A stretch of DNA of 64,000 nt from an uncultured bacterium (GTDB lineage Bacteria; Desulfobacterota; GWC2-55-46), in NCBI GenBank assembly GCA_905339405.1, contig CAJPGC010000003.1, positions 1-64,000 on the forward strand, read 5' to 3'. Of the stretch, positions 1 through 64,000 are shown piece by piece (position 1 is the first letter of the stretch; each line of letters starts with the position of its first letter). The notes beneath the pieces were generated by a model. It saw only the letters and a list, made by a program, of their open reading frames with translations. It had not been told where the DNA came from and did no database searches. The translations under genes were made by a program, and so were the position numbers.

Positions 1-567
1 CATTATCGCAAGAGCGAAAGCCATGAGAGACAGGATGTAGCAGAACGCCTTGCCTTTTTGGGCGTACCTCAAATAAAACAGGATGCTCGAAAGAAAGAAC
101 ATGGCGCAAAGCACGTCCTTTCTCTCGGAAATCCAGGCCACTGACTCCACGTGCAAAGGGTGTATACCGAAAAGGAGAGCCGGGACGGCCGCCGCGGCAA
201 AGACCGCGGGAGCTGAAAGCGGCCTGACAATGGTGATGAGCCTTACGGAGAGCACGGCCACAAGGGCGGTGTTGACTGTGTGAATGATGACGTTCTCGAG
301 GTGATACCCTAGCGGATTGAGACCCCAGAGCGCGTAGTCGAGCGCGTAGGATATCATAGTCAGCGGGTGCCAGTTCGCGAAATAGACCTCTGTGAAGGCC
401 TCTTTCAAAAAGGCGAGGCCAAGGCCGCGTATCCATTGGTTCTCAGATACGTACTTGGGGTCGTCCCATCCGACAAATCCGTTAGTGAGCGACGGCAGGT
501 ATATGATGAAAGTAATAAGCGCTGAAAGGAGTGCGGCGGCGTAAAGCGCCTTTCTTGTGTCCTGCAT
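1..567 (-). CDS. TMTC-like polytopic membrane protein, N-terminal part (runs off the window)
   Basis: Open from an ATG at 567 to the window edge, 189 codons with no stop, so the C-terminal part is missing. GGAG lies 6 bases before the start. The translation has an N-terminal membrane helix, then a periplasmic-looking loop with GWDDPKYV and NWHPLTMISYALDY, then LFGIHPLHVESVAWISERKD and further hydrophobic segments. These motifs are typical of the large membrane proteins often annotated as TPR or O-mannosyltransferase-like (TMTC/GT-C type), which carry many membrane helices followed by TPR repeats. The TPR part would lie outside the window. Substrate unknown. Transcribed divergently from the GT2 gene to its right. 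Confidence 0.7.
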   Translation of the reverse strand, partial: MQDTRKALYAAALLSALITFIIYLPSLTNGFVGWDDPKYVSENQWIRGLGLAFLKEAFTEVYFANWHPLTMISYALDYALWGLNPLGYHLENVIIHTVNTALVAVLSVRLITIVRPLSAPAVFAAAAVPALLFGIHPLHVESVAWISERKDVLCAMFFLSSILFYLRYAQKGKAFCYILSLMAFALAIM

Positions 568-611
568 CTTACTCCGGGAAAATTGCTTCAGAAAAGAATA
601 GTTACGGCGGT

Positions 612-640
612 ATTATCCCTGAAATAGAGGGCTAGGTCAA
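612..640 (-). promoter_or_regulatory. sigma-70-type promoter of the TMTC-like gene
   Basis: On the minus strand TTGACC (640-635) is followed after 17 bases by GATAAT (617-612), giving a start of transcription about 35-40 bases before the ATG at 567. Confidence 0.6.
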
Positions 641-705
641 AGGGTTTTCTCCACTGTCGAAGCCCTTGGAAGCTCCCCTCGGGCATTGCGCCGATGGGTT
701 TTCAA

Positions 706-735
706 TTGACAGCAACAGGCCCTTTTTGTCATAAT
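706..735 (+). promoter_or_regulatory. sigma-70-type promoter of the GT2 gene
   Basis: TTGACA (706-711), an 18-base spacer and CATAAT (730-735) lie about 40 bases before the ATG at 774. Only one -10 base departs from consensus. Confidence 0.6.
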
Positions 736-773
736 CCCGGGTAGCGATAATTACACTTTTGGAAGTATCCCCT

Positions 774-1538
774 ATGCTTCATGGTCAAAAAGTCGTAGTC
801 GTAATGCCCGCCTATCATGCCGAGAAGACCCTCGTCAAGACGTATAACGATATACCGTTTGACGTTGTCGACGAGGTCGTGCTTGTCGACGACTGCAGCT
901 CGGACAACACGGTCGCCGTCGGCAGGAAGCTCGGCATAAAGAACATCGTCGTCCATGAGAAGAACAAGGGCTACGGCGGCAATCAGAAGACCTGCTACAC
1001 GCAGGCCCTGAAACTCGGGGCGGACATCGTCGTGATGGTCCACCCGGACTACCAGTACGCCCCGCGCCTCATAACGGCCATGGCCTCGATGATAGCCTCG
1101 GGCGAATACGACTGCGTGCTCGCTTCCCGCGTGCTCGGCACCGGGGCCCTCAAGGGCGGCATGCCCATTTACAAGTACGTCTCCAACAGGTTCCTAACGC
1201 TTGCGGAAAACCTCCTCCTCGGGGAAAAGATATCCGAATACCATACGGGCTACAGGGCCTTCTCTAAAAAAGTGCTGGAAACGCTCCCGCTCAACGAGAA
1301 CTCGGACGATTTCGTCTTCGACAACCAGATGCTCGCCCAGACGGCCTGGTTCGGCTTCAGGATAGGCGAGATAAGCTGCCCCACGAAGTACTTCGAGGAC
1401 GCCTCCTCCATCAACTTCAAGCGGAGCGTCATCTACGGCTTCGGCGTCCTCGGCACCGCGATGAAGTTCAAGCTCCAAAAGCTCGGTTTGAAACGCTACC
1501 CTATATTCAACAGCAACGGCAGCAAGCTCAAGCTCTAG
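774..1538 (+). CDS. Family 2 glycosyltransferase (polyprenyl-phosphate sugar transferase type)
   Basis: 254 residues. A GT-A fold starts at once: [14 protein letters not shown], then [15 protein letters not shown] and [13 protein letters not shown], the nucleotide-sugar-binding part of DPM1/DpgS-like GT2 enzymes. The metal-binding DXD equivalent is probably HPDYQY. The length fits the soluble short class, with no C-terminal membrane domain. It probably moves a sugar from NDP-sugar to polyprenyl phosphate for use by a membrane glycosyltransferase such as its divergent neighbour, but that pairing is inference. The ATG at 774 is preferred over an in-frame TTG at 759 because GGAAG at 761-765 is well placed for it. 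Faces the debranching enzyme gene tail to tail. Confidence 0.85.
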
Positions 1539-1551
1539 GCCCTCTTTCACC

Positions 1552-3714
1552 CTACTTTATTATCAGGATATTCACGTCGGCGGGTTTTTTCAGCGCCTCT
1601 ATTGTCACGTCCTCGCCGTAGCGGCTTACGAGGATGTCGACGCCCTTCTTTTGAGTCACCATGAGGTTTTTGAGGTAGACCGAGGTCAAAAAGGACGGCA
1701 GTTCCGGCTGCTTGAAGATGACCATGCCTTTGCCGGCCTCAAAGTAAATGCCTAGGGCGGCCTGCAGCATGAAAAGGAGCGCGCCGGAGGCCCACGTCTG
1801 AGGCGAGCAGGCGACCGGGTATAGCGTCGGCGCTGCGCCGTTACGCCTGTGGAAGCCGCAGAAGAGCTCGGGCAGCCGGTGGAACTCCATATGGAGCGAG
1901 GCGTCGAAGACGCCCGCGAAGACCTTCTCGAAGTGCTTCAAAAAACCGTAAGAGGCAAGCCCGAAAGCAGTGAGGGCGTTGTCGTGCGGCCAGACCGAGC
2001 CGTTGTGATAGGACATCGGGTTATAACGCGCCTCCTTTGCCCCGACCGTCCTTATGCCCCAGCCGGAGAAAAGCTCCTCTGAAAGCAGGGTGTCCGCTAC
2101 CCTCCTCGCCTTGTCCGCGTCGGCTATTCCCGTAAATAGCGCGTGCCCGGCGTTGGAAGAGACTACCCTGCACGGTTTTTTGCGCCCGTCGAGCGCGAGT
2201 ATGTACGTGCCGAGCTCCTCGTCCCAGAAGAGCTCGTTGAACTTCTTTTTGAGCTCCCGTGCCTCGTCGCTCAGCCTTTCGCCAAGCTTCTCCTTGCCCA
2301 AAAGGCTTGCGAGGGCCGCAGCCTCTTTTTTCGCGGCATACATATAGGCCTGCACCTCGCACAGGGCAATGGAGCCTTCCGCTAGTGTCCCGTCGCTGTG
2401 GAAGACCGAGTCCTGGGAATCTTTCCAGCCCTGGTTTCGAAGCCCCCTGGCGTGCGGCGTGTACTCCAGGAAACCGTCGTTGTCGGAGTCCCCGTACCTG
2501 TCCATCCACAAAAGCGCTGCCTCGATGTTCTTCCAGAGTTTTTTTATCGTGGCCGTATCTCCGGTGCGCCTCCAGTAAAGGCCCGCGAGCATGACGAAAA
2601 GCGGGGTTGAATCGACGCTGCCGTAATAGAGACCGAACGGTATCTCGTCAAGGGCCGCCATCTCGCCCTGCCTCGATTCGTGCATTATCTTGCCCGGCTC
2701 CGCGGCCTTTCGCCTGTCGACCTCGGTCGCCTGCCTGGCGGCAAGGTATTTAAGGACGCCCCTTGCGAGCTCAGGCTTGAGCCACAGGGTCTCTATCGCG
2801 GTTATTATCCCGTCCCTCCCGAAGGGCGTGCAGAACCACGGTATGCCGCCGTAAGGGAAAAGGCCGTGCTCGGTATCCGTGAGCATCATGTTTATGTCCG
2901 CGAGCGCCCTCGTGACCGATACGTTGAACCGGTCGTTGGAGGTCGCGACCCCCGGGCCTGCCTTCTTTAAAGACCCGAGCCTCGATTTCGTTTCCTTGAG
3001 AGTCTCCTGGAACTCCGGCGGCTTACCGGCAAGGCCGCCCTCTGCGCACTCGGCGGATATGTAGAGCTCCTCGCCGTGGCCCGCCTTCAGGACGAACTCG
3101 AACTCGAATGCGCTCCCGCCCTCGGCGTCCGGGGCCCTGCTGAAAAAGAAAGCGCAGCTCCTTTTCACGTCGTCGAGCCCCTCGTACGAGAGGCGAAACT
3201 CCCTGCCGCTGTGCTCCGGTCCGGAGAACTCGCCTTTCCTGAGGCGCTTCAAGCCCCTGACCTCGAATATGTCCTCGAAGTCAGAGTCTATCCCGAACTG
3301 CACGCGGAACCTCGCCTCTTCCTCGCCGAAGTTCCTCAGGCGCAGGTGCTCAAGCAGCCTGTTTCCCGCGAGAAGCCGCGAGCGCAGGATGTGGATGGAG
3401 TCCCGCCTCAGGAGGAGGCGCTCTCCAGAGTATATGTCCGGGTTCGTGAGGTCGACGGTCATCAGGACGTTGTCCTCGTCCATGTTGGAGCTGAGGAAAA
3501 GGGGCCTGTGGCCGTTTATCCTGAGCTCGAAATGGGACAGGTACCTCGTGCCCTTGTAATAAAGGCCCTGCTCCTTCTTGCCCAGCGGCAGTATGTCGCC
3601 GAACCTGTCGTAGACGCCGAAGATGTCGCCGACCTTCTGGATGAGCCTAAGTGGGTCGATTATGGTCGAGGTGGCGACTATGAAGAACGAATCCCTTAAC
3701 CTGCCGACAGCCAT
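1552..3714 (-). CDS. Amylo-alpha-1,6-glucosidase-type glycogen debranching protein
   Basis: 720 residues. The N-terminal third matches the glycogen-debranching N-terminal domain (GVYDRFGDILPLG, then GLYYKGTRYLSHFELRINGH). The rest is a six-hairpin (alpha/alpha)6 glycosidase with YGGIPWFCTPFGRDGIITA at about 290 and MSYHNGSVWPHDNALTAFGL near 590, both hallmarks of this family. These enzymes cleave alpha-1,6 branches or related alpha-glucosides in the cytoplasm. The start overlaps the stop of the GT4 gene upstream by 19 bases, so the two are co-transcribed and translationally coupled. A GT4 plus debranching enzyme suggests glucan or compatible-solute metabolism rather than the exopolysaccharide pathway. 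Confidence 0.85.
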   Translation of the reverse strand: MAVGRLRDSFFIVATSTIIDPLRLIQKVGDIFGVYDRFGDILPLGKKEQGLYYKGTRYLSHFELRINGHRPLFLSSNMDEDNVLMTVDLTNPDIYSGERLLLRRDSIHILRSRLLAGNRLLEHLRLRNFGEEEARFRVQFGIDSDFEDIFEVRGLKRLRKGEFSGPEHSGREFRLSYEGLDDVKRSCAFFFSRAPDAEGGSAFEFEFVLKAGHGEELYISAECAEGGLAGKPPEFQETLKETKSRLGSLKKAGPGVATSNDRFNVSVTRALADINMMLTDTEHGLFPYGGIPWFCTPFGRDGIITAIETLWLKPELARGVLKYLAARQATEVDRRKAAEPGKIMHESRQGEMAALDEIPFGLYYGSVDSTPLFVMLAGLYWRRTGDTATIKKLWKNIEAALLWMDRYGDSDNDGFLEYTPHARGLRNQGWKDSQDSVFHSDGTLAEGSIALCEVQAYMYAAKKEAAALASLLGKEKLGERLSDEARELKKKFNELFWDEELGTYILALDGRKKPCRVVSSNAGHALFTGIADADKARRVADTLLSEELFSGWGIRTVGAKEARYNPMSYHNGSVWPHDNALTAFGLASYGFLKHFEKVFAGVFDASLHMEFHRLPELFCGFHRRNGAAPTLYPVACSPQTWASGALLFMLQAALGIYFEAGKGMVIFKQPELPSFLTSVYLKNLMVTQKKGVDILVSRYGEDVTIEALKKPADVNILIIK

Positions 3715-4760
3715 GAGATGTTCCCCTTGTCGAGCACGGCCTCATAGGTCTTGAGGTAATTTGCCGCCATCTTTTCGGCCAGAAACCTCTCCTCGAACCT
3801 TTTCCTTACGCCGGAGCGCGAAAGGGACGGGACGGCTGAAGAAAGAAAACCGGCCGCCTCCTCGTCCGTCTCGAAAACGAAGCCCGTGACCCCGTGGTCG
3901 ACGACCTCTGGTATGGAGCCCCTCCTCCTGGCGAGCACCGGGGTGCCGCAGGCCATCGCCTCGAGCATTGAAAGACCGAACGGCTCTGGCCAGTCGACCG
4001 GGTGGAGGAAGGCCATGGCGGAGCCCAGTAACTCTTCTTTTTCCCTGTCGTTAACCTCGCCCAGGAACTCCACGAGCGGGTTGCGGAGAAGCGGCTTTAT
4101 GCACTGCTCGAAATACTCTTTGTCGGCATTGTCCACCTTCGCCGCTATCTTCAGGGGAATGCCGGACAGGGCCGCTATGTTGACGCAGGAGTCGACCTTC
4201 TTCTCAGGAGAGACCCGCCCTACGTACACCAGAAAGCCGCCTCCCTCCGGGTTGGACCTGTAGAGCGTCGGCGGCAAGCCGTGGTAGACGGTAGACACCC
4301 AATTCGCCGACGGCTGCGGACGCCTCTGCGCGTTGGATATCGATATGACGGGGCTTTCGGCGTACTCCCTGAAGATGTATTCGTGCTCTACGCGGTCCAG
4401 CCTGCCGTGAAGCGTATTAACCACCGGCACTTCAGTCCTTCTTCCGAGGACGAAACCTATGCCGTCGATATGCGAATGAATGATGTCGAAGTCGAACTGC
4501 CTCTTTAAAACCTCCTCCATCATTATAAGGTGGAGCGAGACAGGGTCGAGCTGGCGCTCGTCGAGCCTCAAAGCCCTCTCGGAGCATGGGACAAGCTCCG
4601 CGCTCGTCACCGAATCTCCCGAGGCGAACAGCGCCACTTCGTGGCCTGCCCTTACGAGCTCTTCCGTAAGATATGAAACCACCCTCTCGGTGCCGCCGTA
4701 CAGGCTCGGCGGGACGCTCTCGAAAAGGGGGGATAATTGCGCTATTCTCACTTTTCTCAC
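3696..4760 (-). CDS. Family 4 glycosyltransferase
   Basis: 354 residues with GT-B fold. The N-terminal acceptor domain opens with VRIAQLSPLFESVPPSLYGGTE, and the donor domain carries VYVGRVSPEKKVD and EPFGLSMLEAMACGTPV, the E(x7)E signature of retaining GT4 enzymes. The GTG start at 4760 sits directly behind AAAGGAGCG. First gene of a two-gene unit with the debranching enzyme. Sequences opening with GGTERVV are frequent in stand-alone GT4 genes of uncertain acceptor, so donor and acceptor are not assigned. Confidence 0.85.
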   Translation of the reverse strand: MRKVRIAQLSPLFESVPPSLYGGTERVVSYLTEELVRAGHEVALFASGDSVTSAELVPCSERALRLDERQLDPVSLHLIMMEEVLKRQFDFDIIHSHIDGIGFVLGRRTEVPVVNTLHGRLDRVEHEYIFREYAESPVISISNAQRRPQPSANWVSTVYHGLPPTLYRSNPEGGGFLVYVGRVSPEKKVDSCVNIAALSGIPLKIAAKVDNADKEYFEQCIKPLLRNPLVEFLGEVNDREKEELLGSAMAFLHPVDWPEPFGLSMLEAMACGTPVLARRRGSIPEVVDHGVTGFVFETDEEAAGFLSSAVPSLSRSGVRKRFEERFLAEKMAANYLKTYEAVLDKGNISWLSAG

Positions 4761-4890
4761 CGCTCCTTTCCTGTATTTACCCGGAATGCCCCTAACTTAG
4801 AGTCTGCCGGTAAAGGAGTGATTGTCAATCAAGGGGCAATCGCGTAGATGAAAGCGCGGTTTTTTTAAGAGCTGCTTACATTTTATTTCA

Positions 4891-4920
4891 TTGACCGCCA
4901 AAATGGTTAAATAGTATCAT
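4891..4920 (+). promoter_or_regulatory. sigma-70-type promoter of the nucleotide-sugar dehydrogenase gene
   Basis: TTGACC (4891-4896), an 18-base spacer and TATCAT (4915-4920) in an AT-rich stretch, about 90 bases before the ATG at 5018. The rest of the 4761-5017 gap shows no further gene. Confidence 0.5.
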
Positions 4921-5017
4921 TATTTCCCGGAAAGCCCCTTTTACTGCTTTTTCACCGTTAAGTTTTTCCATAAAAATTGCGATAATTAACCGTAAAGAAA
5001 ACCGGAGGGTTGCCTTA

Positions 5018-6340
5018 ATGGCCAATACGTTTGACAGGTTGATGGAGTCTCTTCAGAACAGGACCGCGAAAATAGGCATAATCGGGCTCGGTTACGTGGG
5101 CCTTCCCATTGTCTTGAGGTTCTGCGAAGAACGCTTCACCGTTATCGGCTTCGATGTAGACCCGGAGAAGGTCACGGCTCTCAACAAGGGGAAATCGTAC
5201 ATAAAACACATACCTTCCGAGCACATCGCTTCCCTGGTCAAGGGCTCGAAGCCTTCTTTCAAGGCGACCACGGACATGACGAGGCTCTCGGAAGCCGACG
5301 CGATAATAATCTGCGTGCCGACCCCACTTTCCGATATGCGCGAGCCGGACCTCACCTATGTCGAAAATACCGCAAAGACCATAGCGGAGCACCTTAGGCC
5401 CGGCCAGCTCATCTCTCTTGAGTCCACTACTTATCCAGGCACGACTGACGAGATGCTGCTGCCGCTGTTCGCCTCAAAGGGACTGAAGGCCGGCTCTGAT
5501 TTCTTCCTCGTCTTCTCGCCTGAGAGAGAAGACCCGGGCAGGATCGACTTCACGACCAAGACGACCCCCAAGGTAGTGGGCGGGATCACCCCGAAGTGCC
5601 TCAAGGCGGGCCGCGAGCTCTATTCGAAAATCGTCGACAGGGTGGTTACGGTTTCCACCACGAGGGCCGCGGAGATGACCAAGCTCCTCGAGAACATCTA
5701 CAGGTCGGTCAACATAGCGCTCGTAAACGAGCTGAAGATTCTTTGCGACAGGATGGGCATGGACATCTGGGAGGTCATCGAAGCCTCCAAGACCAAGCCT
5801 TTCGGGTACCAGGCGTTTTATCCCGGCCCCGGCCTCGGCGGGCACTGCATACCAATCGACCCGTTCTATCTCACCTGGAAGGCGCGCGAGTTCAATTTTT
5901 CGACCAGGTTCATCGAGCTCGCCGGAGAGATAAACTCCAATATGCCTTCTTACGTCGTGCAGAAGGTGATGGAGAGCCTGAACGACAAGGGCAAGAGCCT
6001 CAAGGGCTCGAAGGTGATGGTGCTCGGAGTGGCTTACAAGAAGGACGTCGACGACCTGAGGGAGTCCCCTTCCCTCGAGCTCATAAAGCTCCTGCGGAAC
6101 AAGGGGGCGAAGGTCGATTACAACGACCCCTACATACCGGTTGCCGTAAGCCACAGGAAGGAATTCAGGATGCGCTCTACGCCCTTGAAAAAAGATACCC
6201 TGGGCAAGTATGACTGCGTTCTCATAGCGACCGACCACAAGGCTTATGATTACAAGTGGGTAGTTGAAAAAAGCTCTCTCGTGGTCGACACCCGGAACGC
6301 GACCGTCGGCATAAACAGCAAAAAGATAGTAAAAGCGTAG
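5018..6340 (+). CDS. wbpA: UDP-N-acetyl-D-glucosamine/mannosamine 6-dehydrogenase family protein
   Basis: 440 residues, the normal length. Oxidises C6 of a UDP-N-acetylhexosamine to the uronic acid with two NAD+. The Rossmann motif GIIGLGYVGLP is at 19-30, and the catalytic Cys277 is in GPGLGGHCIPIDPFY, with LESTTYPGTTDE and FSPEREDPG typical of the WbpA/TviB branch rather than UDP-glucose dehydrogenase. A C-terminal UDP-binding domain (VLGVAYKKDVDDLRESP) is present. The gene stands alone with its own promoter and terminator, 40 kb from wecB, whose UDP-ManNAc product could also be its substrate. GGAGG precedes the ATG. The choice between GlcNAc and ManNAc as substrate is open. Confidence 0.88.
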   Translation: MANTFDRLMESLQNRTAKIGIIGLGYVGLPIVLRFCEERFTVIGFDVDPEKVTALNKGKSYIKHIPSEHIASLVKGSKPSFKATTDMTRLSEADAIIICVPTPLSDMREPDLTYVENTAKTIAEHLRPGQLISLESTTYPGTTDEMLLPLFASKGLKAGSDFFLVFSPEREDPGRIDFTTKTTPKVVGGITPKCLKAGRELYSKIVDRVVTVSTTRAAEMTKLLENIYRSVNIALVNELKILCDRMGMDIWEVIEASKTKPFGYQAFYPGPGLGGHCIPIDPFYLTWKAREFNFSTRFIELAGEINSNMPSYVVQKVMESLNDKGKSLKGSKVMVLGVAYKKDVDDLRESPSLELIKLLRNKGAKVDYNDPYIPVAVSHRKEFRMRSTPLKKDTLGKYDCVLIATDHKAYDYKWVVEKSSLVVDTRNATVGINSKKIVKA

Positions 6341-6348
6341 AAACAAAA

Positions 6349-6380
6349 AAACCCGGAAGCCGAAGCTTCCGGGTTTTTTA
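6349..6380. terminator. Bidirectional rho-independent terminator
   Basis: Perfect stem CCCGGAAGC / GCTTCCGGG with a CGAA tetraloop, flanked by an A-run on the left and T6 on the right, placed between two convergent genes. It can stop transcription from both sides. Confidence 0.9.
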
Positions 6381-6396
6381 ATTTTCGTCTTGCGGG

Positions 6397-7206
6397 TTAT
6401 TTACGCTTTTTTCTAGCGAAGAGGGATATTCCGGCAAGCCCGGCCCCGAGCAGTATGAGAGTTGAAGGCTCGGGCACCGGAGGCGTTGAGTGCCCTGATT
6501 CCGCGTCATGCGAGAACGGGGCGAACTCGTTTATATCGACGTCGATTATGCACTTCGTCTTGAGCGTCTTGTTGTAAAGGTCGAAGTGCAGCGTATAGTC
6601 CGTGTCAAGGCCTGAGATGTCTACCGTGAAAGCGGCGTAATACATGCCCTTGAACTTTCTCATGCTCAACGGCCCGTCATAGGACGACAGGTCTATAGAG
6701 CCGCCGGACTGTGCCCTGTCCTGCGTATTGTACTGGTCAATGAGGTTTTCCTCTTCGAACCTGAAACCGAACTCCGAGAAAAACGTCGGGAAAACCCCGT
6801 GCCTTGAAAGGTCGCCGGAGTCGAAGCCCTGTGTGGTGCACTTCTCAGGATATAAGCTGCAGATTGCTTCAAGTGGCGGCACTCCGTAGGTCATGTCCTC
6901 GGTTACGCGCACCGTCTGGTTGTTGAACTTGAACGTGCCCAGGTTTGAATCAGCCGGCCCTATTTTGGGGGATATGGCGGCAGATATGAAGTAATAGCCG
7001 CTCACGTCGTTTATGAGGCTTTCAGGGGTAAGATAGGCGAATAGAGTGAAAACGTTGTCGCTGGCCACTATGGTCTCCGTAGAGTAGTCATAGTACCCGC
7101 CAGCAACGTCCAGCTGAAGTTCCGGAACAGCATGGCTTCGAGTGCTTCCTATAAGAATGAACGCCGCCGCCAGAAAGGTTGTTAATGCTACCTTTATTCT
7201 ACCCAT
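6397..7206 (-). CDS. PEP-CTERM sorting-domain protein
   Basis: 269 residues from the ATG at 7206, chosen over an upstream in-frame start because CGGAGG lies 8 bases before it and because it gives a proper signal peptide (MGRIKVALTTFLAAAFIL, cleavage near SHA-VP). The C-terminus has the tripartite sorting signal: PPVPEPSTLILLG motif, a hydrophobic helix and a basic tail ARKKRK. Such proteins are exported by Sec and cut by exosortase (XrtA at 22182-23024). The middle part has no family I recognise; it contains a few cysteines and looks like a beta-rich surface domain. A strong sigma-54 promoter precedes it, so it is probably a PrsR target. Confidence 0.88.
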   Translation of the reverse strand: MGRIKVALTTFLAAAFILIGSTRSHAVPELQLDVAGGYYDYSTETIVASDNVFTLFAYLTPESLINDVSGYYFISAAISPKIGPADSNLGTFKFNNQTVRVTEDMTYGVPPLEAICSLYPEKCTTQGFDSGDLSRHGVFPTFFSEFGFRFEEENLIDQYNTQDRAQSGGSIDLSSYDGPLSMRKFKGMYYAAFTVDISGLDTDYTLHFDLYNKTLKTKCIIDVDINEFAPFSHDAESGHSTPPVPEPSTLILLGAGLAGISLFARKKRK

Positions 7207-7234
7207 ATGAAAATCCTCCGTTACTGATTTCTTT

Positions 7235-7250
7235 TGCAATAGATGTGCCA
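7235..7250 (-). promoter_or_regulatory. sigma-54 (RpoN) promoter of the first PEP-CTERM gene
   Basis: The minus strand reads TGGCAC-ATCTA-TTGCA, a full match to the -24/-12 consensus TGGCAC-N5-TTGC. The expected transcript start is near 7224, about 18 bases before the start codon and just ahead of the ribosome site. Confidence 0.85.
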
Positions 7251-7635
7251 CACGCCTGCTATTCGTAAGACTGTATTTTTAAAAGGAAAATTCTTGGCCG
7301 GGAAACTTCTCAAGCTGACGGATCCTGAAATGTGTAAAAAAAACCATACTCCGCGAGGGCATGACCGGGCAGAAAGAATAGCTTAAGAAAAAGGCCTTTT
7401 ATAATCAGCAGTTACGAGCAAGGGTATTTTACCTGCCTTTATAAAAACGGCTGATAGGCAGACCCAAAACGTGGATTTTCGTGAAGACGATATGATTTCG
7501 CTTAATTTCCGCTCCGAATTCTTTACAGGTTTGCCAGATTCTGTTGATTTTTTTTACACACATGAAGAAAATCGCCAGGCGGCATGCGGCCCCGGCAGGG
7601 GCAAAAGAACGCCGTCCTCACCTAGGAAGAAACAA

Positions 7636-7665
7636 TTGACTTGCCTTTTTCATATCAGGTAAACT
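7636..7665 (+). promoter_or_regulatory. sigma-70-type promoter of the ABC transporter operon
   Basis: TTGACT (7636-7641), an 18-base spacer and TAAACT (7660-7665), ending 19 bases before the ATG at 7685. Confidence 0.45.
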
Positions 7666-7684
7666 TGAGCTGGGGCAAACCTTT

Positions 7685-8368
7685 ATGGGGATTATAAAAA
7701 TTGAAAAAGCCGGGAAGAACTTCAGCCTCGGCAAGACTATCATTCATGCCTTGAAAGGTGTCAGCCTTGAGATAGGAAAAGGCGAGTTCATGGCCATAGT
7801 CGGCCCCTCCGGAAGCGGCAAGTCAACCCTGCTGAACCTTATCGGCTGCATCGAACGCCCATCATCCGGCACGGTCATGATCGACGGCACTGATATCGGG
7901 TCACTTTCCCCGGACGAACTCGCTGAGATACGCTCCTCCAGGCTCGGCTTCATCTTCCAGTCCTTCAACCTCCTTCCGGTCCTTACCGTCGCTGAAAACG
8001 TCGAATATCCCCTGCACCTGGGGGGGGGCGAAAAGCGGACCAGGGCCGAGAAGGTCGCCGGGGTCCTCAAGGAAGTCGGTCTGGAGAGGTTCTCCTCCCA
8101 CAAGCCAGCGGAGCTGAGCGGCGGGCAGAGGCAGAGGGTCGCGATAGCCAGGGCGCTGGTAGGCTCCCCTTCCATAATACTGGCCGACGAGCCAACCGCC
8201 AACCTCGACCACAGGACCGGCGAAGAGATATTGAACCTGATGAAGGACATAAACAGGAAAATGGGCGCCACATTCGTATTCTCCACTCACGACCCCAAGA
8301 TAATGAACATCGCGGACAGAATGGTGGAGCTGAGGGACGGGGAGATAACTTTCGACCATGTATCTTAG
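7685..8368 (+). CDS. LolD/MacB-type ABC transporter ATP-binding protein
   Basis: 227 residues, the standard size. Walker A GPSGSGKSTLLNLIGC near 40, Q-loop FQSFNLLPVLTV, signature LSGGQRQRVAIARAL, Walker B IILADEPTANLD and H-loop STHD are all intact. The subfamily is that of LolD, MacB and FtsE, whose permeases have an FtsX domain and work on lipoproteins, lipids or peptides at the periplasmic side of the inner membrane instead of pumping through a channel. It overlaps the permease gene by 11 bases. First gene of a five-gene plus-strand unit with a LolA-like protein and an outer-membrane barrel. Confidence 0.92.
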   Translation: MGIIKIEKAGKNFSLGKTIIHALKGVSLEIGKGEFMAIVGPSGSGKSTLLNLIGCIERPSSGTVMIDGTDIGSLSPDELAEIRSSRLGFIFQSFNLLPVLTVAENVEYPLHLGGGEKRTRAEKVAGVLKEVGLERFSSHKPAELSGGQRQRVAIARALVGSPSIILADEPTANLDHRTGEEILNLMKDINRKMGATFVFSTHDPKIMNIADRMVELRDGEITFDHVS

Positions 8369-9578
8369 GCTGGCCTTCAGGAACATATTCAGGAACAAGG
8401 TGCGCTCCCTCATAACCCTCGGCGCTATCTCGTTCGGCTGCATCTCTCTCATCATAGCCGGGGGGTTCATCGAGAACACCTTCATACAGCTGAGGGAGAG
8501 CTACATAAGAAGCTTCCTCGGGCACATCCAGGTCTATAAGAAGGGCTTCCTCGAACAGGGGGTCGCGCGTCCGTTCGACTTCATGATATCGAACCCCGAC
8601 GAAGTCATTAAAAAGATAACAGACCACCCGCACGTCGTGGCCGCCACCCCGAGGCTGGAGTTCTCCGGGCTCCTCAGCACGGGCGAGACCACCGTATCGT
8701 TCATCGGCCAGGGCGTCAACCCCAAATGGGAAAACCAGATAAGCACGTTCGTCCAACTCGAAAAAGGGGAAAACCTCGCCGAGGGAGACACATACAAAAC
8801 GATACTAGGTAAGGGCCTGTCCGAAGCCCTGATGGCGAAGGCCGGCGACCCCCTCGTGCTCGTGGCGAACACAAAAAGCGGCGCGATAAACGCCCTCGAC
8901 ATGGAAGTCAAAGGGGTCTTTTTCACGAGCTCCAAGGCCTATGACGACAGGGCGCTTCGGGTGCCGGTGGAAGTGGCACAGAAGCTCCTCCATACCGATG
9001 ACATCCAGACCATAGTCGTCCTCCTCGACGATACCTCAGAGACGGACGCGGTCATCGCGGGTCTGAACGAGCGGTTCAAAAAAGACGGCCTGGACCTGGA
9101 GGTAAAGCCCTGGTACGATATGGCCGACTTCTACACCAAGACGGTTGACCTCTATAAAAGACAGTTCTTCGTCCTCAAACTCATCATAGGCATCGTAGTC
9201 GTCCTCAGCGTATTCAACACGATGAACATGGCCATCCTCGAGAGGATCGGCGAAGTGGGGACTATCATGGCCCTCGGAACGAAAAGAAGGGGGGTCGTAA
9301 CGCTTTTTCTGCTCGAGGGTCTCATTCTCGGCATCGTTGGCGGCGTCATAGGGGTGGCCTCTGGCTACCTGCTTGCCATGCTCATCTCGTACATAGGTAT
9401 TCCGATGCCGCCGCCCCCGGGAGCGACGATATACTGGACCGCCCAGATAGAGATGGTCCCGGCCATCTTCGCCTTCGCCTTCGTGCTGGCCATCGTCACC
9501 TCGGTCGTCTCTTCGTGCTACCCGGCAATCAAGGCCTCGAGGTTAGAGATAGCGGAGGCGTTACGGCACAACATATGA
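8358..9578 (+). CDS. LolC/LolE-type ABC transporter permease (FtsX family)
   Basis: 406 residues with the MacB/LolC layout: one membrane helix near the N-terminus (about 15-40), a large periplasmic domain (about 45-260), then three helices, the first in the segment with VFNTMNMAILERIGEVGTIM, a strongly conserved FtsX-family motif. Partner of the ATPase upstream. Its stop overlaps the next start (ATGA), so the LolA-like protein is translationally coupled. Together they resemble a lipoprotein- or lipid-extraction pump. The full LolCDE needs two permeases or a homodimer; only one permease gene is here, so it would act as a homodimer. Confidence 0.88.
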   Translation: MYLRLAFRNIFRNKVRSLITLGAISFGCISLIIAGGFIENTFIQLRESYIRSFLGHIQVYKKGFLEQGVARPFDFMISNPDEVIKKITDHPHVVAATPRLEFSGLLSTGETTVSFIGQGVNPKWENQISTFVQLEKGENLAEGDTYKTILGKGLSEALMAKAGDPLVLVANTKSGAINALDMEVKGVFFTSSKAYDDRALRVPVEVAQKLLHTDDIQTIVVLLDDTSETDAVIAGLNERFKKDGLDLEVKPWYDMADFYTKTVDLYKRQFFVLKLIIGIVVVLSVFNTMNMAILERIGEVGTIMALGTKRRGVVTLFLLEGLILGIVGGVIGVASGYLLAMLISYIGIPMPPPPGATIYWTAQIEMVPAIFAFAFVLAIVTSVVSSCYPAIKASRLEIAEALRHNI

Positions 9579-10330
9579 TGATGAAAATCACCTCATTCAT
9601 GACGGGCGCCGTACTCGGCTTCGGCCTCCTTTGCTCCCCGGCCCAGAGCGCGCCTCTTTCGGCCGACGAGATAGTCTCCAGGGCGGACGAGATAAGAAGC
9701 CCCCAGCTCGACTACACAGTCGACGTCAAGGTCACGAGCTCAAAGGCGGACAAGAGCGCGAATACGGCAAACTATGAAGTCCTCATCAAGGGCAAGGACA
9801 AGACTATAATAAAGACCCTTTCTCCCCAGCTCGACAGGGGGAGGACCCTTCTCATGCTTGGAAGGGACCTCTGGGCTTTTCTGCCCGACGTCTCCAAGCC
9901 TATAAGAATATCCCTTCAGCAGAGGCTAATAGGCGAGGTAGCGAACGGAGACATCGCGAGGGCGAACTTCTCTGGCGATTATTCCGCCTCGCTTTTGAAG
10001 ACCGAGCAGATCGGCGGGAAAAAGCATTTCGTGCTCGAGCTTAAGGCGAAAAGCGACGAAGTGACCTATGACAGAGTCATCTACTGGGTGAGAGCGGACA
10101 ATTACGCCCCCCATAAGGCGGAGTTCTACGCCATATCGGGCCGTCTCATAAAGACCTGCTCCTACGAGAGCTACAAGGAGCTTGCAGGAAAGAAAAGGCC
10201 CTCCAGGCTCGTGCTGAACGACCCCATCGTGAAAGGGCAGCTTTCGACCATCGAGTACTCGAACATGAAGGTCGAGGAGCTGCCCGGAAAACTGTTCACA
10301 AAAGACTATATGAAAAAAATCAAATACTGA
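9575..10330 (+). CDS. LolA-like outer membrane lipoprotein-sorting protein
   Basis: 251 residues from the ATG at 9575, which overlaps the permease stop; an in-frame start 20 codons upstream would lie inside the permease gene and spoil the signal peptide. Signal peptide with hydrophobic core (MTGAVLGFGLLCSPAQSAPL). The mature part has features of the LolA-like/COG2834 group: strands ending in TLLMLGRDLWAFLPDVSKPIRIS and the segment following it, as in periplasmic carriers that hold acyl chains in a half-barrel. Likely receives cargo from the ABC pump and passes it to the outer membrane. Cargo unknown. Confidence 0.8.
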   Translation: MMMKITSFMTGAVLGFGLLCSPAQSAPLSADEIVSRADEIRSPQLDYTVDVKVTSSKADKSANTANYEVLIKGKDKTIIKTLSPQLDRGRTLLMLGRDLWAFLPDVSKPIRISLQQRLIGEVANGDIARANFSGDYSASLLKTEQIGGKKHFVLELKAKSDEVTYDRVIYWVRADNYAPHKAEFYAISGRLIKTCSYESYKELAGKKRPSRLVLNDPIVKGQLSTIEYSNMKVEELPGKLFTKDYMKKIKY

Positions 10331-10335
10331 GGCCA

Positions 10336-12036
10336 ATGCGCAAGACCTCTTCAACTCCCCATTTCCGCTCTCTCATTGTGTTCGCCTTTCTCCTTACGCT
10401 GCTCCTGCCTGCGCTGTCCTTTTCCGAGGGGCGCAAGGCATCCGGCAGGGAAAAGCCTCACGAGGTGAAGGACATAAAGACCCTTTCCAGGAAGGACCGT
10501 ACCCGCGTATTCATCGACGTCGCTGGAAAGCCTGAATACAAGTTGAAGTCCCAGATGGACAAAAACCTGCTGCACATCGAGATGGAAAACAGCTCGCTAT
10601 CCCCGGCTGTGCAGAAGCTCTCGGCCGTGGACGACGGGAGGATAAAAACCATCCAGGCCCTCGAATACGGAAAATCCAGGGTGAGGATATCCGTTGAGAT
10701 GGAGACAGGCTTTGACACTGCCGTCTCTTACGATGACCGGGAGACCTTCATAATAACGGTCGACGTAAAGAGCGCGCCGGAGAAGGCCGCTGTCATCGAG
10801 AAACAAGATGAACCAAAGGGGCTCGGAAACCTCGGCATCGGCGGATACTTGAAGAACGAGACCGCCTACAGGCTCGCCGGTCAAAACGGCCTGACAAAGG
10901 TCAGGAACATCTTTTTCCTTTCATCGTCCGGAGAGCTTTTCACGGACACCTCTTTCGCGGCAAGCGGCAGGCTTGTTTACGACGCTGTCTTCGACCTGAC
11001 GGACAATTACCCGGCAAGCGTCGAGGACGACCAGGAGTTTGAAGCTGACCTGAGGGATTTTTACATCGACCACTCCAGGGGCGACTGGGACCTCAGGGCC
11101 GGAAAGCAGCAGATAGTCTGGGGAGAGGCTGTGGGCCTTTTCTTCGCCGACGCCGTGAACGCCAAGGACCTGAGGGAGTTCGTGCTCCCTGACTTCGACT
11201 ACATAAGGATCCCCCAGTGGGCTGCTGACGTCGAGTATTCAAAAGACGCCTTCCACCTGGAACTCATATGGATACCGGTGCTCGAGTTCAACAAGCTCGG
11301 TGAAGCGGGCTCCGAGTTCCCGGCCGCGGTACCGCTGCCTTCAGGCGTGGGCGCAGCCTCCAACGCTGTCAGAGAGCCCTCCAACTCGCTTGAGAACAGC
11401 GAAGCGGGCCTCCGGGCCTCTTATCTCGTGGACGGATGGGACCTCAGTATTTTCCACCTTTACACATGGGACAAATTCCCGGCCAACGAAAGAGCGGTGA
11501 CGACTCCGTTTCTCTATACCTTCAGCCCTGAGCACAGGAGGCTCAACATAACGGGCTTCACCTTCGCCAAGGAGATAAGCGACGTCATATTCAAGGGCGA
11601 GTTCATCTACAACAGCGGCAAATACTTCTCCGTGCTCGATGCGAGCGACTCCGACGGACTGGTAAGGAAAAATTATCTCGACTACCTCATAGGGCTCGAC
11701 TACACGTTCCTCGGGAACGTGGATTTCAATTTCCAGTTCATGCAGCGCGTTATCTTCGACTATGACCCGAGGATATTCAGGGAGGACGAGGTGCGCACTT
11801 CCGCGTCCGTCTGGCTCAAGACCGGGCTCCGCGACAACACCATAGAGCCGGAGATACTCATAATATCGAGCCTCCGGGAGCGCGACATGCTCATAAGGCC
11901 AAAGGTCACGTTCAAGTTCAGGCAGCGCTGGCAGGCCAAGATCGGCCTCGACGTGTTCGAGGGAGTCAGCGACGGCCTCTTCGGGCAGTACGCGGACAGG
12001 GACAGGGTCTACGCGGAGGCAAGGTATGACTTCTGA
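10336..12036 (+). CDS. AMIN-domain plus DUF1302-like outer-membrane barrel protein
   Basis: 566 residues, signal peptide at 1-32. Residues about 40-155 (KTLSRKDRTRVFIDVAGKPEYKL onward) look like an AMIN domain, a periplasmic module found in secretins and amidases that binds peptidoglycan or localises envelope proteins. From about 165 to the end is a beta-barrel with alternating strands and a terminal Phe. It contains RAGKQQIVWGEAVG and REFVLPDFDYIRIPQW, sequences characteristic of DUF1302 proteins. DUF1302 barrels usually sit next to RND or Lol-like exporters. The AMIN fusion is unusual. It begins 5 bases after the LolA-like gene, so it is probably the outer-membrane end of the same pathway. 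Confidence 0.72.
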   Translation: MRKTSSTPHFRSLIVFAFLLTLLLPALSFSEGRKASGREKPHEVKDIKTLSRKDRTRVFIDVAGKPEYKLKSQMDKNLLHIEMENSSLSPAVQKLSAVDDGRIKTIQALEYGKSRVRISVEMETGFDTAVSYDDRETFIITVDVKSAPEKAAVIEKQDEPKGLGNLGIGGYLKNETAYRLAGQNGLTKVRNIFFLSSSGELFTDTSFAASGRLVYDAVFDLTDNYPASVEDDQEFEADLRDFYIDHSRGDWDLRAGKQQIVWGEAVGLFFADAVNAKDLREFVLPDFDYIRIPQWAADVEYSKDAFHLELIWIPVLEFNKLGEAGSEFPAAVPLPSGVGAASNAVREPSNSLENSEAGLRASYLVDGWDLSIFHLYTWDKFPANERAVTTPFLYTFSPEHRRLNITGFTFAKEISDVIFKGEFIYNSGKYFSVLDASDSDGLVRKNYLDYLIGLDYTFLGNVDFNFQFMQRVIFDYDPRIFREDEVRTSASVWLKTGLRDNTIEPEILIISSLRERDMLIRPKVTFKFRQRWQAKIGLDVFEGVSDGLFGQYADRDRVYAEARYDF

Positions 12037-12053
12037 TATTGAGGAAGGCAGCA

Positions 12054-12914
12054 ATGGACCTGTATAAGGAATCTTTCAAAAGGAACCTCGGCCTCCTTGA
12101 TGAAGCAGAGCAAGAGAGGCTCAAGAACTGCAGGGTGGCCATAGCGGGGCTCGGCGGAGTGGGCGGGATACATCTCGTGACGCTGGCGAGGATAGGGGTC
12201 GGCGCGTTCAATATCGCCGACAACGACACCTTCGAGGCTGTAAACTTCAACCGCCAGTACGGGGCTTCGGTCAATACCATCGGAAGAAAAAAGACGGACG
12301 TCATGGCGGATATTGCCAGGTCGATAAACCCTGAGGCGAAGATCGAGCTCTTCTCGGAGGGCATCAATACCTCCAATATCGACAGGTTCCTCGAAGGCGT
12401 CGACTTCGCCGTCGACGCGATTGATTTTTTCGCGATAGACGCAAGGAGGCTTCTTTTCAGGAAAGCCCGGGAAAAAGGTATCTACGCCGCAACCTCCGGC
12501 CCGATAGGCTTCGGCGCAACGCTCCAGGTATTCTCCCCGGAGGGCATGGGCTTCGATGAATACTTCGGCATAACGGACGGCATGGAATACATCGAGAAGA
12601 TGATAGCGTTTTCAGTAGGGCTTACCCCAAGTCCGCTGCACCTCAAGTACATGGACCTGAAGCGCGTAGACCTCAAGGCCGGGACAGGGCCGTCTATTGC
12701 TTCAGCCTGCGCCCTGTGCGCCAATCTCGTGGCCACGGCGGCCGTAGACATACTGCTCAAACGCGGCGAAACAAAACCGGTCCCGCATTACTTCCAGTTC
12801 GACCCGTACAGACAGGTCTACAAAAAGGGGCGTCTGTGGATGGGCGGCAGCAACCCGCTGCAGAGGCTCAAGAGATGGTTCCTCCTGAAAAAGATAAAGC
12901 CTCTCATCGAATAA
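12054..12914 (+). CDS. ThiF/E1-like adenylyltransferase family protein
   Basis: 286 residues from the ATG at 12054, which has AGGAAGG in front; a TTG 15 bases upstream is less likely. The nucleotide-binding loop GLGGVGG is at about 32-38, followed by IADNDTFEAVNFNRQ, where the Arg contacts ATP phosphates in MoeB/ThiF/E1 enzymes, and VDAIDFFAIDARR. One CxxC (ACALC) is visible; I do not see the second cysteine pair of zinc-binding MoeB. These proteins adenylate a protein C-terminus or a small molecule. No partner ubiquitin-like protein is encoded nearby. Last gene of the plus-strand unit, ending 6 bases from the end of a convergent nitroreductase gene; the pair recalls the two halves of mycobacterial Rv1355c-like proteins. 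Confidence 0.85.
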   Translation: MDLYKESFKRNLGLLDEAEQERLKNCRVAIAGLGGVGGIHLVTLARIGVGAFNIADNDTFEAVNFNRQYGASVNTIGRKKTDVMADIARSINPEAKIELFSEGINTSNIDRFLEGVDFAVDAIDFFAIDARRLLFRKAREKGIYAATSGPIGFGATLQVFSPEGMGFDEYFGITDGMEYIEKMIAFSVGLTPSPLHLKYMDLKRVDLKAGTGPSIASACALCANLVATAAVDILLKRGETKPVPHYFQFDPYRQVYKKGRLWMGGSNPLQRLKRWFLLKKIKPLIE

Positions 12915-12920
12915 AAAACC

Positions 12921-13982
12921 TCAACCTTGCAGCAACACGTCAGTCAGAGGACGCCTTGAGGTCCTTGTCGAAGGCCTGCCCCCATAACCTATTCTGAACA
13001 GCATTATTAGCCCGTTCTTCTCCTCGAGCGGGAAGATGCGCTTAAGCCCGTCATAGACCGAAAGCAGCCTTTTTTTCTGGGCCTTGGTATACCCGCTCTC
13101 CCGCGCCTGAAGAAGCCTTGTCAGCAGAAAGGACATTCCGCCGAAAGGCTGCAGCGAAAGCCCGAGGGAAGCCGCTTCAAGCCAGACCCTTTCAAAAAAA
13201 CGGCCTCCCTCGATGAGGTCCACTGGCCGCGACTTGTCCATCACGATAAAGCCGATTGCCGAAGCCTTCAACAAAAGCTGGCTGTTGATCTTCCCCACCG
13301 CATAACTCAGGGCGAATTTGTTCAGGAAGTCCATGACGGGCCATGAGGACATAACCTTGAAAGCCGCCCTGTTCATGATGTTGAGCTCGAGCGTCCCCAC
13401 GGGCATGCCGTCTCTACGGGCCGCCTCCGCTTCGTTCCAGCGTATCCATTTGAAAAGCCCCTGATGGAGGAGCTTGTGCTCGAAGGAGGTCCTGTCGACG
13501 GAGGCCGCCAGGCGCGCTATTTCCTTCATGACCGGCCTGTCATCTATCAAGTGCAGGACGGCTCCTTGAGGGCGCGGAGTCGCCGAGAGGCTTTTCATGA
13601 CGTTTTCAGGCAGCGGCTTTCTCGAATACGGCTTCCTGTTCGTGCACCTTTCCCTGATGAACGGGTACAAGGGGCTTGAAGAGGGCTGTCCGGCTTTCAA
13701 TTTGATGACCGCTGCGGGAGAGTCCTTTTCCGAGGGGAAATACGAGACTGAAGGGACAAGGCCATAATGGACGGCGGCTGTCAGGATGTTCTCAATGACA
13801 GCCCCTATCGTGACATATGAGCCTGCGTGGCCGTAATCACCGAAAAAATCAGAGCGCACTTCGTCAAGTATGACATGGATGGAATCGCTTCCGAGCCTGA
13901 AGAACCACGGTTGGCAATTATCGATGGACGGGGCGAATGTGCCGGCGGAGACAAGTTTTTCCAGGACATCCCTTTGTATCAT
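12921..13982 (-). CDS. Nitroreductase-family flavoprotein
   Basis: 353 residues, longer than the usual 180-220. The N-terminus has LVSAGTFAPSIDNCQPWFF, the FMN-binding opening of nitroreductase-fold proteins, and the C-terminus has GLIMLFRIGYGGRPSTRTSRRPL, the matching closing strand. The extended middle and an 'APSxDNCQPW' start are those of the nitroreductase half of Rv1355c-type ThiF-nitroreductase fusions. Here the ThiF-like gene lies convergently with only 6 bases between the two stops. Substrate unknown; the fold does oxidation or reduction of flavins, azolines, nitro compounds or deiodination in other families. The start at 13982 has no strong ribosome site. Confidence 0.8.
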   Translation of the reverse strand: MIQRDVLEKLVSAGTFAPSIDNCQPWFFRLGSDSIHVILDEVRSDFFGDYGHAGSYVTIGAVIENILTAAVHYGLVPSVSYFPSEKDSPAAVIKLKAGQPSSSPLYPFIRERCTNRKPYSRKPLPENVMKSLSATPRPQGAVLHLIDDRPVMKEIARLAASVDRTSFEHKLLHQGLFKWIRWNEAEAARRDGMPVGTLELNIMNRAAFKVMSSWPVMDFLNKFALSYAVGKINSQLLLKASAIGFIVMDKSRPVDLIEGGRFFERVWLEAASLGLSLQPFGGMSFLLTRLLQARESGYTKAQKKRLLSVYDGLKRIFPLEEKNGLIMLFRIGYGGRPSTRTSRRPLTDVLLQG

Positions 13983-14016
13983 TCAGGGATTCTATCCGGT
14001 CAGGGCATTTTTGGCA

Positions 14017-14050
14017 AATAAAAAGGGGCAAAGGTTTTCACCTTTGCCCC
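14017..14050 (-). terminator. Rho-independent terminator of the second PEP-CTERM gene
   Basis: On the minus strand GGGGCAAAGG and CCTTTGCCCC form a 10-pair stem with a 6-base loop, followed by TTTTTATTT. It lies 23 bases past the stop at 14074 and before the nitroreductase start. Confidence 0.9.
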
Positions 14051-14073
14051 CTTCGATGTATCTGTGTAACCGA

Positions 14074-14901
14074 TTACTTCTTGAACCTTCTCCTGCCCAT
14101 GAGGCCGAGGCCGATTATGCCGCTGCCAAGAAGAAGCAGGGTGCCAGGCTCAGGAACGACCGTCCCGATGACCGGGTCGTCGCTCTTTACAGGCCAGCCG
14201 TCGTTGCCGGGAGCCGAGAAGTCAGAGTTCAGGTACAGGTCCCTGCCGGGGCCGAAGGTGTCGACGCCGAACAAGGAAGCATACGCACCACCCGTTATCT
14301 CCAGGTAGCCCGTGCCGTTGCCGGTGAAGGGCGAAGTAAAGCCGGTTGCGGTAGAGTGCAGGGTCGCCGTGGTCTCGTCAAATCCTGCGGTGAACGGGTT
14401 ATCGAATGCGTGGATGCCCGTCGCACCGGCAGCCGACAGGAACAGGATGCCGTCGGTTACGCCCGCGCCCGGATAGGTCGCGTCGAAGTCCGGCGTGTTG
14501 TCGAGATAAAGGTTAAAACCACCGCCCGTGAAGTCCATCTCGAGCGCGCCCAGGAACGGGTTGAAAGCTACGTTGCCCGCGGTGTAGCCGGAGAACGTAC
14601 CCGTGAGCTCTTCCCCGTCCTTGCCGTCAAACCAAAGGAGGGTCGAATTCGAGTTGGCGGCGCTGATGGTCTTTATTTTCAAAATACCATCGAGCTGCTC
14701 GCCTGCTGCGTCAATGATGCCGTTCCCGTTGCCGGTACCAGGCGTCTCCTGCTCCCAGTTGATGAACTTGACTTCAACCGGACCGTTCCAGGGCGTCAGG
14801 AAGCTGAACGCCTGGGCCGGAGCCGCGGTACAGGCCGATGCGGCGCCTATAACAGCGGTTATCGCCAGTGCCCTTTCAAACTTGCTCCATTTCCTTTTCA
14901 T
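14074..14901 (-). CDS. PEP-CTERM sorting-domain protein
   Basis: 275 residues from the ATG at 14901, preceded by GGAGGGTAAT; the longer in-frame reading would lack a signal peptide at its end. Signal peptide ends near APAQA-FS. The body is rich in Gly, Thr, Asn and Asp, with few charges, as in many surface-exposed PEP-CTERM proteins. The C-terminus has VVPEPGTLLLLGSGIIGLG and then a basic tail RRRFKK, the exosortase recognition signal. Expected substrate of XrtA encoded at 22182-23024. It has its own sigma-54 promoter and terminator, so it is a single-gene unit. Confidence 0.9.
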   Translation of the reverse strand: MKRKWSKFERALAITAVIGAASACTAAPAQAFSFLTPWNGPVEVKFINWEQETPGTGNGNGIIDAAGEQLDGILKIKTISAANSNSTLLWFDGKDGEELTGTFSGYTAGNVAFNPFLGALEMDFTGGGFNLYLDNTPDFDATYPGAGVTDGILFLSAAGATGIHAFDNPFTAGFDETTATLHSTATGFTSPFTGNGTGYLEITGGAYASLFGVDTFGPGRDLYLNSDFSAPGNDGWPVKSDDPVIGTVVPEPGTLLLLGSGIIGLGLMGRRRFKK

Positions 14902-14973
14902 ATTACCCTCCTTATTTATTGAAACCTGACTTAGTTTTTTTTTGGGATTTGAATTGCGTTGGCTATATGAATA

Positions 14974-14989
14974 AGCAAATGCCATGCCA
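14974..14989 (-). promoter_or_regulatory. sigma-54 promoter of the second PEP-CTERM gene
   Basis: The minus strand reads TGGCAT-GGCAT-TTGCT: GG and GC have the exact 24/12 spacing and only one -24 base departs from consensus. Expected transcript start near 14963, giving a leader of about 62 bases. Apart from this, the 14902-15156 gap holds an imperfect palindrome around AGTTGTCAACT at 15058-15068. Confidence 0.7.
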
Positions 14990-15156
14990 TCTTTTATTTA
15001 ACCAAGCCTCGTTTTGCAATTAGCTGTTTTTTCAAGCTTTTTTTATTTACCACAAACAGTTGTCAACTATCCGTTTGTACCAGTACGGTGAAATTCGTAA
15101 AGTTTTCCTTGTAAGATGTAAAGCCTACCGACAGCTATTGGGAGGGGTAGAACAGG

Positions 15157-17445
15157 TCAATTTTGAGGGTGGGCCTTGAGGACCTTCTCGAGCGCGGAGA
15201 CGATTGCGGGGTCGTATATCGAGCCTGCGTGCTTTTTGATGTCCTCGACGGCTTCTTGAGGCGAGATGGTCTTCCTGTACGGCCTTTCGGAGACCATCGC
15301 GCAGAAGGCGTCCACCACCGACAGTACCCTGGAGATGAATGGTATCTCTTCTCCGCGGAGCTTGTCCGGGTAGCCCTCTCCGTCCCACCTCTCATGGTGG
15401 TGCAGGATAATCTTTTTCACTTCCTCGGAGAACTCGAAGTTGTTAAGCAGGCCGAGAGTGTTGAACGGGTGCGCCTTCACGGTGCACTTCTCCGAATGGG
15501 TGAGCACCTTCTTGTCGAGCACGTTCTCGTCTATCGTCATCAGACCGAGGTCGTATATCATCGAGACGTACCGGGCCGTCTTCTTTTGCTCCTCGTCCGC
15601 GCCGAGCATGTCCATTGTCCTGGTGAGAAGGCTTGAGAAGACCCCTCTTTTTTTCTGGTATTTCTTCTGATAGGTCTTCTCGGCGTTCAGGAGGTTGTCG
15701 AAGGTGGAAACGAACTGCTTTAAGTCCTCGTCGAAATAGTCGCCGGAGTTCAACGTGTTGATGAAGTTTGTTATCCTCTCGCCCAGGATGGATGCCAGAG
15801 AAAGGTCCTGTTCGGTGAACGGGCCCGCCGTCTTCTTGTTGTTGAGGTTCAAGACCCCTATGACGTTGCCGTTTATCTTCAACGGGAGCGATATCAGGGA
15901 CTTGGTGTTGTACTGGGAGATGCTCTTCCTGCGGAACCTCGGGTCTGATTCGATGTCCTCTATGAGAAGGGGCTTGCCTTCAAGGGCGACCCAACCGGCC
16001 ACGCTGTCGCCGAATTTTATCCTCGTCCTGTTTACGACGTCCTCGCCGAGCCCCCGGGCGCTCTTTATCGTAAGCTCTCCGGTGAGCTTGTTGTCCAGCA
16101 TAATCGAGCAGGTATTGACGTCCAGGAGCTCAGAGATGAACTCCATGAATTTTTCCATGGTGAGATCGATTATGGCGTCGACCTTCTCCCTGGCGCTCTT
16201 GGGAACGTGAATCGTTATCTCGAAGGCTTCTGCCGTATTCTCGGCATGGAGGCCCCACTTGTGCACCTCTGCGGTCTTGCTCGCCAGGTAAAGCTTGAGC
16301 TTGTCCTTCTCCTGGCCGCCGCCGGACAGGTGGGACGGGGAGAACAGGAACGGGATGACCGCCTCGGGAAGCTTCCTCGAGGCGGTGAGCTTCACTTCGA
16401 CGTCGTCGTTCTCGTGCAGCCTTACGGCGATGCTGTCCCCGCTCTCGAGGTACTGGCACAGCCCCTCTATTATGTTTATGAAGAACTGCACTATCCTTAT
16501 CTTGTCGCCGACAACCTCGGTTATTGACTTGCTGAGGTCCGCGCTCAAGTGGATGTTCTTCCTCGACAGGGTCACGTTCAGGAGCTTTGAGCCGAGGACG
16601 TCGTTCTCCAATACCTCCGGGAGGCTCAAGACCGTCTTCTTTATGACCTTCATCTCGTTTTCGAGCATGAGGAAATCAAGGAGGTTCTCGACAAGCCCGA
16701 TGAGCTTGTCCGTCTCGTTCGATATGATGGACTGGAACTCCCTCTGCTCGCCTTTTATCTTGTCGGCGTTCTGAAGGTAGTAGATGGCGCCCTTTATCGA
16801 GTTGAGCGGGGTGCGAAGCTCGTGGGATATGCGCGTCAGGAATTCGGTCTTGACCACGTCCGTCTCGATAAGCTTCCTGTTGAGGTCTTCGAGCTCGGAA
16901 GCCTTGAAGCGGAGCTGGTTCATGAGGAACGCGTCGTCCAGGACGATGGCCGCCTGGTTGGCGAGTATCTTGATGAGCGAAAGCTCGTCTTCCTTGAATA
17001 CGCCGTCGGCCTTGTCGTTTATGTTGAGGACGCCGAGGAGCCTGTTCCTGCTTATGATGGGGCATGATATGAAGGAGCGGGTCTTGAACCTGTCCCTGCT
17101 CTTCCTCATCTTGAAGCGCTCGTCTTTTTCGATGTCCTCGACCAGCACCGGCGTCTTCTGCTCGGCCACGGTGCCGGCTATTCCCTCGCCGACCTTTACG
17201 CGGTACGACCTTATGAAATGGATGTCAATGCCCCTGGCCTCGAGAATGTAAAGCTCTTCCTTCTCGTTCAGGAGCATTATGGAGCCTTTTTCGGCGTTTG
17301 TGTAATTTATGGCGAGGTCGAGGATGAGGTTGGCTATCGCCCTGATGTTGTCGGTGGCGACGATGGCGCTGGAGATCTCATTGAGTATGGAAAGCTTTTT
17401 CTCAAAGAGCTTTGGGTTGTCCATCTTGAGCGCATTATATGGCAT
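15157..17445 (-). CDS. GAF-HisKA-GAF-HD hybrid signalling protein with degenerate kinase and HD parts
   Basis: 762 residues, no membrane helix. GAF1 (about 20-175), a HisKA-like helix pair with the phosphoacceptor-type His208 in TRISHELRTPLNSIKG, a poorly conserved ATPase region (about 300-415; no clear N, G1 or F box), GAF2 (about 425-565) and a C-terminal HD-GYP-like domain (about 620-755). The HD domain keeps HHE (683-685), GYP (691-693) and SVVDAF, but the eponymous HD pair reads YD (631-632). HD-GYP enzymes hydrolyse cyclic di-GMP; loss of one metal ligand makes activity doubtful. Probably a cytoplasmic sensor or scaffold. It follows the PEP-CTERM unit in the same direction but has its own sigma-54 promoter. 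Confidence 0.8.
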   Translation of the reverse strand: MPYNALKMDNPKLFEKKLSILNEISSAIVATDNIRAIANLILDLAINYTNAEKGSIMLLNEKEELYILEARGIDIHFIRSYRVKVGEGIAGTVAEQKTPVLVEDIEKDERFKMRKSRDRFKTRSFISCPIISRNRLLGVLNINDKADGVFKEDELSLIKILANQAAIVLDDAFLMNQLRFKASELEDLNRKLIETDVVKTEFLTRISHELRTPLNSIKGAIYYLQNADKIKGEQREFQSIISNETDKLIGLVENLLDFLMLENEMKVIKKTVLSLPEVLENDVLGSKLLNVTLSRKNIHLSADLSKSITEVVGDKIRIVQFFINIIEGLCQYLESGDSIAVRLHENDDVEVKLTASRKLPEAVIPFLFSPSHLSGGGQEKDKLKLYLASKTAEVHKWGLHAENTAEAFEITIHVPKSAREKVDAIIDLTMEKFMEFISELLDVNTCSIMLDNKLTGELTIKSARGLGEDVVNRTRIKFGDSVAGWVALEGKPLLIEDIESDPRFRRKSISQYNTKSLISLPLKINGNVIGVLNLNNKKTAGPFTEQDLSLASILGERITNFINTLNSGDYFDEDLKQFVSTFDNLLNAEKTYQKKYQKKRGVFSSLLTRTMDMLGADEEQKKTARYVSMIYDLGLMTIDENVLDKKVLTHSEKCTVKAHPFNTLGLLNNFEFSEEVKKIILHHHERWDGEGYPDKLRGEEIPFISRVLSVVDAFCAMVSERPYRKTISPQEAVEDIKKHAGSIYDPAIVSALEKVLKAHPQN

Positions 17446-17554
17446 TATTCACTAAAGTGCAAAATAAAATTGAAAGTTTATTCTTACTCAAGAGTTCGCC
17501 GTCCCGCTTTCCGGAGCTCTGAAAACAAGTGAAATCCGGTACTGTTTAATAAAA

Positions 17555-17569
17555 GCAATTCTTGTGCCA
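17555..17569 (-). promoter_or_regulatory. sigma-54 promoter of the GAF/HD signalling gene
   Basis: The minus strand reads TGGCAC-AAGAA-TTGC, an exact consensus match. Transcription would start near 17543, leaving a leader of about 98 bases before the ATG at 17445. Confidence 0.8.
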
Positions 17570-17784
17570 GCGGCAATGGCGGCATTTGAAGGATTTATTC
17601 AACGCGCGCTCAAAAATTTTATGTAAGAAAACGCGACAAGTGTAAAGATTGATGAGTTCGCGGCGTTCAAGAAGATCAGCACATCGAGGATGACGGCGTC
17701 TCTTTCAAATGCTTGCGTCGGCTGGAAATACAACGGGAGCTTTAAATGGACCTCCCCGCCGCAAGCAGCGGGGTATCTAATAAT

Positions 17785-17875
17785 CTTCCCCTCCCTCGAT
17801 GGGAGGGGATTAAGAGGCGGGTGATTTCTTTTCACCCCTCTCCCCTGCCCTCCCCCATCAAGGGGGAGGGAGAAA
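17785..17875. repeat. Dispersed-type intergenic inverted repeat
   Basis: Two GC-skewed arms, CTTCCCCTCCCTCGATGGGA at 17785-17804 and TCCCCCATCAAGGGGGAGGG at 17851-17870, each itself partly self-complementary, flank a CACCCCTCTCCCCTGCCC stretch. This pattern is of a kind seen in many unrelated bacterial intergenic regions as REP-like or mobile palindromes. Only one copy is in the window. Confidence 0.6.
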
Positions 17876-17974
17876 AACCGCAGCAAGCTGCTTGGTATTT
17901 GACCCTGAGAGGGAATAAAATGAGGATGTCAGTTCTTTTTGAAATCAAAAAAACTCTTTTGCGGAGCGAAGCGA

Positions 17975-18012
17975 GGCCCGCGATGGAAAATTCCGGAACA
18001 AGGGCGCGGGCC
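17975..18012 (-). terminator. Possible terminator stem behind prsR
   Basis: GGCCCGCG (18012-18005 on the minus strand) can pair with CGCGGGCC (17982-17975) across a 22-base loop. A run of T (AGAGTTTTTTT) follows about 15 bases later, farther than in a standard intrinsic terminator. An alternative stem TTCCGG/CCGGAA (18016-18011 with 17996-17991) competes with it. Confidence 0.35.
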
Positions 18013-18036
18013 GGAAAAAGGCCTGCGGACGGGGCC

Positions 18037-19431
18037 TCAGCCCTGGCCGCCGCTTGAAGCCAGGGCGTGCTTTTTAATGAGGTCGTAAAGCGTCGGCCTG
18101 CTTATGCCGAGCTCTTCAGCGGTCTTTGCGATGTTGCCCTTGTTCCTCTCTATCGAGGCCGCGACGAATTCCTTTTCCACCCTGTCCCTCGCGTCCTTGA
18201 GCGTAATCATCTCTCCCGGCGTGAACGCGAATACCTCTTTTTTCTTTGTCTCAGGCTTGAGCGAGAAGCCGAGGTCGTCAGATTCGATGAGCGAGGATTC
18301 GGACATGATGACCGCCCTCTGCACCCTGTTCTCAAGCTCCCTCACGTTCCCCGGCCACCCGTACGATTTTATCATCTCGACGGCTTCAGGGCTGAACCCC
18401 CTCAGCTTTTTATTGAGCTGGCCGCTGAACCTCTTGAGGAAAAGGTTCGAAAGGAGCATGATGTCGCTCCCCCTTTCGCTCAAGGGCGGCAGGTTTATGG
18501 TGATGACGCCGAGCCTGTAGTAAAGGTCTTCCCTGAACCGCCTCTCCTGTATCGCCCTGGCCATCTCTATGTTGGTGGCGGCTATTATCCTCGTGTCCAC
18601 CTGTATGTCGTCTCTGCCCCCAACCCGCTGCATCGTCTTCTCCTGCAGGAAGCGGAGCAGCTTGACCTGCAGGGGCGCCGGGAGCTCTCCTATCTCGTCG
18701 AGAAAAAGCGTGCCCTTGTGCGCGAACTCGACCTTGCCCTGGACCTGGGTATGTGCGCCGGTGAAAGCCCCCTTCTCATGGCCGAAGAGCTCGGATTCGA
18801 GGAGGTTTTCAGGTATGGCGCCGCAGTTTATGGGTATGAACGGTCCGTCTTTCCTGAGGCTCTGGGCGTGTATGGCCCTCGCCACCAGCTCCTTTCCGGT
18901 GCCGCTGTCGCCCATTACGAGCACCGATACGTCCGAGGAGGCAATCTTCCTTATTATCGAGGCCACTTCCAGCATCTTCGGGCACTCGCCGACCATCTTC
19001 GACCTGTCGTCGGTCTTCTCGAGGGCGAGGTGCAGCTTCCTGTTTTCCTCCTCGATGCCGTAGAGGTGGAAAGCCCTCCTGATGACTATCTTTATCTCGT
19101 TGAGGTCGACGGGCTTCTGGTGAATGTCATACGCGCCCTCCTTGATGGCCTTCAGCGCGTTCTCCCTCTCGTCGTTCCCGGAGATGATTATGACCTTGGT
19201 GAACGGGTTTTCCCTGAGTATCTCCCCCAGGCACCTGAACCCTTCCTCTATGCCGTCCGGGTGAGGCGGCAGCCCCAGGTCGAGAGTGACCACCTTCGGG
19301 GCGTGCTCCCTGAAAAGCTCCAGGCCTTCCCTGCCGTCGCCTCCCTGGATGATGGCGTACTCCTTGCCGAGGCCCCATTTGAGCTGTTTTCTTATCTCTT
19401 CGCTGTCGTCTATTATCAGAAGCTTTTCCAT
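18037..19431 (-). CDS. prsR: PrsR, sigma-54-dependent response regulator of the PEP-CTERM system
   Basis: 464 residues: receiver domain (1-125) with acidic pair at DDS 8-9 and phospho-Asp51 in VVTLDLGLPP; AAA+ sigma-54 interaction domain (about 145-380) with Walker A GDSGTGKE, GAFTGA loop and [10 protein letters not shown]-terminal Fis-type helix-turn-helix (GNIAKTAEELGISRPTLYDL). The long GLPPHPDGIEEG insert after the phospho site is typical of the PEP-CTERM-box regulator family PrsR. It activates sigma-54 promoters; plausible targets are the four found in this window. The start is one base after the prsK stop, so sensor and regulator are co-translated. Confidence 0.95.
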   Translation of the reverse strand: MEKLLIIDDSEEIRKQLKWGLGKEYAIIQGGDGREGLELFREHAPKVVTLDLGLPPHPDGIEEGFRCLGEILRENPFTKVIIISGNDERENALKAIKEGAYDIHQKPVDLNEIKIVIRRAFHLYGIEEENRKLHLALEKTDDRSKMVGECPKMLEVASIIRKIASSDVSVLVMGDSGTGKELVARAIHAQSLRKDGPFIPINCGAIPENLLESELFGHEKGAFTGAHTQVQGKVEFAHKGTLFLDEIGELPAPLQVKLLRFLQEKTMQRVGGRDDIQVDTRIIAATNIEMARAIQERRFREDLYYRLGVITINLPPLSERGSDIMLLSNLFLKRFSGQLNKKLRGFSPEAVEMIKSYGWPGNVRELENRVQRAVIMSESSLIESDDLGFSLKPETKKKEVFAFTPGEMITLKDARDRVEKEFVAASIERNKGNIAKTAEELGISRPTLYDLIKKHALASSGGQG

Positions 19432-19432
19432 T

Positions 19433-21523
19433 TCAACTCCCCGTGGACGCGCCGGCCTGGGCTTTTGTCATCTCTTCCCTGCGGACGGAAGGCAGGCAGA
19501 CCGTAAAAACGGTGCCTTTTCCCGTCTCGCTCCTTACCTCTATGGAGCCCCCGTGCGCTTCTATTATCTGCCTGCATTGATAAAGCCCTATGCCGATGCC
19601 TTTTATCTTGGTCGTGGAAAAAGGCTTGAAAAGCCTGTTCCGCATGAACTCCTGCGTCATCCCGCAGCCGAGGTCCGCGACGCTTATGAACGCCCCGCTC
19701 TCTTTCATGCCGAGCTCGATGGCGACAGGCCCCTTGCCCCCTCCGGCCTCGATGCCGTTTATTACGAGGTTCAAGATGACTTTCTGAAGCTCCTCCGGGT
19801 CGACTTCGGCGTAAACCTCTGAGCCGGAAACCCTTATCTCGCCCGAGACGGTCTTCACGGTCTCACGGGCAAGCCTGCCTAGCTCGGTCTGCCTCAGGTT
19901 GAGCGAGTTCTTCTCCTTGAGCTCCCTGAGTTTGGAAATGAGCCCCTTCATCTTGTCGACCGTGACCCTCAGAGAGACGACCATGTCCTTCTGAAACTCC
20001 GGGTCGTCCATGTAGTCGGCCGCGTTGTCGGTCAGCAGCGACAGGGTCGAGACATGGTTCTTTAGGTCGTGTATGACAAAAGCGGAGACCTTGCCTATGG
20101 CCTCCATCTGACGGGCCCTGGAGAGCTCATCCGAGAGCCTCAAGTTCAATATGGTCGAAGAGGCCTGCCTCGAGAGCGTCTTCATGAGGTCGTAATCCTC
20201 ATAGGTGTATATCTCGTTCCTGTTTATCGGCATCCCCAGCACGACCAGGCCCTTCACGCTGCCGTCCATGAAAAGAGGCGCCATGAAGCATATGCCGTTG
20301 GAAGAGATGAACTCCCTGTCCTCGTCCGAGCAGGCGTCCGCCCCGTCGGCGTGATAGTAGACCCGCCCTTTCTCCTCCATCGCGCTCACGACCCGGCTGC
20401 CGGCCGGAAGGGAGCTTTGATTGATGTCCATCTCGAAGATGGACTCGCACGAAAAAACGCCGCGCTCCTCGTCAAGGAGAAAAAGGGCGGCCCCTTTCAT
20501 GCCGAAGGTGTCCGCAAAGCCCGCGATGATGGCCCGCAGCACGTCGTTCCTCGATTTCGAGGACGAGAGCCGGTCCGTGAACTGGAGCCACTGCACCCTG
20601 TAGTCGTACTTGTTGCTGAAAAAGTTCTTGTGCAGGAATACTTGTATCTTCCTCTTTATGTTCTCCGAAAGGAGGACTATGACAAGCGCGAGCCCCGAAA
20701 GAAAGGCGAGCAGCACGACCATGTCCCTCTTTATGGATTCGCCATAGTACCTCATGCCTTCGCCGATGAAGCCGAGCCCGATGAGGTACAGCCCCACCAT
20801 GAATATCACTATCGAGCGGTAGGCCATGTCCTTGGAGACCTGGACCTTGACCCCGTTGCCGCGCATAAGCCGCGAGTACGCCATCAGGGAGACGGCCACG
20901 ATGAGGACCGCCGACCTGACGACAAGGAGGTCCATGTCGATGGCCCTATACAGGAGCGCCTGGCTGTAATAGAAGATGAACAGGGCCAGGAGCGCGCCGG
21001 AGCCGAGCGTCTCGAATTTTATCTTCCAGCGCGCCGCCCTGTGCGCGCCCCTCAAGGTCGCCTCGATGTTTATCGCCGCCACTATCATGTACGCCATCAG
21101 CGCCGAATAGAAGATGAAACCGGCCCTTCCGAGAAAGAGCATCCTCTCGGAGGCGAAATCAGGCGAGTAGAAAAACTGCTCCTGCGGAAGAAGGATTGCC
21201 GCCGCGGGGAAAGCCAGCGAGGCGGCGAGCAGCGCTTTTTGCACCGTTGAAACGGATATCGACTCGGCGCTCCTCGAGAAAGTCGCCGAGAAGAGGAGCC
21301 ACGAAACCGGCAGCAACGACTCGGAGACGAGAGACGCCTTCTTCCACGAATGGAAGTCTTCCGGGTACGTTATCGCGAGAAAATCGAAGGCGAGCGAGCA
21401 GCCGGTCGCCGCGAGCGCCGCGACGAAAGCGTAGACCGGCAGCGGACGCCCCTTTCCGAAGGCGAGATACGCCGAGTACGCCCCCGTAAGGACGACCGCC
21501 GCTATGCTTATGAGCTCAACCAT
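19433..21523 (-). CDS. prsK: PrsK, membrane histidine kinase of the XrtA/PEP-CTERM system
   Basis: 696 residues. About eight N-terminal membrane helices (1-285), then the family hallmark HKNFFSNKYDYRVQWLQFT (297-315), a GAF domain (about 320-460), the phosphoacceptor His484 in SAFVIHDLKNHVSTL, and a complete HATPase_c domain with VILNLVINGIEAGG, DLGCGM and GIGIGLYQC. It should phosphorylate PrsR on an unknown membrane or cytoplasmic cue. It sits between epsI and prsR at the end of the XrtA block. The ATG has no visible Shine-Dalgarno sequence, 26 bases behind epsI. Confidence 0.95.
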   Translation of the reverse strand: MVELISIAAVVLTGAYSAYLAFGKGRPLPVYAFVAALAATGCSLAFDFLAITYPEDFHSWKKASLVSESLLPVSWLLFSATFSRSAESISVSTVQKALLAASLAFPAAAILLPQEQFFYSPDFASERMLFLGRAGFIFYSALMAYMIVAAINIEATLRGAHRAARWKIKFETLGSGALLALFIFYYSQALLYRAIDMDLLVVRSAVLIVAVSLMAYSRLMRGNGVKVQVSKDMAYRSIVIFMVGLYLIGLGFIGEGMRYYGESIKRDMVVLLAFLSGLALVIVLLSENIKRKIQVFLHKNFFSNKYDYRVQWLQFTDRLSSSKSRNDVLRAIIAGFADTFGMKGAALFLLDEERGVFSCESIFEMDINQSSLPAGSRVVSAMEEKGRVYYHADGADACSDEDREFISSNGICFMAPLFMDGSVKGLVVLGMPINRNEIYTYEDYDLMKTLSRQASSTILNLRLSDELSRARQMEAIGKVSAFVIHDLKNHVSTLSLLTDNAADYMDDPEFQKDMVVSLRVTVDKMKGLISKLRELKEKNSLNLRQTELGRLARETVKTVSGEIRVSGSEVYAEVDPEELQKVILNLVINGIEAGGGKGPVAIELGMKESGAFISVADLGCGMTQEFMRNRLFKPFSTTKIKGIGIGLYQCRQIIEAHGGSIEVRSETGKGTVFTVCLPSVRREEMTKAQAGASTGS

Positions 21524-21549
21524 ATATCATAATGTAAATCAAAGAGTTA

Positions 21550-22185
21550 TCAATGTGGTAGAAATTCCTCGATAACGGGATAAAAATCATTTATGAACCT
21601 GTAGCCCGCTTTTTCCCCGGCCGCGCCCTCGTCTCCGGAAGCCATCGAAATTCTGATGAAGGCCGAATCCCTCCTGTTATGGAGCATGGAATTCGTTATC
21701 TCCAGCAGCTTTAGAGAATACTCGTCGGATATCTCAGTGCCCTTGACCCTGTACCAGTACAGGAACACCTCCCTGGATTCGCCCTTCTCATACACGGCCT
21801 TCACGATATTGAACTTTTTGCCGGGCACCGGCTCCACCGGCGTCCTCTCCTCGGAGACCTTGAACCATCCTGCGCCGGGCAAGCACTGCTTCGGCGAGTG
21901 GATACCCCCGCTCCCCTTCCCGCCGCTGTAATACCCGACGTAAAGCTCTATCGATTCGCCAGAGGGGCCCTTGTAACGCCTCGACATGTAGTCGCTGGGC
22001 TTCAGCACTTCGAGTATGCGGTCGCTGAAAGTAGATTCAGCGACGAGGCTCCAGCCGTTGTGCGCCAGCGGAAAATCCTTAAAAGGCTTCTTTATCGGGA
22101 TGCTCGTGTCCGCGTGAAGGTTGATGTATATCCCGGTAATGAGTATCAGAGCGCATATTATCAGGAACCTTGTCTTCTTAATCAT
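21550..22185 (-). CDS. epsI: EpsI, exosortase-associated protein
   Basis: 211 residues with an N-terminal membrane anchor (about 5-25) and a periplasmic DUF3485/EpsI domain. The diagnostic GGIHSPKQCLPGAGW is at about 93-107, and VYEKGESREVFLYWYRVKG follows. EpsI is encoded next to, or fused to, exosortases in many exopolysaccharide clusters; its biochemical role is not settled. The start overlaps the xrtA stop by 4 bases (ATGA), so both are made together. Confidence 0.95.
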   Translation of the reverse strand: MIKKTRFLIICALILITGIYINLHADTSIPIKKPFKDFPLAHNGWSLVAESTFSDRILEVLKPSDYMSRRYKGPSGESIELYVGYYSGGKGSGGIHSPKQCLPGAGWFKVSEERTPVEPVPGKKFNIVKAVYEKGESREVFLYWYRVKGTEISDEYSLKLLEITNSMLHNRRDSAFIRISMASGDEGAAGEKAGYRFINDFYPVIEEFLPH

Positions 22186-23024
22186 CTCCCCACCCGCCTT
22201 AGTATCATTCCGATGCCGACAAGCAGCGCTATGGCCAGCGCGAAGACCGCGATGCCCGCGAACTCGTGGAAAAACCCCTCAGCCGCCTTCGCGCCCCAGT
22301 ACTGCGCGAGCACCCCGGTAGAGACCACCCGTACGCCGTTGGCGAATACCGACACCGGTATCGCCGAAGCGACCAGCACGGCCCTCTTCCAGTTCCTGTC
22401 CTGCGTGACATAGGCGAAGGCGACCCCGAGGGCCACGAGAGATACGAGGGACCTTATGCCGCTGCACGCGTCCGCGACCTCAAGCTCGATATTCGGGAAC
22501 ATTATTATGTTCCCTTCGCGCCAGACGATTATCCCGAAAAGCTTCAACATGACGACCGAGTACTTGGTAATGAACAGCTTCAGCGGGAAGGCCACGGCGT
22601 CATATATGATGTAGGGTATCGGAACCGTGAAAAAAAGGTAGCCGAGCGGCAGCAGGAGGAGCCTGAATACCGCCTTGCCGAAAAGGTACAGGATTATGCC
22701 CGACGATATGATTATTATCGAGGAGCGCATGGTAAAGTATTCCGTACCGACGAAAGCCACGACAAGCAGCAGGAGCCCGCCGCAAAGGACCCATAACCCG
22801 TGGTTGCTCGGCTGGACCGGGGCCGCGTTCAGCTCCGCCATCCTCAGGTAGACGAAGTAGCCTGATATCAGCGGCACTATGAACCCGTGGGAGTAATTCG
22901 GGTCAGTGTACAATTCGGAGACCCATAAAGGGATTATGGGATAATACAGCGCGCCCAGGAGCGCCAGTATCACCAGGAGCTGCAGCTTGTGAGACTTGAT
23001 CGTGGCCGTCAGGTTGGCTTGCAT
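22182..23024 (-). CDS. xrtA: Exosortase A
   Basis: 280 residues, about eight membrane helices. The sortase-like triad is present: Cys187 in VADACSGIRSL, Arg232 in FANGVRV and His253 in FFHEFAG. SHGFIVPLISGYFVYL near 45-60 is the conserved N-terminal signature. It cleaves the PEP-CTERM signal of exported proteins at the outer face of the inner membrane, as a transpeptidase by analogy with sortase. Two candidate substrates are encoded at 6.4 and 14 kb. Missing in this copy is the EpsI fusion seen in some species; epsI is separate and coupled. Confidence 0.96.
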   Translation of the reverse strand: MQANLTATIKSHKLQLLVILALLGALYYPIIPLWVSELYTDPNYSHGFIVPLISGYFVYLRMAELNAAPVQPSNHGLWVLCGGLLLLVVAFVGTEYFTMRSSIIIISSGIILYLFGKAVFRLLLLPLGYLFFTVPIPYIIYDAVAFPLKLFITKYSVVMLKLFGIIVWREGNIIMFPNIELEVADACSGIRSLVSLVALGVAFAYVTQDRNWKRAVLVASAIPVSVFANGVRVVSTGVLAQYWGAKAAEGFFHEFAGIAVFALAIALLVGIGMILRRVGR

Positions 23025-23039
23025 CGTCTTACCGCCTCA

Positions 23040-24734
23040 TCATAGTTTGAATTCCATGCTTTTGTTACCGTTCACGTTCACCGTCCGGGAGGCGCTCTTC
23101 GCGCCCTTGCTCACGATGACCTTGTGAGGGGTCTTCGCACTCCTGCCCCAGGGCCTTGCCTGGTTAGTCATGAGGTACTCAACGATTTCAGCGCTGACCG
23201 TCCCCTCCGGCCCGGTAGACCTCTTGTAGACGACAGCCCCGGTCCTGTCCAATATCTCTATGTCCGCGCCGCTCAGCGGCTTCCCGTTCTCAGTTACGGC
23301 GACGTCAAGACGCCAGCCGAAGGCCACTTCCTTTTTTCCGGGGCCGGGAAATTCGAGGTCTATACTGTCTATGGACGCGCCGTTCAAAAACTTGTTGCTG
23401 ATGAAAACGCCGGTGCTCTGGTGAGGCGAATACTGGCTCCGGATGGTCTTATAGGAGCCATGACTGTCCTGTCTTACGAACTCGTTCTCTATGAACCTGG
23501 CGTACCCTCCGGCGTGTCCATAGGTGTCGGCAAGCAGCACGTTCGCCCAGTTGCTTACGACCCTGTTCCTGCTGAAGACCAGCCTGGGGGATTCGTTCAG
23601 GCAGACGACTGCGATGCCAGCGGCCTTGGATTCGCCGTCGCTGTTGTTCGCTATTATGAGGTTGTCGTGGAAGTAGGCCTCCTGCTCCTTGCCGGGAAGC
23701 CCCACCCACAGGGCCCTTCCCCAGCTGCGCACCCCGTCCTGCCTCAGCCCAGCATGGACTATGAAGGTGTTGTGCATCACCTCGACCCTGTTGTTGCCCC
23801 AGGTCATCCTCAAGCCCGCTGCCCCGGTGTCGCCGTATTCGCCGCCGTGCCTCGTGTTCTCTACCTCGACGTAATTCGAGAAAACCTTTATGTCGTCCCC
23901 GGGCCAGATGCCGATAGGGTGCACGCCTTTACCGAAGACCTTGTTATGATGGACGGAGCCAGAGCGGCCGGTAATGCCCGTCGAATTGGTCGCCACGCTG
24001 TCGATATGCACTTCATTGCTGAAAACTTCGCTCGACGCGCCAGCGGAAATACCCCTGTGCCTGGCCCCCCTGATGAGATTATGCTCGACCACGACTCCTG
24101 TAAACCTGCCGCCCGCCTGCACTGCCGATACGCCCTGGTGCCTGTTCGTGACGGCCGAGCCACGGTCCTCTATCGTGTTGTGGTGGATGCGCGCGTCCTT
24201 TCCCCAATGGAGCAATATGCCTGTGGTATCGGCGGCTGAATAGGCAATTTCGAGGCCGCCAGCCTCGAGACCCGTGGTCTCATACGAGTAGACCGGGTTG
24301 CACCCTATGCCGTGCTGGTTTCCGGAGCACTTGCCTTTGCCCTGCGTTATGCGCCCGTTTACAATGGAGATGTCCTTTCTCTGGTACCCTTCGACCTGCA
24401 CGCCGTAAGCCGCCGCTGAATCCGCATTCGAATAGACGACCTCGTGGCCGTTGAGGTTTAAAGTCACATTCGAGGCCTTGATAATGAATGCCGTGCCGTC
24501 GGCAGCGATATCAGAGCCGAGCACGTACTCAGTATCGGGCTGGGACAGCTCCCCCGGAGCGCTCAGATGGACCACCCTTGCGCGCTGCTTTACCTTCACG
24601 TGGCTCGCCCCGGCCTCGACCTGCATCTCCCTGGAGCCAAGCGCGAACTCCTCAGCCCGGGCTTGCGAAGCGAGAGATGCCAGGATGAGCGCCGCGGAAA
24701 GGAACGTTGAATTTTTAAAAAGTCTTTTTTTCAT
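23040..24734 (-). CDS. Secreted right-handed beta-helix protein
   Basis: 564 residues, signal peptide ending near ASQARA-EE. From about 65 to 460 the sequence is a series of pectate-lyase-like coils: VTLNLNGHEVVYS, RIHHNTIEDRG, VVVEHNLIRGARHRG, VEVMHNTFIVH, YFHDNLIIANN and VFSRNRVVSNW. The last 100 residues look like an Ig-like or carboxypeptidase-regulatory-like domain (VTENGKPLSGADIEILDRTG). Such helices occur in lyases, epimerases and polymer-binding surface proteins; I cannot pick catalytic residues. The start overlaps the stop of the GT4 gene before it, so it is part of the exopolysaccharide operon and probably modifies or binds the polymer in the periplasm. Confidence 0.75.
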   Translation of the reverse strand: MKKRLFKNSTFLSAALILASLASQARAEEFALGSREMQVEAGASHVKVKQRARVVHLSAPGELSQPDTEYVLGSDIAADGTAFIIKASNVTLNLNGHEVVYSNADSAAAYGVQVEGYQRKDISIVNGRITQGKGKCSGNQHGIGCNPVYSYETTGLEAGGLEIAYSAADTTGILLHWGKDARIHHNTIEDRGSAVTNRHQGVSAVQAGGRFTGVVVEHNLIRGARHRGISAGASSEVFSNEVHIDSVATNSTGITGRSGSVHHNKVFGKGVHPIGIWPGDDIKVFSNYVEVENTRHGGEYGDTGAAGLRMTWGNNRVEVMHNTFIVHAGLRQDGVRSWGRALWVGLPGKEQEAYFHDNLIIANNSDGESKAAGIAVVCLNESPRLVFSRNRVVSNWANVLLADTYGHAGGYARFIENEFVRQDSHGSYKTIRSQYSPHQSTGVFISNKFLNGASIDSIDLEFPGPGKKEVAFGWRLDVAVTENGKPLSGADIEILDRTGAVVYKRSTGPEGTVSAEIVEYLMTNQARPWGRSAKTPHKVIVSKGAKSASRTVNVNGNKSMEFKL

Positions 24735-25921
24735 TTTCCGCTCTTCGAGAGCCCCTGAAGGAGCTCGCCCAGCGATTGGGCCGTTTTCCTGACGTCGTAC
24801 ATCTCTCTTGCCCTGGGCCTGAAGTCCCGGAAAGTATCCTTCATGGGCCTCTCAAGCAGTGAGCGCATGCGCTCCGAGAGCGCTTTCGCGTTCCCGCTTT
24901 CAAACACCAGCGCCGGTGTGCCCCTTACGGTCTCACGGAGGCCGATGCAGTCCGACGCGATGAGAGGTTTCCCGTGGCAGAGCGATTCCATCGCGAGCAG
25001 GCCGGACGCCTCCCAGACCGAAGGCATGACGACCGCGTCTATTGCCGAATAGACTGCCGAGAGGTCGCGCTGAAACGGGATGAAGATGAAACGGTCATCC
25101 AGACCCTTTTCCGTTACCTGCCTCCTGTACCAGTCATGGTAGTCGCCTGAGCCGACCGCGAGGACCTTGAAATCGGCCGCTTTGCCGCGCTTGAGCTCGC
25201 AGGCGGCGTCTATGAGGTAGTTGAAACCTTTTTGCTGCATGAACCTGCCGAGAAAGCCGAACAGGAACTGCCCTGAGTCTACGCCCAGACTCCTTCTGAA
25301 ATCTCCGCCGTCATCGAGGGGCCTGAACATCCCTGCTTCTATCCCGTTATGAATAACTACCTTCCTGCAACCCGCGCCCTCCAGGCCGGGGACAAGCTCT
25401 TCGAGGTGGGCGAGTATGTCCGCGCTCACGCCGTAGACGACGTCGGAGCCCCTTATCACACGCGATAGGGCCGACTTTTTCAGGCCGGCCAGACGGCCTT
25501 TGAAATATTTCTCCTCGAGTATCCCGTGGACCGTCAGTACGTGCGGGACCCTGAACGCCAGGTTCGCGCCGTAGCAATGGGCCGCTGAGATGAACCCGTG
25601 GCTCTGTATGAAATCATGCTTACCTTTGAGAAGCTCTTTGAAGACTGCGGCCGCCAGAGGCGTCCTGCCCCCTCCCCCGTGTATCACGAGGTCCGCGCCG
25701 ACTTCCCGGGCGTCCTCGATGAGGGCCGCATCCTCGGACGTGGACGTGGCCACGATTGTTATCCTGAAGTCGGCGGAAAGGTGTTTATAGACATACCGCA
25801 TATATGTCCTGATGCCGCCCAATGGCCACTGGGCCACGGCCAGAAGGCTGCCTTTCAGCGAGCGCGCGGCAACGAGGCGCGGCCGTTTGTCATTGACCTG
25901 TTTTTTCGCGTTCCTTGACAT
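24731..25921 (-). CDS. Family 4 glycosyltransferase
   Basis: 396 residues, GT-B fold. The acceptor domain has QWPLGGIRTYMRYVYKHL at about 32-49; the donor domain has FGFLGRFMQQKGFNYLIDA and MPSVWEASGLLAMESLCHGKP, where E-A-S-G-L-L-A-M-E is the E(x7)E motif. Start ATG behind AAGGGA. Follows the LamG gene by 5 bases and overlaps the beta-helix gene by 4. Substrates cannot be read from sequence. Confidence 0.88.
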   Translation of the reverse strand: MSRNAKKQVNDKRPRLVAARSLKGSLLAVAQWPLGGIRTYMRYVYKHLSADFRITIVATSTSEDAALIEDAREVGADLVIHGGGGRTPLAAAVFKELLKGKHDFIQSHGFISAAHCYGANLAFRVPHVLTVHGILEEKYFKGRLAGLKKSALSRVIRGSDVVYGVSADILAHLEELVPGLEGAGCRKVVIHNGIEAGMFRPLDDGGDFRRSLGVDSGQFLFGFLGRFMQQKGFNYLIDAACELKRGKAADFKVLAVGSGDYHDWYRRQVTEKGLDDRFIFIPFQRDLSAVYSAIDAVVMPSVWEASGLLAMESLCHGKPLIASDCIGLRETVRGTPALVFESGNAKALSERMRSLLERPMKDTFRDFRPRAREMYDVRKTAQSLGELLQGLSKSGK

Positions 25922-25926
25922 TCCCT

Positions 25927-26724
25927 TCAGCGGCCCCTTCCGGAAGAGCTGAGCTCATCGATCGTATAATCGATGGTCGTCTGCCTTCCGAAATTTCCGA
26001 TATAGACCTCGTTCCACGCGCCTTGTTCAGGCAGATAGCCGTGGTAGTCGTTGCAATGGTCCACGGGGCACCCTTCCTGCGTATCATCTATGTACAGGTG
26101 CATCTCCGCCTCGCCCGGCGCGGAGTTCCTCTTCCATTCGAGCGTCACCTTGTGCCACTCGCCCCTTTTCCATTCAAGCCACTTCGCCCATTCCCCGGTA
26201 TATGTGAGGAACCGGTGATTTGTCCTCGGGTTCTCCGCGTTCCTCTTGTCCCTGAACTCGAAGACCATGTACGGGTTTGTGGCGTATATCTCTATCGTAA
26301 AAGCCGGAAGGTACGGCTCCGTCCTCATTATGAACTTGTTGCCGCCGAAGACGTGGGGGTCTTCGTTGAACTTGAGCCAGAACTCGAGCGTCCCGCCGTC
26401 CATCGAGGGGTCTGAAAAATCAAACCCGTTGCCGCTGAACACGGCCACCTCGGACGTGCCTTTTTTCGAGCCGAACCTCGCGGCCTTTCCAACGACGCCT
26501 TCCTCGAATATTATCTCCGAGCCAGCTCCCGCCCATCTAAGCGGCCTTGAGACTCTTATTGGACCTTCTTTGGAGGTTCGCGGGTCGGCTATCTCGGGCT
26601 CGCTCCCAAGACCGGAATGAAGGAGCAGCCCGTCCTGCGCTTCGGCCATCCCCGCGCAAAGAAGATGGCTGAAGAAAAGCGCGGCACACGAAGCCAGAAC
26701 TCCTATGTCAATCAGCTTACTCAT
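25927..26724 (-). CDS. Secreted LamG/concanavalin-like protein
   Basis: 265 residues. N-terminal membrane or signal segment (VLASCAALFFSHLLCAGMAEAQ). The remainder is a jelly-roll of the LamG/concanavalin A kind: GTLEFWLKFNED near 110, ITLEWK-type strand EWHKVTLEWKRNSA near 190, and a C-terminal VYIGNFGRQTTIDYTIDEL, the usual closing pattern of LamG domains (here ending in 'IDEL'). It probably binds glycan and may be a polysaccharide-lyase-like enzyme. Starts inside the stop of the methyltransferase gene (ATGA overlap). Confidence 0.72.
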   Translation of the reverse strand: MSKLIDIGVLASCAALFFSHLLCAGMAEAQDGLLLHSGLGSEPEIADPRTSKEGPIRVSRPLRWAGAGSEIIFEEGVVGKAARFGSKKGTSEVAVFSGNGFDFSDPSMDGGTLEFWLKFNEDPHVFGGNKFIMRTEPYLPAFTIEIYATNPYMVFEFRDKRNAENPRTNHRFLTYTGEWAKWLEWKRGEWHKVTLEWKRNSAPGEAEMHLYIDDTQEGCPVDHCNDYHGYLPEQGAWNEVYIGNFGRQTTIDYTIDELSSSGRGR

Positions 26725-27533
26725 GTTTTTTCAGCGGCCATATAAAAGACATTCCCGATATTGAACCTCGAAAAGACCCTGTTCGCGCCTGATTTTTTGA
26801 TCAATTTAAAGGGCGACCCTGCGTTTCTGGGACCGTTGTCGAGAAGGTTGCCGTCAAGAGAGCATGACTTTACCTTATAGCCGTTTCGTTCAAGAAAAGC
26901 GCGAAAGTTCCTGCGCGAGAAGTACCAGAGATGGTAAGGAGGCTCCAGAAGGAACCAGTCCTTGCCGAAGATCCGCGCGTTGAGCCCGTCAGTATCTCCC
27001 GTTGATACGAACAGGGCTCCTCCGGGACGCAGCATCGGCCTGACCTTGCGGATAAGCCCGAACGGGTCCTTGATGTGTTCTATGACATCCCACATCACCA
27101 CCGCGTCGAACTGCTCGTGGCCCGGCTCAAGCGAATCAATGTCGCCGCAAACAATATCAAGTCCCAGCCGTGCCCTCCCGAAATCAGCCGCGTACTCCGA
27201 CACCTCTATTCCTTTGACGTCCCAACCGTCATCTTTCGCGGTCTTCAGGAAAAAACCGGCCGCGCACCCGATCTCTAGGAGCTTGCCCCTGGAAGGCAGA
27301 ATTCCGTTCACCAGTTTCAGCCTTGTTCTAAACTCGGCCTTATTGGAGCCCATTTCGTTTATATAATCGTTGTACACTTCGCCATTGAAGTAAGGTTCGG
27401 AATACAGTTTTCCGGAATCAATACTGAGGCCGCCCAGAGACATGAGGCCGCAATCGAGGCATTTAAATACCTCGTACCCTTTTACCTTGAAGTGCCCGCT
27501 CACTTTCGAGCTGCCGCAGAGTTTACAGTTCAC
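26721..27533 (-). CDS. Class I SAM-dependent methyltransferase with N-terminal zinc ribbon
   Basis: 270 residues. Residues 3-6 (CKLC) and 25-28 (CLDC) form a small zinc-ribbon, followed by a methyltransferase domain with motif I LLEIGCAAGFFLKTA near 86, acidic residue IEVSEYA and DAVVMWDVIEHIKDP. This C4-plus-Methyltransf_23 layout is common in sugar or glycolipid methyltransferases of polysaccharide clusters. Overlaps both neighbours by 4 bases, so it belongs to the cluster and probably O- or C-methylates a sugar. Confidence 0.85.
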   Translation of the reverse strand: MNCKLCGSSKVSGHFKVKGYEVFKCLDCGLMSLGGLSIDSGKLYSEPYFNGEVYNDYINEMGSNKAEFRTRLKLVNGILPSRGKLLEIGCAAGFFLKTAKDDGWDVKGIEVSEYAADFGRARLGLDIVCGDIDSLEPGHEQFDAVVMWDVIEHIKDPFGLIRKVRPMLRPGGALFVSTGDTDGLNARIFGKDWFLLEPPYHLWYFSRRNFRAFLERNGYKVKSCSLDGNLLDNGPRNAGSPFKLIKKSGANRVFSRFNIGNVFYMAAEKT

Positions 27534-28699
27534 CGATTTCCTCTATCAGGGCCGTAAAGGGCTATTATCCTGTCCAGAAGCTCCTTTTTTCTGAAGGAAC
27601 TCTCCACCATCTTCCTCCCCCTGACGCCCATCTCCCTTGCCCTTTCGGGGCCGGAGGCCAGCTCGAAGAGCGCTTCTGCAAGCGGGGCCGGGTCGCCGGG
27701 CGGCACGAGCTTACCGTTATAGCCGTCCCTCACGGCCTCGGAGACCCCTCCCACGTCGGTGGAGACCACGGGCAGCGAACTCGCCATCGCTTCGAGATTG
27801 ACGATGGGAAAGCCTTCCGACAGGGACGGCAGCACGAAAACGTCGAACTTGCCGAGGATATCCGGCAGGTCTTTCCAGAAGCCGAAAAAAACAACTTTAT
27901 CGTTCAGGCCAAGCTCATCGGCGAGCCTTACAAGCTTCTTTTTCGAATCGCCATCTCCCACTATGAGGAGCTTGAAATCAACCCCCCTGTCCTTCAGTAT
28001 CCTCGCGGACCTGAGAAGCACCCCAATGCCTTTTTTCGGCTCGTCGAGCCTTGAGACGGCCCCGATTACGACCGTGCGCTTTCCTATCCCGTACTTTTCC
28101 CTGAAGCCCTCATCAGGCGACCTCCCGTACAGCCCGGAGTCTATCCCGATATGTATGGTCGATAACTTCCTTGAAAGCCTCTTGCCCAAAAAAGGGATGC
28201 CCTTCGCGAGCCCCTTGACCTCTTCGGCGAGCCAGTCCGCGTCCGTTATGACCGACCTGGAAAGCGCCGCCCCGGACAGGTATATGACTTTACCGGCCAA
28301 AAGAAGCTTCCTGTCCGAACTGCCGTCATCCCTTATGCTCATGAGCCTGTACGAATTATGTATCGTGGTCACGACATTTTTTATGCCCGCCAGATGCGCT
28401 GCTATGGGCCCGGCGAACACCGGCCTGGTACCGTGAGAATGGACCACGTCCGGCTTTAAGGCCTTGAGAGCCCTGGAAAGCGCGAAGACGTTCATGAGAG
28501 ATTTGCCTGACATTCCCATCGTATCGTTCAGCGTCAGTACCTCAATGCCGAGGTCACGGAACCTCTTGTCGACTTTCGCGTCGGCAAGCGAGATGAGGGC
28601 CACCCTGTGGCCCGCGTCGATGCAGGCGCAGATGAGCTCATAGACATGGGTCTCTATGCCGCCGTGCCCCGCGCTCCTGACGACCTGTGCTATAAGCAT
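27530..28699 (-). CDS. Family 4 glycosyltransferase
   Basis: 389 residues from the ATG at 28699, whose product begins MLIAQVVRSAGHGGIETHVYEL, the typical opening of GT4 enzymes; the longer in-frame reading adds 16 residues of the wrong character and reaches into the preceding gene. Donor domain: IGAVSRLDEPKKGIGVLLRSA and LPSLSEGFPIVNLEAMASSLPVV, with the E(x7)E motif. Located 19 bases behind the GNAT gene. Acceptor unknown. Confidence 0.88.
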   Translation of the reverse strand: MLIAQVVRSAGHGGIETHVYELICACIDAGHRVALISLADAKVDKRFRDLGIEVLTLNDTMGMSGKSLMNVFALSRALKALKPDVVHSHGTRPVFAGPIAAHLAGIKNVVTTIHNSYRLMSIRDDGSSDRKLLLAGKVIYLSGAALSRSVITDADWLAEEVKGLAKGIPFLGKRLSRKLSTIHIGIDSGLYGRSPDEGFREKYGIGKRTVVIGAVSRLDEPKKGIGVLLRSARILKDRGVDFKLLIVGDGDSKKKLVRLADELGLNDKVVFFGFWKDLPDILGKFDVFVLPSLSEGFPIVNLEAMASSLPVVSTDVGGVSEAVRDGYNGKLVPPGDPAPLAEALFELASGPERAREMGVRGRKMVESSFRKKELLDRIIALYGPDRGNR

Positions 28700-28718
28700 G
28701 GCTTCATCCCGCCCATTC

Positions 28719-29291
28719 CTATATTGCCTTAAAGCCGAGCTTCTCATAAACTTTCACGGCAGGGGCCCGCCAGAGGTCGGTCCTCAGGACGATATCCCCG
28801 GCAGAGTTTTTCCTCAGGCGATGGAGCACGTCGAGCGTGACGGCGTACCCGAGCCCCATTCCCCTGAATTCAGGCAGGACCGCCACCATGTGCACTTCCC
28901 CTGTCCTTTTGCCCTTCTTCTCTATTATCCTGCCGCACGCGGTCCCGGCAGGCTTTCCCTCGCAGAATATGAAAACGCACAAGCAAGGCGCGAAATTCTT
29001 TTCGCCGAAAAAAAAAGCTTCAGCCGTCCTGAGGTCCCACTCGCCCAGAACTCCGTTTACAAGCCCAACCCACGCCTGTTTGTCAGGGAACTCCTGAAAC
29101 GTCTTTATGGCGACGCCTTTTTTCAAAACAAGCCCTGGCAGGGGTCGCGAACTGCCGAGCACCATCATCTGCTGCCTGCCGAAAACCATTTTCTGAGCGG
29201 CTTCCTCCAGAGGCCTGAGCAGGACCCGCACCTTGAGCGGGGTGGCCGCTTTAAGTGCCTTCAGCACTGCTATCAGGGCTTTTTTCGCCAC
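28719..29291 (-). CDS. GNAT-family N-acetyltransferase
   Basis: 190 residues if it begins at the GTG at 29291, which overlaps the TAG of the aminotransferase gene by one base; a longer ATG-started form (29333) would overlap by 43 bases. C-terminal GNAT fold: GEVHMVAVLPEFRGMGLGYAV is the acetyl-CoA loop (R-G-M-G-L-G), then DIVLRTDLWRAPAVKVYEKLGFKAI. It lies directly behind a DegT-type aminotransferase and a 4,6-dehydratase, so N-acylation of an amino sugar is a plausible role (inference). Substrate not proven. Confidence 0.78.
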   Translation of the reverse strand: MAKKALIAVLKALKAATPLKVRVLLRPLEEAAQKMVFGRQQMMVLGSSRPLPGLVLKKGVAIKTFQEFPDKQAWVGLVNGVLGEWDLRTAEAFFFGEKNFAPCLCVFIFCEGKPAGTACGRIIEKKGKRTGEVHMVAVLPEFRGMGLGYAVTLDVLHRLRKNSAGDIVLRTDLWRAPAVKVYEKLGFKAI

Positions 29292-30448
29292 TACGCGTCC
29301 TGCTCCCTGGAGAGCGCAAACGCGCTCAGACAACCGGCGATGTACTCTATCTGCTCTTCCGTCATGGCCGGGTACAGCGGCAGTGTCACTACCCTGTCCA
29401 TCAACCCGTCCAGGACAGGCACGGAAGGCTTTGCCTTGCCGCTGAACGCGGTAAAAGTGTGCACTGGGCGGTAATGGATGCTCGTCTGCACGCCTTTTTC
29501 CTTCAGGAAGACCATGAGGGCCTCCCTGTCCACGCCCTTTTCAAGGAGCACCGGGTAGATGTGATACGAGGGCGCCGCTTCACGCGAATAATCCCCGAAG
29601 ACCGGCCTTACCCATTTTATTTTCCTGAGCTTGTCCGCGTATGTAGACACGAGCCCGGCGCGCTTTTTGTTCTTGGCTTCGAGCTTACCGAGCTGGACCC
29701 TTCCGAGCGCGGCGTTCATCTCGGTAGACCTGTAATTGAAACCGTACTCGAGAACGTCGTAGGTGAAGGCGTGGCCCTTGTGCCTGTCGAGGGTCACGGT
29801 CGTCATACCGTGCGAGCGGATGAGCCTCAACTTCTCGGCCACGTCGTCCCTGTCGGTTGTGACCATCCCACCCTCTCCGGTAGAGAGGTTCTTGTTCGAA
29901 AAAAAGCTGAAGCAGCCGATGTCGCCAAGCGAGCCGGTCATCCTGCCCTTGTATGAGGCTCCCGGCGAATGGGCGCAATCCTCGACGACGTAGAGGCCGC
30001 GCTCCCTCGCTATCCGCAATATGGCGTCCATGTCGCACGGGTATCCGGCGTAATGGACTACGGCCACTCCCTTTGTTCTGGGAGTAATTTTTTTCAGGAT
30101 GTCCTCCGGCGAGATATTGAAGTCGCCCTCTCCGGTTACGTCCGCGAATACAGGAGTTGCGCCCGTATGGATGATGGAATTGGCCGTGGCCACAAAAGTC
30201 ATGGAAGGGCAGATGACCTCGTCCCCAACGCCCGCGCCGAGCGCGTGATGGGCCATGTGCAGGGCCGCGGTGCAGTTAGAGACGAAGTACGCGTGCTTGA
30301 CCCCCACATAGGATGCGAACTCGCGCTCGAAGGCCTTTGTCTCCTCTCCCATGGTGAGCCAGCCGGACCTCAGCACCCTCGTGACCGCGTCTATCTCGTC
30401 GCTGCCGATATCAGTGTCGAATAAAGGTACTTTCCAGTCCATCGTCAT
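29291..30448 (-). CDS. DegT/DnrJ/EryC1/StrS-family PLP aminotransferase
   Basis: 385 residues, normal length. PLP Lys186 in GCFSFFSNKNLSTGEGGMV; also SNCTAALHMAHHALG and VVEDCAHSPGASYKG. Enzymes of this family transaminate NDP-4-keto or 3-keto sugars in the cytoplasm. Between a nucleotidyltransferase plus a LegB-like 4,6-dehydratase upstream and a GNAT downstream, so it probably makes an NDP-4-amino-4,6-dideoxyhexose. It overlaps the nucleotidyltransferase gene by 4 bases (ATGA). Not distinguishable here between LegC-, PglE- or PerA-type regiochemistry. Confidence 0.9.
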   Translation of the reverse strand: MTMDWKVPLFDTDIGSDEIDAVTRVLRSGWLTMGEETKAFEREFASYVGVKHAYFVSNCTAALHMAHHALGAGVGDEVICPSMTFVATANSIIHTGATPVFADVTGEGDFNISPEDILKKITPRTKGVAVVHYAGYPCDMDAILRIARERGLYVVEDCAHSPGASYKGRMTGSLGDIGCFSFFSNKNLSTGEGGMVTTDRDDVAEKLRLIRSHGMTTVTLDRHKGHAFTYDVLEYGFNYRSTEMNAALGRVQLGKLEAKNKKRAGLVSTYADKLRKIKWVRPVFGDYSREAAPSYHIYPVLLEKGVDREALMVFLKEKGVQTSIHYRPVHTFTAFSGKAKPSVPVLDGLMDRVVTLPLYPAMTEEQIEYIAGCLSAFALSREQDA

Positions 30449-31152
30449 TCCTGTCCGAGAAAGGTCTTTTTATTCTGTTCGAACTCGCCAATGGCCTTCT
30501 CGTAATCATCCGGCCTGCCTATATCGAGCCAGTAACCGTTAAAGGGATATGCCGCGACCTTCTCGCCCCTGCTTATGAGGAGCTTCACGAGGTCGGGGAA
30601 GTCGAAGTACTCGTCTTTTTTTATGAGGCTCAGGACCCTGGGGTCGAAGACGTAAATGCCCATGCTCACCCTGTAGTTGATTGAGGGCTTCTCGATGTAC
30701 TTCTGTATGCTCGCCCCTTCGGTCTCAACAACTCCGAAATCTATCCTCACGGTCCTCTCAAAGGTCGCTACAGTCGCCATGGCCTTCTCGTCCTTGTGGA
30801 ACCTGTAGAGCTCGGAGTAGTCGAGGTCGGTTAAAACGTCCCCGTTCATTACTATGAAGTGGTCGTCGAGCCCCTTGATGAGCGAAAGCGGCCCGGCCGT
30901 TCCGAGTGGTTTTTCTTCAATCGAATAATTAATCTTCAGCCCGAGTTTTTTCCCGTCGTTGAAGAACGCCATCAGGAGCTCTGCGAGGTGGCCGACCGCC
31001 ATGGTGACTTCTTCGCAGCCGTGCCTTTTTATCTGCCTCAGGATGACTTCCAGTATGGGCATCTCCCCTATCGGCATGAGTGGCTTCGGCAGGACCGTCG
31101 TGTAGGGGGCGAGCCTCCTGCCCTTTCCGCCCGCGAGAATGACTGCTTTCAT
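30445..31152 (-). CDS. Sugar-1-phosphate nucleotidyltransferase
   Basis: 235 residues. The NTP-transferase signature AVILAGGKGRRLAPYTTVLPKPLMPIG is at the start, MNGDVLTDLDYSELYRFH holds the metal-binding Asp, and the C-terminus has GYWLDIGRPDDYEKA. It lacks CBS domains or a left-handed helix, so it is the short RmlA/ManC-like type. It should make the NDP-sugar that the 4,6-dehydratase next to it uses. NTP and sugar specificity not visible; PtmE-type GDP-GlcN formation is one option given its neighbours. Confidence 0.9.
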   Translation of the reverse strand: MKAVILAGGKGRRLAPYTTVLPKPLMPIGEMPILEVILRQIKRHGCEEVTMAVGHLAELLMAFFNDGKKLGLKINYSIEEKPLGTAGPLSLIKGLDDHFIVMNGDVLTDLDYSELYRFHKDEKAMATVATFERTVRIDFGVVETEGASIQKYIEKPSINYRVSMGIYVFDPRVLSLIKKDEYFDFPDLVKLLISRGEKVAAYPFNGYWLDIGRPDDYEKAIGEFEQNKKTFLGQE

Positions 31153-31164
31153 GTTTTTTTCCTT

Positions 31165-32157
31165 TTATACGTTATATATGCCGCTCTTGTAATGGGACCT
31201 GTTTTCGCGCACCCATTCAACCGTCCTCTTGAGCCCTTCGTCGAGGCCTACCCTGGGCTGCCATCCGGCAAGCTCCCTGGCCTTGCTGTTGTCGCAAAGG
31301 AGTCTGCCCACTTCGCTCTTCTCGGGCCTTATCCTCTGGTCGTCGGTTATTATCTCGACCTCGGAGCCGATTATCTTCATAATCTTTTTCGCCAGCTCCC
31401 CTATTGATATCTCCGAGCCAGAGCCGACGTTTATGACCTGGCCAGCGGACTTCTCCGACAGGGCCACCTTGATGAACCCGTCAACGGTATCTTCCACGTA
31501 GTTGAGGTCGCGCGTGGGGTGGAGCGAGCCGAGCTTCAACGGACCGCCGGAGAGGACCTGCGATATTATCGTCGGTATTACCGCCCGCGCCGACTGCCTC
31601 GGGCCGTAGGTGTTGAACGGCCTGATGGTCGCGGCCTGCAGGCCGAACGAGAGGTAATAGCTCTCGGCTATCTTGTCGGCGCCTATCTTGCTGGCCGAGT
31701 ACGGCGACTGGCCCTGGAGCGGATGCTTTTCGTCTATGGGCGCGTAAAGGGCCGTGCCGTATGTCTCGCTCGTCGAGGTATGCACGACCTTGCCCACGTT
31801 CTCGTCGAGGCAGGCCTGGACGACGTTGAGCGTCCCCTGGACGTTTGTAGTCACGTAGCTCTGCGGCGCGTTGTATGAATACGGTATCGCTATGAGCGCG
31901 GCGAGATGAAAGACCAGGTCAACCCCCTTTACGGCCTTTCTCATCGAGAACGGGTCCTGCACGTCGCCAGTGAATATCTCGACGTTCTTCAATACCTCCG
32001 GCGCGAGCATCTCCAGGAGGCCCCAGTCGTTTCTCGAATTGTAGTGCACAAGGGCCCTCACGCTGGCCCCCTCCCTTACGAGCTTTTCAGTGAGGTGGCT
32101 CCCTATGAAGCCTCCGGCCCCGGTTACGAGTACCTTTTTGCCTTTGAGTTCCTTCAT
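31165..32157 (-). CDS. SDR-family NDP-sugar 4,6-dehydratase (LegB-like)
   Basis: 330 residues. NAD site VTGAGGFIGSHL near 11-22, catalytic STSETYG near 127, YSASK (the Tyr-Lys pair) near 152-157, and a C-terminus with LGSLHPTRDLNYVEDTVDGF and the R-I-R-P-E-K-S-E-V segment characteristic of LegB-type dehydratases of the legionaminate and related pathways. It removes water across C4-C6 of an NDP-sugar and leaves a 4-keto-6-deoxy sugar for the aminotransferase. The start ATG overlaps a stop in the reading frame that continues from the O-antigen ligase gene (see the note there). Confidence 0.85.
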   Translation of the reverse strand: MKELKGKKVLVTGAGGFIGSHLTEKLVREGASVRALVHYNSRNDWGLLEMLAPEVLKNVEIFTGDVQDPFSMRKAVKGVDLVFHLAALIAIPYSYNAPQSYVTTNVQGTLNVVQACLDENVGKVVHTSTSETYGTALYAPIDEKHPLQGQSPYSASKIGADKIAESYYLSFGLQAATIRPFNTYGPRQSARAVIPTIISQVLSGGPLKLGSLHPTRDLNYVEDTVDGFIKVALSEKSAGQVINVGSGSEISIGELAKKIMKIIGSEVEIITDDQRIRPEKSEVGRLLCDNSKARELAGWQPRVGLDEGLKRTVEWVRENRSHYKSGIYNV

Positions 32158-33568
32158 CGTTCACCTTTCCCGAATAATCTTTTTACTTTTTCGATAAGCG
32201 AGCCGAGCTCCCCGCTTTCCGGCACATTCAGCTTGAAACCCGATTCGGCTTTCCTGACGCCTTGCTGACCGAAGCCGCGCTGGGCCGTGAAAACAACCGT
32301 CTGCCGCGGGCAACGGAAGCGATGCGCGCTGTCCGCGGGCTTGGAGAGTCGAGCCTGGCTATGAAGTACGATGCGAGCACGCCCATTGCGCCGACCCAGA
32401 GATAGTTGTACCTGTACAGGTTGTGCCCGAAGTTCCCGTTGAAAAGAAGGAGCACTATCGTCTGCACTGACGCAATGGAGGCGTACCGGAGAAACAGCAG
32501 GTTACGCTCATCGAGCCCGGCTGCTTTTTCCTTGAGAAGCTGCCCGGTCCTTTTTATGACGCTGAGGTGCGTCTTTACTATAAGGATTACGAGGATGAAG
32601 AACGCCAGGAAACCGGCCCCTCCCGTCTCCCCGAGTATCTGTCCGTAAAGGTTATGTGCGCTGCCGCCGACCTCGACCTTCTCCCAGCCGTATTTGAAGT
32701 TGCCCGGGCCGATGCCCAGGAGTGGTTTATTTGTAAAAATATTAATCCCGGCCTTGAGCCCTTCTATCCTTCCCTTTGCCGAGAGGTCCGCTCCCTTGTC
32801 GCCCGCCTCCGCGTCGAAGATGGACAAAAACCGCATCTGGTAGTCATCAGGCATCGTGCTCCATGAGACGAAAAGGGCGGCCGAGAGTATCAACGCGCCT
32901 ATCATCTTTTTGGAGCCGGATATCCACATAAGCACCATGAACAGAAGCACTGTGACCATGCCACTTCTCGAACCGGTGTATATCACGGCGACGAGCGCGA
33001 GAACCCCGTACGCCCACAGAAGCAGCCTTACCGGCCTGCTTTCAAGCTTGTACTTTATCATGGCCCAGAGGAACGGCAGGGAATAGGCTATGGAGGCCGC
33101 CAGGTAGTTCGGGTCGCCGTAGGTGACGTCTATACCCATGAGCCTTTTTATGCCCATCCTGAACCAGTACCTGTCATTGATGAAGAATTCCCACGAGGAT
33201 TTGCCGACGTACAGGAACATTATGAGGATGTAGGCTAGTATGAAGTTCCTGAGGTCTTTTTCATCCTTTACCGCGGCTATTATCACGAAGTAGAAGACTA
33301 TGAGCTTGAGGTAGTCGACTATTATGTAATACGAGTCCCACGAGTTCACGGCCGTGATCGAAGACAATATCATCACGAAAAAAAAGACCAGGACAGACGC
33401 GTTTATCCTGTGGGGGACGTACTTCTTGTACTTCCACGTGAGCAGCGCCAGGAGGAGCGCGAGCATGTAGACCCGCTCAATGTGCAGTTGTCCCAGCACG
33501 GGCCAGTATTCATACGGCCTGAAGATGAACAGGAAAAGGTATCCGGCCAGAAGCCAAAAAATAAGCAT
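32154..33568 (-). CDS. O-antigen ligase / Wzy-like polymerase, with an apparent 3-prime frameshift
   Basis: In the annotated frame the protein ends at 32228 (446 residues). It has about ten membrane helices, and the Wzy_C region carries YTGSRSGMVTVLL near 200 and a loop with KPLLGIGPGNFKYGWEK and GSAHNLYGQILGETGG near 290-325. Its final 40 residues are unlike a natural tail, rich in Ser, Arg, Pro and Ala. One frame over, a high-GC3 reading continues without stop from about 32345 to TGA at 32154 and ends ESGELGSLIEKVKRLFGKGE, overlapping the next ATG by 3 bases like its neighbours. A one- or two-base slip near 32338-32350 is likely. Role: polymerises or ligates oligosaccharide units in the periplasm. 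Confidence 0.8.
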
Positions 33569-33574
33569 GGTGAA

Positions 33575-34861
33575 CTACAGACCCCTTGCGGACAGGGACG
33601 GTGCCCTTCCGCCCGTCATGACGGATTTGAGTTCTTTCTCGAACTTCAACGCGACCGCCGCGCTGTCAAAGCCGCCGTCGCCGTAAGAAGGCGCAGCCTG
33701 CCCGGAGCGGCGAAAATCTTCTATCGATTGCTTCACGAATGAATATATCTTTTCCTCGTCCTCTATCGGGCAGACCTTGTTGCCAGTCTCCCTCAGCACC
33801 CGCGCGCTCGCGCCGCTTGAAGGCGTTATGCCGATAATGGGTTTGGAGCTCCCGATATAGTCGACCAGCTTGGAGGGCAGGAAGATGCTCTCCGAGGCGT
33901 CGCCAAGCGGCGCGTCTATTAGCAGCAGATAATCGGCCTGGCGCATCTCTGCCAGGGATTTCAAGTACGGTATGGTGTCCATGACCTTAACGAAGTCCAG
34001 CCCGTTCGCCCTGATGAAGCCCTGGTATTCGTCAGCCATCTTCCCGAAGAAGAGGAACTCGGCCGCATCCCCAACTGGGGTCTCGCCGTTGAGCCTTGCC
34101 AGCGCCCTAAAGAGAGGCATGGGGGTGCGTATGCCGTAGAAATGCCCCGTGTGCAGGAACCTTATCTTCGAGCCGCGCTGCGTAACAGGAGCGGCCGCGC
34201 CGTACCATTCCCTTACGAAGCAGTGGGGCACCACGGCGCACTTCGAGGCCATGCCGGAGGGGTATTTGCGCATCACGAACTTCATCATCTCTTCGGAGGT
34301 AAAGAGCACCCTGTCGGCTTTTTCAATCACCTTCGACTCGAGTTCCTTGTGATACCTTCGTATCTTCTCCGACCTGTATGAAGCGTAAGGGTTGTCAGAC
34401 CACGGGTCGCTCAGGTACGCGACCCACGGCTTCGAGGTCTTCTCCTTGAGGTGCAGGCCTATGAGATGGTTCACGTGGGGCTGCGAGCAGCTCAATATCA
34501 CGTCATAGCCTCTCATGTCGTGCCTGTCTATGAATTTAACCGCGGGAGATACCCACTCTTTTTTTTTCGGCTCGAACGTCTTGTAGAAAAAGTCGTAGCC
34601 CGGGCCGAACCTCTTTAGGGACTTCAAAAAGAAATTTGTCTCAAGGGACTTCACCCTGTAGTTAGTGACCCCTGATGGCATCAGCTTCTCGAGAGAGCCG
34701 TCATGAAGCCCGGCGTTCGGCGCTTCGAACGAAGACGGCTCTATGCTGAGCACGTCGACCTCGACGCCCCTTTCCCTGAGCCCAGCCACGTGCTTCAGGT
34801 AGCATAACGAGGCTGGCACCAGTATGGGCGGATAACAATAGAGTATCGCGAATACCTTCAT
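33575..34861 (-). CDS. Glycosyltransferase, GT-B fold
   Basis: 428 residues from the ATG at 34861 (opening MKVFAILYCYPPILVPASLCY); a longer in-frame reading would run into the previous gene. The donor half has KIRFLHTGHFYGIRTPMPLFRAL near 228 and a C-terminal region with LPSKLVDYIGSSKPIIGITP, the GT4-like stretch that replaces E(x7)E in this subgroup. The N-terminal half has YDVILSCSQPHVNHLIGLHLK, as in WsaF/MurG-like sugar transferases. Placed 6 bases upstream of the O-antigen ligase gene. Confidence 0.8.
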   Translation of the reverse strand: MKVFAILYCYPPILVPASLCYLKHVAGLRERGVEVDVLSIEPSSFEAPNAGLHDGSLEKLMPSGVTNYRVKSLETNFFLKSLKRFGPGYDFFYKTFEPKKKEWVSPAVKFIDRHDMRGYDVILSCSQPHVNHLIGLHLKEKTSKPWVAYLSDPWSDNPYASYRSEKIRRYHKELESKVIEKADRVLFTSEEMMKFVMRKYPSGMASKCAVVPHCFVREWYGAAAPVTQRGSKIRFLHTGHFYGIRTPMPLFRALARLNGETPVGDAAEFLFFGKMADEYQGFIRANGLDFVKVMDTIPYLKSLAEMRQADYLLLIDAPLGDASESIFLPSKLVDYIGSSKPIIGITPSSGASARVLRETGNKVCPIEDEEKIYSFVKQSIEDFRRSGQAAPSYGDGGFDSAAVALKFEKELKSVMTGGRAPSLSARGL

Positions 34862-34874
34862 CGGTTGTTCACAC

Positions 34875-36014
34875 TCAATAAAGCGGCTTCTTGAAACCGC
34901 GGTGCTCCTCAAGCATCAGCGCGTCGACAAAGAACTTCGCCGCCCAGTTCAGGACCCTGTACCTGCCGTAAGCGCCGTTGACCGGGAACGAGCCTTTGAC
35001 CCCTCCCCTTATACCCGGGTTCGAAGAGGATATGTCGTGGACCTTCCTCAAAAAGCCGTTGACCTTGTCTGAAGCCTCAAGGAATCCTTTGCCGCCGGAG
35101 CGCTCGGCCAGCCTTCTCCATACGATAGACGTCTGGGCCATCCCGGTCACGCAGGACCATTTGGCTGCGGCCCTCCATTCTGAATCGAACCTTCCGGGCA
35201 TCCTTCCGTCGCCGCCTACGTGCTTCATGAGCTCCAGAGAGGTGCGCTCGGCGGCCGCGACGCATTTGTCGTCGTTCAGCATGAGGCCGCATTCCAGAAG
35301 GCCCTGAGAAGTGTATGCTATCGTATGGAGGAGCGGACGGGCATTGTCGTTCAAGCAGTTGTGCTTGAACCAGCCCCGGCCCGCCTCCTGGCGCAAAACC
35401 CATTTCAGAAAACCTTCCACCGTCTCCCTGTACTCCGCCCTGCCCGTCACCTTCCAGAGCGCAAGAAGGGCCCAGGCGAACCTGACGTTATATAGGTTTA
35501 CGTTGTCGCTCCCGGGGTTGCCGTGCTTCCTCCAGACATGGTCCTCATCAGAGCTTTTCACCAGCCAGTTGCCGGCCTTTTCAGCTGCCGCCAGGTATTT
35601 TTCCTCGCCGGTGTTCTCGAAAGCGCTCACGAAACCGAAGAGCACCTGCCCGGTGTCGAAGACCACTGGCTCTCCTGTGGAGAGCCCCGGTATGGAGCCG
35701 TCGGCGTTCTGTATCCCGAGCTCCCAATCGGCCATCCTCAAGGCCCTTTCACTGGCTTCGCTCTCGCCGGTGACGTGCGCCCAGTTGAAGAGGGTGGGGA
35801 TTATGTAGCCGGTGGTCTCCGGGTACGATGGGGCCCAGCCTTTTCCGATGGCGTAGCTGTGGCTGACGCCGCCGTCCCGGCTCGAGTCCTGCGCCCTGTA
35901 GAGCCAGCCGATTGCCTCCCTCATGTGCGCCCTGTTGTCCGAACCAGCGTCGTTCGAACGGACGTAGTCCTTGAAAAGATGATAGCTCTTCGAGAGCATA
36001 CCGCCTCTAAACAT
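34875..36014 (-). CDS. (alpha/alpha) toroid protein, possible glycan epimerase, lyase or hydrolase
   Basis: 379 residues, no signal peptide visible. Repeating helix pairs with GWLYRAQDSSRDGGVSHSYA, GYIIPTLFNWAHVTGE, DTGQVLFGFVSAFENTGEE, LHTIAYTSQGLLECGLML and NWAAKFFVDALMLEE form an (alpha/alpha)6 toroid, the fold shared by unsaturated glucuronyl hydrolases, GH88/GH105/GH127-like enzymes and heparosan epimerase-like proteins. I do not recognise a specific family or a catalytic pair. Two starts are possible: 36014 (GGGTGA 8 bases before) and 35999 (GAGG 4 bases before). Between FemAB-like and GT genes in the same operon, so it probably works on the repeat unit. Confidence 0.6.
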   Translation of the reverse strand: MFRGGMLSKSYHLFKDYVRSNDAGSDNRAHMREAIGWLYRAQDSSRDGGVSHSYAIGKGWAPSYPETTGYIIPTLFNWAHVTGESEASERALRMADWELGIQNADGSIPGLSTGEPVVFDTGQVLFGFVSAFENTGEEKYLAAAEKAGNWLVKSSDEDHVWRKHGNPGSDNVNLYNVRFAWALLALWKVTGRAEYRETVEGFLKWVLRQEAGRGWFKHNCLNDNARPLLHTIAYTSQGLLECGLMLNDDKCVAAAERTSLELMKHVGGDGRMPGRFDSEWRAAAKWSCVTGMAQTSIVWRRLAERSGGKGFLEASDKVNGFLRKVHDISSSNPGIRGGVKGSFPVNGAYGRYRVLNWAAKFFVDALMLEEHRGFKKPLY

Positions 36015-36969
36015 TTATCTTCACCCCGGTCCTGAGATGCGCCTGCGCGCCGAAATATCTTTTGAAGTTATAGAGCCCGTGGTTCACGTGCGCTGGCTCG
36101 GCAGCCTCGGCCGGCACGCCCCCTATGTTTATCTCGCGCACGCCCTCCTGCTTGAGCCTTTTCAATATCTCGTACTGGATGAGGTGCATGGCCATGGTGT
36201 CGTACCCGGCCTTCGTGGCCCCGGAGCGCGAGGTCACGGCCTTGCCGCAGAATACGAGATAGGCGAACCCGGCCACGTTCACCCCGTCTTTTTTAGCCAG
36301 CATAACGCGCCCCGGGCCGTTTTTGTAGACCTTGTCGTATATCTTTCTGAAGTAATCCTCGTCCTGCACTGCGTACTCATTGCCCCTTTCGGACGCGCGT
36401 TCCGAGGAGCCCTGCTGCAGGGTCCTTATCGCGTTGAAGGCTTCAAGCGAGCCGTCCTCTTCTATCTGGAGCGCCTCTGAGGCTTTTCTGATGTTTTTTC
36501 TATGCTTCTGGTGTATGGCCTTGGTGAGCTCTTCAAAGTCCCTTGTAAGGTCTATCGTAAAATCCAGCAGCTCTTTCTCGACTGTATAGTCCAGAGAGCC
36601 GAAGCCGCGGAAATCATCTCCCCACCTTGCTTCAATCTCGATAGTCTTATACTTCGAGCGTCTCGCGAAATCCAACAGGCCCGCGTACAGCTCCTCACGT
36701 GTGACAGCCCCGCCGACAAAAGCAGGCACCGTAGACAAATAGAGTGATTTGGGCCCCTTTATTATGGCGAACCTCGTTCTTTCGATGTCCGCGCCGATGC
36801 AGGCCCCAACGACAGCTCCGTCTTTTTTAAAGACCAGGTGGATTATCTGCTCGTCATGTCCGGCCGCAAGGAGCACTTCCCTGGAATGGAACGGGTTTCC
36901 GCCCACTCCAGCGACTATCCCGGCCCACTGCCCCGGTTCGACGTTCTTATGCGCTTCTACGGTTATCAT
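36007..36969 (-). CDS. FemAB-family XrtA/PEP-CTERM-associated protein
   Basis: 320 residues. Two GNAT-like halves with the FemAB/BioF2 features: EIEARWGDDF near 112-121, DFTIDLTRDFEELTKAIHQKHRKNIRKA near 136-163, and C-terminal MHLIQYEILKRLKQEGVREINIGGV and GLYNFKRYFGA. The FemAB group adds aminoacyl groups to peptidoglycan; a branch is tied to XrtA exopolysaccharide clusters, where its acceptor is unknown. Overlaps both neighbours (4 and 8 bases). Confidence 0.88.
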   Translation of the reverse strand: MITVEAHKNVEPGQWAGIVAGVGGNPFHSREVLLAAGHDEQIIHLVFKKDGAVVGACIGADIERTRFAIIKGPKSLYLSTVPAFVGGAVTREELYAGLLDFARRSKYKTIEIEARWGDDFRGFGSLDYTVEKELLDFTIDLTRDFEELTKAIHQKHRKNIRKASEALQIEEDGSLEAFNAIRTLQQGSSERASERGNEYAVQDEDYFRKIYDKVYKNGPGRVMLAKKDGVNVAGFAYLVFCGKAVTSRSGATKAGYDTMAMHLIQYEILKRLKQEGVREINIGGVPAEAAEPAHVNHGLYNFKRYFGAQAHLRTGVKINV

Positions 36970-38183
36970 GCTTTGACAGCTCCGATTTCCTTCTCAAGAC
37001 TCTTCAGGTTCTCAACGAATTTTTTAAAGACTATCTTACCGTTGACCCCCCTGGGGATGTAGCCCTTCTGAGCGGCTCTTTTTATCACCTTCTCGGTGAA
37101 CGCGGCAGAGGGCTGCCCGGCCTGAAGTCTCTTCGACGCGACTTCCTCGGCTATTCTCAACACGGACCTCTTGGTCTCGACGCTTTTCCTGAGGAGCGCG
37201 CGAAGGACGCTGCGGTACAACCCGGCCGATATCTCCTCGATGTCGCTCTCCGCTACCCCGCTGTCATAAAGCGAGGAGGCGTAAACGCCGCCGTTGTTCG
37301 TCACGAACCCCGGGAGGCATACCTTGCCTTTTCCATGGAGCAAGCGCTCGGCTTCCGCCGTATAGGGGGCGTTCGCTATGGGGACGATGAACGGCGCCTT
37401 GATGCCGTCCGCGTTCCCTTTGTTTATGACCCATGTCCTGGCGGAAGGGACAAGTATGTCTACCGGAAGAGCAAAGAGCTCCTCCTTTCCTTTCGGGATT
37501 CCGCCGATTTTCTTTACAAAATCATCACCATGCTCTTTCCTCAGCTTCACGAGCTCTTCCATTTTGAACCCGGACGGGTTATGGACCGCTCCCTTCAGGG
37601 TAGAAACTGCCGTTATCAAGAAGTCCTTTTCCGGCAGCCTTTCGGCCACATAGCCCCCGACGCTTCCGAAGCCCTCTATCGCAACGGTAAGGGGGCGGGG
37701 TTCTTCCGGCCTGAAGACCTCCTTGACAGCGTATATCGCGTTGACGACCGATATCGCGGTAAAAAAAGAGGTGTCCGTGACTTTGCCCAGGGTTATGCCA
37801 GCGCCCCGGTAGAGCGCTTTCAGGTCTTCCGGGCCGCAATTCATGTCCATGCCCGGATAATAGATGCCAGCGCGTATGATGGGAGAAAGCCTCTTGCCTA
37901 TCTCCTCCAGGACCCTGTGCTTTTCCTCTTTATTGAGCCCGCCCGGCATGCTTATGCCGCTCTTTGCGCCGCCCCTGGGGAGCCCTACGAACGAATACTT
38001 GTTGGTCATCTCTCTCGCCAGCGCTTTTACCTCGTCCAGCGACACGTCCTCCATTATCCTGAGGCCGCCGGAGCTCGTCCCGTTCACCAGAAAATCGACC
38101 ACGACGTAAGCAGTCGCGCCGGATGACTCCGACGTTATCACCATCTGGGGCGTTCGGTTGTTTTTTTCAGCTTTCCCGTCCAT
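36966..38183 (-). CDS. Glu/Leu/Phe/Val dehydrogenase family protein
   Basis: 405 residues, the usual size. N-terminal dimerisation domain with PRGGAKSGISMPGG, a variant of the substrate Lys motif; YYPGMDMNCGPEDLKAL with the catalytic Asp; Rossmann VAIEGFGSVGGYVAERL near 180; LVPSARTWVINKGNA and GFVTNNGGVYASSL. It should deaminate an amino acid such as glutamate oxidatively, or run in reverse with ammonia. The Lys motif deviates from the family pattern after the lysine, so the substrate may be unusual. It sits in a polysaccharide operon, overlapping the FemAB-like gene by 4 bases, which is an odd place for a core nitrogen enzyme. Confidence 0.85.
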   Translation of the reverse strand: MDGKAEKNNRTPQMVITSESSGATAYVVVDFLVNGTSSGGLRIMEDVSLDEVKALAREMTNKYSFVGLPRGGAKSGISMPGGLNKEEKHRVLEEIGKRLSPIIRAGIYYPGMDMNCGPEDLKALYRGAGITLGKVTDTSFFTAISVVNAIYAVKEVFRPEEPRPLTVAIEGFGSVGGYVAERLPEKDFLITAVSTLKGAVHNPSGFKMEELVKLRKEHGDDFVKKIGGIPKGKEELFALPVDILVPSARTWVINKGNADGIKAPFIVPIANAPYTAEAERLLHGKGKVCLPGFVTNNGGVYASSLYDSGVAESDIEEISAGLYRSVLRALLRKSVETKRSVLRIAEEVASKRLQAGQPSAAFTEKVIKRAAQKGYIPRGVNGKIVFKKFVENLKSLEKEIGAVKA

Positions 38184-38214
38184 TTACACTCCGTTCCTGT
38201 CTATCTCGAGCGGC

Positions 38215-39741
38215 TCAGCTGAAAGAAAGAAGCCCTCTCGCTTTTGCCTGCAAAAATATTTTTTCGTGGCTTTTAAGGGTAAAAAAATATGCTGTCAAAA
38301 CGTAAACAGGCGCAGCGCAGAGCGCCTGCGCCATTATGCCCAGATAGGAATCTACCGGAAATAGCACCCCCAGATACCAGGCCGCGCCTCCAAAAGCGGC
38401 TGCCGCGGCAAAAGGCATGAGGTGGCACTCCTTCAAAAAGCCCGGCACAGTCACGCCCAGATAACGGCATGAATGCCTGAGATAGAAGACCTGGTTTATG
38501 ACAGTGACAACGAGCGCGCTCGCGGCCAGACCGCCAATGCCGTAGCGCGAGGCGAAAAGGGAGCTGAGCGCGATGTATAAGAGGGCCGTTATCGAAAACG
38601 TCTTTACGAGCGAATTGAGGTCTCCGGTGCCGATGAACAGCTTCCAGAGGAGCGGCTGGATCGCTTCCACGGCAAACGCCGCGCCAAGAAGGTAAAGGAC
38701 CGGGGCTCCCTTTTCCGCGTACTCCGGCCCTATCCAGAGGCCTATGAACGTCTCGCCGTAGACAAAGACCATGACGAGCATGGGAAGAGTCGCTATCAGG
38801 ATGTACCTGGTGTAGTTGATATATATCGAGCGTATGCCTTCAACGTCGTTCCTGCCGTGAAGGTCGCTGAAGGCCGGCATGAACCCCGTCGTTATCGTCC
38901 ACGTTATCTCCCTCATGTAGTCCAACAACCTCTTGGGTATGGAGAAAATGGATGCCCAGAACGTGGAGAGAAAATAAGAGATTATTAGCGGGTCGGCGTT
39001 ATTCGCTATGCGCGCCATCGTGGCGGAGGTGAATATCTTGCCGCCGAGCGTCATTATCGACCTGAAGGTGGCCACCCCGGCGTACTTGAGACTGAACCTG
39101 AAACCCTCGTGCGACTTCCTGCACAATATGTAAAAGACCACAACCGCGAGCGCGTCCAGGCACGTCTTTATCACTGCGAGGGCGTAGATGCCTCCTCCTC
39201 CGGTCAAAAAAAGATAGACCAGCGCCGCGTACATGGCGCTGGCCGCAATGTCTATGATGTTTTTCACGAAGTAAAGCTGAAGCCCGTATATCATGCCGGT
39301 GAATACGTAGCCCTGGAAGACTATCAGCATGTCTATGCTGAGGACCATCACAAGCTCGCTCCCGAGCTTTATCCACGCCGGGTCTTTCACGAAGTAATCC
39401 AGAAAATGCGGGAGTACCAGCCAGCTGAAGGCCGTCACGCAGGCCCCGACCATAAGGAAGAAGACAGAAGCGGTCACTACCGTCCTGTTCACTTTTTCAT
39501 CGTCGCCGGAAGCCTTGAACTCCGCCACCAGCTTGATGACGGCTGATTGTATGCCCATCTCGAGAAGGCCCGCGTAGCCTATGACCGAAATTACTACCAG
39601 CCACAAGCCGTAGTGCGAATCCCCTATGTTCCTTATGATGAACGGGGTAATAAAAAAAGTCACGCCCATGTACACGAAGTACCTGAACATGTTCGAAAAG
39701 GAATTTACCGTAAGCCTTTTATGCAGTGCTTTATTGCTCAT
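38215..39741 (-). CDS. Wzx-type polysaccharide flippase (MOP/MVF superfamily)
   Basis: 508 residues from the ATG at 39741; a start 9 codons upstream lacks a ribosome site. About twelve to fourteen membrane helices. Opens with LHKRLTVNSFSNMFRYFVYMGVTFFITPFIIRNIG and has GLWLVVISVIGYAGLLEMG, the classic start of polysaccharide-biosynthesis flippases. It would carry the undecaprenyl-linked repeat unit across the inner membrane for the polymerase at 32-33.6 kb. The 75 bases up to the previous gene hold nothing recognisable. Confidence 0.9.
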   Translation of the reverse strand: MSNKALHKRLTVNSFSNMFRYFVYMGVTFFITPFIIRNIGDSHYGLWLVVISVIGYAGLLEMGIQSAVIKLVAEFKASGDDEKVNRTVVTASVFFLMVGACVTAFSWLVLPHFLDYFVKDPAWIKLGSELVMVLSIDMLIVFQGYVFTGMIYGLQLYFVKNIIDIAASAMYAALVYLFLTGGGGIYALAVIKTCLDALAVVVFYILCRKSHEGFRFSLKYAGVATFRSIMTLGGKIFTSATMARIANNADPLIISYFLSTFWASIFSIPKRLLDYMREITWTITTGFMPAFSDLHGRNDVEGIRSIYINYTRYILIATLPMLVMVFVYGETFIGLWIGPEYAEKGAPVLYLLGAAFAVEAIQPLLWKLFIGTGDLNSLVKTFSITALLYIALSSLFASRYGIGGLAASALVVTVINQVFYLRHSCRYLGVTVPGFLKECHLMPFAAAAAFGGAAWYLGVLFPVDSYLGIMAQALCAAPVYVLTAYFFTLKSHEKIFLQAKARGLLSFS

Positions 39742-39816
39742 CTCATTCTCTTTGAAGCCACCGCGCATTGGCGGAGCGCGCTGGAGCCCATTTTAAAAAA
39801 CAGGAATACGTCAGCG

Positions 39817-40968
39817 TCAGCTGTACGCAACGCGCTCTTTTGCAACCTCTTTGACGTGCCCGCTGACCGTCATGTAGAATTCCTCATAGTTCTTCATCAT
39901 CATCGGAAGCGAGAAAAGAGTTTCAGCCTTACTCATGCTCTTTGCGCCCATCGCCCCGGACGCGCCGCCCGCCAGGACCTTGAGCAAGCCTTCCGCGAGG
40001 CGGACATGGTCTCCCGGCCTGACGACGAAGCCGTTCACGCCGTCCTCTACGGCCTCCCTGCACCCGCCGACGTCGGTGCAGACGACCGGCAGCCCGGCCG
40101 CGAGGTACTCGACTACGGCGTTCGAGAAACTCTCCGAATGGGACGTGAGCACCCCCGCGTCAAAAGCCCCGAGAAGCCTCGGAATGTCCTGCCTTCTTCC
40201 CAGGAACAGGACGCTCTTGTCAAGGCCGAGGCCCGATGAAAGCTTCTGGAGGTTTTTTCTTTCCGGGCCTTCCCCGATGATGAGGAACCTGGCTTCGGGA
40301 AGGCTTTTTTTCACCTTGGCCGCTGCCATCAAAAAAATATCGAGACCCTTTACAGCCCTCAAGTTTGCCACTATTCCGGCGACCGGGTCTGTGTCTTTTA
40401 TGCCGAGCTCGACCCTCACTGCATTCCGGAAGGACCTGGCTACGCGAAAGGGCTCAAGGTCCATCCCGTTGTGTATGACGCTTATCTTTTTCGCGGGTAT
40501 GCCCTCGGCGCGCTCAGCCCAGGACTTCGTGCTGACGGAGTTAGCGATGAAGCAATCCACCCAACCGTTGATGAGCCTGAGTATCGCGCGGTCAAGGCTC
40601 GTATGCCAGTACCCCTGGTTTCTTCTCGTCGATATGACGGTTTTTGTCCCCGCGAGCTTCGCCGCAAGAATGCCTATGATATTCGAGTCCCTGAAGTGAG
40701 TCTGGAGGATATCTATCTTGTTGCTCTTCAGGAACCGGGAGAACCTCAGGATATCCAGGTACGTCTTCGGGTTCTTGAACGACCCTGCATCAAGGAAGTG
40801 GACCGGGCAGAGGTCGAACTCGTCTTCGAGCCATGCCGACCTTCTTAGAGCGCATAGGTACGGGTTGAAAACGCTCCTGTCGAGCCCCTTTATGAGCGTG
40901 ACGAGCTGCTTTTCAGTCCCCGCCGTAGGAGATTCGATCACATCTATGATGAAAGCGACGTTTATCAT
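39817..40968 (-). CDS. Family 4 glycosyltransferase
   Basis: 383 residues. Opens with VAFIIDVIESPTAGTEKQLVTLIKGL; the donor domain has AGIVANLRAVKGLDIFLMAAA, FLIIGEGPERKNL and LTSHSESFSNAVVEYLAAGLPVVCTDVGG (E-S-F-S-N-A-V-V-E as E(x7)E). Starts inside the stop of the GT2 gene (ATGA). Typical of exopolysaccharide assembly in the cytoplasm; specificity unknown. Confidence 0.9.
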   Translation of the reverse strand: MINVAFIIDVIESPTAGTEKQLVTLIKGLDRSVFNPYLCALRRSAWLEDEFDLCPVHFLDAGSFKNPKTYLDILRFSRFLKSNKIDILQTHFRDSNIIGILAAKLAGTKTVISTRRNQGYWHTSLDRAILRLINGWVDCFIANSVSTKSWAERAEGIPAKKISVIHNGMDLEPFRVARSFRNAVRVELGIKDTDPVAGIVANLRAVKGLDIFLMAAAKVKKSLPEARFLIIGEGPERKNLQKLSSGLGLDKSVLFLGRRQDIPRLLGAFDAGVLTSHSESFSNAVVEYLAAGLPVVCTDVGGCREAVEDGVNGFVVRPGDHVRLAEGLLKVLAGGASGAMGAKSMSKAETLFSLPMMMKNYEEFYMTVSGHVKEVAKERVAYS

Positions 40969-41981
40969 CCTTTACCGTCCGCGAAGGCCTCTCTTATGAA
41001 CCCCCAGCCAAGCCCGGCGTGGACCGTGAAGATGATGAACGGCAGGTACTTAAAATGAGCGAACCCGTTCCTGAAGGAAATGCGCAGAGATTCAGCCGAC
41101 ACAATGAGTACGTACAAAAGATACAGGGCGCTCAGCAGCGCGGCCGGAATGACGAAAACCCCGGAGAAGAGCGCGCCGGCCCAGGCAAGCGCCGTCACTA
41201 AAATCCCGGCCACGAAAAAAGGCGGCACGAGCAGCTCGGCGGAAAAAGCCGCAGGGTGCTTCCTTACGAACCTCCTGCGGCCCTTGCCGTAGCGGGCCAT
41301 CTGCGAAAAAAGTGAGGACAGGGACTCCCTCGGGTAATATCTCACGGTAAGCGACGGGCTCGTGTACGCCTTCAAGCCCGCCTTCTCGACCCTGTAGTTG
41401 AACTCTACGTCCTCGCAAGCGTCAAAGCTCTCGTCCAGATAGCCGACCTTCGAGAAGACTTCCTTTCTGTAGGCCGCGCCGTTGCTTACGGGGCTCGCGT
41501 AGCCCTCGAACTCGCCGTATATGAGGGACTCCGAGCTGTGCGCGAGCTTCGACGCCCTCGCCAGGGCAACCGACTTCTGAAAGCCGCTCAAGCCCGGCGG
41601 GTCGAGCGGCTGCGGCCTGCCGAGGCATTGCGCACCGCTTTTCTCGAAGCACCTCGCAACGCTTCTCAAAAGCGAGCCGCTCTCGATATGGCAATGTCCG
41701 TCAATGACGAGGAAGAGCTCGCCCTTGCCCTCGCGAAACCCTGCGTTCCTGCCCGCGCTCGAACGCCTCGCCGGGTTTCTTACCTCCCTGAGGTTGGGGA
41801 ACTCCTTCGCGAGTCCGGCCACTATCTCAGGCGTGCGGTCGTCGGACATGCCGTCGGCCACTATCACCTCGAACCTCTCCGCCGGGTAGTCCTGCCTGAG
41901 CACCTGGAGGAGGGTCTCCCTTATGTGCCTCTCCTCGTTCCGTACGGGCATCACCACGGTTATGAAAGGCAGCTCAGCCAT
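40965..41981 (-). CDS. Membrane-anchored family 2 glycosyltransferase
   Basis: 338 residues. GT-A domain: ITVVMPVRNEERHIRETL, VIVADGMSDDRTPEI and LFLVIDGHCHIE (metal-binding acidic motif D-G-H), CEDVEFNYRVEKAG as catalytic ED. Two or three C-terminal membrane helices (about 250-335) resemble ExoA/succinoglycan-type transferases that act at the inner membrane. Overlaps the upstream GT4 stop by 8 bases. Confidence 0.9.
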   Translation of the reverse strand: MAELPFITVVMPVRNEERHIRETLLQVLRQDYPAERFEVIVADGMSDDRTPEIVAGLAKEFPNLREVRNPARRSSAGRNAGFREGKGELFLVIDGHCHIESGSLLRSVARCFEKSGAQCLGRPQPLDPPGLSGFQKSVALARASKLAHSSESLIYGEFEGYASPVSNGAAYRKEVFSKVGYLDESFDACEDVEFNYRVEKAGLKAYTSPSLTVRYYPRESLSSLFSQMARYGKGRRRFVRKHPAAFSAELLVPPFFVAGILVTALAWAGALFSGVFVIPAALLSALYLLYVLIVSAESLRISFRNGFAHFKYLPFIIFTVHAGLGWGFIREAFADGKG

Positions 41982-43083
41982 CTCTTCTCATCTTCGAATA
42001 AAGTTCGATGTATTTTTCCGTCTGCGAATCGAACCCGAACAGGTCCCTAACGCGCTCATAGCCCTTTTTCCCCATCTCTTCGCGGAGCCCTGCATCCGAC
42101 GCGAGAGTTAAAATCCTCTCTGCCATTACCCCGGTCTCGCGCGGGTCTACCAGGAACCCTGCCGCCCCGTCGGTGACGACCTCCGGTGTGCCGCCTACGG
42201 CGGTCGCGACAACGGGCCTGCTGCTGGCATACGCCTCGAGCACGACGTTGGGAAGTCCTTCGGTGAACGAGGAGAGAACGAATATGTCCGCACCGGATAA
42301 GACCGAGCTGACGTTCTTCCTGAAGCCTGGGAGCAGGAACTTCCCCTTGAGCCCGGCGTCGTCAATCTTTTTTTCGAGCTCTTTCCTAAGGGGGCCTTCC
42401 CCGAATACGATAAAGCCGACGTTCTTTTTTTTCTTCGAGACTTCAGCCGCGGCGTCTATGAACCCGGCGTAGTTCTTCTCCGGGCTGAGCCTGCCCGCAG
42501 AGACGACCAGAACTGTTTCCTTGGCAAAGCCGAACTCCTTTTTTATCCCGGAGTCGCAAAGGGGCGCGCCGTTTACCTCGACCCCGTTATAGATGACCGT
42601 AAGCCTTTTTTCCGGCACGCCAAGCCTTATTATCTTTTCCTTCTGACCGATTGAAACAGGCACAACGTGATCCGCGAGAGTGAGTATTTTTTTATCGAGG
42701 CCCTCATAGAGCCTCACTTTCCTGTCCTCGCCGGTCCATCCCCTCGATATGACCACCTGCGGTATACCGGCGTACCACGAAGCAAGCCGTCCGAGGATGT
42801 CAGGCTTGTAGCCGTGAGTGCAAAGGACCTCGACCCTGTCCGCCTTTATTAACTTCACGACATCGAGCACCGACGCGGGGCTAAGGGCGTTCCTCGACGC
42901 GAGCTCCCTCGTCTCAATGCCTTCCGAACGCGCCCTCTCCAGGAGCTCGTTCGAGGCCGGGCCCTCCCTGAAGGAGGCCAGCACCACGTGGATGCCCCTT
43001 CTGCCCAGTCTCCTCGCGTGCTCGAGCACCTGCTTTTCAGGGCCGCCGAAGAAGTTGGTCGATATGAGGTGCGCTATCCTCAC
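41974..43083 (-). CDS. Family 4 glycosyltransferase
   Basis: 369 residues, GTG start. Opens RIAHLISTNFFGGPEKQVLEHARRL. Donor domain: LVVSAGRLSPEKNYAGFIDAA, FIVFGEGPLRKEL and LSSFTEGLPNVVLEAYASSRPVVATAVGG, with the E(x7)E motif. It lies 11 bases behind wecB, so a ManNAc- or GlcNAc-related donor is possible, but that is inference only. Confidence 0.9.
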   Translation of the reverse strand: MRIAHLISTNFFGGPEKQVLEHARRLGRRGIHVVLASFREGPASNELLERARSEGIETRELASRNALSPASVLDVVKLIKADRVEVLCTHGYKPDILGRLASWYAGIPQVVISRGWTGEDRKVRLYEGLDKKILTLADHVVPVSIGQKEKIIRLGVPEKRLTVIYNGVEVNGAPLCDSGIKKEFGFAKETVLVVSAGRLSPEKNYAGFIDAAAEVSKKKKNVGFIVFGEGPLRKELEKKIDDAGLKGKFLLPGFRKNVSSVLSGADIFVLSSFTEGLPNVVLEAYASSRPVVATAVGGTPEVVTDGAAGFLVDPRETGVMAERILTLASDAGLREEMGKKGYERVRDLFGFDSQTEKYIELYSKMRRDG

Positions 43084-43094
43084 CCTTGCCGCCC

Positions 43095-44252
43095 TTATTT
43101 GCCGACGGCGCTCAAGGCTGCCGAAAATTCAATTGGCCTCGGGCCGAAGCCGAAATGTTCCATGACGGCGGCGACTATCCGTTCGCTGGCCTTGCCGTCG
43201 CCGAACGGGTTTCTAACGGTGGACATCCGCTCGTAATGCTCCCTGTCGTCGAGAAGCGTAAGCGCCTCGCTCACTATCGTTTCGGGGTCCGTTCCAACGA
43301 GCCTTACAGTCCCGGCCTCGACAGCCTCCATCCTTTCAGAGGTCTCACGAAGCACGAGGACGGGCTTGCCCAGCGAGGGCGCCTCTTCCTGCACGCCGCC
43401 CGAATCGCTCATGATGAAGAAGGCCGAGGACATGAGCTTCACGAAGCTCGTGTACGACTGCACCGGTATGAGGTGGACCCTTTCAAGGCCGCCCAGAAGG
43501 GCGTGCACCGGCCCTTTTATGTTCGGGTTCAGGTGGACCGGGTACGCTACCTCTATGTCATCCCGCTCGGTGACGAGCGTCTTTATGGCCCTGCATATAT
43601 CCTCGATTGGCTTGCCGAAGTTCTCCCTCCTGTGCGCGGTCACCAGGATGAGCCTCCTTCCGCCGCCAACGTTCACGACCGGAGGAGCGCTCCTGACCAT
43701 CTCGGCCGTGTGCAAAAGCGCGTCTATGACCGTGTTGCCTGTGACGAGTATCCTGTCCCTGCCGATGCCTTCGTTCACGAGGTTGCCGAGGGCCAGCTCC
43801 GTTGGAGGGAAGTGGAGCTCGGAAAGCGTCGACGTGAGCTGCCTGTTCACCTCTTCGGGGAACGGGTTCAGCTTGTTGTAAGTCCTCAAACCGGCCTCTA
43901 TGTGTCCTACGGGTATCTTCCTGTAAAAAGCTGCCAGCGCAGAGGCGAACGTGGTGGTGGTATCCCCCTGCACGAGGACGAAGTCGGGCTTGTGCTCAGT
44001 AAGCGCCCTGTCCATCGATTCGACCACGCTTGCCGTAAGTCCGGCGAGCGTCTGGTTGTCCTTCATTACGTTCAGGTCAACGTGCGGCCTTATACCGAAG
44101 ATCTCGAGGGCCTGGTCAAGCATCTGCCTGTGCTGGGCGGTGACTATGACGAGCGGCTCCAGGGCGCTCTCCTTCTGGAGTGCCATGACGACCGGCGCGC
44201 ATTTTATGGCCTCCGGCCTGGTGCCGAATATGACGGCTATCTTTTTTTTCAT
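43095..44252 (-). CDS. wecB: UDP-N-acetylglucosamine 2-epimerase (non-hydrolysing)
   Basis: 385 residues. VIFGTRPEAIKCAPVVMAL at 7-25, QGDTTTTFASALAAFY near 114, VGHIEAGLRTYNKLNPFPEEVNR near 130 and LVTAHRRENFGKPIEDI near 207 are the conserved motifs of this enzyme, which interconverts UDP-GlcNAc and UDP-ManNAc. The product can be oxidised to ManNAcA by a dehydrogenase like the one at 5018-6340. The start overlaps the previous stop by 4 bases (ATGA). Confidence 0.93.
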   Translation of the reverse strand: MKKKIAVIFGTRPEAIKCAPVVMALQKESALEPLVIVTAQHRQMLDQALEIFGIRPHVDLNVMKDNQTLAGLTASVVESMDRALTEHKPDFVLVQGDTTTTFASALAAFYRKIPVGHIEAGLRTYNKLNPFPEEVNRQLTSTLSELHFPPTELALGNLVNEGIGRDRILVTGNTVIDALLHTAEMVRSAPPVVNVGGGRRLILVTAHRRENFGKPIEDICRAIKTLVTERDDIEVAYPVHLNPNIKGPVHALLGGLERVHLIPVQSYTSFVKLMSSAFFIMSDSGGVQEEAPSLGKPVLVLRETSERMEAVEAGTVRLVGTDPETIVSEALTLLDDREHYERMSTVRNPFGDGKASERIVAAVMEHFGFGPRPIEFSAALSAVGK

Positions 44253-45418
44253 GCGCGCACCCCGTCAAGAAGACCTTCTACAACATGGCTGAAGTCCTCG
44301 GCCACGCTCTTCCAGGAATGCTTTCTTGCAGTATTCATTCTCTCCGCCTTTTTTCCAGCGCACTCGGCTGAAAGGGAATATTCAATGCCCTTTATGAAAT
44401 CCTCGACCGTATCCGCGATGCTGACCACGCCCGAGAACTCCCGCACCTCCGGGAGCCCTGTGGAGACGACAGGCATCCCGGTTGCAAGGTACTCGAGGAG
44501 CTTAAGGGGGTTTACGCTCACGGTAAGCTCGTTTACCAGGAACGGGATTATGCCCACATCGAACCCCTTCGCGTATGAAGGCAGCTCTCCGTAGGGCACG
44601 CTTCCGAGAAGGTGTATGTTCGGGCAGGCCGCGAGGCTTGCCACGTCGGTATCTGCAGGGCCGATGAAGACGAAAGACCACGAAGGCCTCGCCTTCGCGG
44701 CCGAAGTTATAAGCTCGAAATCGAGCCACGGACTTATCGCGCCGAAAAAGCCTATGACCGGGCCGGGTATCGAGACGAGCGAACCGGGCACGGCCTTTTC
44801 AGCGGACGAGCTGAAGTGCTCGAAGTCGACTCCGTGAGGAAGGAGCACCGGGACTTTGCCGCCCCTTTGCTTCTTCGAGCACAGCTCCCTTGAAGTAGCC
44901 AGCACAAGGTCGCACCCCGCGATGAGCTCGTCCTCCATGGACTGGACCAGCTTCCTGTCGACCCCCGGCCAGTGAATGAAATCGTCCACGCAATAATAAA
45001 TGTGCGCCGCCTCATCAAAGGCCCCGCAATAATCGGCCGTGCTGGGAAAGGTCGTGAGCACTATCGGCTCTTTTATGCCGTGCTCGTCCATGACGCCCTT
45101 TATTTTCCTGACAACCGTACTCCTGTTCAGCGACCTGACGGCGCCCACTCCGTTATACGGGATGATGAACGGGTTCACTACTATAGGGTTCTTGTTTTCA
45201 GCGCCATTGGCGGGCCTGTCCTTCTCGCTGACCCAGGACCAGACCTTCTCGAAGCTCCTTTTTATGTCGTACGCGGTGAACTGCGGGCTTCTCATCCCTA
45301 TCGTGTTGACCCATATGACCCTGTTAGCGTCAAGCAGGTGCCTTACGATGTGCTGGCAGCTCGACGGGTGCCTGCCCCAGTCGTCTGAGAAGATTATGAA
45401 GTCCCTGCCGCTCAGCAT
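44249..45418 (-). CDS. GT-B glycosyltransferase (TuaH-like)
   Basis: 389 residues. The opening LSGRDFIIFSDDWGRHPSSCQHI and HIYYCVDDFIHWPGVDR are typical of the TuaH/TIGR-type group of teichuronic and exopolysaccharide transferases. Donor domain: VIGFFGAISPWLDFELITSAA, WSFVFIGPAD, GVDFEHFSS and IPFLVNELTVSVNPLKLLEYLATGMPVVST. Located between the CapK-like ligase and wecB. Acceptor unknown. Confidence 0.85.
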   Translation of the reverse strand: MLSGRDFIIFSDDWGRHPSSCQHIVRHLLDANRVIWVNTIGMRSPQFTAYDIKRSFEKVWSWVSEKDRPANGAENKNPIVVNPFIIPYNGVGAVRSLNRSTVVRKIKGVMDEHGIKEPIVLTTFPSTADYCGAFDEAAHIYYCVDDFIHWPGVDRKLVQSMEDELIAGCDLVLATSRELCSKKQRGGKVPVLLPHGVDFEHFSSSAEKAVPGSLVSIPGPVIGFFGAISPWLDFELITSAAKARPSWSFVFIGPADTDVASLAACPNIHLLGSVPYGELPSYAKGFDVGIIPFLVNELTVSVNPLKLLEYLATGMPVVSTGLPEVREFSGVVSIADTVEDFIKGIEYSLSAECAGKKAERMNTARKHSWKSVAEDFSHVVEGLLDGVRA

Positions 45419-45425
45419 CCGTGCC

Positions 45426-46802
45426 TCACAGGAAAGGGTTGTTCAGCTTCGAGATGCAGAAGCGGTATTTGCCCGACTTCTCCTGCTGGATGGAATCGGG
45501 GAACTCAAGGGAGTAGGTCATCTTCCTGCCGAACCTCTCCGTGACGAGGCTGTGGAGCCCGTCGATGGTAGCCTGGGAGAAGTCCTCGCCCTTGACAATC
45601 CTGAAGACAAGATAGTCAACCTTCTCCTGGACTATCTGTATCTGCTTTATGCCCTTCAAGTGCATGGCGAAGTTCTCGGTCAAAGATATGCCCGAGATGA
45701 AATCCCCGTCAGGGGTGACGACGTAATCGGCGCTTCTGCCTTCGAGCGACTCTATCAGAGGATATTTACGGCCGCAGGGGCATGAGCGCGAGGACGGCAC
45801 GCCGACGTCGCCGACCTTGTACCTGATGAAAGGCATGCCGTAGTTCGTAAGGTCGGTCACTACTATCATGCCGGGCTCCCCGGGTGAAGCGGCGGAGCCG
45901 TCAGCCTTCACCATCTCCACTATGAGAGTGTCCATGTTGACATGGAGCCCGTTGTGCTCGCTGCATTCGCAGGCGATGAGGCTCACTTCCTCGCAGCCGT
46001 ACCTGTTTGTGACCTTGCAACCGAAGACCCTGTCGATGAGCTTCCTCTCGAAGTCGTGAAGGACCATGGCGGTGCTTATTATCCCCTTGGGCCTGAGGTC
46101 GGCGAGCCCCTTCACGTCGAGGAATTTGGCGAAAAGATAGATGGAATGCGCGTGCCCGAAAAGCAAAGTGGGCCTGGCCTTCTTGACCCTGGCGTAGAAG
46201 TCCAGCATGGCTGCCTCGTCCATCTTGAGCGTGTCAAGATAGGTATATCTCTCGAGCAGAAAGTTCCTTACGTGCCCCTTCCAGCTCTTCTTATACTCGG
46301 GGTTGCCCCATATGGCGCCGACCTTCTCGCCGATGTTCCAGCCGGTCCACTTGTCGGTCCTTATGGCGCAGGCCCTCTTCCACTGAAGGCTGGCCTCGTC
46401 AACATAGAAATCGAGGGAGATCCCGGTGGAGCCAGATGTCTTCTTCGCCATCAACTGCTCTCTGGGGATGTTTCCGGCCACCATCCGGTCCTTGTTCGCC
46501 CTTATGTCGTCTTTCGTAAGGAGCGGCACCAATCGTAAATCCTCAATTGAATTTATGGACGCCGGGGTAATGCCCGCCTTTTTCATCCTCTCGGAGTAGA
46601 ACGCGGTATTGGCCCACGCGTGCTCGAGGAGCTTTTTAAGCCTTGAGAGCTGGTCTGCGCGCGCTTCTTCGATGGAACGGTACTGGGATTTATCGAGATG
46701 GCCCAGATGGCGGAGATACGGGCTCCTTTCCTTTTTCGCCCATAGCGGGGCGACAAGATTCCTCGCTATGCTGGAATACAGGTCTCTTTTGTTGACGAGC
46801 AT
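45426..46802 (-). CDS. Phenylacetate-CoA ligase-like / CapK-type adenylate-forming protein
   Basis: 458 residues. The P-loop-like TSGSTGISLDFYV is near 115; NRYGCEEVSLIACECSEHNGLH is near 265; and GMIVVTDLTNYGMPFIRYKVGDVG follows with a cysteine pair SCPCGRKYPLIE, all as in PaaK/CapK proteins. These activate a carboxylate as acyl-AMP. In capsule clusters CapK-like proteins have no settled job; here it may activate an acyl group or uronic acid. TGATG overlap with the deacetylase stop shows tight coupling. Confidence 0.82.
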   Translation of the reverse strand: MLVNKRDLYSSIARNLVAPLWAKKERSPYLRHLGHLDKSQYRSIEEARADQLSRLKKLLEHAWANTAFYSERMKKAGITPASINSIEDLRLVPLLTKDDIRANKDRMVAGNIPREQLMAKKTSGSTGISLDFYVDEASLQWKRACAIRTDKWTGWNIGEKVGAIWGNPEYKKSWKGHVRNFLLERYTYLDTLKMDEAAMLDFYARVKKARPTLLFGHAHSIYLFAKFLDVKGLADLRPKGIISTAMVLHDFERKLIDRVFGCKVTNRYGCEEVSLIACECSEHNGLHVNMDTLIVEMVKADGSAASPGEPGMIVVTDLTNYGMPFIRYKVGDVGVPSSRSCPCGRKYPLIESLEGRSADYVVTPDGDFISGISLTENFAMHLKGIKQIQIVQEKVDYLVFRIVKGEDFSQATIDGLHSLVTERFGRKMTYSLEFPDSIQQEKSGKYRFCISKLNNPFL

Positions 46803-47623
46803 CAGTGTATCTCTCCCATAGGGGCGAACTTTATGCCTTCAAGAAGGAATCTCAGCTTCCCGGCCATCTTGTCGAGGTTCGTGTAGTGCCTGAAGCTGGA
46901 TTTGAGCCCCGCTTTTATCCTGGGCTGGCCCGGGTCTATCTCCCAGGGGTGGAAGTAAATGAGCGCGGGCTTGCCTTCCGCCGTGTTTATCTTTTTGATG
47001 GCGTATTTTATGAGGCTTGCCGGCAGCAGCCTCAAATAGCCGCCCCCGGCAACTGGCAGGCGCACGCTCCCTATCTCCAGCGTGGATATCGGGAACTCTT
47101 TTATGTCGCCAGAGGCGGTCTTTATAACGTGCGGGAACCTCTCGGCCCCGGGGATTCCGTATATGTCGTGCCTTATGGGGAAGATGCTCGAATCGTACCT
47201 GAAGCCTTCCTCGACGAGGATGTCCAGGGCCCACTTCGAGTCGGCCGTTATCGAATAACTCGGCGCCCTGTAGCCCTCGACCTTTTTGCCGCAGGCGTCC
47301 TCGAGGATGGCCTTGGACATGCGCACGTCCTTCCTGAACTCCTTCGGGCCTATCCTGTATACGAGACCGTGGGCATAGCCGTGGCAGGCTATCTCGTGGC
47401 CGGCCGCCTGGATCCTCTTTACGAGTCCGGGGGACCTCTCGGCCACCCATCCCAGGACGAAGAACGTCGCTTTCACGCCGTACTCGTCTGCCATGTCCAG
47501 GATCCTCAGCGTATTGTCGACGACCCTGCTCGGGAAGCTGTCCCAGTCGGCCCTGTCCACGTATCTCTCGAACGCCGTCACATGGAAGTAATCCTCGACG
47601 TCTATTGTAAGGGCGTTTATCAT
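46802..47623 (-). CDS. XrtA-system polysaccharide deacetylase
   Basis: 273 residues from the ATG at 47623 (opening INALTIDVEDYFHVTAFE); an upstream in-frame start adds a tail of little sense and overlaps the previous gene. NodB-type carbohydrate esterase family 4: metal- and base-binding D-V-E-D at 8-11, HEIACHGYAHGL with the His pair, GYRAPSYSI, and a C-terminal PALIYFHPWEID. DVEDYFHV is the mark of the exosortase-linked branch. No signal peptide is visible, which suggests a cytoplasmic or membrane-face action on N-acetyl groups of lipid-linked sugar. Seven bases lie between the epimerase stop and this start. Confidence 0.92.
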   Translation of the reverse strand: MINALTIDVEDYFHVTAFERYVDRADWDSFPSRVVDNTLRILDMADEYGVKATFFVLGWVAERSPGLVKRIQAAGHEIACHGYAHGLVYRIGPKEFRKDVRMSKAILEDACGKKVEGYRAPSYSITADSKWALDILVEEGFRYDSSIFPIRHDIYGIPGAERFPHVIKTASGDIKEFPISTLEIGSVRLPVAGGGYLRLLPASLIKYAIKKINTAEGKPALIYFHPWEIDPGQPRIKAGLKSSFRHYTNLDKMAGKLRFLLEGIKFAPMGEIH

Positions 47624-47630
47624 CGGGGCC

Positions 47631-48584
47631 TCAGGGCTTGAGCGCCACGCTGAACCAGTCAACGGTCTTCTTGAGACCGGAGGCGATATCGTGCTGAGGG
47701 GCGTACCCGATGTGCTTTCTCGCCTTCGAGATGTCCGCGAGGGAATCGCGCACGTCCCCCGGCCTCGGGGCCTTGTGGGTTATCTCCGAGCTCGAGCCGA
47801 TTATCTCCTTTATGGCCCTTGCCAGCTCCAGCACGCTTATGCGCGAGCCAAAGGCGATGTTGACTGCCATGGTGCCGAGCCCGCCCGTGGTAAGAGCGTT
47901 TATGTTGGCCGCGACAACGTCGTCTATGTAGGTGAAGTCCCTTGTCTGTCCCCCGTCGCCCTCGATGGGGATGGGCTCGTTCCTCAGGGCCTTAGAGATG
48001 AACTTCGGTATCACGGCCGCGTAATCAGACGCGGGGTCCTGCCTTCTCCCGTAGACGTTGAAGTACCTGAGCCCGATTATCTCCATGCCGTACAGGCCGG
48101 TGAACGCGTTGGCGTACATCTCCTTGGCGGCCTTAGAGACCGCGTACGGCGACTTCGGGCTAAACGGCATTGTCTCGACCTTCGGCAGCTGCGGGGTGTC
48201 GCCGTAAACAGAAGACGAGCTAGCGAAGACGACCCTTTTTATCCCGCACTCGGACGCGGCCTGAAAAAGGTTTACGGTCCCTGTCACGTTTATTTCGGTA
48301 GTTTTGACCGGGTCCTTTACGCTTTTGGCGACGCTCGGCCTTGCCGCCTGGTGCGAAATGAGGTTGACCCCGTGCTCCCTGATGACCTTCCTCAGCAGCT
48401 CAGAATCGAGTATGGAGCCCTGTATGAAAACGAAGTTGGGGTTTCCCTCCAACCCCCTGATGTTCTCCATCCGGCCGGTTGAAAGGTCGTCGAGCACGAC
48501 GGCCTTGCGGCCTCCTTCAATGAGCGATTCGGCAATGTTGCTTCCAATGAAGCCCGCGCCGCCTGTCACCAGAACTGTGTCCAC
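47631..48584 (-). CDS. NAD-dependent epimerase (UDP-hexose 4-epimerase-like SDR)
   Basis: 317 residues, GTG start behind GAGGTGG. NAD site VTGGAGFIGSNIAESL near 6-21, VFASSSSVYGDTPQLP, YAVSK (Tyr-Lys pair) near 150 and GRRQDPASDYAAVIPKF near 188, as in WbpP/GalE-like UDP-(N-acetyl)hexose 4-epimerases. It supplies a GalNAc, Gal or uronic epimer. Lies between the outer-membrane barrel and the deacetylase genes. Confidence 0.88.
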   Translation of the reverse strand: MDTVLVTGGAGFIGSNIAESLIEGGRKAVVLDDLSTGRMENIRGLEGNPNFVFIQGSILDSELLRKVIREHGVNLISHQAARPSVAKSVKDPVKTTEINVTGTVNLFQAASECGIKRVVFASSSSVYGDTPQLPKVETMPFSPKSPYAVSKAAKEMYANAFTGLYGMEIIGLRYFNVYGRRQDPASDYAAVIPKFISKALRNEPIPIEGDGGQTRDFTYIDDVVAANINALTTGGLGTMAVNIAFGSRISVLELARAIKEIIGSSSEITHKAPRPGDVRDSLADISKARKHIGYAPQHDIASGLKKTVDWFSVALKP

Positions 48585-48607
48585 TAATCCACCTCTATGA
48601 TATTAAA

Positions 48608-49837
48608 TTAGAATGCCTTCCTGAACTCCGCGATTACCCTGTTCGTACGGTAGTTGTCCACCGGTATGCCAGGGGAGTTGAGATGTATGAAGTTGTATAC
48701 GAGCGAAGCTGAAAAATCATCGGTAAAACTGTACGTCGCAGAGGAGCTGAAAAGGAACCTCGTCGTATAGGTAAACTGCTCCTTCAATTCGAACTTCTCG
48801 CCCGTCGCCGAAAAGACGCTCATGAGGCGAGGCGTGACCTCATAACTGTAATTCAGGCTCACGCCGTATTTCCTGGTCTTGATCTCCTCGGTCAGCGCGT
48901 TCTTGAACTCTTCAAGGACAAAACCCAGCGAAGCGTCCGACCTGGCGAATTTTCTCCTCAGGCTAGCAACGTACGAATAATTCCATTGCGGCGTGGACTG
49001 CGGGTTTTCCGAGAGCGCGGCGGCGGTGGAAAGGGAGAGCGCGAACAGGCCGAAATCATGGTTCAGAGCTGCCTTCCAGAAGACGTTCTCGTAGCTGTCG
49101 CCGTTTTCCGGGTTGAACATCGAGAGGCCTACCGAGGCGAATATATCCGAGCCTTCGGAGAATACGTGCGTATACCCTAAAAACACGTCGTCCTTCTCGA
49201 ACTTCAGGAACGTGTTGTTTTCCTTCGTATGCTCCGCAGAGACGATGAAGGTATCCAGCTCGGTAAGCTCGAACAGGGAAGTAATGAATAGCACATGGTC
49301 CCTTTTATCCGCGTTCCCCTCGCCCTTGTAACGCGTGTTCAAATATCTATAGCCGATTGTCGTCGTGTTCGTGGAGGCAGGTTTGAACCTGAGGAACGGC
49401 TCCGCCTTAAACGAATTGCGGTCAGTCTGGCCTTGGAAAACGCTCTCCGCGGACCTGTTCCTCGCAGGGTCAAGGGAGACCTTCTCAAAGGAATCATCCA
49501 ACTTGAGGAACACCAGGTTCTTCAACAGCTCCGTCGAGGACTGCAGCTGGAGCCTGTGGGCCGCGGTGCTCGTGTAAGTCTTTCTGGCATAGTAGTTCAC
49601 ATCAAGGAAATAGGAGCCGTCTACATTCAACCTGGACGTCCTGTAATAGCCGGTAAAACCGGGGAGGACCCTCGTTATGAAGTCCTCGTCCCGGTGCGTC
49701 TGGGCGCTGAGCACGTTGTCGTTATATTCCTCGCTTATCGAAATGGAAGGCTGCAGGCCTGAATCAGCCGAAAACGAGAGAGCGGGGACGAAGGCCAGCA
49801 ACGTGGCCAGCGAGAGGGATTTGAAGTTAATATTCAC
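48608..49837 (-). CDS. PEP-CTERM-system-associated outer-membrane barrel protein
   Basis: 409 residues, GTG start, signal peptide ending near ALSFSA-DS. The remainder is a row of amphipathic strands (PSISISEEYNDNVLSAQTHRDEDFITRVLPG, TTTIGYRYLNTRYKG, YSYVASLRRKF, YGVSLNYSYEVTPRL) and it ends in Phe, the outer-membrane insertion signal. The opening SEEYNDNV matches the exosortase-associated outer-membrane family that sits with the XrtA ATPase and kinase genes. It may form the outer pore or a polymer-binding surface. Confidence 0.85.
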   Translation of the reverse strand: MNINFKSLSLATLLAFVPALSFSADSGLQPSISISEEYNDNVLSAQTHRDEDFITRVLPGFTGYYRTSRLNVDGSYFLDVNYYARKTYTSTAAHRLQLQSSTELLKNLVFLKLDDSFEKVSLDPARNRSAESVFQGQTDRNSFKAEPFLRFKPASTNTTTIGYRYLNTRYKGEGNADKRDHVLFITSLFELTELDTFIVSAEHTKENNTFLKFEKDDVFLGYTHVFSEGSDIFASVGLSMFNPENGDSYENVFWKAALNHDFGLFALSLSTAAALSENPQSTPQWNYSYVASLRRKFARSDASLGFVLEEFKNALTEEIKTRKYGVSLNYSYEVTPRLMSVFSATGEKFELKEQFTYTTRFLFSSSATYSFTDDFSASLVYNFIHLNSPGIPVDNYRTNRVIAEFRKAF

Positions 49838-49851
49838 TGCGTTACCACGCT

Positions 49852-51114
49852 TCAGCCGAAAATGCGCTGCAAAAAGCTCCTTTTGACATTCTTGTCGGTT
49901 TCCGCCTTGCTCGCGTATTTGATCATTGTGTCGTAAGGCTCCGGCCTGCTGTCTATCTTCTCGGGGACAGAATGGTTCTTCTCGAAGTGCTCCTCGAGGA
50001 CCTTCTCCAGGAGCTCGAGCCTTTTCCCGATCTCCTTCGGGACGGCTATTTTAGTGACCGATGAGCTTTTTTCCAGGGCTTCGACCTTTCCGCTGAGTTC
50101 CTTTATCAAATCCCTTATCTTGAACGGTACGGAGGACTTCCTCTCGAGCGCTTCCACCCTGCCGGCGAGGTCCTTGAGCATATCCCGAATCTCGTGAAGC
50201 ACGCGGTGGTCTTTTCTCGCTGGAGCCGGCGCCTCCGCCTGTTCGGCGGGCGCTCCGTCCTGGACTGCCCTGGGCCCCTCGAAATCCCAGTACTGGTTCT
50301 CGAACTCCAGGTCCTTTACTATGTCCCTGGCCATCGAGTCGCTTATCTCCCTGGTCTTGTCGATGAAGGCGGCCAGCATAAGGAAGTCGCAGATTATATT
50401 GATGAGCCTGGGTACGCCCCTGCTGTACTGGAAGATTATGTCTATCGCCTGCTTTGAAAAAGTGACCGCGTCACGGCCGCCCGCGACTACGAGCCTGTGC
50501 TGGATGTACTCTTCGGTCTCTTCCCTCATGAGATGGTACAAATGGCAGCTTATGTTTATCCTCTGCCTGAACTGGCGGAGCTCAGGCTTGGCGAGCACCT
50601 GTTTGAGCTCCGGCTGGCCCACGAGTATTATCTGGAGGAGCTTGGAGCTGTCCGTCTCGAGGTTCGAGAGCATCCTTACTTCCTCGAGGAGCTCCCAGTT
50701 GAGGTTCTGGGCCTCGTCTATTATGAGCACCGGATGGAGGCCCTTGGAGTAGCTGTCGATGAGGAAGGCGTACAGGTCGCGCAGGAGCGCCGTCTTGTCC
50801 TTGCCCTCAACCTCGAGACCGAAATCGTCGTTTATCATCGCTACGAGCTGGTCGGAGTTCACCTTCGTGTTAAAGACCTTCGAAAGGACCACCTGGCCGT
50901 CGAGCTGCCTTATGAGGTTCCTTATGAGGGTCGTCTTGCCAGAGCCGACTTCCCCTGTAAGCAGTATGAACCCTGCCTTCTCCCGTATCCCGTACTCAAG
51001 GTAGGTCATCGCCTTCCTGTGGGTCTTGCTCAGGTAAAGGAATTCCGGGTTCGGCACGAGCTCGAAAGGCTTCGCCGAAAGGTTGAAAAACTGTTCGTAA
51101 TCCCCTTTTTTCAT
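49852..51114 (-). CDS. XrtA-system-associated AAA ATPase
   Basis: 420 residues. Opening YEQFFNLSAKPFELVPNPEFLYLSKTHRKAMTYLEYGI is the ExeA/GspA-like start shared by the XrtA-linked family. Walker A GEVGSGKTT near 55, Walker B PVLIIDEAQNL near 130, then a sensor region ending RGVPRLINIICDF. Residues about 300-400 form charged coiled coils (LERKSSVPFKIRDLIKELSGKVEALEK). A cytoplasmic partner of the kinase next to it in this cluster type; mechanism unsettled. Confidence 0.92.
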   Translation of the reverse strand: MKKGDYEQFFNLSAKPFELVPNPEFLYLSKTHRKAMTYLEYGIREKAGFILLTGEVGSGKTTLIRNLIRQLDGQVVLSKVFNTKVNSDQLVAMINDDFGLEVEGKDKTALLRDLYAFLIDSYSKGLHPVLIIDEAQNLNWELLEEVRMLSNLETDSSKLLQIILVGQPELKQVLAKPELRQFRQRINISCHLYHLMREETEEYIQHRLVVAGGRDAVTFSKQAIDIIFQYSRGVPRLINIICDFLMLAAFIDKTREISDSMARDIVKDLEFENQYWDFEGPRAVQDGAPAEQAEAPAPARKDHRVLHEIRDMLKDLAGRVEALERKSSVPFKIRDLIKELSGKVEALEKSSSVTKIAVPKEIGKRLELLEKVLEEHFEKNHSVPEKIDSRPEPYDTMIKYASKAETDKNVKRSFLQRIFG

Positions 51115-51127
51115 CTACCTCAGTCCG

Positions 51128-51958
51128 TTAATAATTGTAGTACCTGTAATGCGCGCTGGTTGAGTCCAGGCTGACGCCGTTGTAGACGATGCCGAGCATA
51201 TTGCTGCCCTCGAGGAAACCGAGCGCCTCTCCTATGTCATCGACGCTCGCGGTCCTCTCCTTGACGACAAAAAGAACGCCGTCGACCATGTAGCTCAGGG
51301 CGCGGGTTTCCGCGAAGGGGAGTATAGGAGGAGTGTCTATGATGATGTAACGGTCCGGGTACCTGCTCTTCGTCTCGTTAATGAGGTCCTTCATCTTCTG
51401 GGACGAAAGGAGCTCGACATGGTCCGCGACCCTTTTACCGGCCGGGAGGAAAGAGAGCTTCCCGAGGTCGGTCTTTATGATGGCGTCGGCGAGGTCGGCC
51501 TCGCCCATGAGGCAATCGGTTATCCCCTTGTCGCATTCGAGGTTCAGGTAATTGTGCAGCGAGGGCTTCCTTATGTCCGCGTCTATGAGAAGGACCGTGT
51601 AGTCGTAGTCCTTCGCAAGGGAGATCGCGAGGTTGAGCGAGGTGATGCTCTTGCCTTCGGCGCCCACCGTGCTCGTCACCATTATGGTGTTGAGGAACTC
51701 CTCTTTGCTGGTCAGGGCCACTATCATCGACTTGAGCTTCCTGTACTCCTCCGCTATGGGGGAAGTCGGGTCGTTGAGGGCGACGATATAAGGGCTGACG
51801 CAGTTTATCTTTACCGCGTCCTTGCAAGCCGCGCCCTCTCGCTCGCCAGCGGCTTGCGGCCGCGCTTCTGCCCGGGCCGGCTGCGGAGCGCCATGGGGCT
51901 GCGCGCTCTCGGTCCTCAACTTGACCGCCTGCTTAATGGCCTCCTCGATCCTGCTCAT
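51128..51958 (-). CDS. XrtA-system-associated bacterial tyrosine autokinase
   Basis: 276 residues. BY-kinase domain: EEYRKLKSMIVAL, Walker A VGAEGKSITSLNLA, Walker A-prime VLLIDADIRKPSLH, Walker B YIIIDTPPIL, and a C-terminal tyrosine cluster YRYYNY for autophosphorylation. The cluster is short compared with CpsD/Wzc. It works with the chain-length protein encoded just upstream, cycling phosphorylation to control polymer length. Position and GGAGAT ribosome site support the ATG at 51958. Confidence 0.93.
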   Translation of the reverse strand: MSRIEEAIKQAVKLRTESAQPHGAPQPARAEARPQAAGEREGAACKDAVKINCVSPYIVALNDPTSPIAEEYRKLKSMIVALTSKEEFLNTIMVTSTVGAEGKSITSLNLAISLAKDYDYTVLLIDADIRKPSLHNYLNLECDKGITDCLMGEADLADAIIKTDLGKLSFLPAGKRVADHVELLSSQKMKDLINETKSRYPDRYIIIDTPPILPFAETRALSYMVDGVLFVVKERTASVDDIGEALGFLEGSNMLGIVYNGVSLDSTSAHYRYYNY

Positions 51959-51996
51959 CCTTTTCTATCTCCTTTTATTCCCGCCGAAACGGGGCA

Positions 51997-52012
51997 GGCA
52001 ACCATTGTTGCC
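51997..52012. other. Small stem-loop after the chain-length gene
   Basis: GGCAAC-CATT-GTTGCC, six pairs with a four-base loop, directly behind the stop at 52014 and before the kinase gene. No T-run follows. It might damp read-through or protect a 3-prime end. It also resembles a sigma-54 site but with one base too many between GG and GC. Confidence 0.3.
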
Positions 52013-52013
52013 A

Positions 52014-53549
52014 TCACGCGGCTCCCAGCAGCTTGTCTACGATGCTGAAACCAATTGCCTCAAGGGCCACCAGCGCAATGAGAAAAGCGAGGTAAGCCCC
52101 TGCTATCGAATAGGTAAGCACGTCCTTTTTCCTCGCCCTGAGCATCTCCTGGCTGTCCTTGATGATGGGTATCACAGCCAGAACGGGTATGCCGAAGTCC
52201 TTGAGCGCGCCAACTCCCTTCGCGGTCTTGTTCAGGAAATCGAGGCCGAAGACCACTCCGGCGCCGCCCGCCAGGCCCGCGATGAGGCCCAGCAGCATTA
52301 TATGCACCCTGTTGGGGCTGATGGGCGCGTTCGCGACCATGGCCGGGTCGACAATTCTGAAGGTGGCCGTCTTGTCCTGCACTTCCATCTGCTTGGAGAC
52401 CTCGGACTGCCCTAGCCTGGCCACGAGCTCCTCATATATCCTCTTGTACGTGTTCCTCTCCATCTCAAGCTCGGAGAGTTTCGTCTTTTCGGCCGGTATG
52501 TTCCTCAGGTAGGACTGCTTTGAGCCGAGCAGTCCCCTCAGGTGCTCTTCCTTCGCGGACAGCGCCGCGAGCTCGCGCTCGCTTTTCGTCGACTCTTCGC
52601 GCAGCTGCTGGTAAATGGGGTTCAGCGTGGACATCTCGGAGCTGGCGTCCTCGGGCCTCTCTTCGGCTTCCGGCTTCTCCTTCGCCATCTGCTTGAGAGC
52701 CTCTATCTCCGCGCGGACCTTTATGACTTCAGGGTAGTCCTTCGTGTAGGTGGTGGAGAGCTCGTTCATCCTTTTCTGCAGGACGGCCATGCGGTCTGAA
52801 AGGGAGCCCCTGCTGTACATGGCCACGGTGTAGGGCTTCTCCTCGGCAAGCTGCTTCTTTATGGTAGCCCGCCTCGCTTCGACTTCTCTTTTCTGTATCC
52901 TGATGGCGTCAAGCTCGTCCTGGGCCTTTTTTATCTCCTCGACGATGCCCGTCTCGCTTACGGCCACGAATACGCCCTTCTCTTTTCTGAAGTTTATTAC
53001 GTCGCCCTCGACGGCGTCCAGCTTGTCCTTGAAGAACCTTATCTGCTCCGAGAGGAACCTGTTCGCGCCGTAGGCCTCTTCCCTTTTCGAGGAGACGTTC
53101 TCCTCGATATAGAGCCTCACGAGCGTGTTTATGTAATCGCTCGCGAACTTCGGGTCCTCTCCCCGGTAGGAGACGACGAACAGGTCCATGTCCTTCATCT
53201 TGATGGTGGTGTCCTTCTGGAGCTCGGCGATGAAGGAATCAAAAGCCGCGCCTTCGAGGTTCACGCCGAGCTCGTTGGCGACCTTGGTGAGGATGTTCCT
53301 GCTGGTTATCGCGTAGCTGAGGACCTTGAGCCTGTCGCCCATCGACGGCGTGACGGCGATGTCCTTTATGAGCTCGTTTATGACGTTCCTCTCTATGAAG
53401 ACGGTGCTCTTGGCCTCGTACTGCTTCGGCAGCGCGTAGCTGACGACGAACGCCGCCGTCATTATGACCAGGGCGGTGCATATGAAGACGACCCTCATCC
53501 TGTAGAGCAGGTTGAGGTATTTTTTCAGGTCCAGCTCAGACGACTCCAT
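52014..53549 (-). CDS. XrtA-system polysaccharide chain-length determinant (Wzz-like)
   Basis: 511 residues. N-terminal membrane helix (about 18-38) after the Wzz opening LDLKKYLNLLYRMRVVFI, a long periplasmic coiled-coil region (about 150-340), then the proline-rich PAMVANAPISPNRVHIMLLGLIAG and a second helix; an extra helix is near 485-505. It lacks a kinase domain, which is a separate gene downstream. Start behind GGAGGGG, 8 bases after the export-protein stop. Together with the kinase it sets polymer length. Confidence 0.93.
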   Translation of the reverse strand: MESSELDLKKYLNLLYRMRVVFICTALVIMTAAFVVSYALPKQYEAKSTVFIERNVINELIKDIAVTPSMGDRLKVLSYAITSRNILTKVANELGVNLEGAAFDSFIAELQKDTTIKMKDMDLFVVSYRGEDPKFASDYINTLVRLYIEENVSSKREEAYGANRFLSEQIRFFKDKLDAVEGDVINFRKEKGVFVAVSETGIVEEIKKAQDELDAIRIQKREVEARRATIKKQLAEEKPYTVAMYSRGSLSDRMAVLQKRMNELSTTYTKDYPEVIKVRAEIEALKQMAKEKPEAEERPEDASSEMSTLNPIYQQLREESTKSERELAALSAKEEHLRGLLGSKQSYLRNIPAEKTKLSELEMERNTYKRIYEELVARLGQSEVSKQMEVQDKTATFRIVDPAMVANAPISPNRVHIMLLGLIAGLAGGAGVVFGLDFLNKTAKGVGALKDFGIPVLAVIPIIKDSQEMLRARKKDVLTYSIAGAYLAFLIALVALEAIGFSIVDKLLGAA

Positions 53550-53557
53550 TACCCCTC

Positions 53558-54364
53558 CTAGAAAATACCTTCTTTGACAACGATGTAGTCGCCCGGCTTT
53601 AATATCACGTTCTGGCTGATGTCGCCCTTTTTCGTGAGGTCCTCGACCCGCGCCGATATGGAAGTCCTCTTGTCGCTGTCCTTCCTGAATATCGTGACGT
53701 CGTTCTGTTTCGCGAATTTATTGAAGCCGCCCGCCTCGAGGATGGCCTCCAGGACGGTTATCCCGTCCCTGTACTCTATGAACTTGGGCGCGTTCACGGC
53801 GCCCACCACGTAGACGCTCTTTTCCGGAAGCAGGGGCATGTAGATGACGTCGTTGGTCTCAATCAGCATGTCCTCGCTGACGTCGCCCTTGACGAACAGC
53901 TTGTGGAAGTCTTCCTTGACCTTTTTACCCTGCCTGAGTATGTACGCCTTTTTCAGGTCGGCGTTCTTGACGTCCCCTATCTGGCAGAGGAGCTGAAGGA
54001 GGGTCGTCCTCTTGTTGAGGTCCATCACCCCGGGCCTTATGCCGTTCCCGAAGACGTAGACCTTGCTGTTGTTTATGCCTTCCACGATGATGTCCACCGT
54101 GGGGCTCTTTACTATCGACTTCAGCTTGTCCGTAAGGAGTTCCTTCAGCTGGACCGGAGTCAACCCGGCCGCCGTGACGTCGCCTATGGCCGGGACCGTT
54201 ATCTTCCCGTCCGGCCTCACCTTCACGGGCAGGCTCAGCTCCTTCACCCCCCACACGGAGACGATGAGGGTGTCTCCGTCTCCGATGACATAATCACCGG
54301 CTCGCGAGATGCCGGGCAGGAGGAGGCCGGCCAACAACAGAATCAGAAATATTTTTTTCTTCAT
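53558..54364 (-). CDS. XrtA-system exopolysaccharide export protein (Wza-like)
   Basis: 268 residues. Signal peptide (FLILLLAGLLLPGISRAGD; no lipobox Cys). Poly_export motif YVIGDGDTLIVSVWGVKELS near 25-44 and PDGKITVPAIGDVTAAGL, followed by two SLBB repeats (KVYVFGNGIRPGVMDL and SVYVVGAVNAPKFIEY). Outer-membrane or periplasmic end of the export route, shorter than Wza and lacking its C-terminal amphipathic barrel helix, as is normal for this branch. Confidence 0.93.
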   Translation of the reverse strand: MKKKIFLILLLAGLLLPGISRAGDYVIGDGDTLIVSVWGVKELSLPVKVRPDGKITVPAIGDVTAAGLTPVQLKELLTDKLKSIVKSPTVDIIVEGINNSKVYVFGNGIRPGVMDLNKRTTLLQLLCQIGDVKNADLKKAYILRQGKKVKEDFHKLFVKGDVSEDMLIETNDVIYMPLLPEKSVYVVGAVNAPKFIEYRDGITVLEAILEAGGFNKFAKQNDVTIFRKDSDKRTSISARVEDLTKKGDISQNVILKPGDYIVVKEGIF

Positions 54365-54371
54365 TTTGTCC

Positions 54372-55733
54372 TTATCTGCCGCCTTTGCCGAAGAGTATCA
54401 CCTTTGACGTCTCGAGCATTATGAGGAGGTCGAGGGAGAACGTAAGGTTCTTGATATAGAAAAGGTCGTACCTGAGCTTCTCAAGCGAGTCCTCGACCGA
54501 GGAGCCGTACGGGTACTTTATCTGCGCCCAGCCGGTTATCCCGGGCTTTACGAAGTGGCGCTCGCTGTAGAACGGGATGACTTCCTTGAGGTTTTCAATG
54601 AATTCCGGGCGCTCCGGCCTCGGCCCCACTATGCTCATGTCCCCCTTGAGGACGTTGAAGAGCTGGGGGATCTCGTCCAGCCTGGATTTCCTGAGGAATT
54701 TTCCTATCCTCGTGACCCTCGGGTCGTCCTTCTGGGACCAGACCGCACCCGTGGACGCTTCCGCGTCCTGGCGCATCGTCCTGAACTTGTATAGAACGAA
54801 GTTCTTCTCCCGCTGCCCCATCCTCGACTGCCTGAGGAAGACGGGGCCGGGGGAGTCAAGCTTCACGGCGAGCGCGATAAGCGGGATCAGCGGCAGGCAT
54901 ATAAGCAGCCCTGTAAGCGAAAGCGCCACGTCGACCGCCCTCTTAACGAACATCTTCGAGTGCGTTATCTTGAAGCCGTCCGAGAATATGAACCAGCTCG
55001 GGGTTATGTTCTCTATGAGGAGCTTCCCGGTCATCTGCTCGTAGAACGATGGCGCGTCCATCACCTCGATGCCTCCGAGCTTGCAGCTCAGCACGTCTTT
55101 GAGAGGGAAAGTACCCCGCCTCTCGGACAGGGATACGACTATCTTGTGCGCCTTTTCCCTCTGGGCCGTCTCCATGAGGCCGTTGCCGCTTCCTATGATG
55201 GAGTTCTGCGGGACGAACACGGCTTCGTTCGTGCAGTTCACGTATCCGGTCAGAACGTAATTGTGATGCATGGACGATATGATGCACCCCATCTGGTTGG
55301 CCAGGGGGCCGGTGCCAAGGATTAAAACCCTCCTGGCGAACCTCGGGAACTTCATCACTATCTGATGGCTTATGTGCCATGAAAGCTGGAAGACAGCGAA
55401 CAGCGCGAGCGACATGGCAAGCACGGCCCTGCCTATCATCACCGTCGGTATCAGGTAATAGAGGGTGGAGAGCACGAAAAAGGATATGAGGGTCGCTGTG
55501 AGGACCCTTACGAATACCTCTTTTTTCAGGTTGTTTTTCTCGTTGTCGTAAAGTTCGGCCAGGAACGAGGAAAATATGAGCACCCCTCCGAAAATGAGGA
55601 CCCTTGCCGCGCCGAGCCCCAGGAAGTCATAAGCGTGGGGAAAGGCGCCAAAGCGCAAAGTGAGGCCGAAGTATACGGCCACGACGGTCATTATAAGGTC
55701 GATAAGCAGTAGAATCGAAATCTTTTCGGTCAT
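54372..55733 (-). CDS. XrtA-system priming sugar transferase (undecaprenyl-phosphate glycosyl-1-phosphate transferase)
   Basis: 453 residues. Four or five N-terminal membrane helices, a CoA-binding-like domain with RRVLILGTGPLANQMG near 140, and a C-terminal sugar-transferase domain: KRAVDVALSLTGLLICLPL, DSPGPVFLRQSRMGQREKNF, FRTMRQDAE, SRLDEIPQLFNVLKGDMSIVGPRPERP and PGITGWAQI. Catalyses the first committed step, putting sugar-1-phosphate on undecaprenyl phosphate. Overlaps the PrsT stop by 4 bases, so the TPR protein and transferase are coupled. Confidence 0.95.
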   Translation of the reverse strand: MTEKISILLLIDLIMTVVAVYFGLTLRFGAFPHAYDFLGLGAARVLIFGGVLIFSSFLAELYDNEKNNLKKEVFVRVLTATLISFFVLSTLYYLIPTVMIGRAVLAMSLALFAVFQLSWHISHQIVMKFPRFARRVLILGTGPLANQMGCIISSMHHNYVLTGYVNCTNEAVFVPQNSIIGSGNGLMETAQREKAHKIVVSLSERRGTFPLKDVLSCKLGGIEVMDAPSFYEQMTGKLLIENITPSWFIFSDGFKITHSKMFVKRAVDVALSLTGLLICLPLIPLIALAVKLDSPGPVFLRQSRMGQREKNFVLYKFRTMRQDAEASTGAVWSQKDDPRVTRIGKFLRKSRLDEIPQLFNVLKGDMSIVGPRPERPEFIENLKEVIPFYSERHFVKPGITGWAQIKYPYGSSVEDSLEKLRYDLFYIKNLTFSLDLLIMLETSKVILFGKGGR

Positions 55734-58507
55734 CTTGTCTTGCGCTGCCCCTTGTTAAGTTCTGATAAAAGTTGCCTTGCTTTGCCCGACTCCGGGAACT
55801 CGCCCATTCCGACGGCCTTTTCGAGGGCCGCCGCCGCTCCGGCCTTGTCTCCGGCGCCATTGAGGGCCGTTCCATAGTGGTAAAGCACAGTCGGGTTTCC
55901 GGGAAGCGCCTCTGTGGCCGCTTTGAGCATCTTGACAGCCGAAGGATAATTGCCGGTCCTGGCAAGCAGCATGCCGAGAGTGTCAAGCACCGCGGCGTCC
56001 TTGGGCGCGAGCACGAAGGCCTTTTTAGCCAGCTGGAGCGCCTTGGCCGGGTCGCTTTCTGCCGTCAGGTAGGCAAGGTTATTGAGAGCGGGCACGAAGT
56101 TAGGGGAAACCCTGAGCGCCCGCTGGTACTCCGCCATCGATTCCTTTTTCCTGCCCATGAACTCGAGGGTCGCGCCCTGCTGGAATATGACAGCGGCGTT
56201 GTTGGGGCTCTCCTTCTCGGCTTTTTTGAAGATATCGAGGGCGGCGCCGTATTCCTTCTTTGCCGTGTATATCATCCCGAGCGTCATGTGCGGGGCCACG
56301 TTTTTGCTCTTCATTGACACGGCCTTTTTCAGCGCCTCAACAGCCTTCGCTTCCTGCTTGCTAGACTGGTAGACCATCGCGAGCACCATGTATCCGGCCG
56401 GTGAATCCGGGTTCCTGGAGATGACCTTCCTCGCGGCATCCTCGGCTTCGGCGTACTTCCCCATGAGGCTGTAGACTCTGGACTGCTCGGCCAGGAGCTC
56501 GGGGTTCTCAGGGTCTTTGGCCAGCCTGCCGTTTACGAACTCCAGGGCCCTCTTATGGTCGTTCATCGCGAGAAGGGAGTCGAGCTTGCGCCCGTAGGCC
56601 AGCTTCGGGTCGATTTTTTCAAGCGCGTCAAAGACCTCGAAGGCGTCCTTATATCTCTTGTCCGCCATCAGCGCCTTGCCCTTGAGCTCGTAATGGAACG
56701 CGTTTTTAGGCTCCTTCTCGATGGCTTTGTCAAGATAGGAGACTGCCTTGGCGATCTCCCTTCTGCCCAGGTAATGGTTGGCGAGCGAGGAGTATGCCTC
56801 TACTTTCCCGGTCGCTTCTGCTTTCTTGTAATACTGGGCGGCTTCATCCGCCTTCCCGCCCGCTTCCAGGAGGGTCCCGAGCGTGATCAGAGCTTTCAAA
56901 TTGTCTGGCGCCCTCTGGACGAGGCTTTTCAATTCCTCTATGCCCTTTTCCTGCTTGCCGGCAAACACATTGACCATCGCCAGGCTCATGTACGGAGCGG
57001 GGTAGTCGGGGTTCGCCGCCTTCGATTTCTCGAATGACTTAACCGCCTCGGCGGACTTGCCCTCCCTGAGGAGCACCTCCCCTATCATATTGTGGATTAT
57101 GGCGTCGCTCTGCCCGCCGCTGAGCCCCTTCGAGAGCGTCTCCTTCGCTTTCCCGAAATCCTTGTTCTTCAGGTAATTGGTCGCGAGCATGACCCTTGTG
57201 TTCAAGAGGTCCGGGGCCGCTTCCACTGCCTTTTTAAGGTTCAACTCCGCTTCCCTGTACCTGCCTTTGCTGAGGCTGTAGACCCCTTTTTTCATATGCG
57301 CGTCTACGAGGCCGGGGTCGAGCTCGAGCGCCCTGTTGAGCTCCGCCATACCCTCTTCCTGCATACCTTTGGCCATGTAAGCGCTGCCGAGCACGTTATG
57401 GGCGAGGGCGTTGTCCGCATCCGAGTCCAGGGCTTTCCTGGCCTCGGTCACGGCGTCGTCGAGCCTGTTCTGCCTGAGCAGCACGAGAGAGAGCATTATC
57501 CTGGACTGGGGGAATTCGGGAGCAAGGTCGAGGGCTTTCTGGAACTGTGACGTGGCCTGCTCCGGCTCGCCTTTATGGAAGTGCGCCATTCCCAGGAAGT
57601 AATAGGTCCCCGGGTCTACCGCGTAGGACAGGCCCTTCTGAAGGGATGTTATCGCGTTCTGATAGTCCTTCATGTGAAGCATGGCAAGACCTTTTAATCT
57701 GTGCCCTTCCGCCCTGTTCGGATGTTTCTCTATGATCGAGTCGGCCAGGGCCGCGGCGTCCGGATATTTGCCGTTCTCGAGGAGGATGGTGCCTTTTTTG
57801 AACGACGCCTGTATCTCTTCCGGATGGTCCCTGAGTATGCGCTCATAGGTCTCGAGAGCGGCCTTCAGGTCTTCCTGCGCCGTCTGGGACTCGGCCAGAA
57901 GATAAAGAGCGCCGACGTTGCCGGCCTCTTTCGCCAGTATATCGGAAATCTGATTTTCGGTAGCCGCCTTGTCCCCCATCTGCATATATACCCTTGCAAG
58001 GTACAGCCGGGGCTCGGTCCTGTCGCCTGCCGCTATGGACTTTTTGAGATATGCCACGGCGCCGGGGTAGTCTTTCTTTACTATGTGCGCCCACCCTGCC
58101 ACTTCCAGCGCCTCAGAGTCGGCGGAGCCCTCCTTGATGAACTCAGACAATTCCTTGAGGGCCTCGGCCGGCTTCGACTTCTGCACGTATACCTTCGCCA
58201 GCTCTATCCTGGCCTCTTTCAGGGAAGGGCTCTGCCTTATTACCTTCTGCAGCTCCTTTTCAGCTGACTCCAGGTTCCCCAGGTTCGAGTATGCCTTCGC
58301 GAGCTGGAAACGGGCTTCGAAGTAGTTTGCGTCCTTTTCCAGCGCGGTCTTGAAAAGGACTACCGCTCCGCGGGAGTTTTTCTCGCCCGCGAGTTTTATC
58401 CCCTCCTGCAGGAGCTCTTCCTTGGGCTTGCTGGCCTGTCCGCAACCGAGGACCAGAACGGACATTGATATCGCTATAAGACTGGCAAGAGTTCTTTTGC
58501 TAAACAA
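55730..58507 (-). CDS. prsT: PrsT, TPR-repeat lipoprotein of the PEP-CTERM system
   Basis: 925 residues. Lipoprotein signal with LVLGCGQA lipobox, Cys22, so the mature protein is anchored in a membrane. The remainder is a continuous TPR array of about 22-24 repeats, for example YFEARFQLAKAYSNLGNLESAE and DSPAGYMVLAMVYQSSKQEAKAVEAL. It starts at TTG (58507), with GGAGG at 58520-58516, and overlaps the degenerate receiver by 8 bases. PrsT is the largest constant member of XrtA clusters and probably scaffolds polymer or PEP-CTERM assembly in the periplasm; its mechanism is not established. Confidence 0.93.
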   Translation of the reverse strand: MFSKRTLASLIAISMSVLVLGCGQASKPKEELLQEGIKLAGEKNSRGAVVLFKTALEKDANYFEARFQLAKAYSNLGNLESAEKELQKVIRQSPSLKEARIELAKVYVQKSKPAEALKELSEFIKEGSADSEALEVAGWAHIVKKDYPGAVAYLKKSIAAGDRTEPRLYLARVYMQMGDKAATENQISDILAKEAGNVGALYLLAESQTAQEDLKAALETYERILRDHPEEIQASFKKGTILLENGKYPDAAALADSIIEKHPNRAEGHRLKGLAMLHMKDYQNAITSLQKGLSYAVDPGTYYFLGMAHFHKGEPEQATSQFQKALDLAPEFPQSRIMLSLVLLRQNRLDDAVTEARKALDSDADNALAHNVLGSAYMAKGMQEEGMAELNRALELDPGLVDAHMKKGVYSLSKGRYREAELNLKKAVEAAPDLLNTRVMLATNYLKNKDFGKAKETLSKGLSGGQSDAIIHNMIGEVLLREGKSAEAVKSFEKSKAANPDYPAPYMSLAMVNVFAGKQEKGIEELKSLVQRAPDNLKALITLGTLLEAGGKADEAAQYYKKAEATGKVEAYSSLANHYLGRREIAKAVSYLDKAIEKEPKNAFHYELKGKALMADKRYKDAFEVFDALEKIDPKLAYGRKLDSLLAMNDHKRALEFVNGRLAKDPENPELLAEQSRVYSLMGKYAEAEDAARKVISRNPDSPAGYMVLAMVYQSSKQEAKAVEALKKAVSMKSKNVAPHMTLGMIYTAKKEYGAALDIFKKAEKESPNNAAVIFQQGATLEFMGRKKESMAEYQRALRVSPNFVPALNNLAYLTAESDPAKALQLAKKAFVLAPKDAAVLDTLGMLLARTGNYPSAVKMLKAATEALPGNPTVLYHYGTALNGAGDKAGAAAALEKAVGMGEFPESGKARQLLSELNKGQRKTR

Positions 58508-58883
58508 TGTTGTAGCCTCCGTTGATAATGAAGTCTCCGGACATGACCTGCCTCACGACCGAAGTGAACTTCTGATAGTTGAGCGGCTTGATCATGCAAT
58601 AGGTCCCCTTGAAGCTCTCCAGCAGGGCTATGAGGTCCCGGTCGATGTGCGTAGCCAGTATCACGGTCGGTATCTTGCGCCGCTGGATCTCTTCCATGTG
58701 CTCGTCAGCGTACGGATAACTCATTACGACGAGCCCGAATTCATCCCGGTGAAGCGTGCCCGAAAGGCCTTGCGCTTCCTTTGTCATTACATCCGTGGCA
58801 TATCCTTCAGATTCGAGGATGGCAGAACATACACGCGAGAAACCGGCGTCGTCGATGATAAGGATTTTTCTTTTTTGCATCAT
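58500..58883 (-). CDS. Degenerate receiver-like protein without phospho-aspartate
   Basis: 127 residues. The CheY-like fold shows KILIIDDAGFSRVCSAILESEGY with the acidic pair at 11-12, TVILATHIDRD at 73-83, and Lys99 in CMIKPLNYQKF. The strand that normally carries the phospho-Asp reads LVVMSYPYA, with Ser55 in its place. It cannot be phosphorylated in the usual way, so it may act as a stand-alone binding partner, perhaps for PrsK or PrsT. It is the first gene of the exopolysaccharide run, with a sigma-54-like promoter just before the ATG and no ribosome site. Confidence 0.75.
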   Translation of the reverse strand: MMQKRKILIIDDAGFSRVCSAILESEGYATDVMTKEAQGLSGTLHRDEFGLVVMSYPYADEHMEEIQRRKIPTVILATHIDRDLIALLESFKGTYCMIKPLNYQKFTSVVRQVMSGDFIINGGYNIV

Positions 58884-58895
58884 GGGTGCGTATTA

Positions 58896-58911
58896 CGCAA
58901 AAACCGTGCCC
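58896..58911 (-). promoter_or_regulatory. sigma-54-like promoter in front of the degenerate receiver/PrsT operon
   Basis: The minus strand reads GGGCAC-GGTTT-TTGCG; GG and GC have the exact 24/12 spacing and only the first base departs from TGGCAC. The transcript would begin within 2-4 bases of the ATG at 58883, so it would be leaderless or nearly so. Confidence 0.55.
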
Positions 58912-59116
58912 TCGCATCCATAGAAAAAGAAGCAAACGAAAAGGATTTTTACCTTAAGAAGAAGCCGTGGGATTTCGAAAGGTTATGAGATAACTTCGGC
59001 AGGATCAGACAAAACTGAAGTCCCTTCATAATGACCGGATTCCATGGGAATCATGTGTGGTGTATCTAAAGGTAACAGAAATGAAATGACAATGACTTAA
59101 CAGCTCATTTGGGACT

Positions 59117-59130
59117 GTTTCCAAAGGAAC
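59117..59130. promoter_or_regulatory. Putative activator site, imperfect palindrome
   Basis: GTTTCC-AAA-GGAAC, sharing the 14-base core TGTTTCCAAAGGAA with the perfect palindrome 61 bases away. About 220 bases upstream of the sigma-54-like promoter -12 box. Confidence 0.4.
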
Positions 59131-59172
59131 CAATTTAAAAATTTATTAAAATATCAGGTGTTTAGGCTGGAA

Positions 59173-59197
59173 ATAGTGTTTCCAAAGGAAACACTAT
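59173..59197. promoter_or_regulatory. Perfect palindrome, putative activator site
   Basis: ATAGTGTTTCC-AAA-GGAAACACTAT has 11-base arms and a 3-base centre, starting at the last base of the NtrC-type gene. No T-run follows on either strand, so it is not an ordinary intrinsic terminator. About 275-300 bases upstream of the sigma-54-like promoter at 58896-58911. Confidence 0.45.
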
Positions 59198-60555
59198 CAA
59201 AAAGGTTGGACTTCTTTCAACTTTTTGTAGAAGGCTTTTCTGGAAATTCCAAGCAGCTTCGCCGCTTTTGACTTGTTCCCCTTGCACTCCTCTAGCACGC
59301 TCCTGACCGTCTCGAGTTCAAGCTCCTTGAGCGTTTTTTGAGAGGAAGCGACAGGGCCAGCAGGCTCTTTTGCGGCCTGGAGCATCTCCTCAGGCAGCTC
59401 TTTCAGGGTTATCTTGTCTTTTTTCGCGAGGACCACCGCCCTTTCGACAATATTGCGGAGCTGGCGTATGTTTCCAGGCCAGGAATAACCGGTCATGGCC
59501 TCCATCGCCTCCTCGGATATCCTCAGTACCTTTTTCTCCTTGAGGCAGAACTCGCTCAGGAAATCCGAGATGATTATAGGTATGTCCGAGCTCCTGTCCC
59601 TTAGAGGGGGTACGCCTATGTGGACGACGTTTATCCTGTAGAACAGGTCTCTCCTGAAATTCCCGTTCTCGACTTCAGCCCTCAGGTCCCTGTTGGTGGA
59701 ACAGACCAGCCTGAAGCCGACCTTTATTTTTTTATTGCTGCCGAGCCGCTCCATCTCCCTTTCCTGGAGCACCCTCAAAAGCTTTGCCTGAAGCGAGAGC
59801 TCTAGCTCGCCTATCTCGTCAAGGAAGAGCGTGCCTTCGCCGGCCTGCTCGAACTTGCCGACCCTGGCCGATACCGCCCCGGTGAACGCGCCCTTCTCGG
59901 AGCCGAAGAACTCCGATTCCATCAGCTCCCTCGGGAACGCGGCGCAGTTCACGGCCACGAAAGGCTTGTCCCTGCGCGAGCTCGTGAAATGAAGGGTCTT
60001 GGCCAGGAGCTCCTTTCCTGTGCCGGTCTCCCCGCTTATGAGGACGCTGCTTCCGGAGTCCTTTACGGCGTCTATCACCTCCACTATCCTGTGCATCTGG
60101 GCCGAGGTACCGACTATGAACGGCTGGACGTGCTCGGAGGCTATCCTTTTCTTGAGTTCCTCGAGCTCCCTTTTGAGCTGCCTCTGCTCGACGGCCCTGG
60201 CGAGTATGCTCTTGAGCTTCACGTAATCGGGCGGCTTTATGAAATAATAGAAAGCGCCCCTTGTCACGGCCTGCACGGCCGAGTCAACTGTGCCGTACGC
60301 CGTAAGGAAGATGACCGGGACGTCAGGGTGGCTCTCGGTGACGTATTCGAAGAGCTGCATGCCGCTTTTGCCGGGCATCTTCATGTCCGTTATCACGGCG
60401 TCGATGCTCCTGGAAGAGGCCTCGAGCTGGCTCATGGCAAGCTCGGCATTCGAAGCGGTCGATATCTCGTAACCCTCCTCGGAGAGTATGGCCGAAAGCA
60501 CCTTTATGGCGTTCGGCTCGTCGTCCACTATGAGGACCCTTCCGTTCAGTCCCAT
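59197..60555 (-). CDS. Second sigma-54-dependent response regulator (NtrC type)
   Basis: 452 residues from the ATG at 60555, which has AGGA 7 bases before it; a start 5 codons upstream has none. Receiver domain: [15 protein letters not shown] with the acidic pair, phospho-Asp in [12 protein letters not shown], and [18 protein letters not shown]+ domain: [32 protein letters not shown] (GAFTGA loop), LFLDEIGEL and [17 protein letters not shown]. Fis-type DNA-binding end: [21 protein letters not shown]. Coupled to the histidine kinase upstream by a 10-base overlap. A perfect palindrome begins at its stop codon and could be an autoregulatory or downstream target site. Confidence 0.93.
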
Positions 60556-61565
60556 GCCCCGGTCCTGCATTCGCGGGCAGGCAGATACATCCTTACGACC
60601 GTGCCCTTGCCCTTCGAGCTCGTGATCTCGATATAGCCGCCGTTCTGCTTCAATATCTCCCTCGTTATCAGGAGGCCGAACCCCCTGCCCCTGTTTTTTT
60701 TCAGCGGCACGGATATGTCGTCGGACGTCTCGGGCAGTTTTATGCCCGGGCCGCTGTCCGAGACTTCTATCACCACGAAACCGTTTGCGTCCTTTTCCTC
60801 GAAGAACGTGGATACCCTGAACTCCTCGCCGGGCCTCAGCGCCTCGATGGCGTTGTTTACCACGTTGAGCACCGCCTGCTCTATCTGGAACGAATTGGCG
60901 AGCACGGCCGGCAGCTCGCCGTAGGTGTAGCTGAACCGCAGCTCCCTGGAGCGCGCCTGGAGAGAAGTGAAGACCTCAATTTTTTTCAAAAGGCCGTTCA
61001 CGTCCATCTCTGAAAGTTCCATCTCGAAAACGGACCTGCTGAGGAACCTTGATATGAAATCGTCGAGCCTCTGTATCTCCTCTTCGATTATGTTCGTGAA
61101 ATCAAGGAGAGTGGACTCCTTGGGGTACCTGCCGCGAAGGTATATGACCGCCCCCTTTATGGCGTTCAGCGGGTTTCTCACGCCGTGGATGAACGCTGTG
61201 GCGGTCTTTCCGGTGTCGATGAGCCGCTCCGGGCTGCAGAAGCTGTCCTGGGCCGGGTACGTTATCACCTTGACGGTAGCGCCCCTGACCTTCCCGTTGC
61301 CTTCTTTAACGGGGATTATCTCTACGTCGGATTTTACCTGGCCGGTTATGGAATTGAAGTAGTGCCCCTTGAGCGTAAGCGGCTTGCCGCTCCTCAACAC
61401 CTGCAGGAGAGCGTCCCTGTTGTCGAGGAATATCCTGGGCAGGACCATGTAATATTTCCTGCCGAGCGCGTCGACCGGGTCTATACCCGTCATTTTCGAC
61501 GCGTCCTTGTCCCAGGCGGTCACAACAAGGCGGTTGTCAGTCCCGAATGTGTAATACCGAAGCAT
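60546..61565 (-). CDS. Soluble histidine kinase (NtrB-like) with N-terminal PAS domain
   Basis: 339 residues, no membrane helix. PAS-like domain (1-105; FGTDNRLVVTAWDKDASKMTGIDPVDALGR is the typical start), His127 in ATAFIHGVRNPLNAIKG, and an intact HATPase_c domain (about 200-330) with VLNVVNNAIEAL, VSDSGPGI and RGFGLLITREILKQNGG. Cognate of the NtrC-type regulator that follows, separate from PrsK/PrsR. Its PAS domain would read a cytoplasmic cue. Confidence 0.9.
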   Translation of the reverse strand: MLRYYTFGTDNRLVVTAWDKDASKMTGIDPVDALGRKYYMVLPRIFLDNRDALLQVLRSGKPLTLKGHYFNSITGQVKSDVEIIPVKEGNGKVRGATVKVITYPAQDSFCSPERLIDTGKTATAFIHGVRNPLNAIKGAVIYLRGRYPKESTLLDFTNIIEEEIQRLDDFISRFLSRSVFEMELSEMDVNGLLKKIEVFTSLQARSRELRFSYTYGELPAVLANSFQIEQAVLNVVNNAIEALRPGEEFRVSTFFEEKDANGFVVIEVSDSGPGIKLPETSDDISVPLKKNRGRGFGLLITREILKQNGGYIEITSSKGKGTVVRMYLPARECRTGAWD

Positions 61566-61567
61566 CC

Positions 61568-62260
61568 CTATTCCTTTACCTGAGTGCGCCCGAGCTCTTC
61601 CGTCGCTTCGTGGAAAAGGGCGGGGTTTACGCTTGCCACAGCGGCCTCGATATCTTCTATCCCGCCGAGGTAAGGGGTCCTCTGTCCGTGATATTCGATG
61701 GTCGGACCTATGGGCTGAAAGAAAATACCCATCCTCTTGAGAAGAAGATACAGGCCCTTTGCCATGACCGTGTACCAGTGGGTCAGCCCTCTTTTCCTGC
61801 TTTCGATGTAGATGAGCTTGTAAAGCCCGATGACTATCTCGTGCCTGTTCCTTCTGTCGTTCGGCACCGAATGAAACTCCGGAGGAGCGTCCCCCTGGTC
61901 GTTATAGATGAAGTTGTCCTCGGCCCTTCGCCTGTACTCCTTTTTAAGGGCGAGCCTGGATATCTCGCCGAGCCTCTCCCTTTCTATCAGGGAGACGTCG
62001 CTTGAAAGGACGCAGTTCTTCTCGAGGGGGAACCCGTCCCCGGAATTCAGGATTATCCGGGCGGTGCCGATAAGCTCGCCCATTTCGTTGAACGCGCCGA
62101 AATGCACCGAATGGCGGTCGAAGGCGTCTATCTCGAGCCCATCCGGATGGTCCTCGGGTTTTTCAAAACCCCTTTCCTCGCAGTAGACCTTGTACCTGAG
62201 CCTGTAGACCTCTTCAAGCTCGACCGCGGAAGAAACCTTCTTGAAATGGATGGGAGCCAT
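61568..62260 (-). CDS. PEP-CTERM/exosortase-associated acyltransferase
   Basis: 230 residues from the ATG at 62260; an in-frame TTG at 62275 is possible too. ELEEVYRLRYKVYCEERGFEKPEDHPDG is the opening of the exosortase-linked acyltransferase family, related in fold to acyl-homoserine-lactone synthases. GELIGTARIIL, RLGEISRLALKKEYRR and VMAKGLYLLLKRMGIFFQPIGP follow. It probably transfers a fatty-acyl group to an amine; substrate unknown. It ends 3 bases before the histidine kinase gene and heads the minus-strand block. Confidence 0.9.
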   Translation of the reverse strand: MAPIHFKKVSSAVELEEVYRLRYKVYCEERGFEKPEDHPDGLEIDAFDRHSVHFGAFNEMGELIGTARIILNSGDGFPLEKNCVLSSDVSLIERERLGEISRLALKKEYRRRAEDNFIYNDQGDAPPEFHSVPNDRRNRHEIVIGLYKLIYIESRKRGLTHWYTVMAKGLYLLLKRMGIFFQPIGPTIEYHGQRTPYLGGIEDIEAAVASVNPALFHEATEELGRTQVKE

Positions 62261-62411
62261 GTGATAAAAACCCAATCTATGATTTAATAGCTAAAGCCAT
62301 CCTGATGGATGCCCTTCAGCCAATACTATTTATATTAAGCTTATCGTCAGTTTGAAGGCAAAATTATACACTTTTTTTGAACCGCACTCTATCGCAAAAA
62401 AAGGACCTCTC

Positions 62412-63095
62412 TTGAAGAACGGAACAGCAGCACGGGTCGCGCCTTTTGCCGTTTTCATGCTCGTCATCGGGGCCCAGGAGGCGATGTCATATATCCCCGG
62501 CCTCCCGCAGGCATTCACGGATAACGCTGGCGTGTTCCTGTATCCGCTGCGCGTACTGCTCGCGGCCGCGCTCATAGCCGTCTTCTGGAAGAAGTACGTC
62601 GAGATAGACATGCGCGACCTGCTGAAATACAGGGAGACCTTCCTGGCGGCCGCCGTGGGGCTTATCGTCTTCGTGCTGTGGATAAACATGGATTTTGACT
62701 TCGCCAGGTTCGGCGAGCCCAAGCCCTTCGACCCGGGCGCGCTTGGAGGCGGCCCTGCGGGAGCCGCGCACATGGCCGTGAGGCTTTTCGGCGCGGCCGT
62801 CATTGTCCCTGTCATGGAAGAGCTGTTCTGGAGGTCTTTCCTCATAAGATACATAGACAAGCCCGATTTCCTGAGCGTCCAGATCGGAAGGTTCTCTCTG
62901 AGCGCGTTTGTCATATCAACCGTCCTGTTCGGACTGGAGCACAATATGATAGCCGCCGGAATGATGGCGGGCGCGGCATACAATCTACTTCTATACAGGT
63001 CAAGGAGCGTAACTCAATGCATCGTGGCCCACGCCACGACCAACCTCGTCCTGGGCATATACGTAATAATGACCGGAAGCTGGAATTTCTGGTAA
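62412..63095 (+). CDS. PEP-CTERM-system CAAX-protease-like membrane protein
   Basis: 227 residues when started at TTG 62412, which has AAGGA 6 bases before it; an upstream in-frame TTG at 62352 has no ribosome site. Six or more membrane helices. The Rce1/CPBP motifs are intact: EELFWR (EExxxR, Glu136-137), FGLEHN (His177) and AHATTNLVLG (His207, Asn211). This is the type found near exosortase genes, where it may process membrane substrates; function is unproven. Transcribed divergently from the acyltransferase; 150 bases between the two starts hold their shared promoter region. Confidence 0.9.
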   Translation: MKNGTAARVAPFAVFMLVIGAQEAMSYIPGLPQAFTDNAGVFLYPLRVLLAAALIAVFWKKYVEIDMRDLLKYRETFLAAAVGLIVFVLWINMDFDFARFGEPKPFDPGALGGGPAGAAHMAVRLFGAAVIVPVMEELFWRSFLIRYIDKPDFLSVQIGRFSLSAFVISTVLFGLEHNMIAAGMMAGAAYNLLLYRSRSVTQCIVAHATTNLVLGIYVIMTGSWNFW

Positions 63096-63317
63096 CGCCA
63101 GCCCCGCTCCCGGCTTCCCTTTTCCCTTATCGGCCTCAGAATTTTATCATATTCTTCAAAGGAATTCAGCATCACCGGGCTGAACCTGAAATACATTTAT
63201 TTTTCATATAGTTGCGCTACAAAACAGCTCTTTCATCTCTTTTGCGGCGGCCCCCTCCTTGTGTAAAAACCCTTTTTGTGATTAGATTAGCAGGCCCATC
63301 GAGCGGGCAAAGGTCCG
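63096..63317. other. 222-base intergenic region before the third NtrC-type gene
   Basis: No gene or clear sigma-54 site seen. A weak TTGTGT-N17-TTAGAT pair near 63257-63285 might serve as a sigma-70 promoter for the gene at 63318. Confidence 0.3.
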
Positions 63318-64000
63318 ATGAAAAAAATCCTTATAGTCGACGATGAGGATTGCATCAGGCTTGTTCTCTCCGAGTTCCTCAAAAACAGGGGTTTTGCCTC
63401 CTGCGAAGCGAAAGACGGCTTCGAGGCCGTCTCTTTGTTCGCAACGGAGCGCCCCGACGCCGTGCTCCTTGACCTGTCCATGCCCGGCATGGACGGCATG
63501 GAAGTGCTCTCCAGGCTTACGGCGCAGGACCCTTCCGTCCCTGTCATCATCCTTACCGCGAATGGCCAGATAAGCTCCGCCGTACAGGCCGTGAAGTGCG
63601 GAGCGTTCGACTTCATCCTGAAGCCCCCTGATTTCGAAGAGATCACGCTGAGGCTAAACCGCGCCGTAGAAAAAGCCAATCTTAAAAAAAGCCTCGCGCG
63701 CCTCTCCAATTCGGTCGAGGCCTCCTTTGCCAGGCACCTCGGCAAAAGCCCGGCCGTCAAGAATGTCATAAGCCAGGTGCACAGGGTCGCTCCTTCACCG
63801 TTTTCAGTCATCATACAGGGCGAGACAGGCACAGGGAAGTCGACGCTCGCCGAATTCATCCATAATCTCTCGGCCCGCTCCGGCAAGCCATTCGTAAGGG
63901 TGGATATCGGCGTCATACCGGAGACAATCATAGAAAGCGAGCTCTTCGGCCATTCAAAGGGCGCTTTCACCGGCGCGGACAGGGCGAAAAAGGGCTACTT
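63318..64000 (+). CDS. Third NtrC-type sigma-54-dependent response regulator (runs off the window)
   Basis: Open from ATG 63318 to the window end, 227 codons, C-terminal part missing. Receiver domain: ILIVDDEDCIRLVL with the acidic pair, phospho-Asp in AVLLDLSMPGMDGMEVL, and FILKPPDFEEI with the Lys. AAA+ part: IIQGETGTGKSTLAEFI (Walker A) and ELFGHSKGAFTGADRAKKGY with the GAFTGA loop that contacts sigma-54. The DNA-binding end lies beyond the window. It follows the CAAX-protease-like gene on the same strand. Confidence 0.9.
   Translation, partial: MKKILIVDDEDCIRLVLSEFLKNRGFASCEAKDGFEAVSLFATERPDAVLLDLSMPGMDGMEVLSRLTAQDPSVPVIILTANGQISSAVQAVKCGAFDFILKPPDFEEITLRLNRAVEKANLKKSLARLSNSVEASFARHLGKSPAVKNVISQVHRVAPSPFSVIIQGETGTGKSTLAEFIHNLSARSGKPFVRVDIGVIPETIIESELFGHSKGAFTGADRAKKGY

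Follow-up and report, generated by a model that had tools for sequence, protein, structure and literature searches.

The convergent ThiF-like and nitroreductase genes between positions 12054 and 13982 of the window, i.e. the 64,000-nucleotide stretch analysed here (C3:1-64000 of a 2.65 Mb genome, G000 among the compared genomes), probably encode the cyclase and the flavin-dependent desaturase of an N-acyl oxazolone pathway, in which a FeeM-type enzyme would acylate the amino acid and an ABC/LolA/DUF1302 set would export the product. Oxazolone chemistry is known from other bacteria; the link to an exporter and the likely replacement of the flavin oxidase (FDO) gene are new. The chemistry of OxzAB, TyzACB, and TrzAS, which yield N-acyl oxazolones, is established, and each system has an N-acyltransferase of the FeeM fold (PMC12856293, PMC10404671). 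A preliminary description of this DNA had proposed a split counterpart of the fused protein Rv1355c, acting to activate and oxidise a substrate that bears a carboxylate. That chemistry comes close to the established oxazolone reactions, but the description had assigned no function, and Rv1355c is in fact TrzS, the tryptazolone synthase, by which N-acyl tryptophan is cyclised and desaturated (PMC12856293). OxzB is a similar ThiF-nitroreductase fusion, and TyzB and TyzC do the equivalent work as two proteins (PMC12856293, PMC10404671). We set the window proteins against OxzB, TyzB, and TyzC through family profiles.

The ThiF/E1-family protein (12054-12914, plus strand) matched the Pfam ThiF domain at 1.1e-45 and is a predicted cyclase of the PRK08223 type: it belongs to this stand-alone equivalog by score (398 bits, cut-off 266, residues 4-282). 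Fused families followed with 371 bits (PRK14851) and 303 bits (PRK14852), whereas the Rv1355c family (PRK07877) reached 60 bits. By its PRK08223 and PRK14851 scores, and by sharing a tree with the fused ThiFs, the protein groups with the cyclases of oxazolone systems. Residues Asp121, Arg67, and Lys80 were invariant across 7 sequences. The closest solved E1 by sequence was TcdA (4d7a, 1.9e-20), and in an alignment made with TcdA, not with TrzS, Asp121 pairs with the first Asp of the TcdA DAID motif; in TrzS, D217 is the conserved adenylation Asp of the cyclase. TcdA, a dehydratase, forms a ring in the threonylcarbamoyladenosine (t6A) of tRNA by an ATP-driven cyclisation, and the predicted ThiF reaction is of the same type, a comparison that the Stieleria authors have already drawn for such ThiF proteins. 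Judged from its sequence, the window ThiF is predicted to take an N-acyl amino acid as substrate and to adenylate and cyclise its carboxylate. Its nearest relative among named records was found in the metagenome-assembled genome 'Deltaproteobacteria bacterium GWA2_55_10' (78% identity).

The second gene (12921-13982, minus strand) encodes a predicted Acg/FDO-A-type flavin oxidase of 353 aa in the nitroreductase superfamily. It scored 228 bits against the Rv1355c family PRK07877 (residues 3-350), 215 against PRK14851, and 159 against the Acg family. The term 'Rv1355c-like' is unsupported for the ThiF protein, which is far closer to PRK08223 and PRK14851, and the pair falls outside the Rv1355c/TrzS equivalog itself (fused, ~720 aa, 476-bit cut-off), being two proteins of 60 and 228 bits. 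That both are relatives of the halves of fused ThiF-FDO proteins was nevertheless borne out by the PRK14851 and PRK07877 scores. The FDO model (pLDDT 96) aligned over its full extent with Acg 2YMV (Z 33.3, 296 residues, 2.2 A), which identifies the previously noted 'extended nitroreductase middle' as the Acg-type double domain. Superfamily, Acg-like lid, and a position next to ThiF are those of the FDOs in oxazolone systems. All 13 residues that are invariant among 47 FDOs are retained (13/13), and this was the single FDO of the Acg type found in the genome. Its predicted reaction is a desaturation, either of the N-acyl amino acid or of the corresponding oxazolone. An objection that an O2-dependent FDO could not operate in an anaerobe was dismissed for this host, since seven COX1-family matches in the genome make the use of O2 plausible.

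The acylating enzyme lies in the same window (61568-62275, minus strand) and had been missed in the preliminary description. It clears the cut-off of TIGR03694, the exosortase-system N-acyl amino acid synthase of the FeeM type, with 195 versus 112 bits, and matches PF21926 with 49 bits. Its model (pLDDT 90) resembled LasI, TofI, and FeeM (2G0B), i.e. the AHL-synthase/FeeM fold. Glu104 was invariant in 37 sequences and is probably equivalent to the Glu that is catalytic in FeeM and essential in Nas354. In the window's genome the gene sits 49 kb from the ThiF/FDO pair; elsewhere it adjoins the FDO gene (G022) or is divergent from the LolD gene (G037). Two weaker TIGR03694/FeeM-like genes are also present in the genome (G000:C42:51366-51602, L036, and G000:C33:38010-38321, L037).

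The three families were found to be distributed together. In 59 genomes, the window's own and 58 relatives, genes were called at >380 bits for ThiF, at >200 bits for FDO, and above the cut-off for TIGR03694. All three occurred in an identical set of 8/59 genomes (G000, G016, G022, G023, G029, G037, G039, and G050), for which the chance is ~5e-10 (4e-10 with N = 60) if genomes are taken as independent, which these related genomes are not. Exosortase was present in 25/59 genomes, so the trio tracks itself more closely than it tracks exosortase. Across the phylum (394 genomes), each of the 18 genomes with the FDO clade was among the 22 with the ThiF clade, and the acyltransferase (n = 19) overlapped with ThiF in 8 genomes where 1.1 were expected, again with genomes of shared ancestry treated as independent; the remaining 11/19 carried TIGR03694 without this ThiF. 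We also compared 80 ThiF loci from a genome collection (1.14 Mb in total, six of them from the window's relatives), of which 54 contained an FDO gene and 50 a FeeM-type gene. Pelotalea chapellei (L104), a cultured relative, carries ThiF and FDO together with two acyltransferase genes and a gene for an ABC ATPase. The ThiF/FDO pair co-occurs across phyla.

Both genes of the pair are intact, and their open reading frames run tail to tail with six bases (12915-12920) between the stop codons on opposite strands, in agreement with the preliminary description. Its envelope-transport operon was likewise recovered upstream, at 7685-12036, all on the plus strand: a LolD-like exporter ATPase (7685-8368; Pfam ABC_tran, TIGR02211 236 bits), a LolC/E-like (FtsX/MacB) permease (8358-9578; Pfam FtsX and MacB_PCD), a LolA-like periplasmic carrier (9575-10330; PF17131, 1.7e-47; listed from 9515, with an ATG near 9575 as the likelier start), and an AMIN + DUF1302 protein that is probably an outer-membrane barrel (10336-12036; PF06980, 1e-22, and PF11741, 4e-5). 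Only 17 bases, with a plausible ribosome-binding site (GAGGAAGG), separate the end of the DUF1302 gene from the ThiF start, and we therefore regard ThiF as the final gene of this operon. The FDO gene, on the opposite strand, cannot share its transcript. A near-perfect hairpin (GGGGCAAAGGT...ACCTTTGCCCC, ~14020-14055) with a T run on the minus strand lies right past the stop (14074) of a PEP-CTERM gene (14074-14985) and ahead of the FDO start. It is probably the terminator of the PEP-CTERM gene, in which case FDO likely has its own transcript. Promoter and terminator scans of the window gave counts no higher than chance, and an Rfam search of the whole window gave no match. The six-gene order LolD-LolE-LolA-DUF1302-ThiF-FDO recurred in 6 related genomes whose contigs are long enough and, in part, in a seventh, and is more than a chance arrangement.

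Linkage to this transport set extends to other ThiF loci. The LolA-like + DUF1302 pair was present in 26/80 loci, of which 17 had an MMPL gene, 7 a LolE-type permease (five of the window's relatives, L134, and L140), and none had both. Among the 59 genomes, LolA-like genes above the cut-off occurred about once per 2-Mb genome, so that 1.14 Mb should contain ~0.5 to 1 of them; this estimate is rough, given the different taxonomic make-up of the two sets and the common ancestry of the loci. We read these data as a dedicated export route with an exchangeable inner-membrane pump, either a LolE-type ABC transporter or MMPL. By gene linkage, the cargo may be an oxazolone, an acyl amino acid, or another compound. 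Compared with LolCDE/LolA lipoprotein sorting, the window set has an ATPase, a permease, and a periplasmic carrier of the same superfamilies, but it scores below the equivalog cut-offs (LolD 236/308 bits, LolCE 124/362 bits), stands alongside a DUF1302 barrel and lipid-synthesis genes, and has its pump replaced by MMPL in other ThiF loci. LolD/LolE-type proteins also serve other roles. Conserved next to the cyclase gene in Gram-negative bacteria, and with two pumps that can replace each other, the exporter offers a genetic handle on where the lipid is located.

The window as a whole is an XrtA/PEP-CTERM exopolysaccharide locus with XrtA (22182-23024, minus strand; TIGR03109 216 bits, cut-off 208; PF09721 4e-73), EpsI (21550-22185), an export protein, a chain-length determinant, and PrsT. 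A TIGR03008 CAAX-protease-like gene adjoins the acyltransferase, and PEP-CTERM genes stand at both edges of the export/ThiF/FDO block, at 6397-7251 (PF07589, NF038141) and 14074-14985 (PF07589, TIGR02595), both on the minus strand. That N-acyl amino acid synthases are linked to exosortase was reported in 2011 (Craig et al., as cited in later papers), and a methanotroph mutant of an exosortase-linked synthase gene has been built to test for an effect on a polysaccharide band. A keyword search of a literature collection returned no report joining oxazolone or ThiF with exosortase, the Stieleria papers being the nearest; in these, the same genes in a PEP-CTERM context are assigned to a proposed N-acyl dehydrotyrosine route (PMC7293339, PMC12479983). 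For some, at least, of the synthases associated with exosortases, the pathway proposed here would give their N-acyl amino acids a downstream use.

The split state of the pair had been seen as special and as derived from a fusion. Among 82 ThiFs, however, separate FDO genes (40, of which 8 were >600 bases away) outnumbered fusions (16), with 26 having none within reach, many on short contigs; TyzB and TyzC of M. tuberculosis are separate as well. In the unrooted ThiF tree, fused and split states required 2 changes, one of them at L118. The fused ThiFs form one clade with one reversal, and the window ThiF lies outside it among the split forms, so that an origin of the window pair by fission of a fused ancestor is unsupported. 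At L138 (9242-11956), acyltransferase, ThiF, and FDO form a single open reading frame; at L118 (9308-10891), a close relative, FeeM and ThiF share one frame with a separate FDO frame 4 bases on.

The FDO gene appears to have a history of its own, which had also been overlooked. The ThiF tree clusters the window ThiF with G029 and G023 (96/88), whereas in the FDO tree a 99/99 branch parts G000 and G050 from the FDOs of six other relatives. The inverted arrangement occurs in G000 and G050, and FDO is co-directional in the six others. AU tests on FDO rejected a placement of G000 within the six co-directional FDOs (p = 0.0008) and with G029 and G023 (p = 0.00014), and the ThiF data in turn rejected the FDO-tree grouping of G000 with L108 and L131 (p = 1e-7). 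This suggests that the original FDO was replaced by a distant FDO inserted in reverse orientation. We grade the replacement as likely and not proven, since the tested clades were partly picked with identities (35-41% vs 46-58%) already known and the FDO branches are long. Base composition gave no clear signal of a foreign FDO (GC3 0.69 vs 0.67-0.81 in the neighbours).

We hypothesize that the FeeM-family synthase would acylate an amino acid, probably an aromatic one, and that ThiF would adenylate the carboxylate of the product with ATP and close the 5-oxazolone ring, as modelled on TyzB, OxzB, and TrzS and similar to TcdA acting on t6A. FDO would use O2 to desaturate the alpha-beta bond with loss of two hydrogens, and the LolDE-type ABC transporter, the LolA-like carrier, and the DUF1302 barrel would carry the lipid product through the envelope into the layer made by the XrtA/PEP-CTERM exopolysaccharide locus. 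What the data show is the family assignment of the proteins, the conservation of active-site residues, and the linkage and co-distribution of the genes; from these the reactions, the substrate, and the transport of the product by the ABC/LolA/DUF1302 set are predicted. TyzACB (Rv2336, Rv2338c, and Rv2337c; tyrazolone of M. tuberculosis) similarly combines a separate ThiF cyclase, an Acg-like FDO, and a FeeM-fold acyltransferase near a lipid transporter gene, mmpL9, the product of which has been proposed as a possible transporter there (PMC10404671). In the window, by contrast, the ThiF and FDO genes converge, an acyltransferase of the TIGR03694 type lies 49 kb off, and an ABC/LolA/DUF1302 set fitting a two-membrane envelope stands in the transporter's place. 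TrzAS (Rv1356c and Rv1355c; tryptazolone) has the same two catalytic domains, and the window FDO scores 228 bits against the Rv1355c family, but the window proteins are unfused and ThiF is distant from that family. OxzAB of Pseudoalteromonas rubra and the PRK14851/PRK14852 fusions include the closest fused family for ThiF (PRK14851), yet the window proteins stand alone, outside the single fusion clade. The stieleriacine clusters of Stieleria (Planctomycetota) share a synthase (NAS), a ThiF annotated as TcdA-like dehydratase, a nitroreductase, a PEP-CTERM gene, and exopolysaccharide genes; they differ in having a methyltransferase, and in the window ThiF ends the ABC/LolA/DUF1302 operon.

The same enzymes may instead deliver an open-chain N-acyl-2,3-dehydroamino acid of the stieleriacine or thalassotalic-acid type, the oxazolone intermediate being hydrolysed before or after export. 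We hold this to be a possible but less likely outcome. Oxazolones hydrolyse readily (PMC12856293), Stieleria shares the PEP-CTERM/EPS context, and the combination of NAS, ThiF, and nitroreductase is present in Stieleria, Thalassotalea, and Massilia, in which no oxazolones were found. Against this, TyzACB and TrzAS did yield detectable tyrazolones and tryptazolones, and because extraction with acid or alcohol breaks the oxazolone ring, its absence in other bacteria may be an artefact (PMC12856293).

It is unlikely that FDO is a foreign gene outside the ThiF pathway, acting on another substrate while ThiF makes a saturated oxazolone or some other cyclised or adenylated product. The opposite strand, the conflict between the FDO and ThiF phylogenies (AU tests, p = 0.0008 and 0.00014), and the existence of ThiF loci that lack FDO are all in its favour, but the gene is the sole FDO of its type found in the genome, keeps the family-invariant residues, stays beside ThiF in 8/8 genomes carrying both, and is likewise inverted in G050. 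Hardly any weight can be given to a third reading, in which ThiF activates a protein or sulfur carrier in a MoeB/ThiF/E1 role next to a generic NAD(P)H-dependent nitroreductase by incidental adjacency. Both proteins do belong to these superfamilies, but the sulfur-carrier adenylyltransferase equivalogs scored 57-92 bits overall, far below their cut-offs (MoeB 72, cut-off 266; ThiF equivalogs 75, cut-off 275, and 92, cut-off 159), against 371-398 bits for the oxazolone-type families. Plain MoeB and a generic nitroreductase as best matches, which the preliminary description had named as its refutation, are ruled out by these scores, and the occurrence of the pair across phyla and the Acg double domain argue in the same direction.

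Under the preferred oxazolone pathway, a speculative and improbable extension is that the exported acyl oxazolone serves as an activated acylating agent and not as a signal or antibiotic. The ABC/LolA/DUF1302 set (or MMPL) would bring it to the surface, where the ring would react with hydroxyl or amino groups and lipid-tag the exopolysaccharide of the XrtA locus or PEP-CTERM proteins. Alcohols and water open oxazolones in vitro (PMC12856293), and together with the position of the genes within an exosortase locus this is compatible with such a role. The papers that describe acyl oxazolones name their role, location, and export as open questions (PMC12856293, PMC10404671).

Regulator genes of the c-di-GMP type lie near both the window pair and trzAS of M. 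tuberculosis. The gene at 15157-17445 (minus strand) encodes a histidine-kinase-like protein whose C-terminal part matches a family of c-di-GMP phosphodiesterases, and a homologue adjoins the module in G023 and G029. The beta- and gammaproteobacterial ThiF loci had no detectable FDO. Five such loci from Thauera, Ectothiorhodospira, and Methylophilaceae (L137, L142, L144, L146, and L149) have at least two TIGR03694-like genes and MMPL by ThiF, and mostly also LolA-like and DUF1302 genes; these loci may lead to saturated oxazolones or to a different cyclised product.
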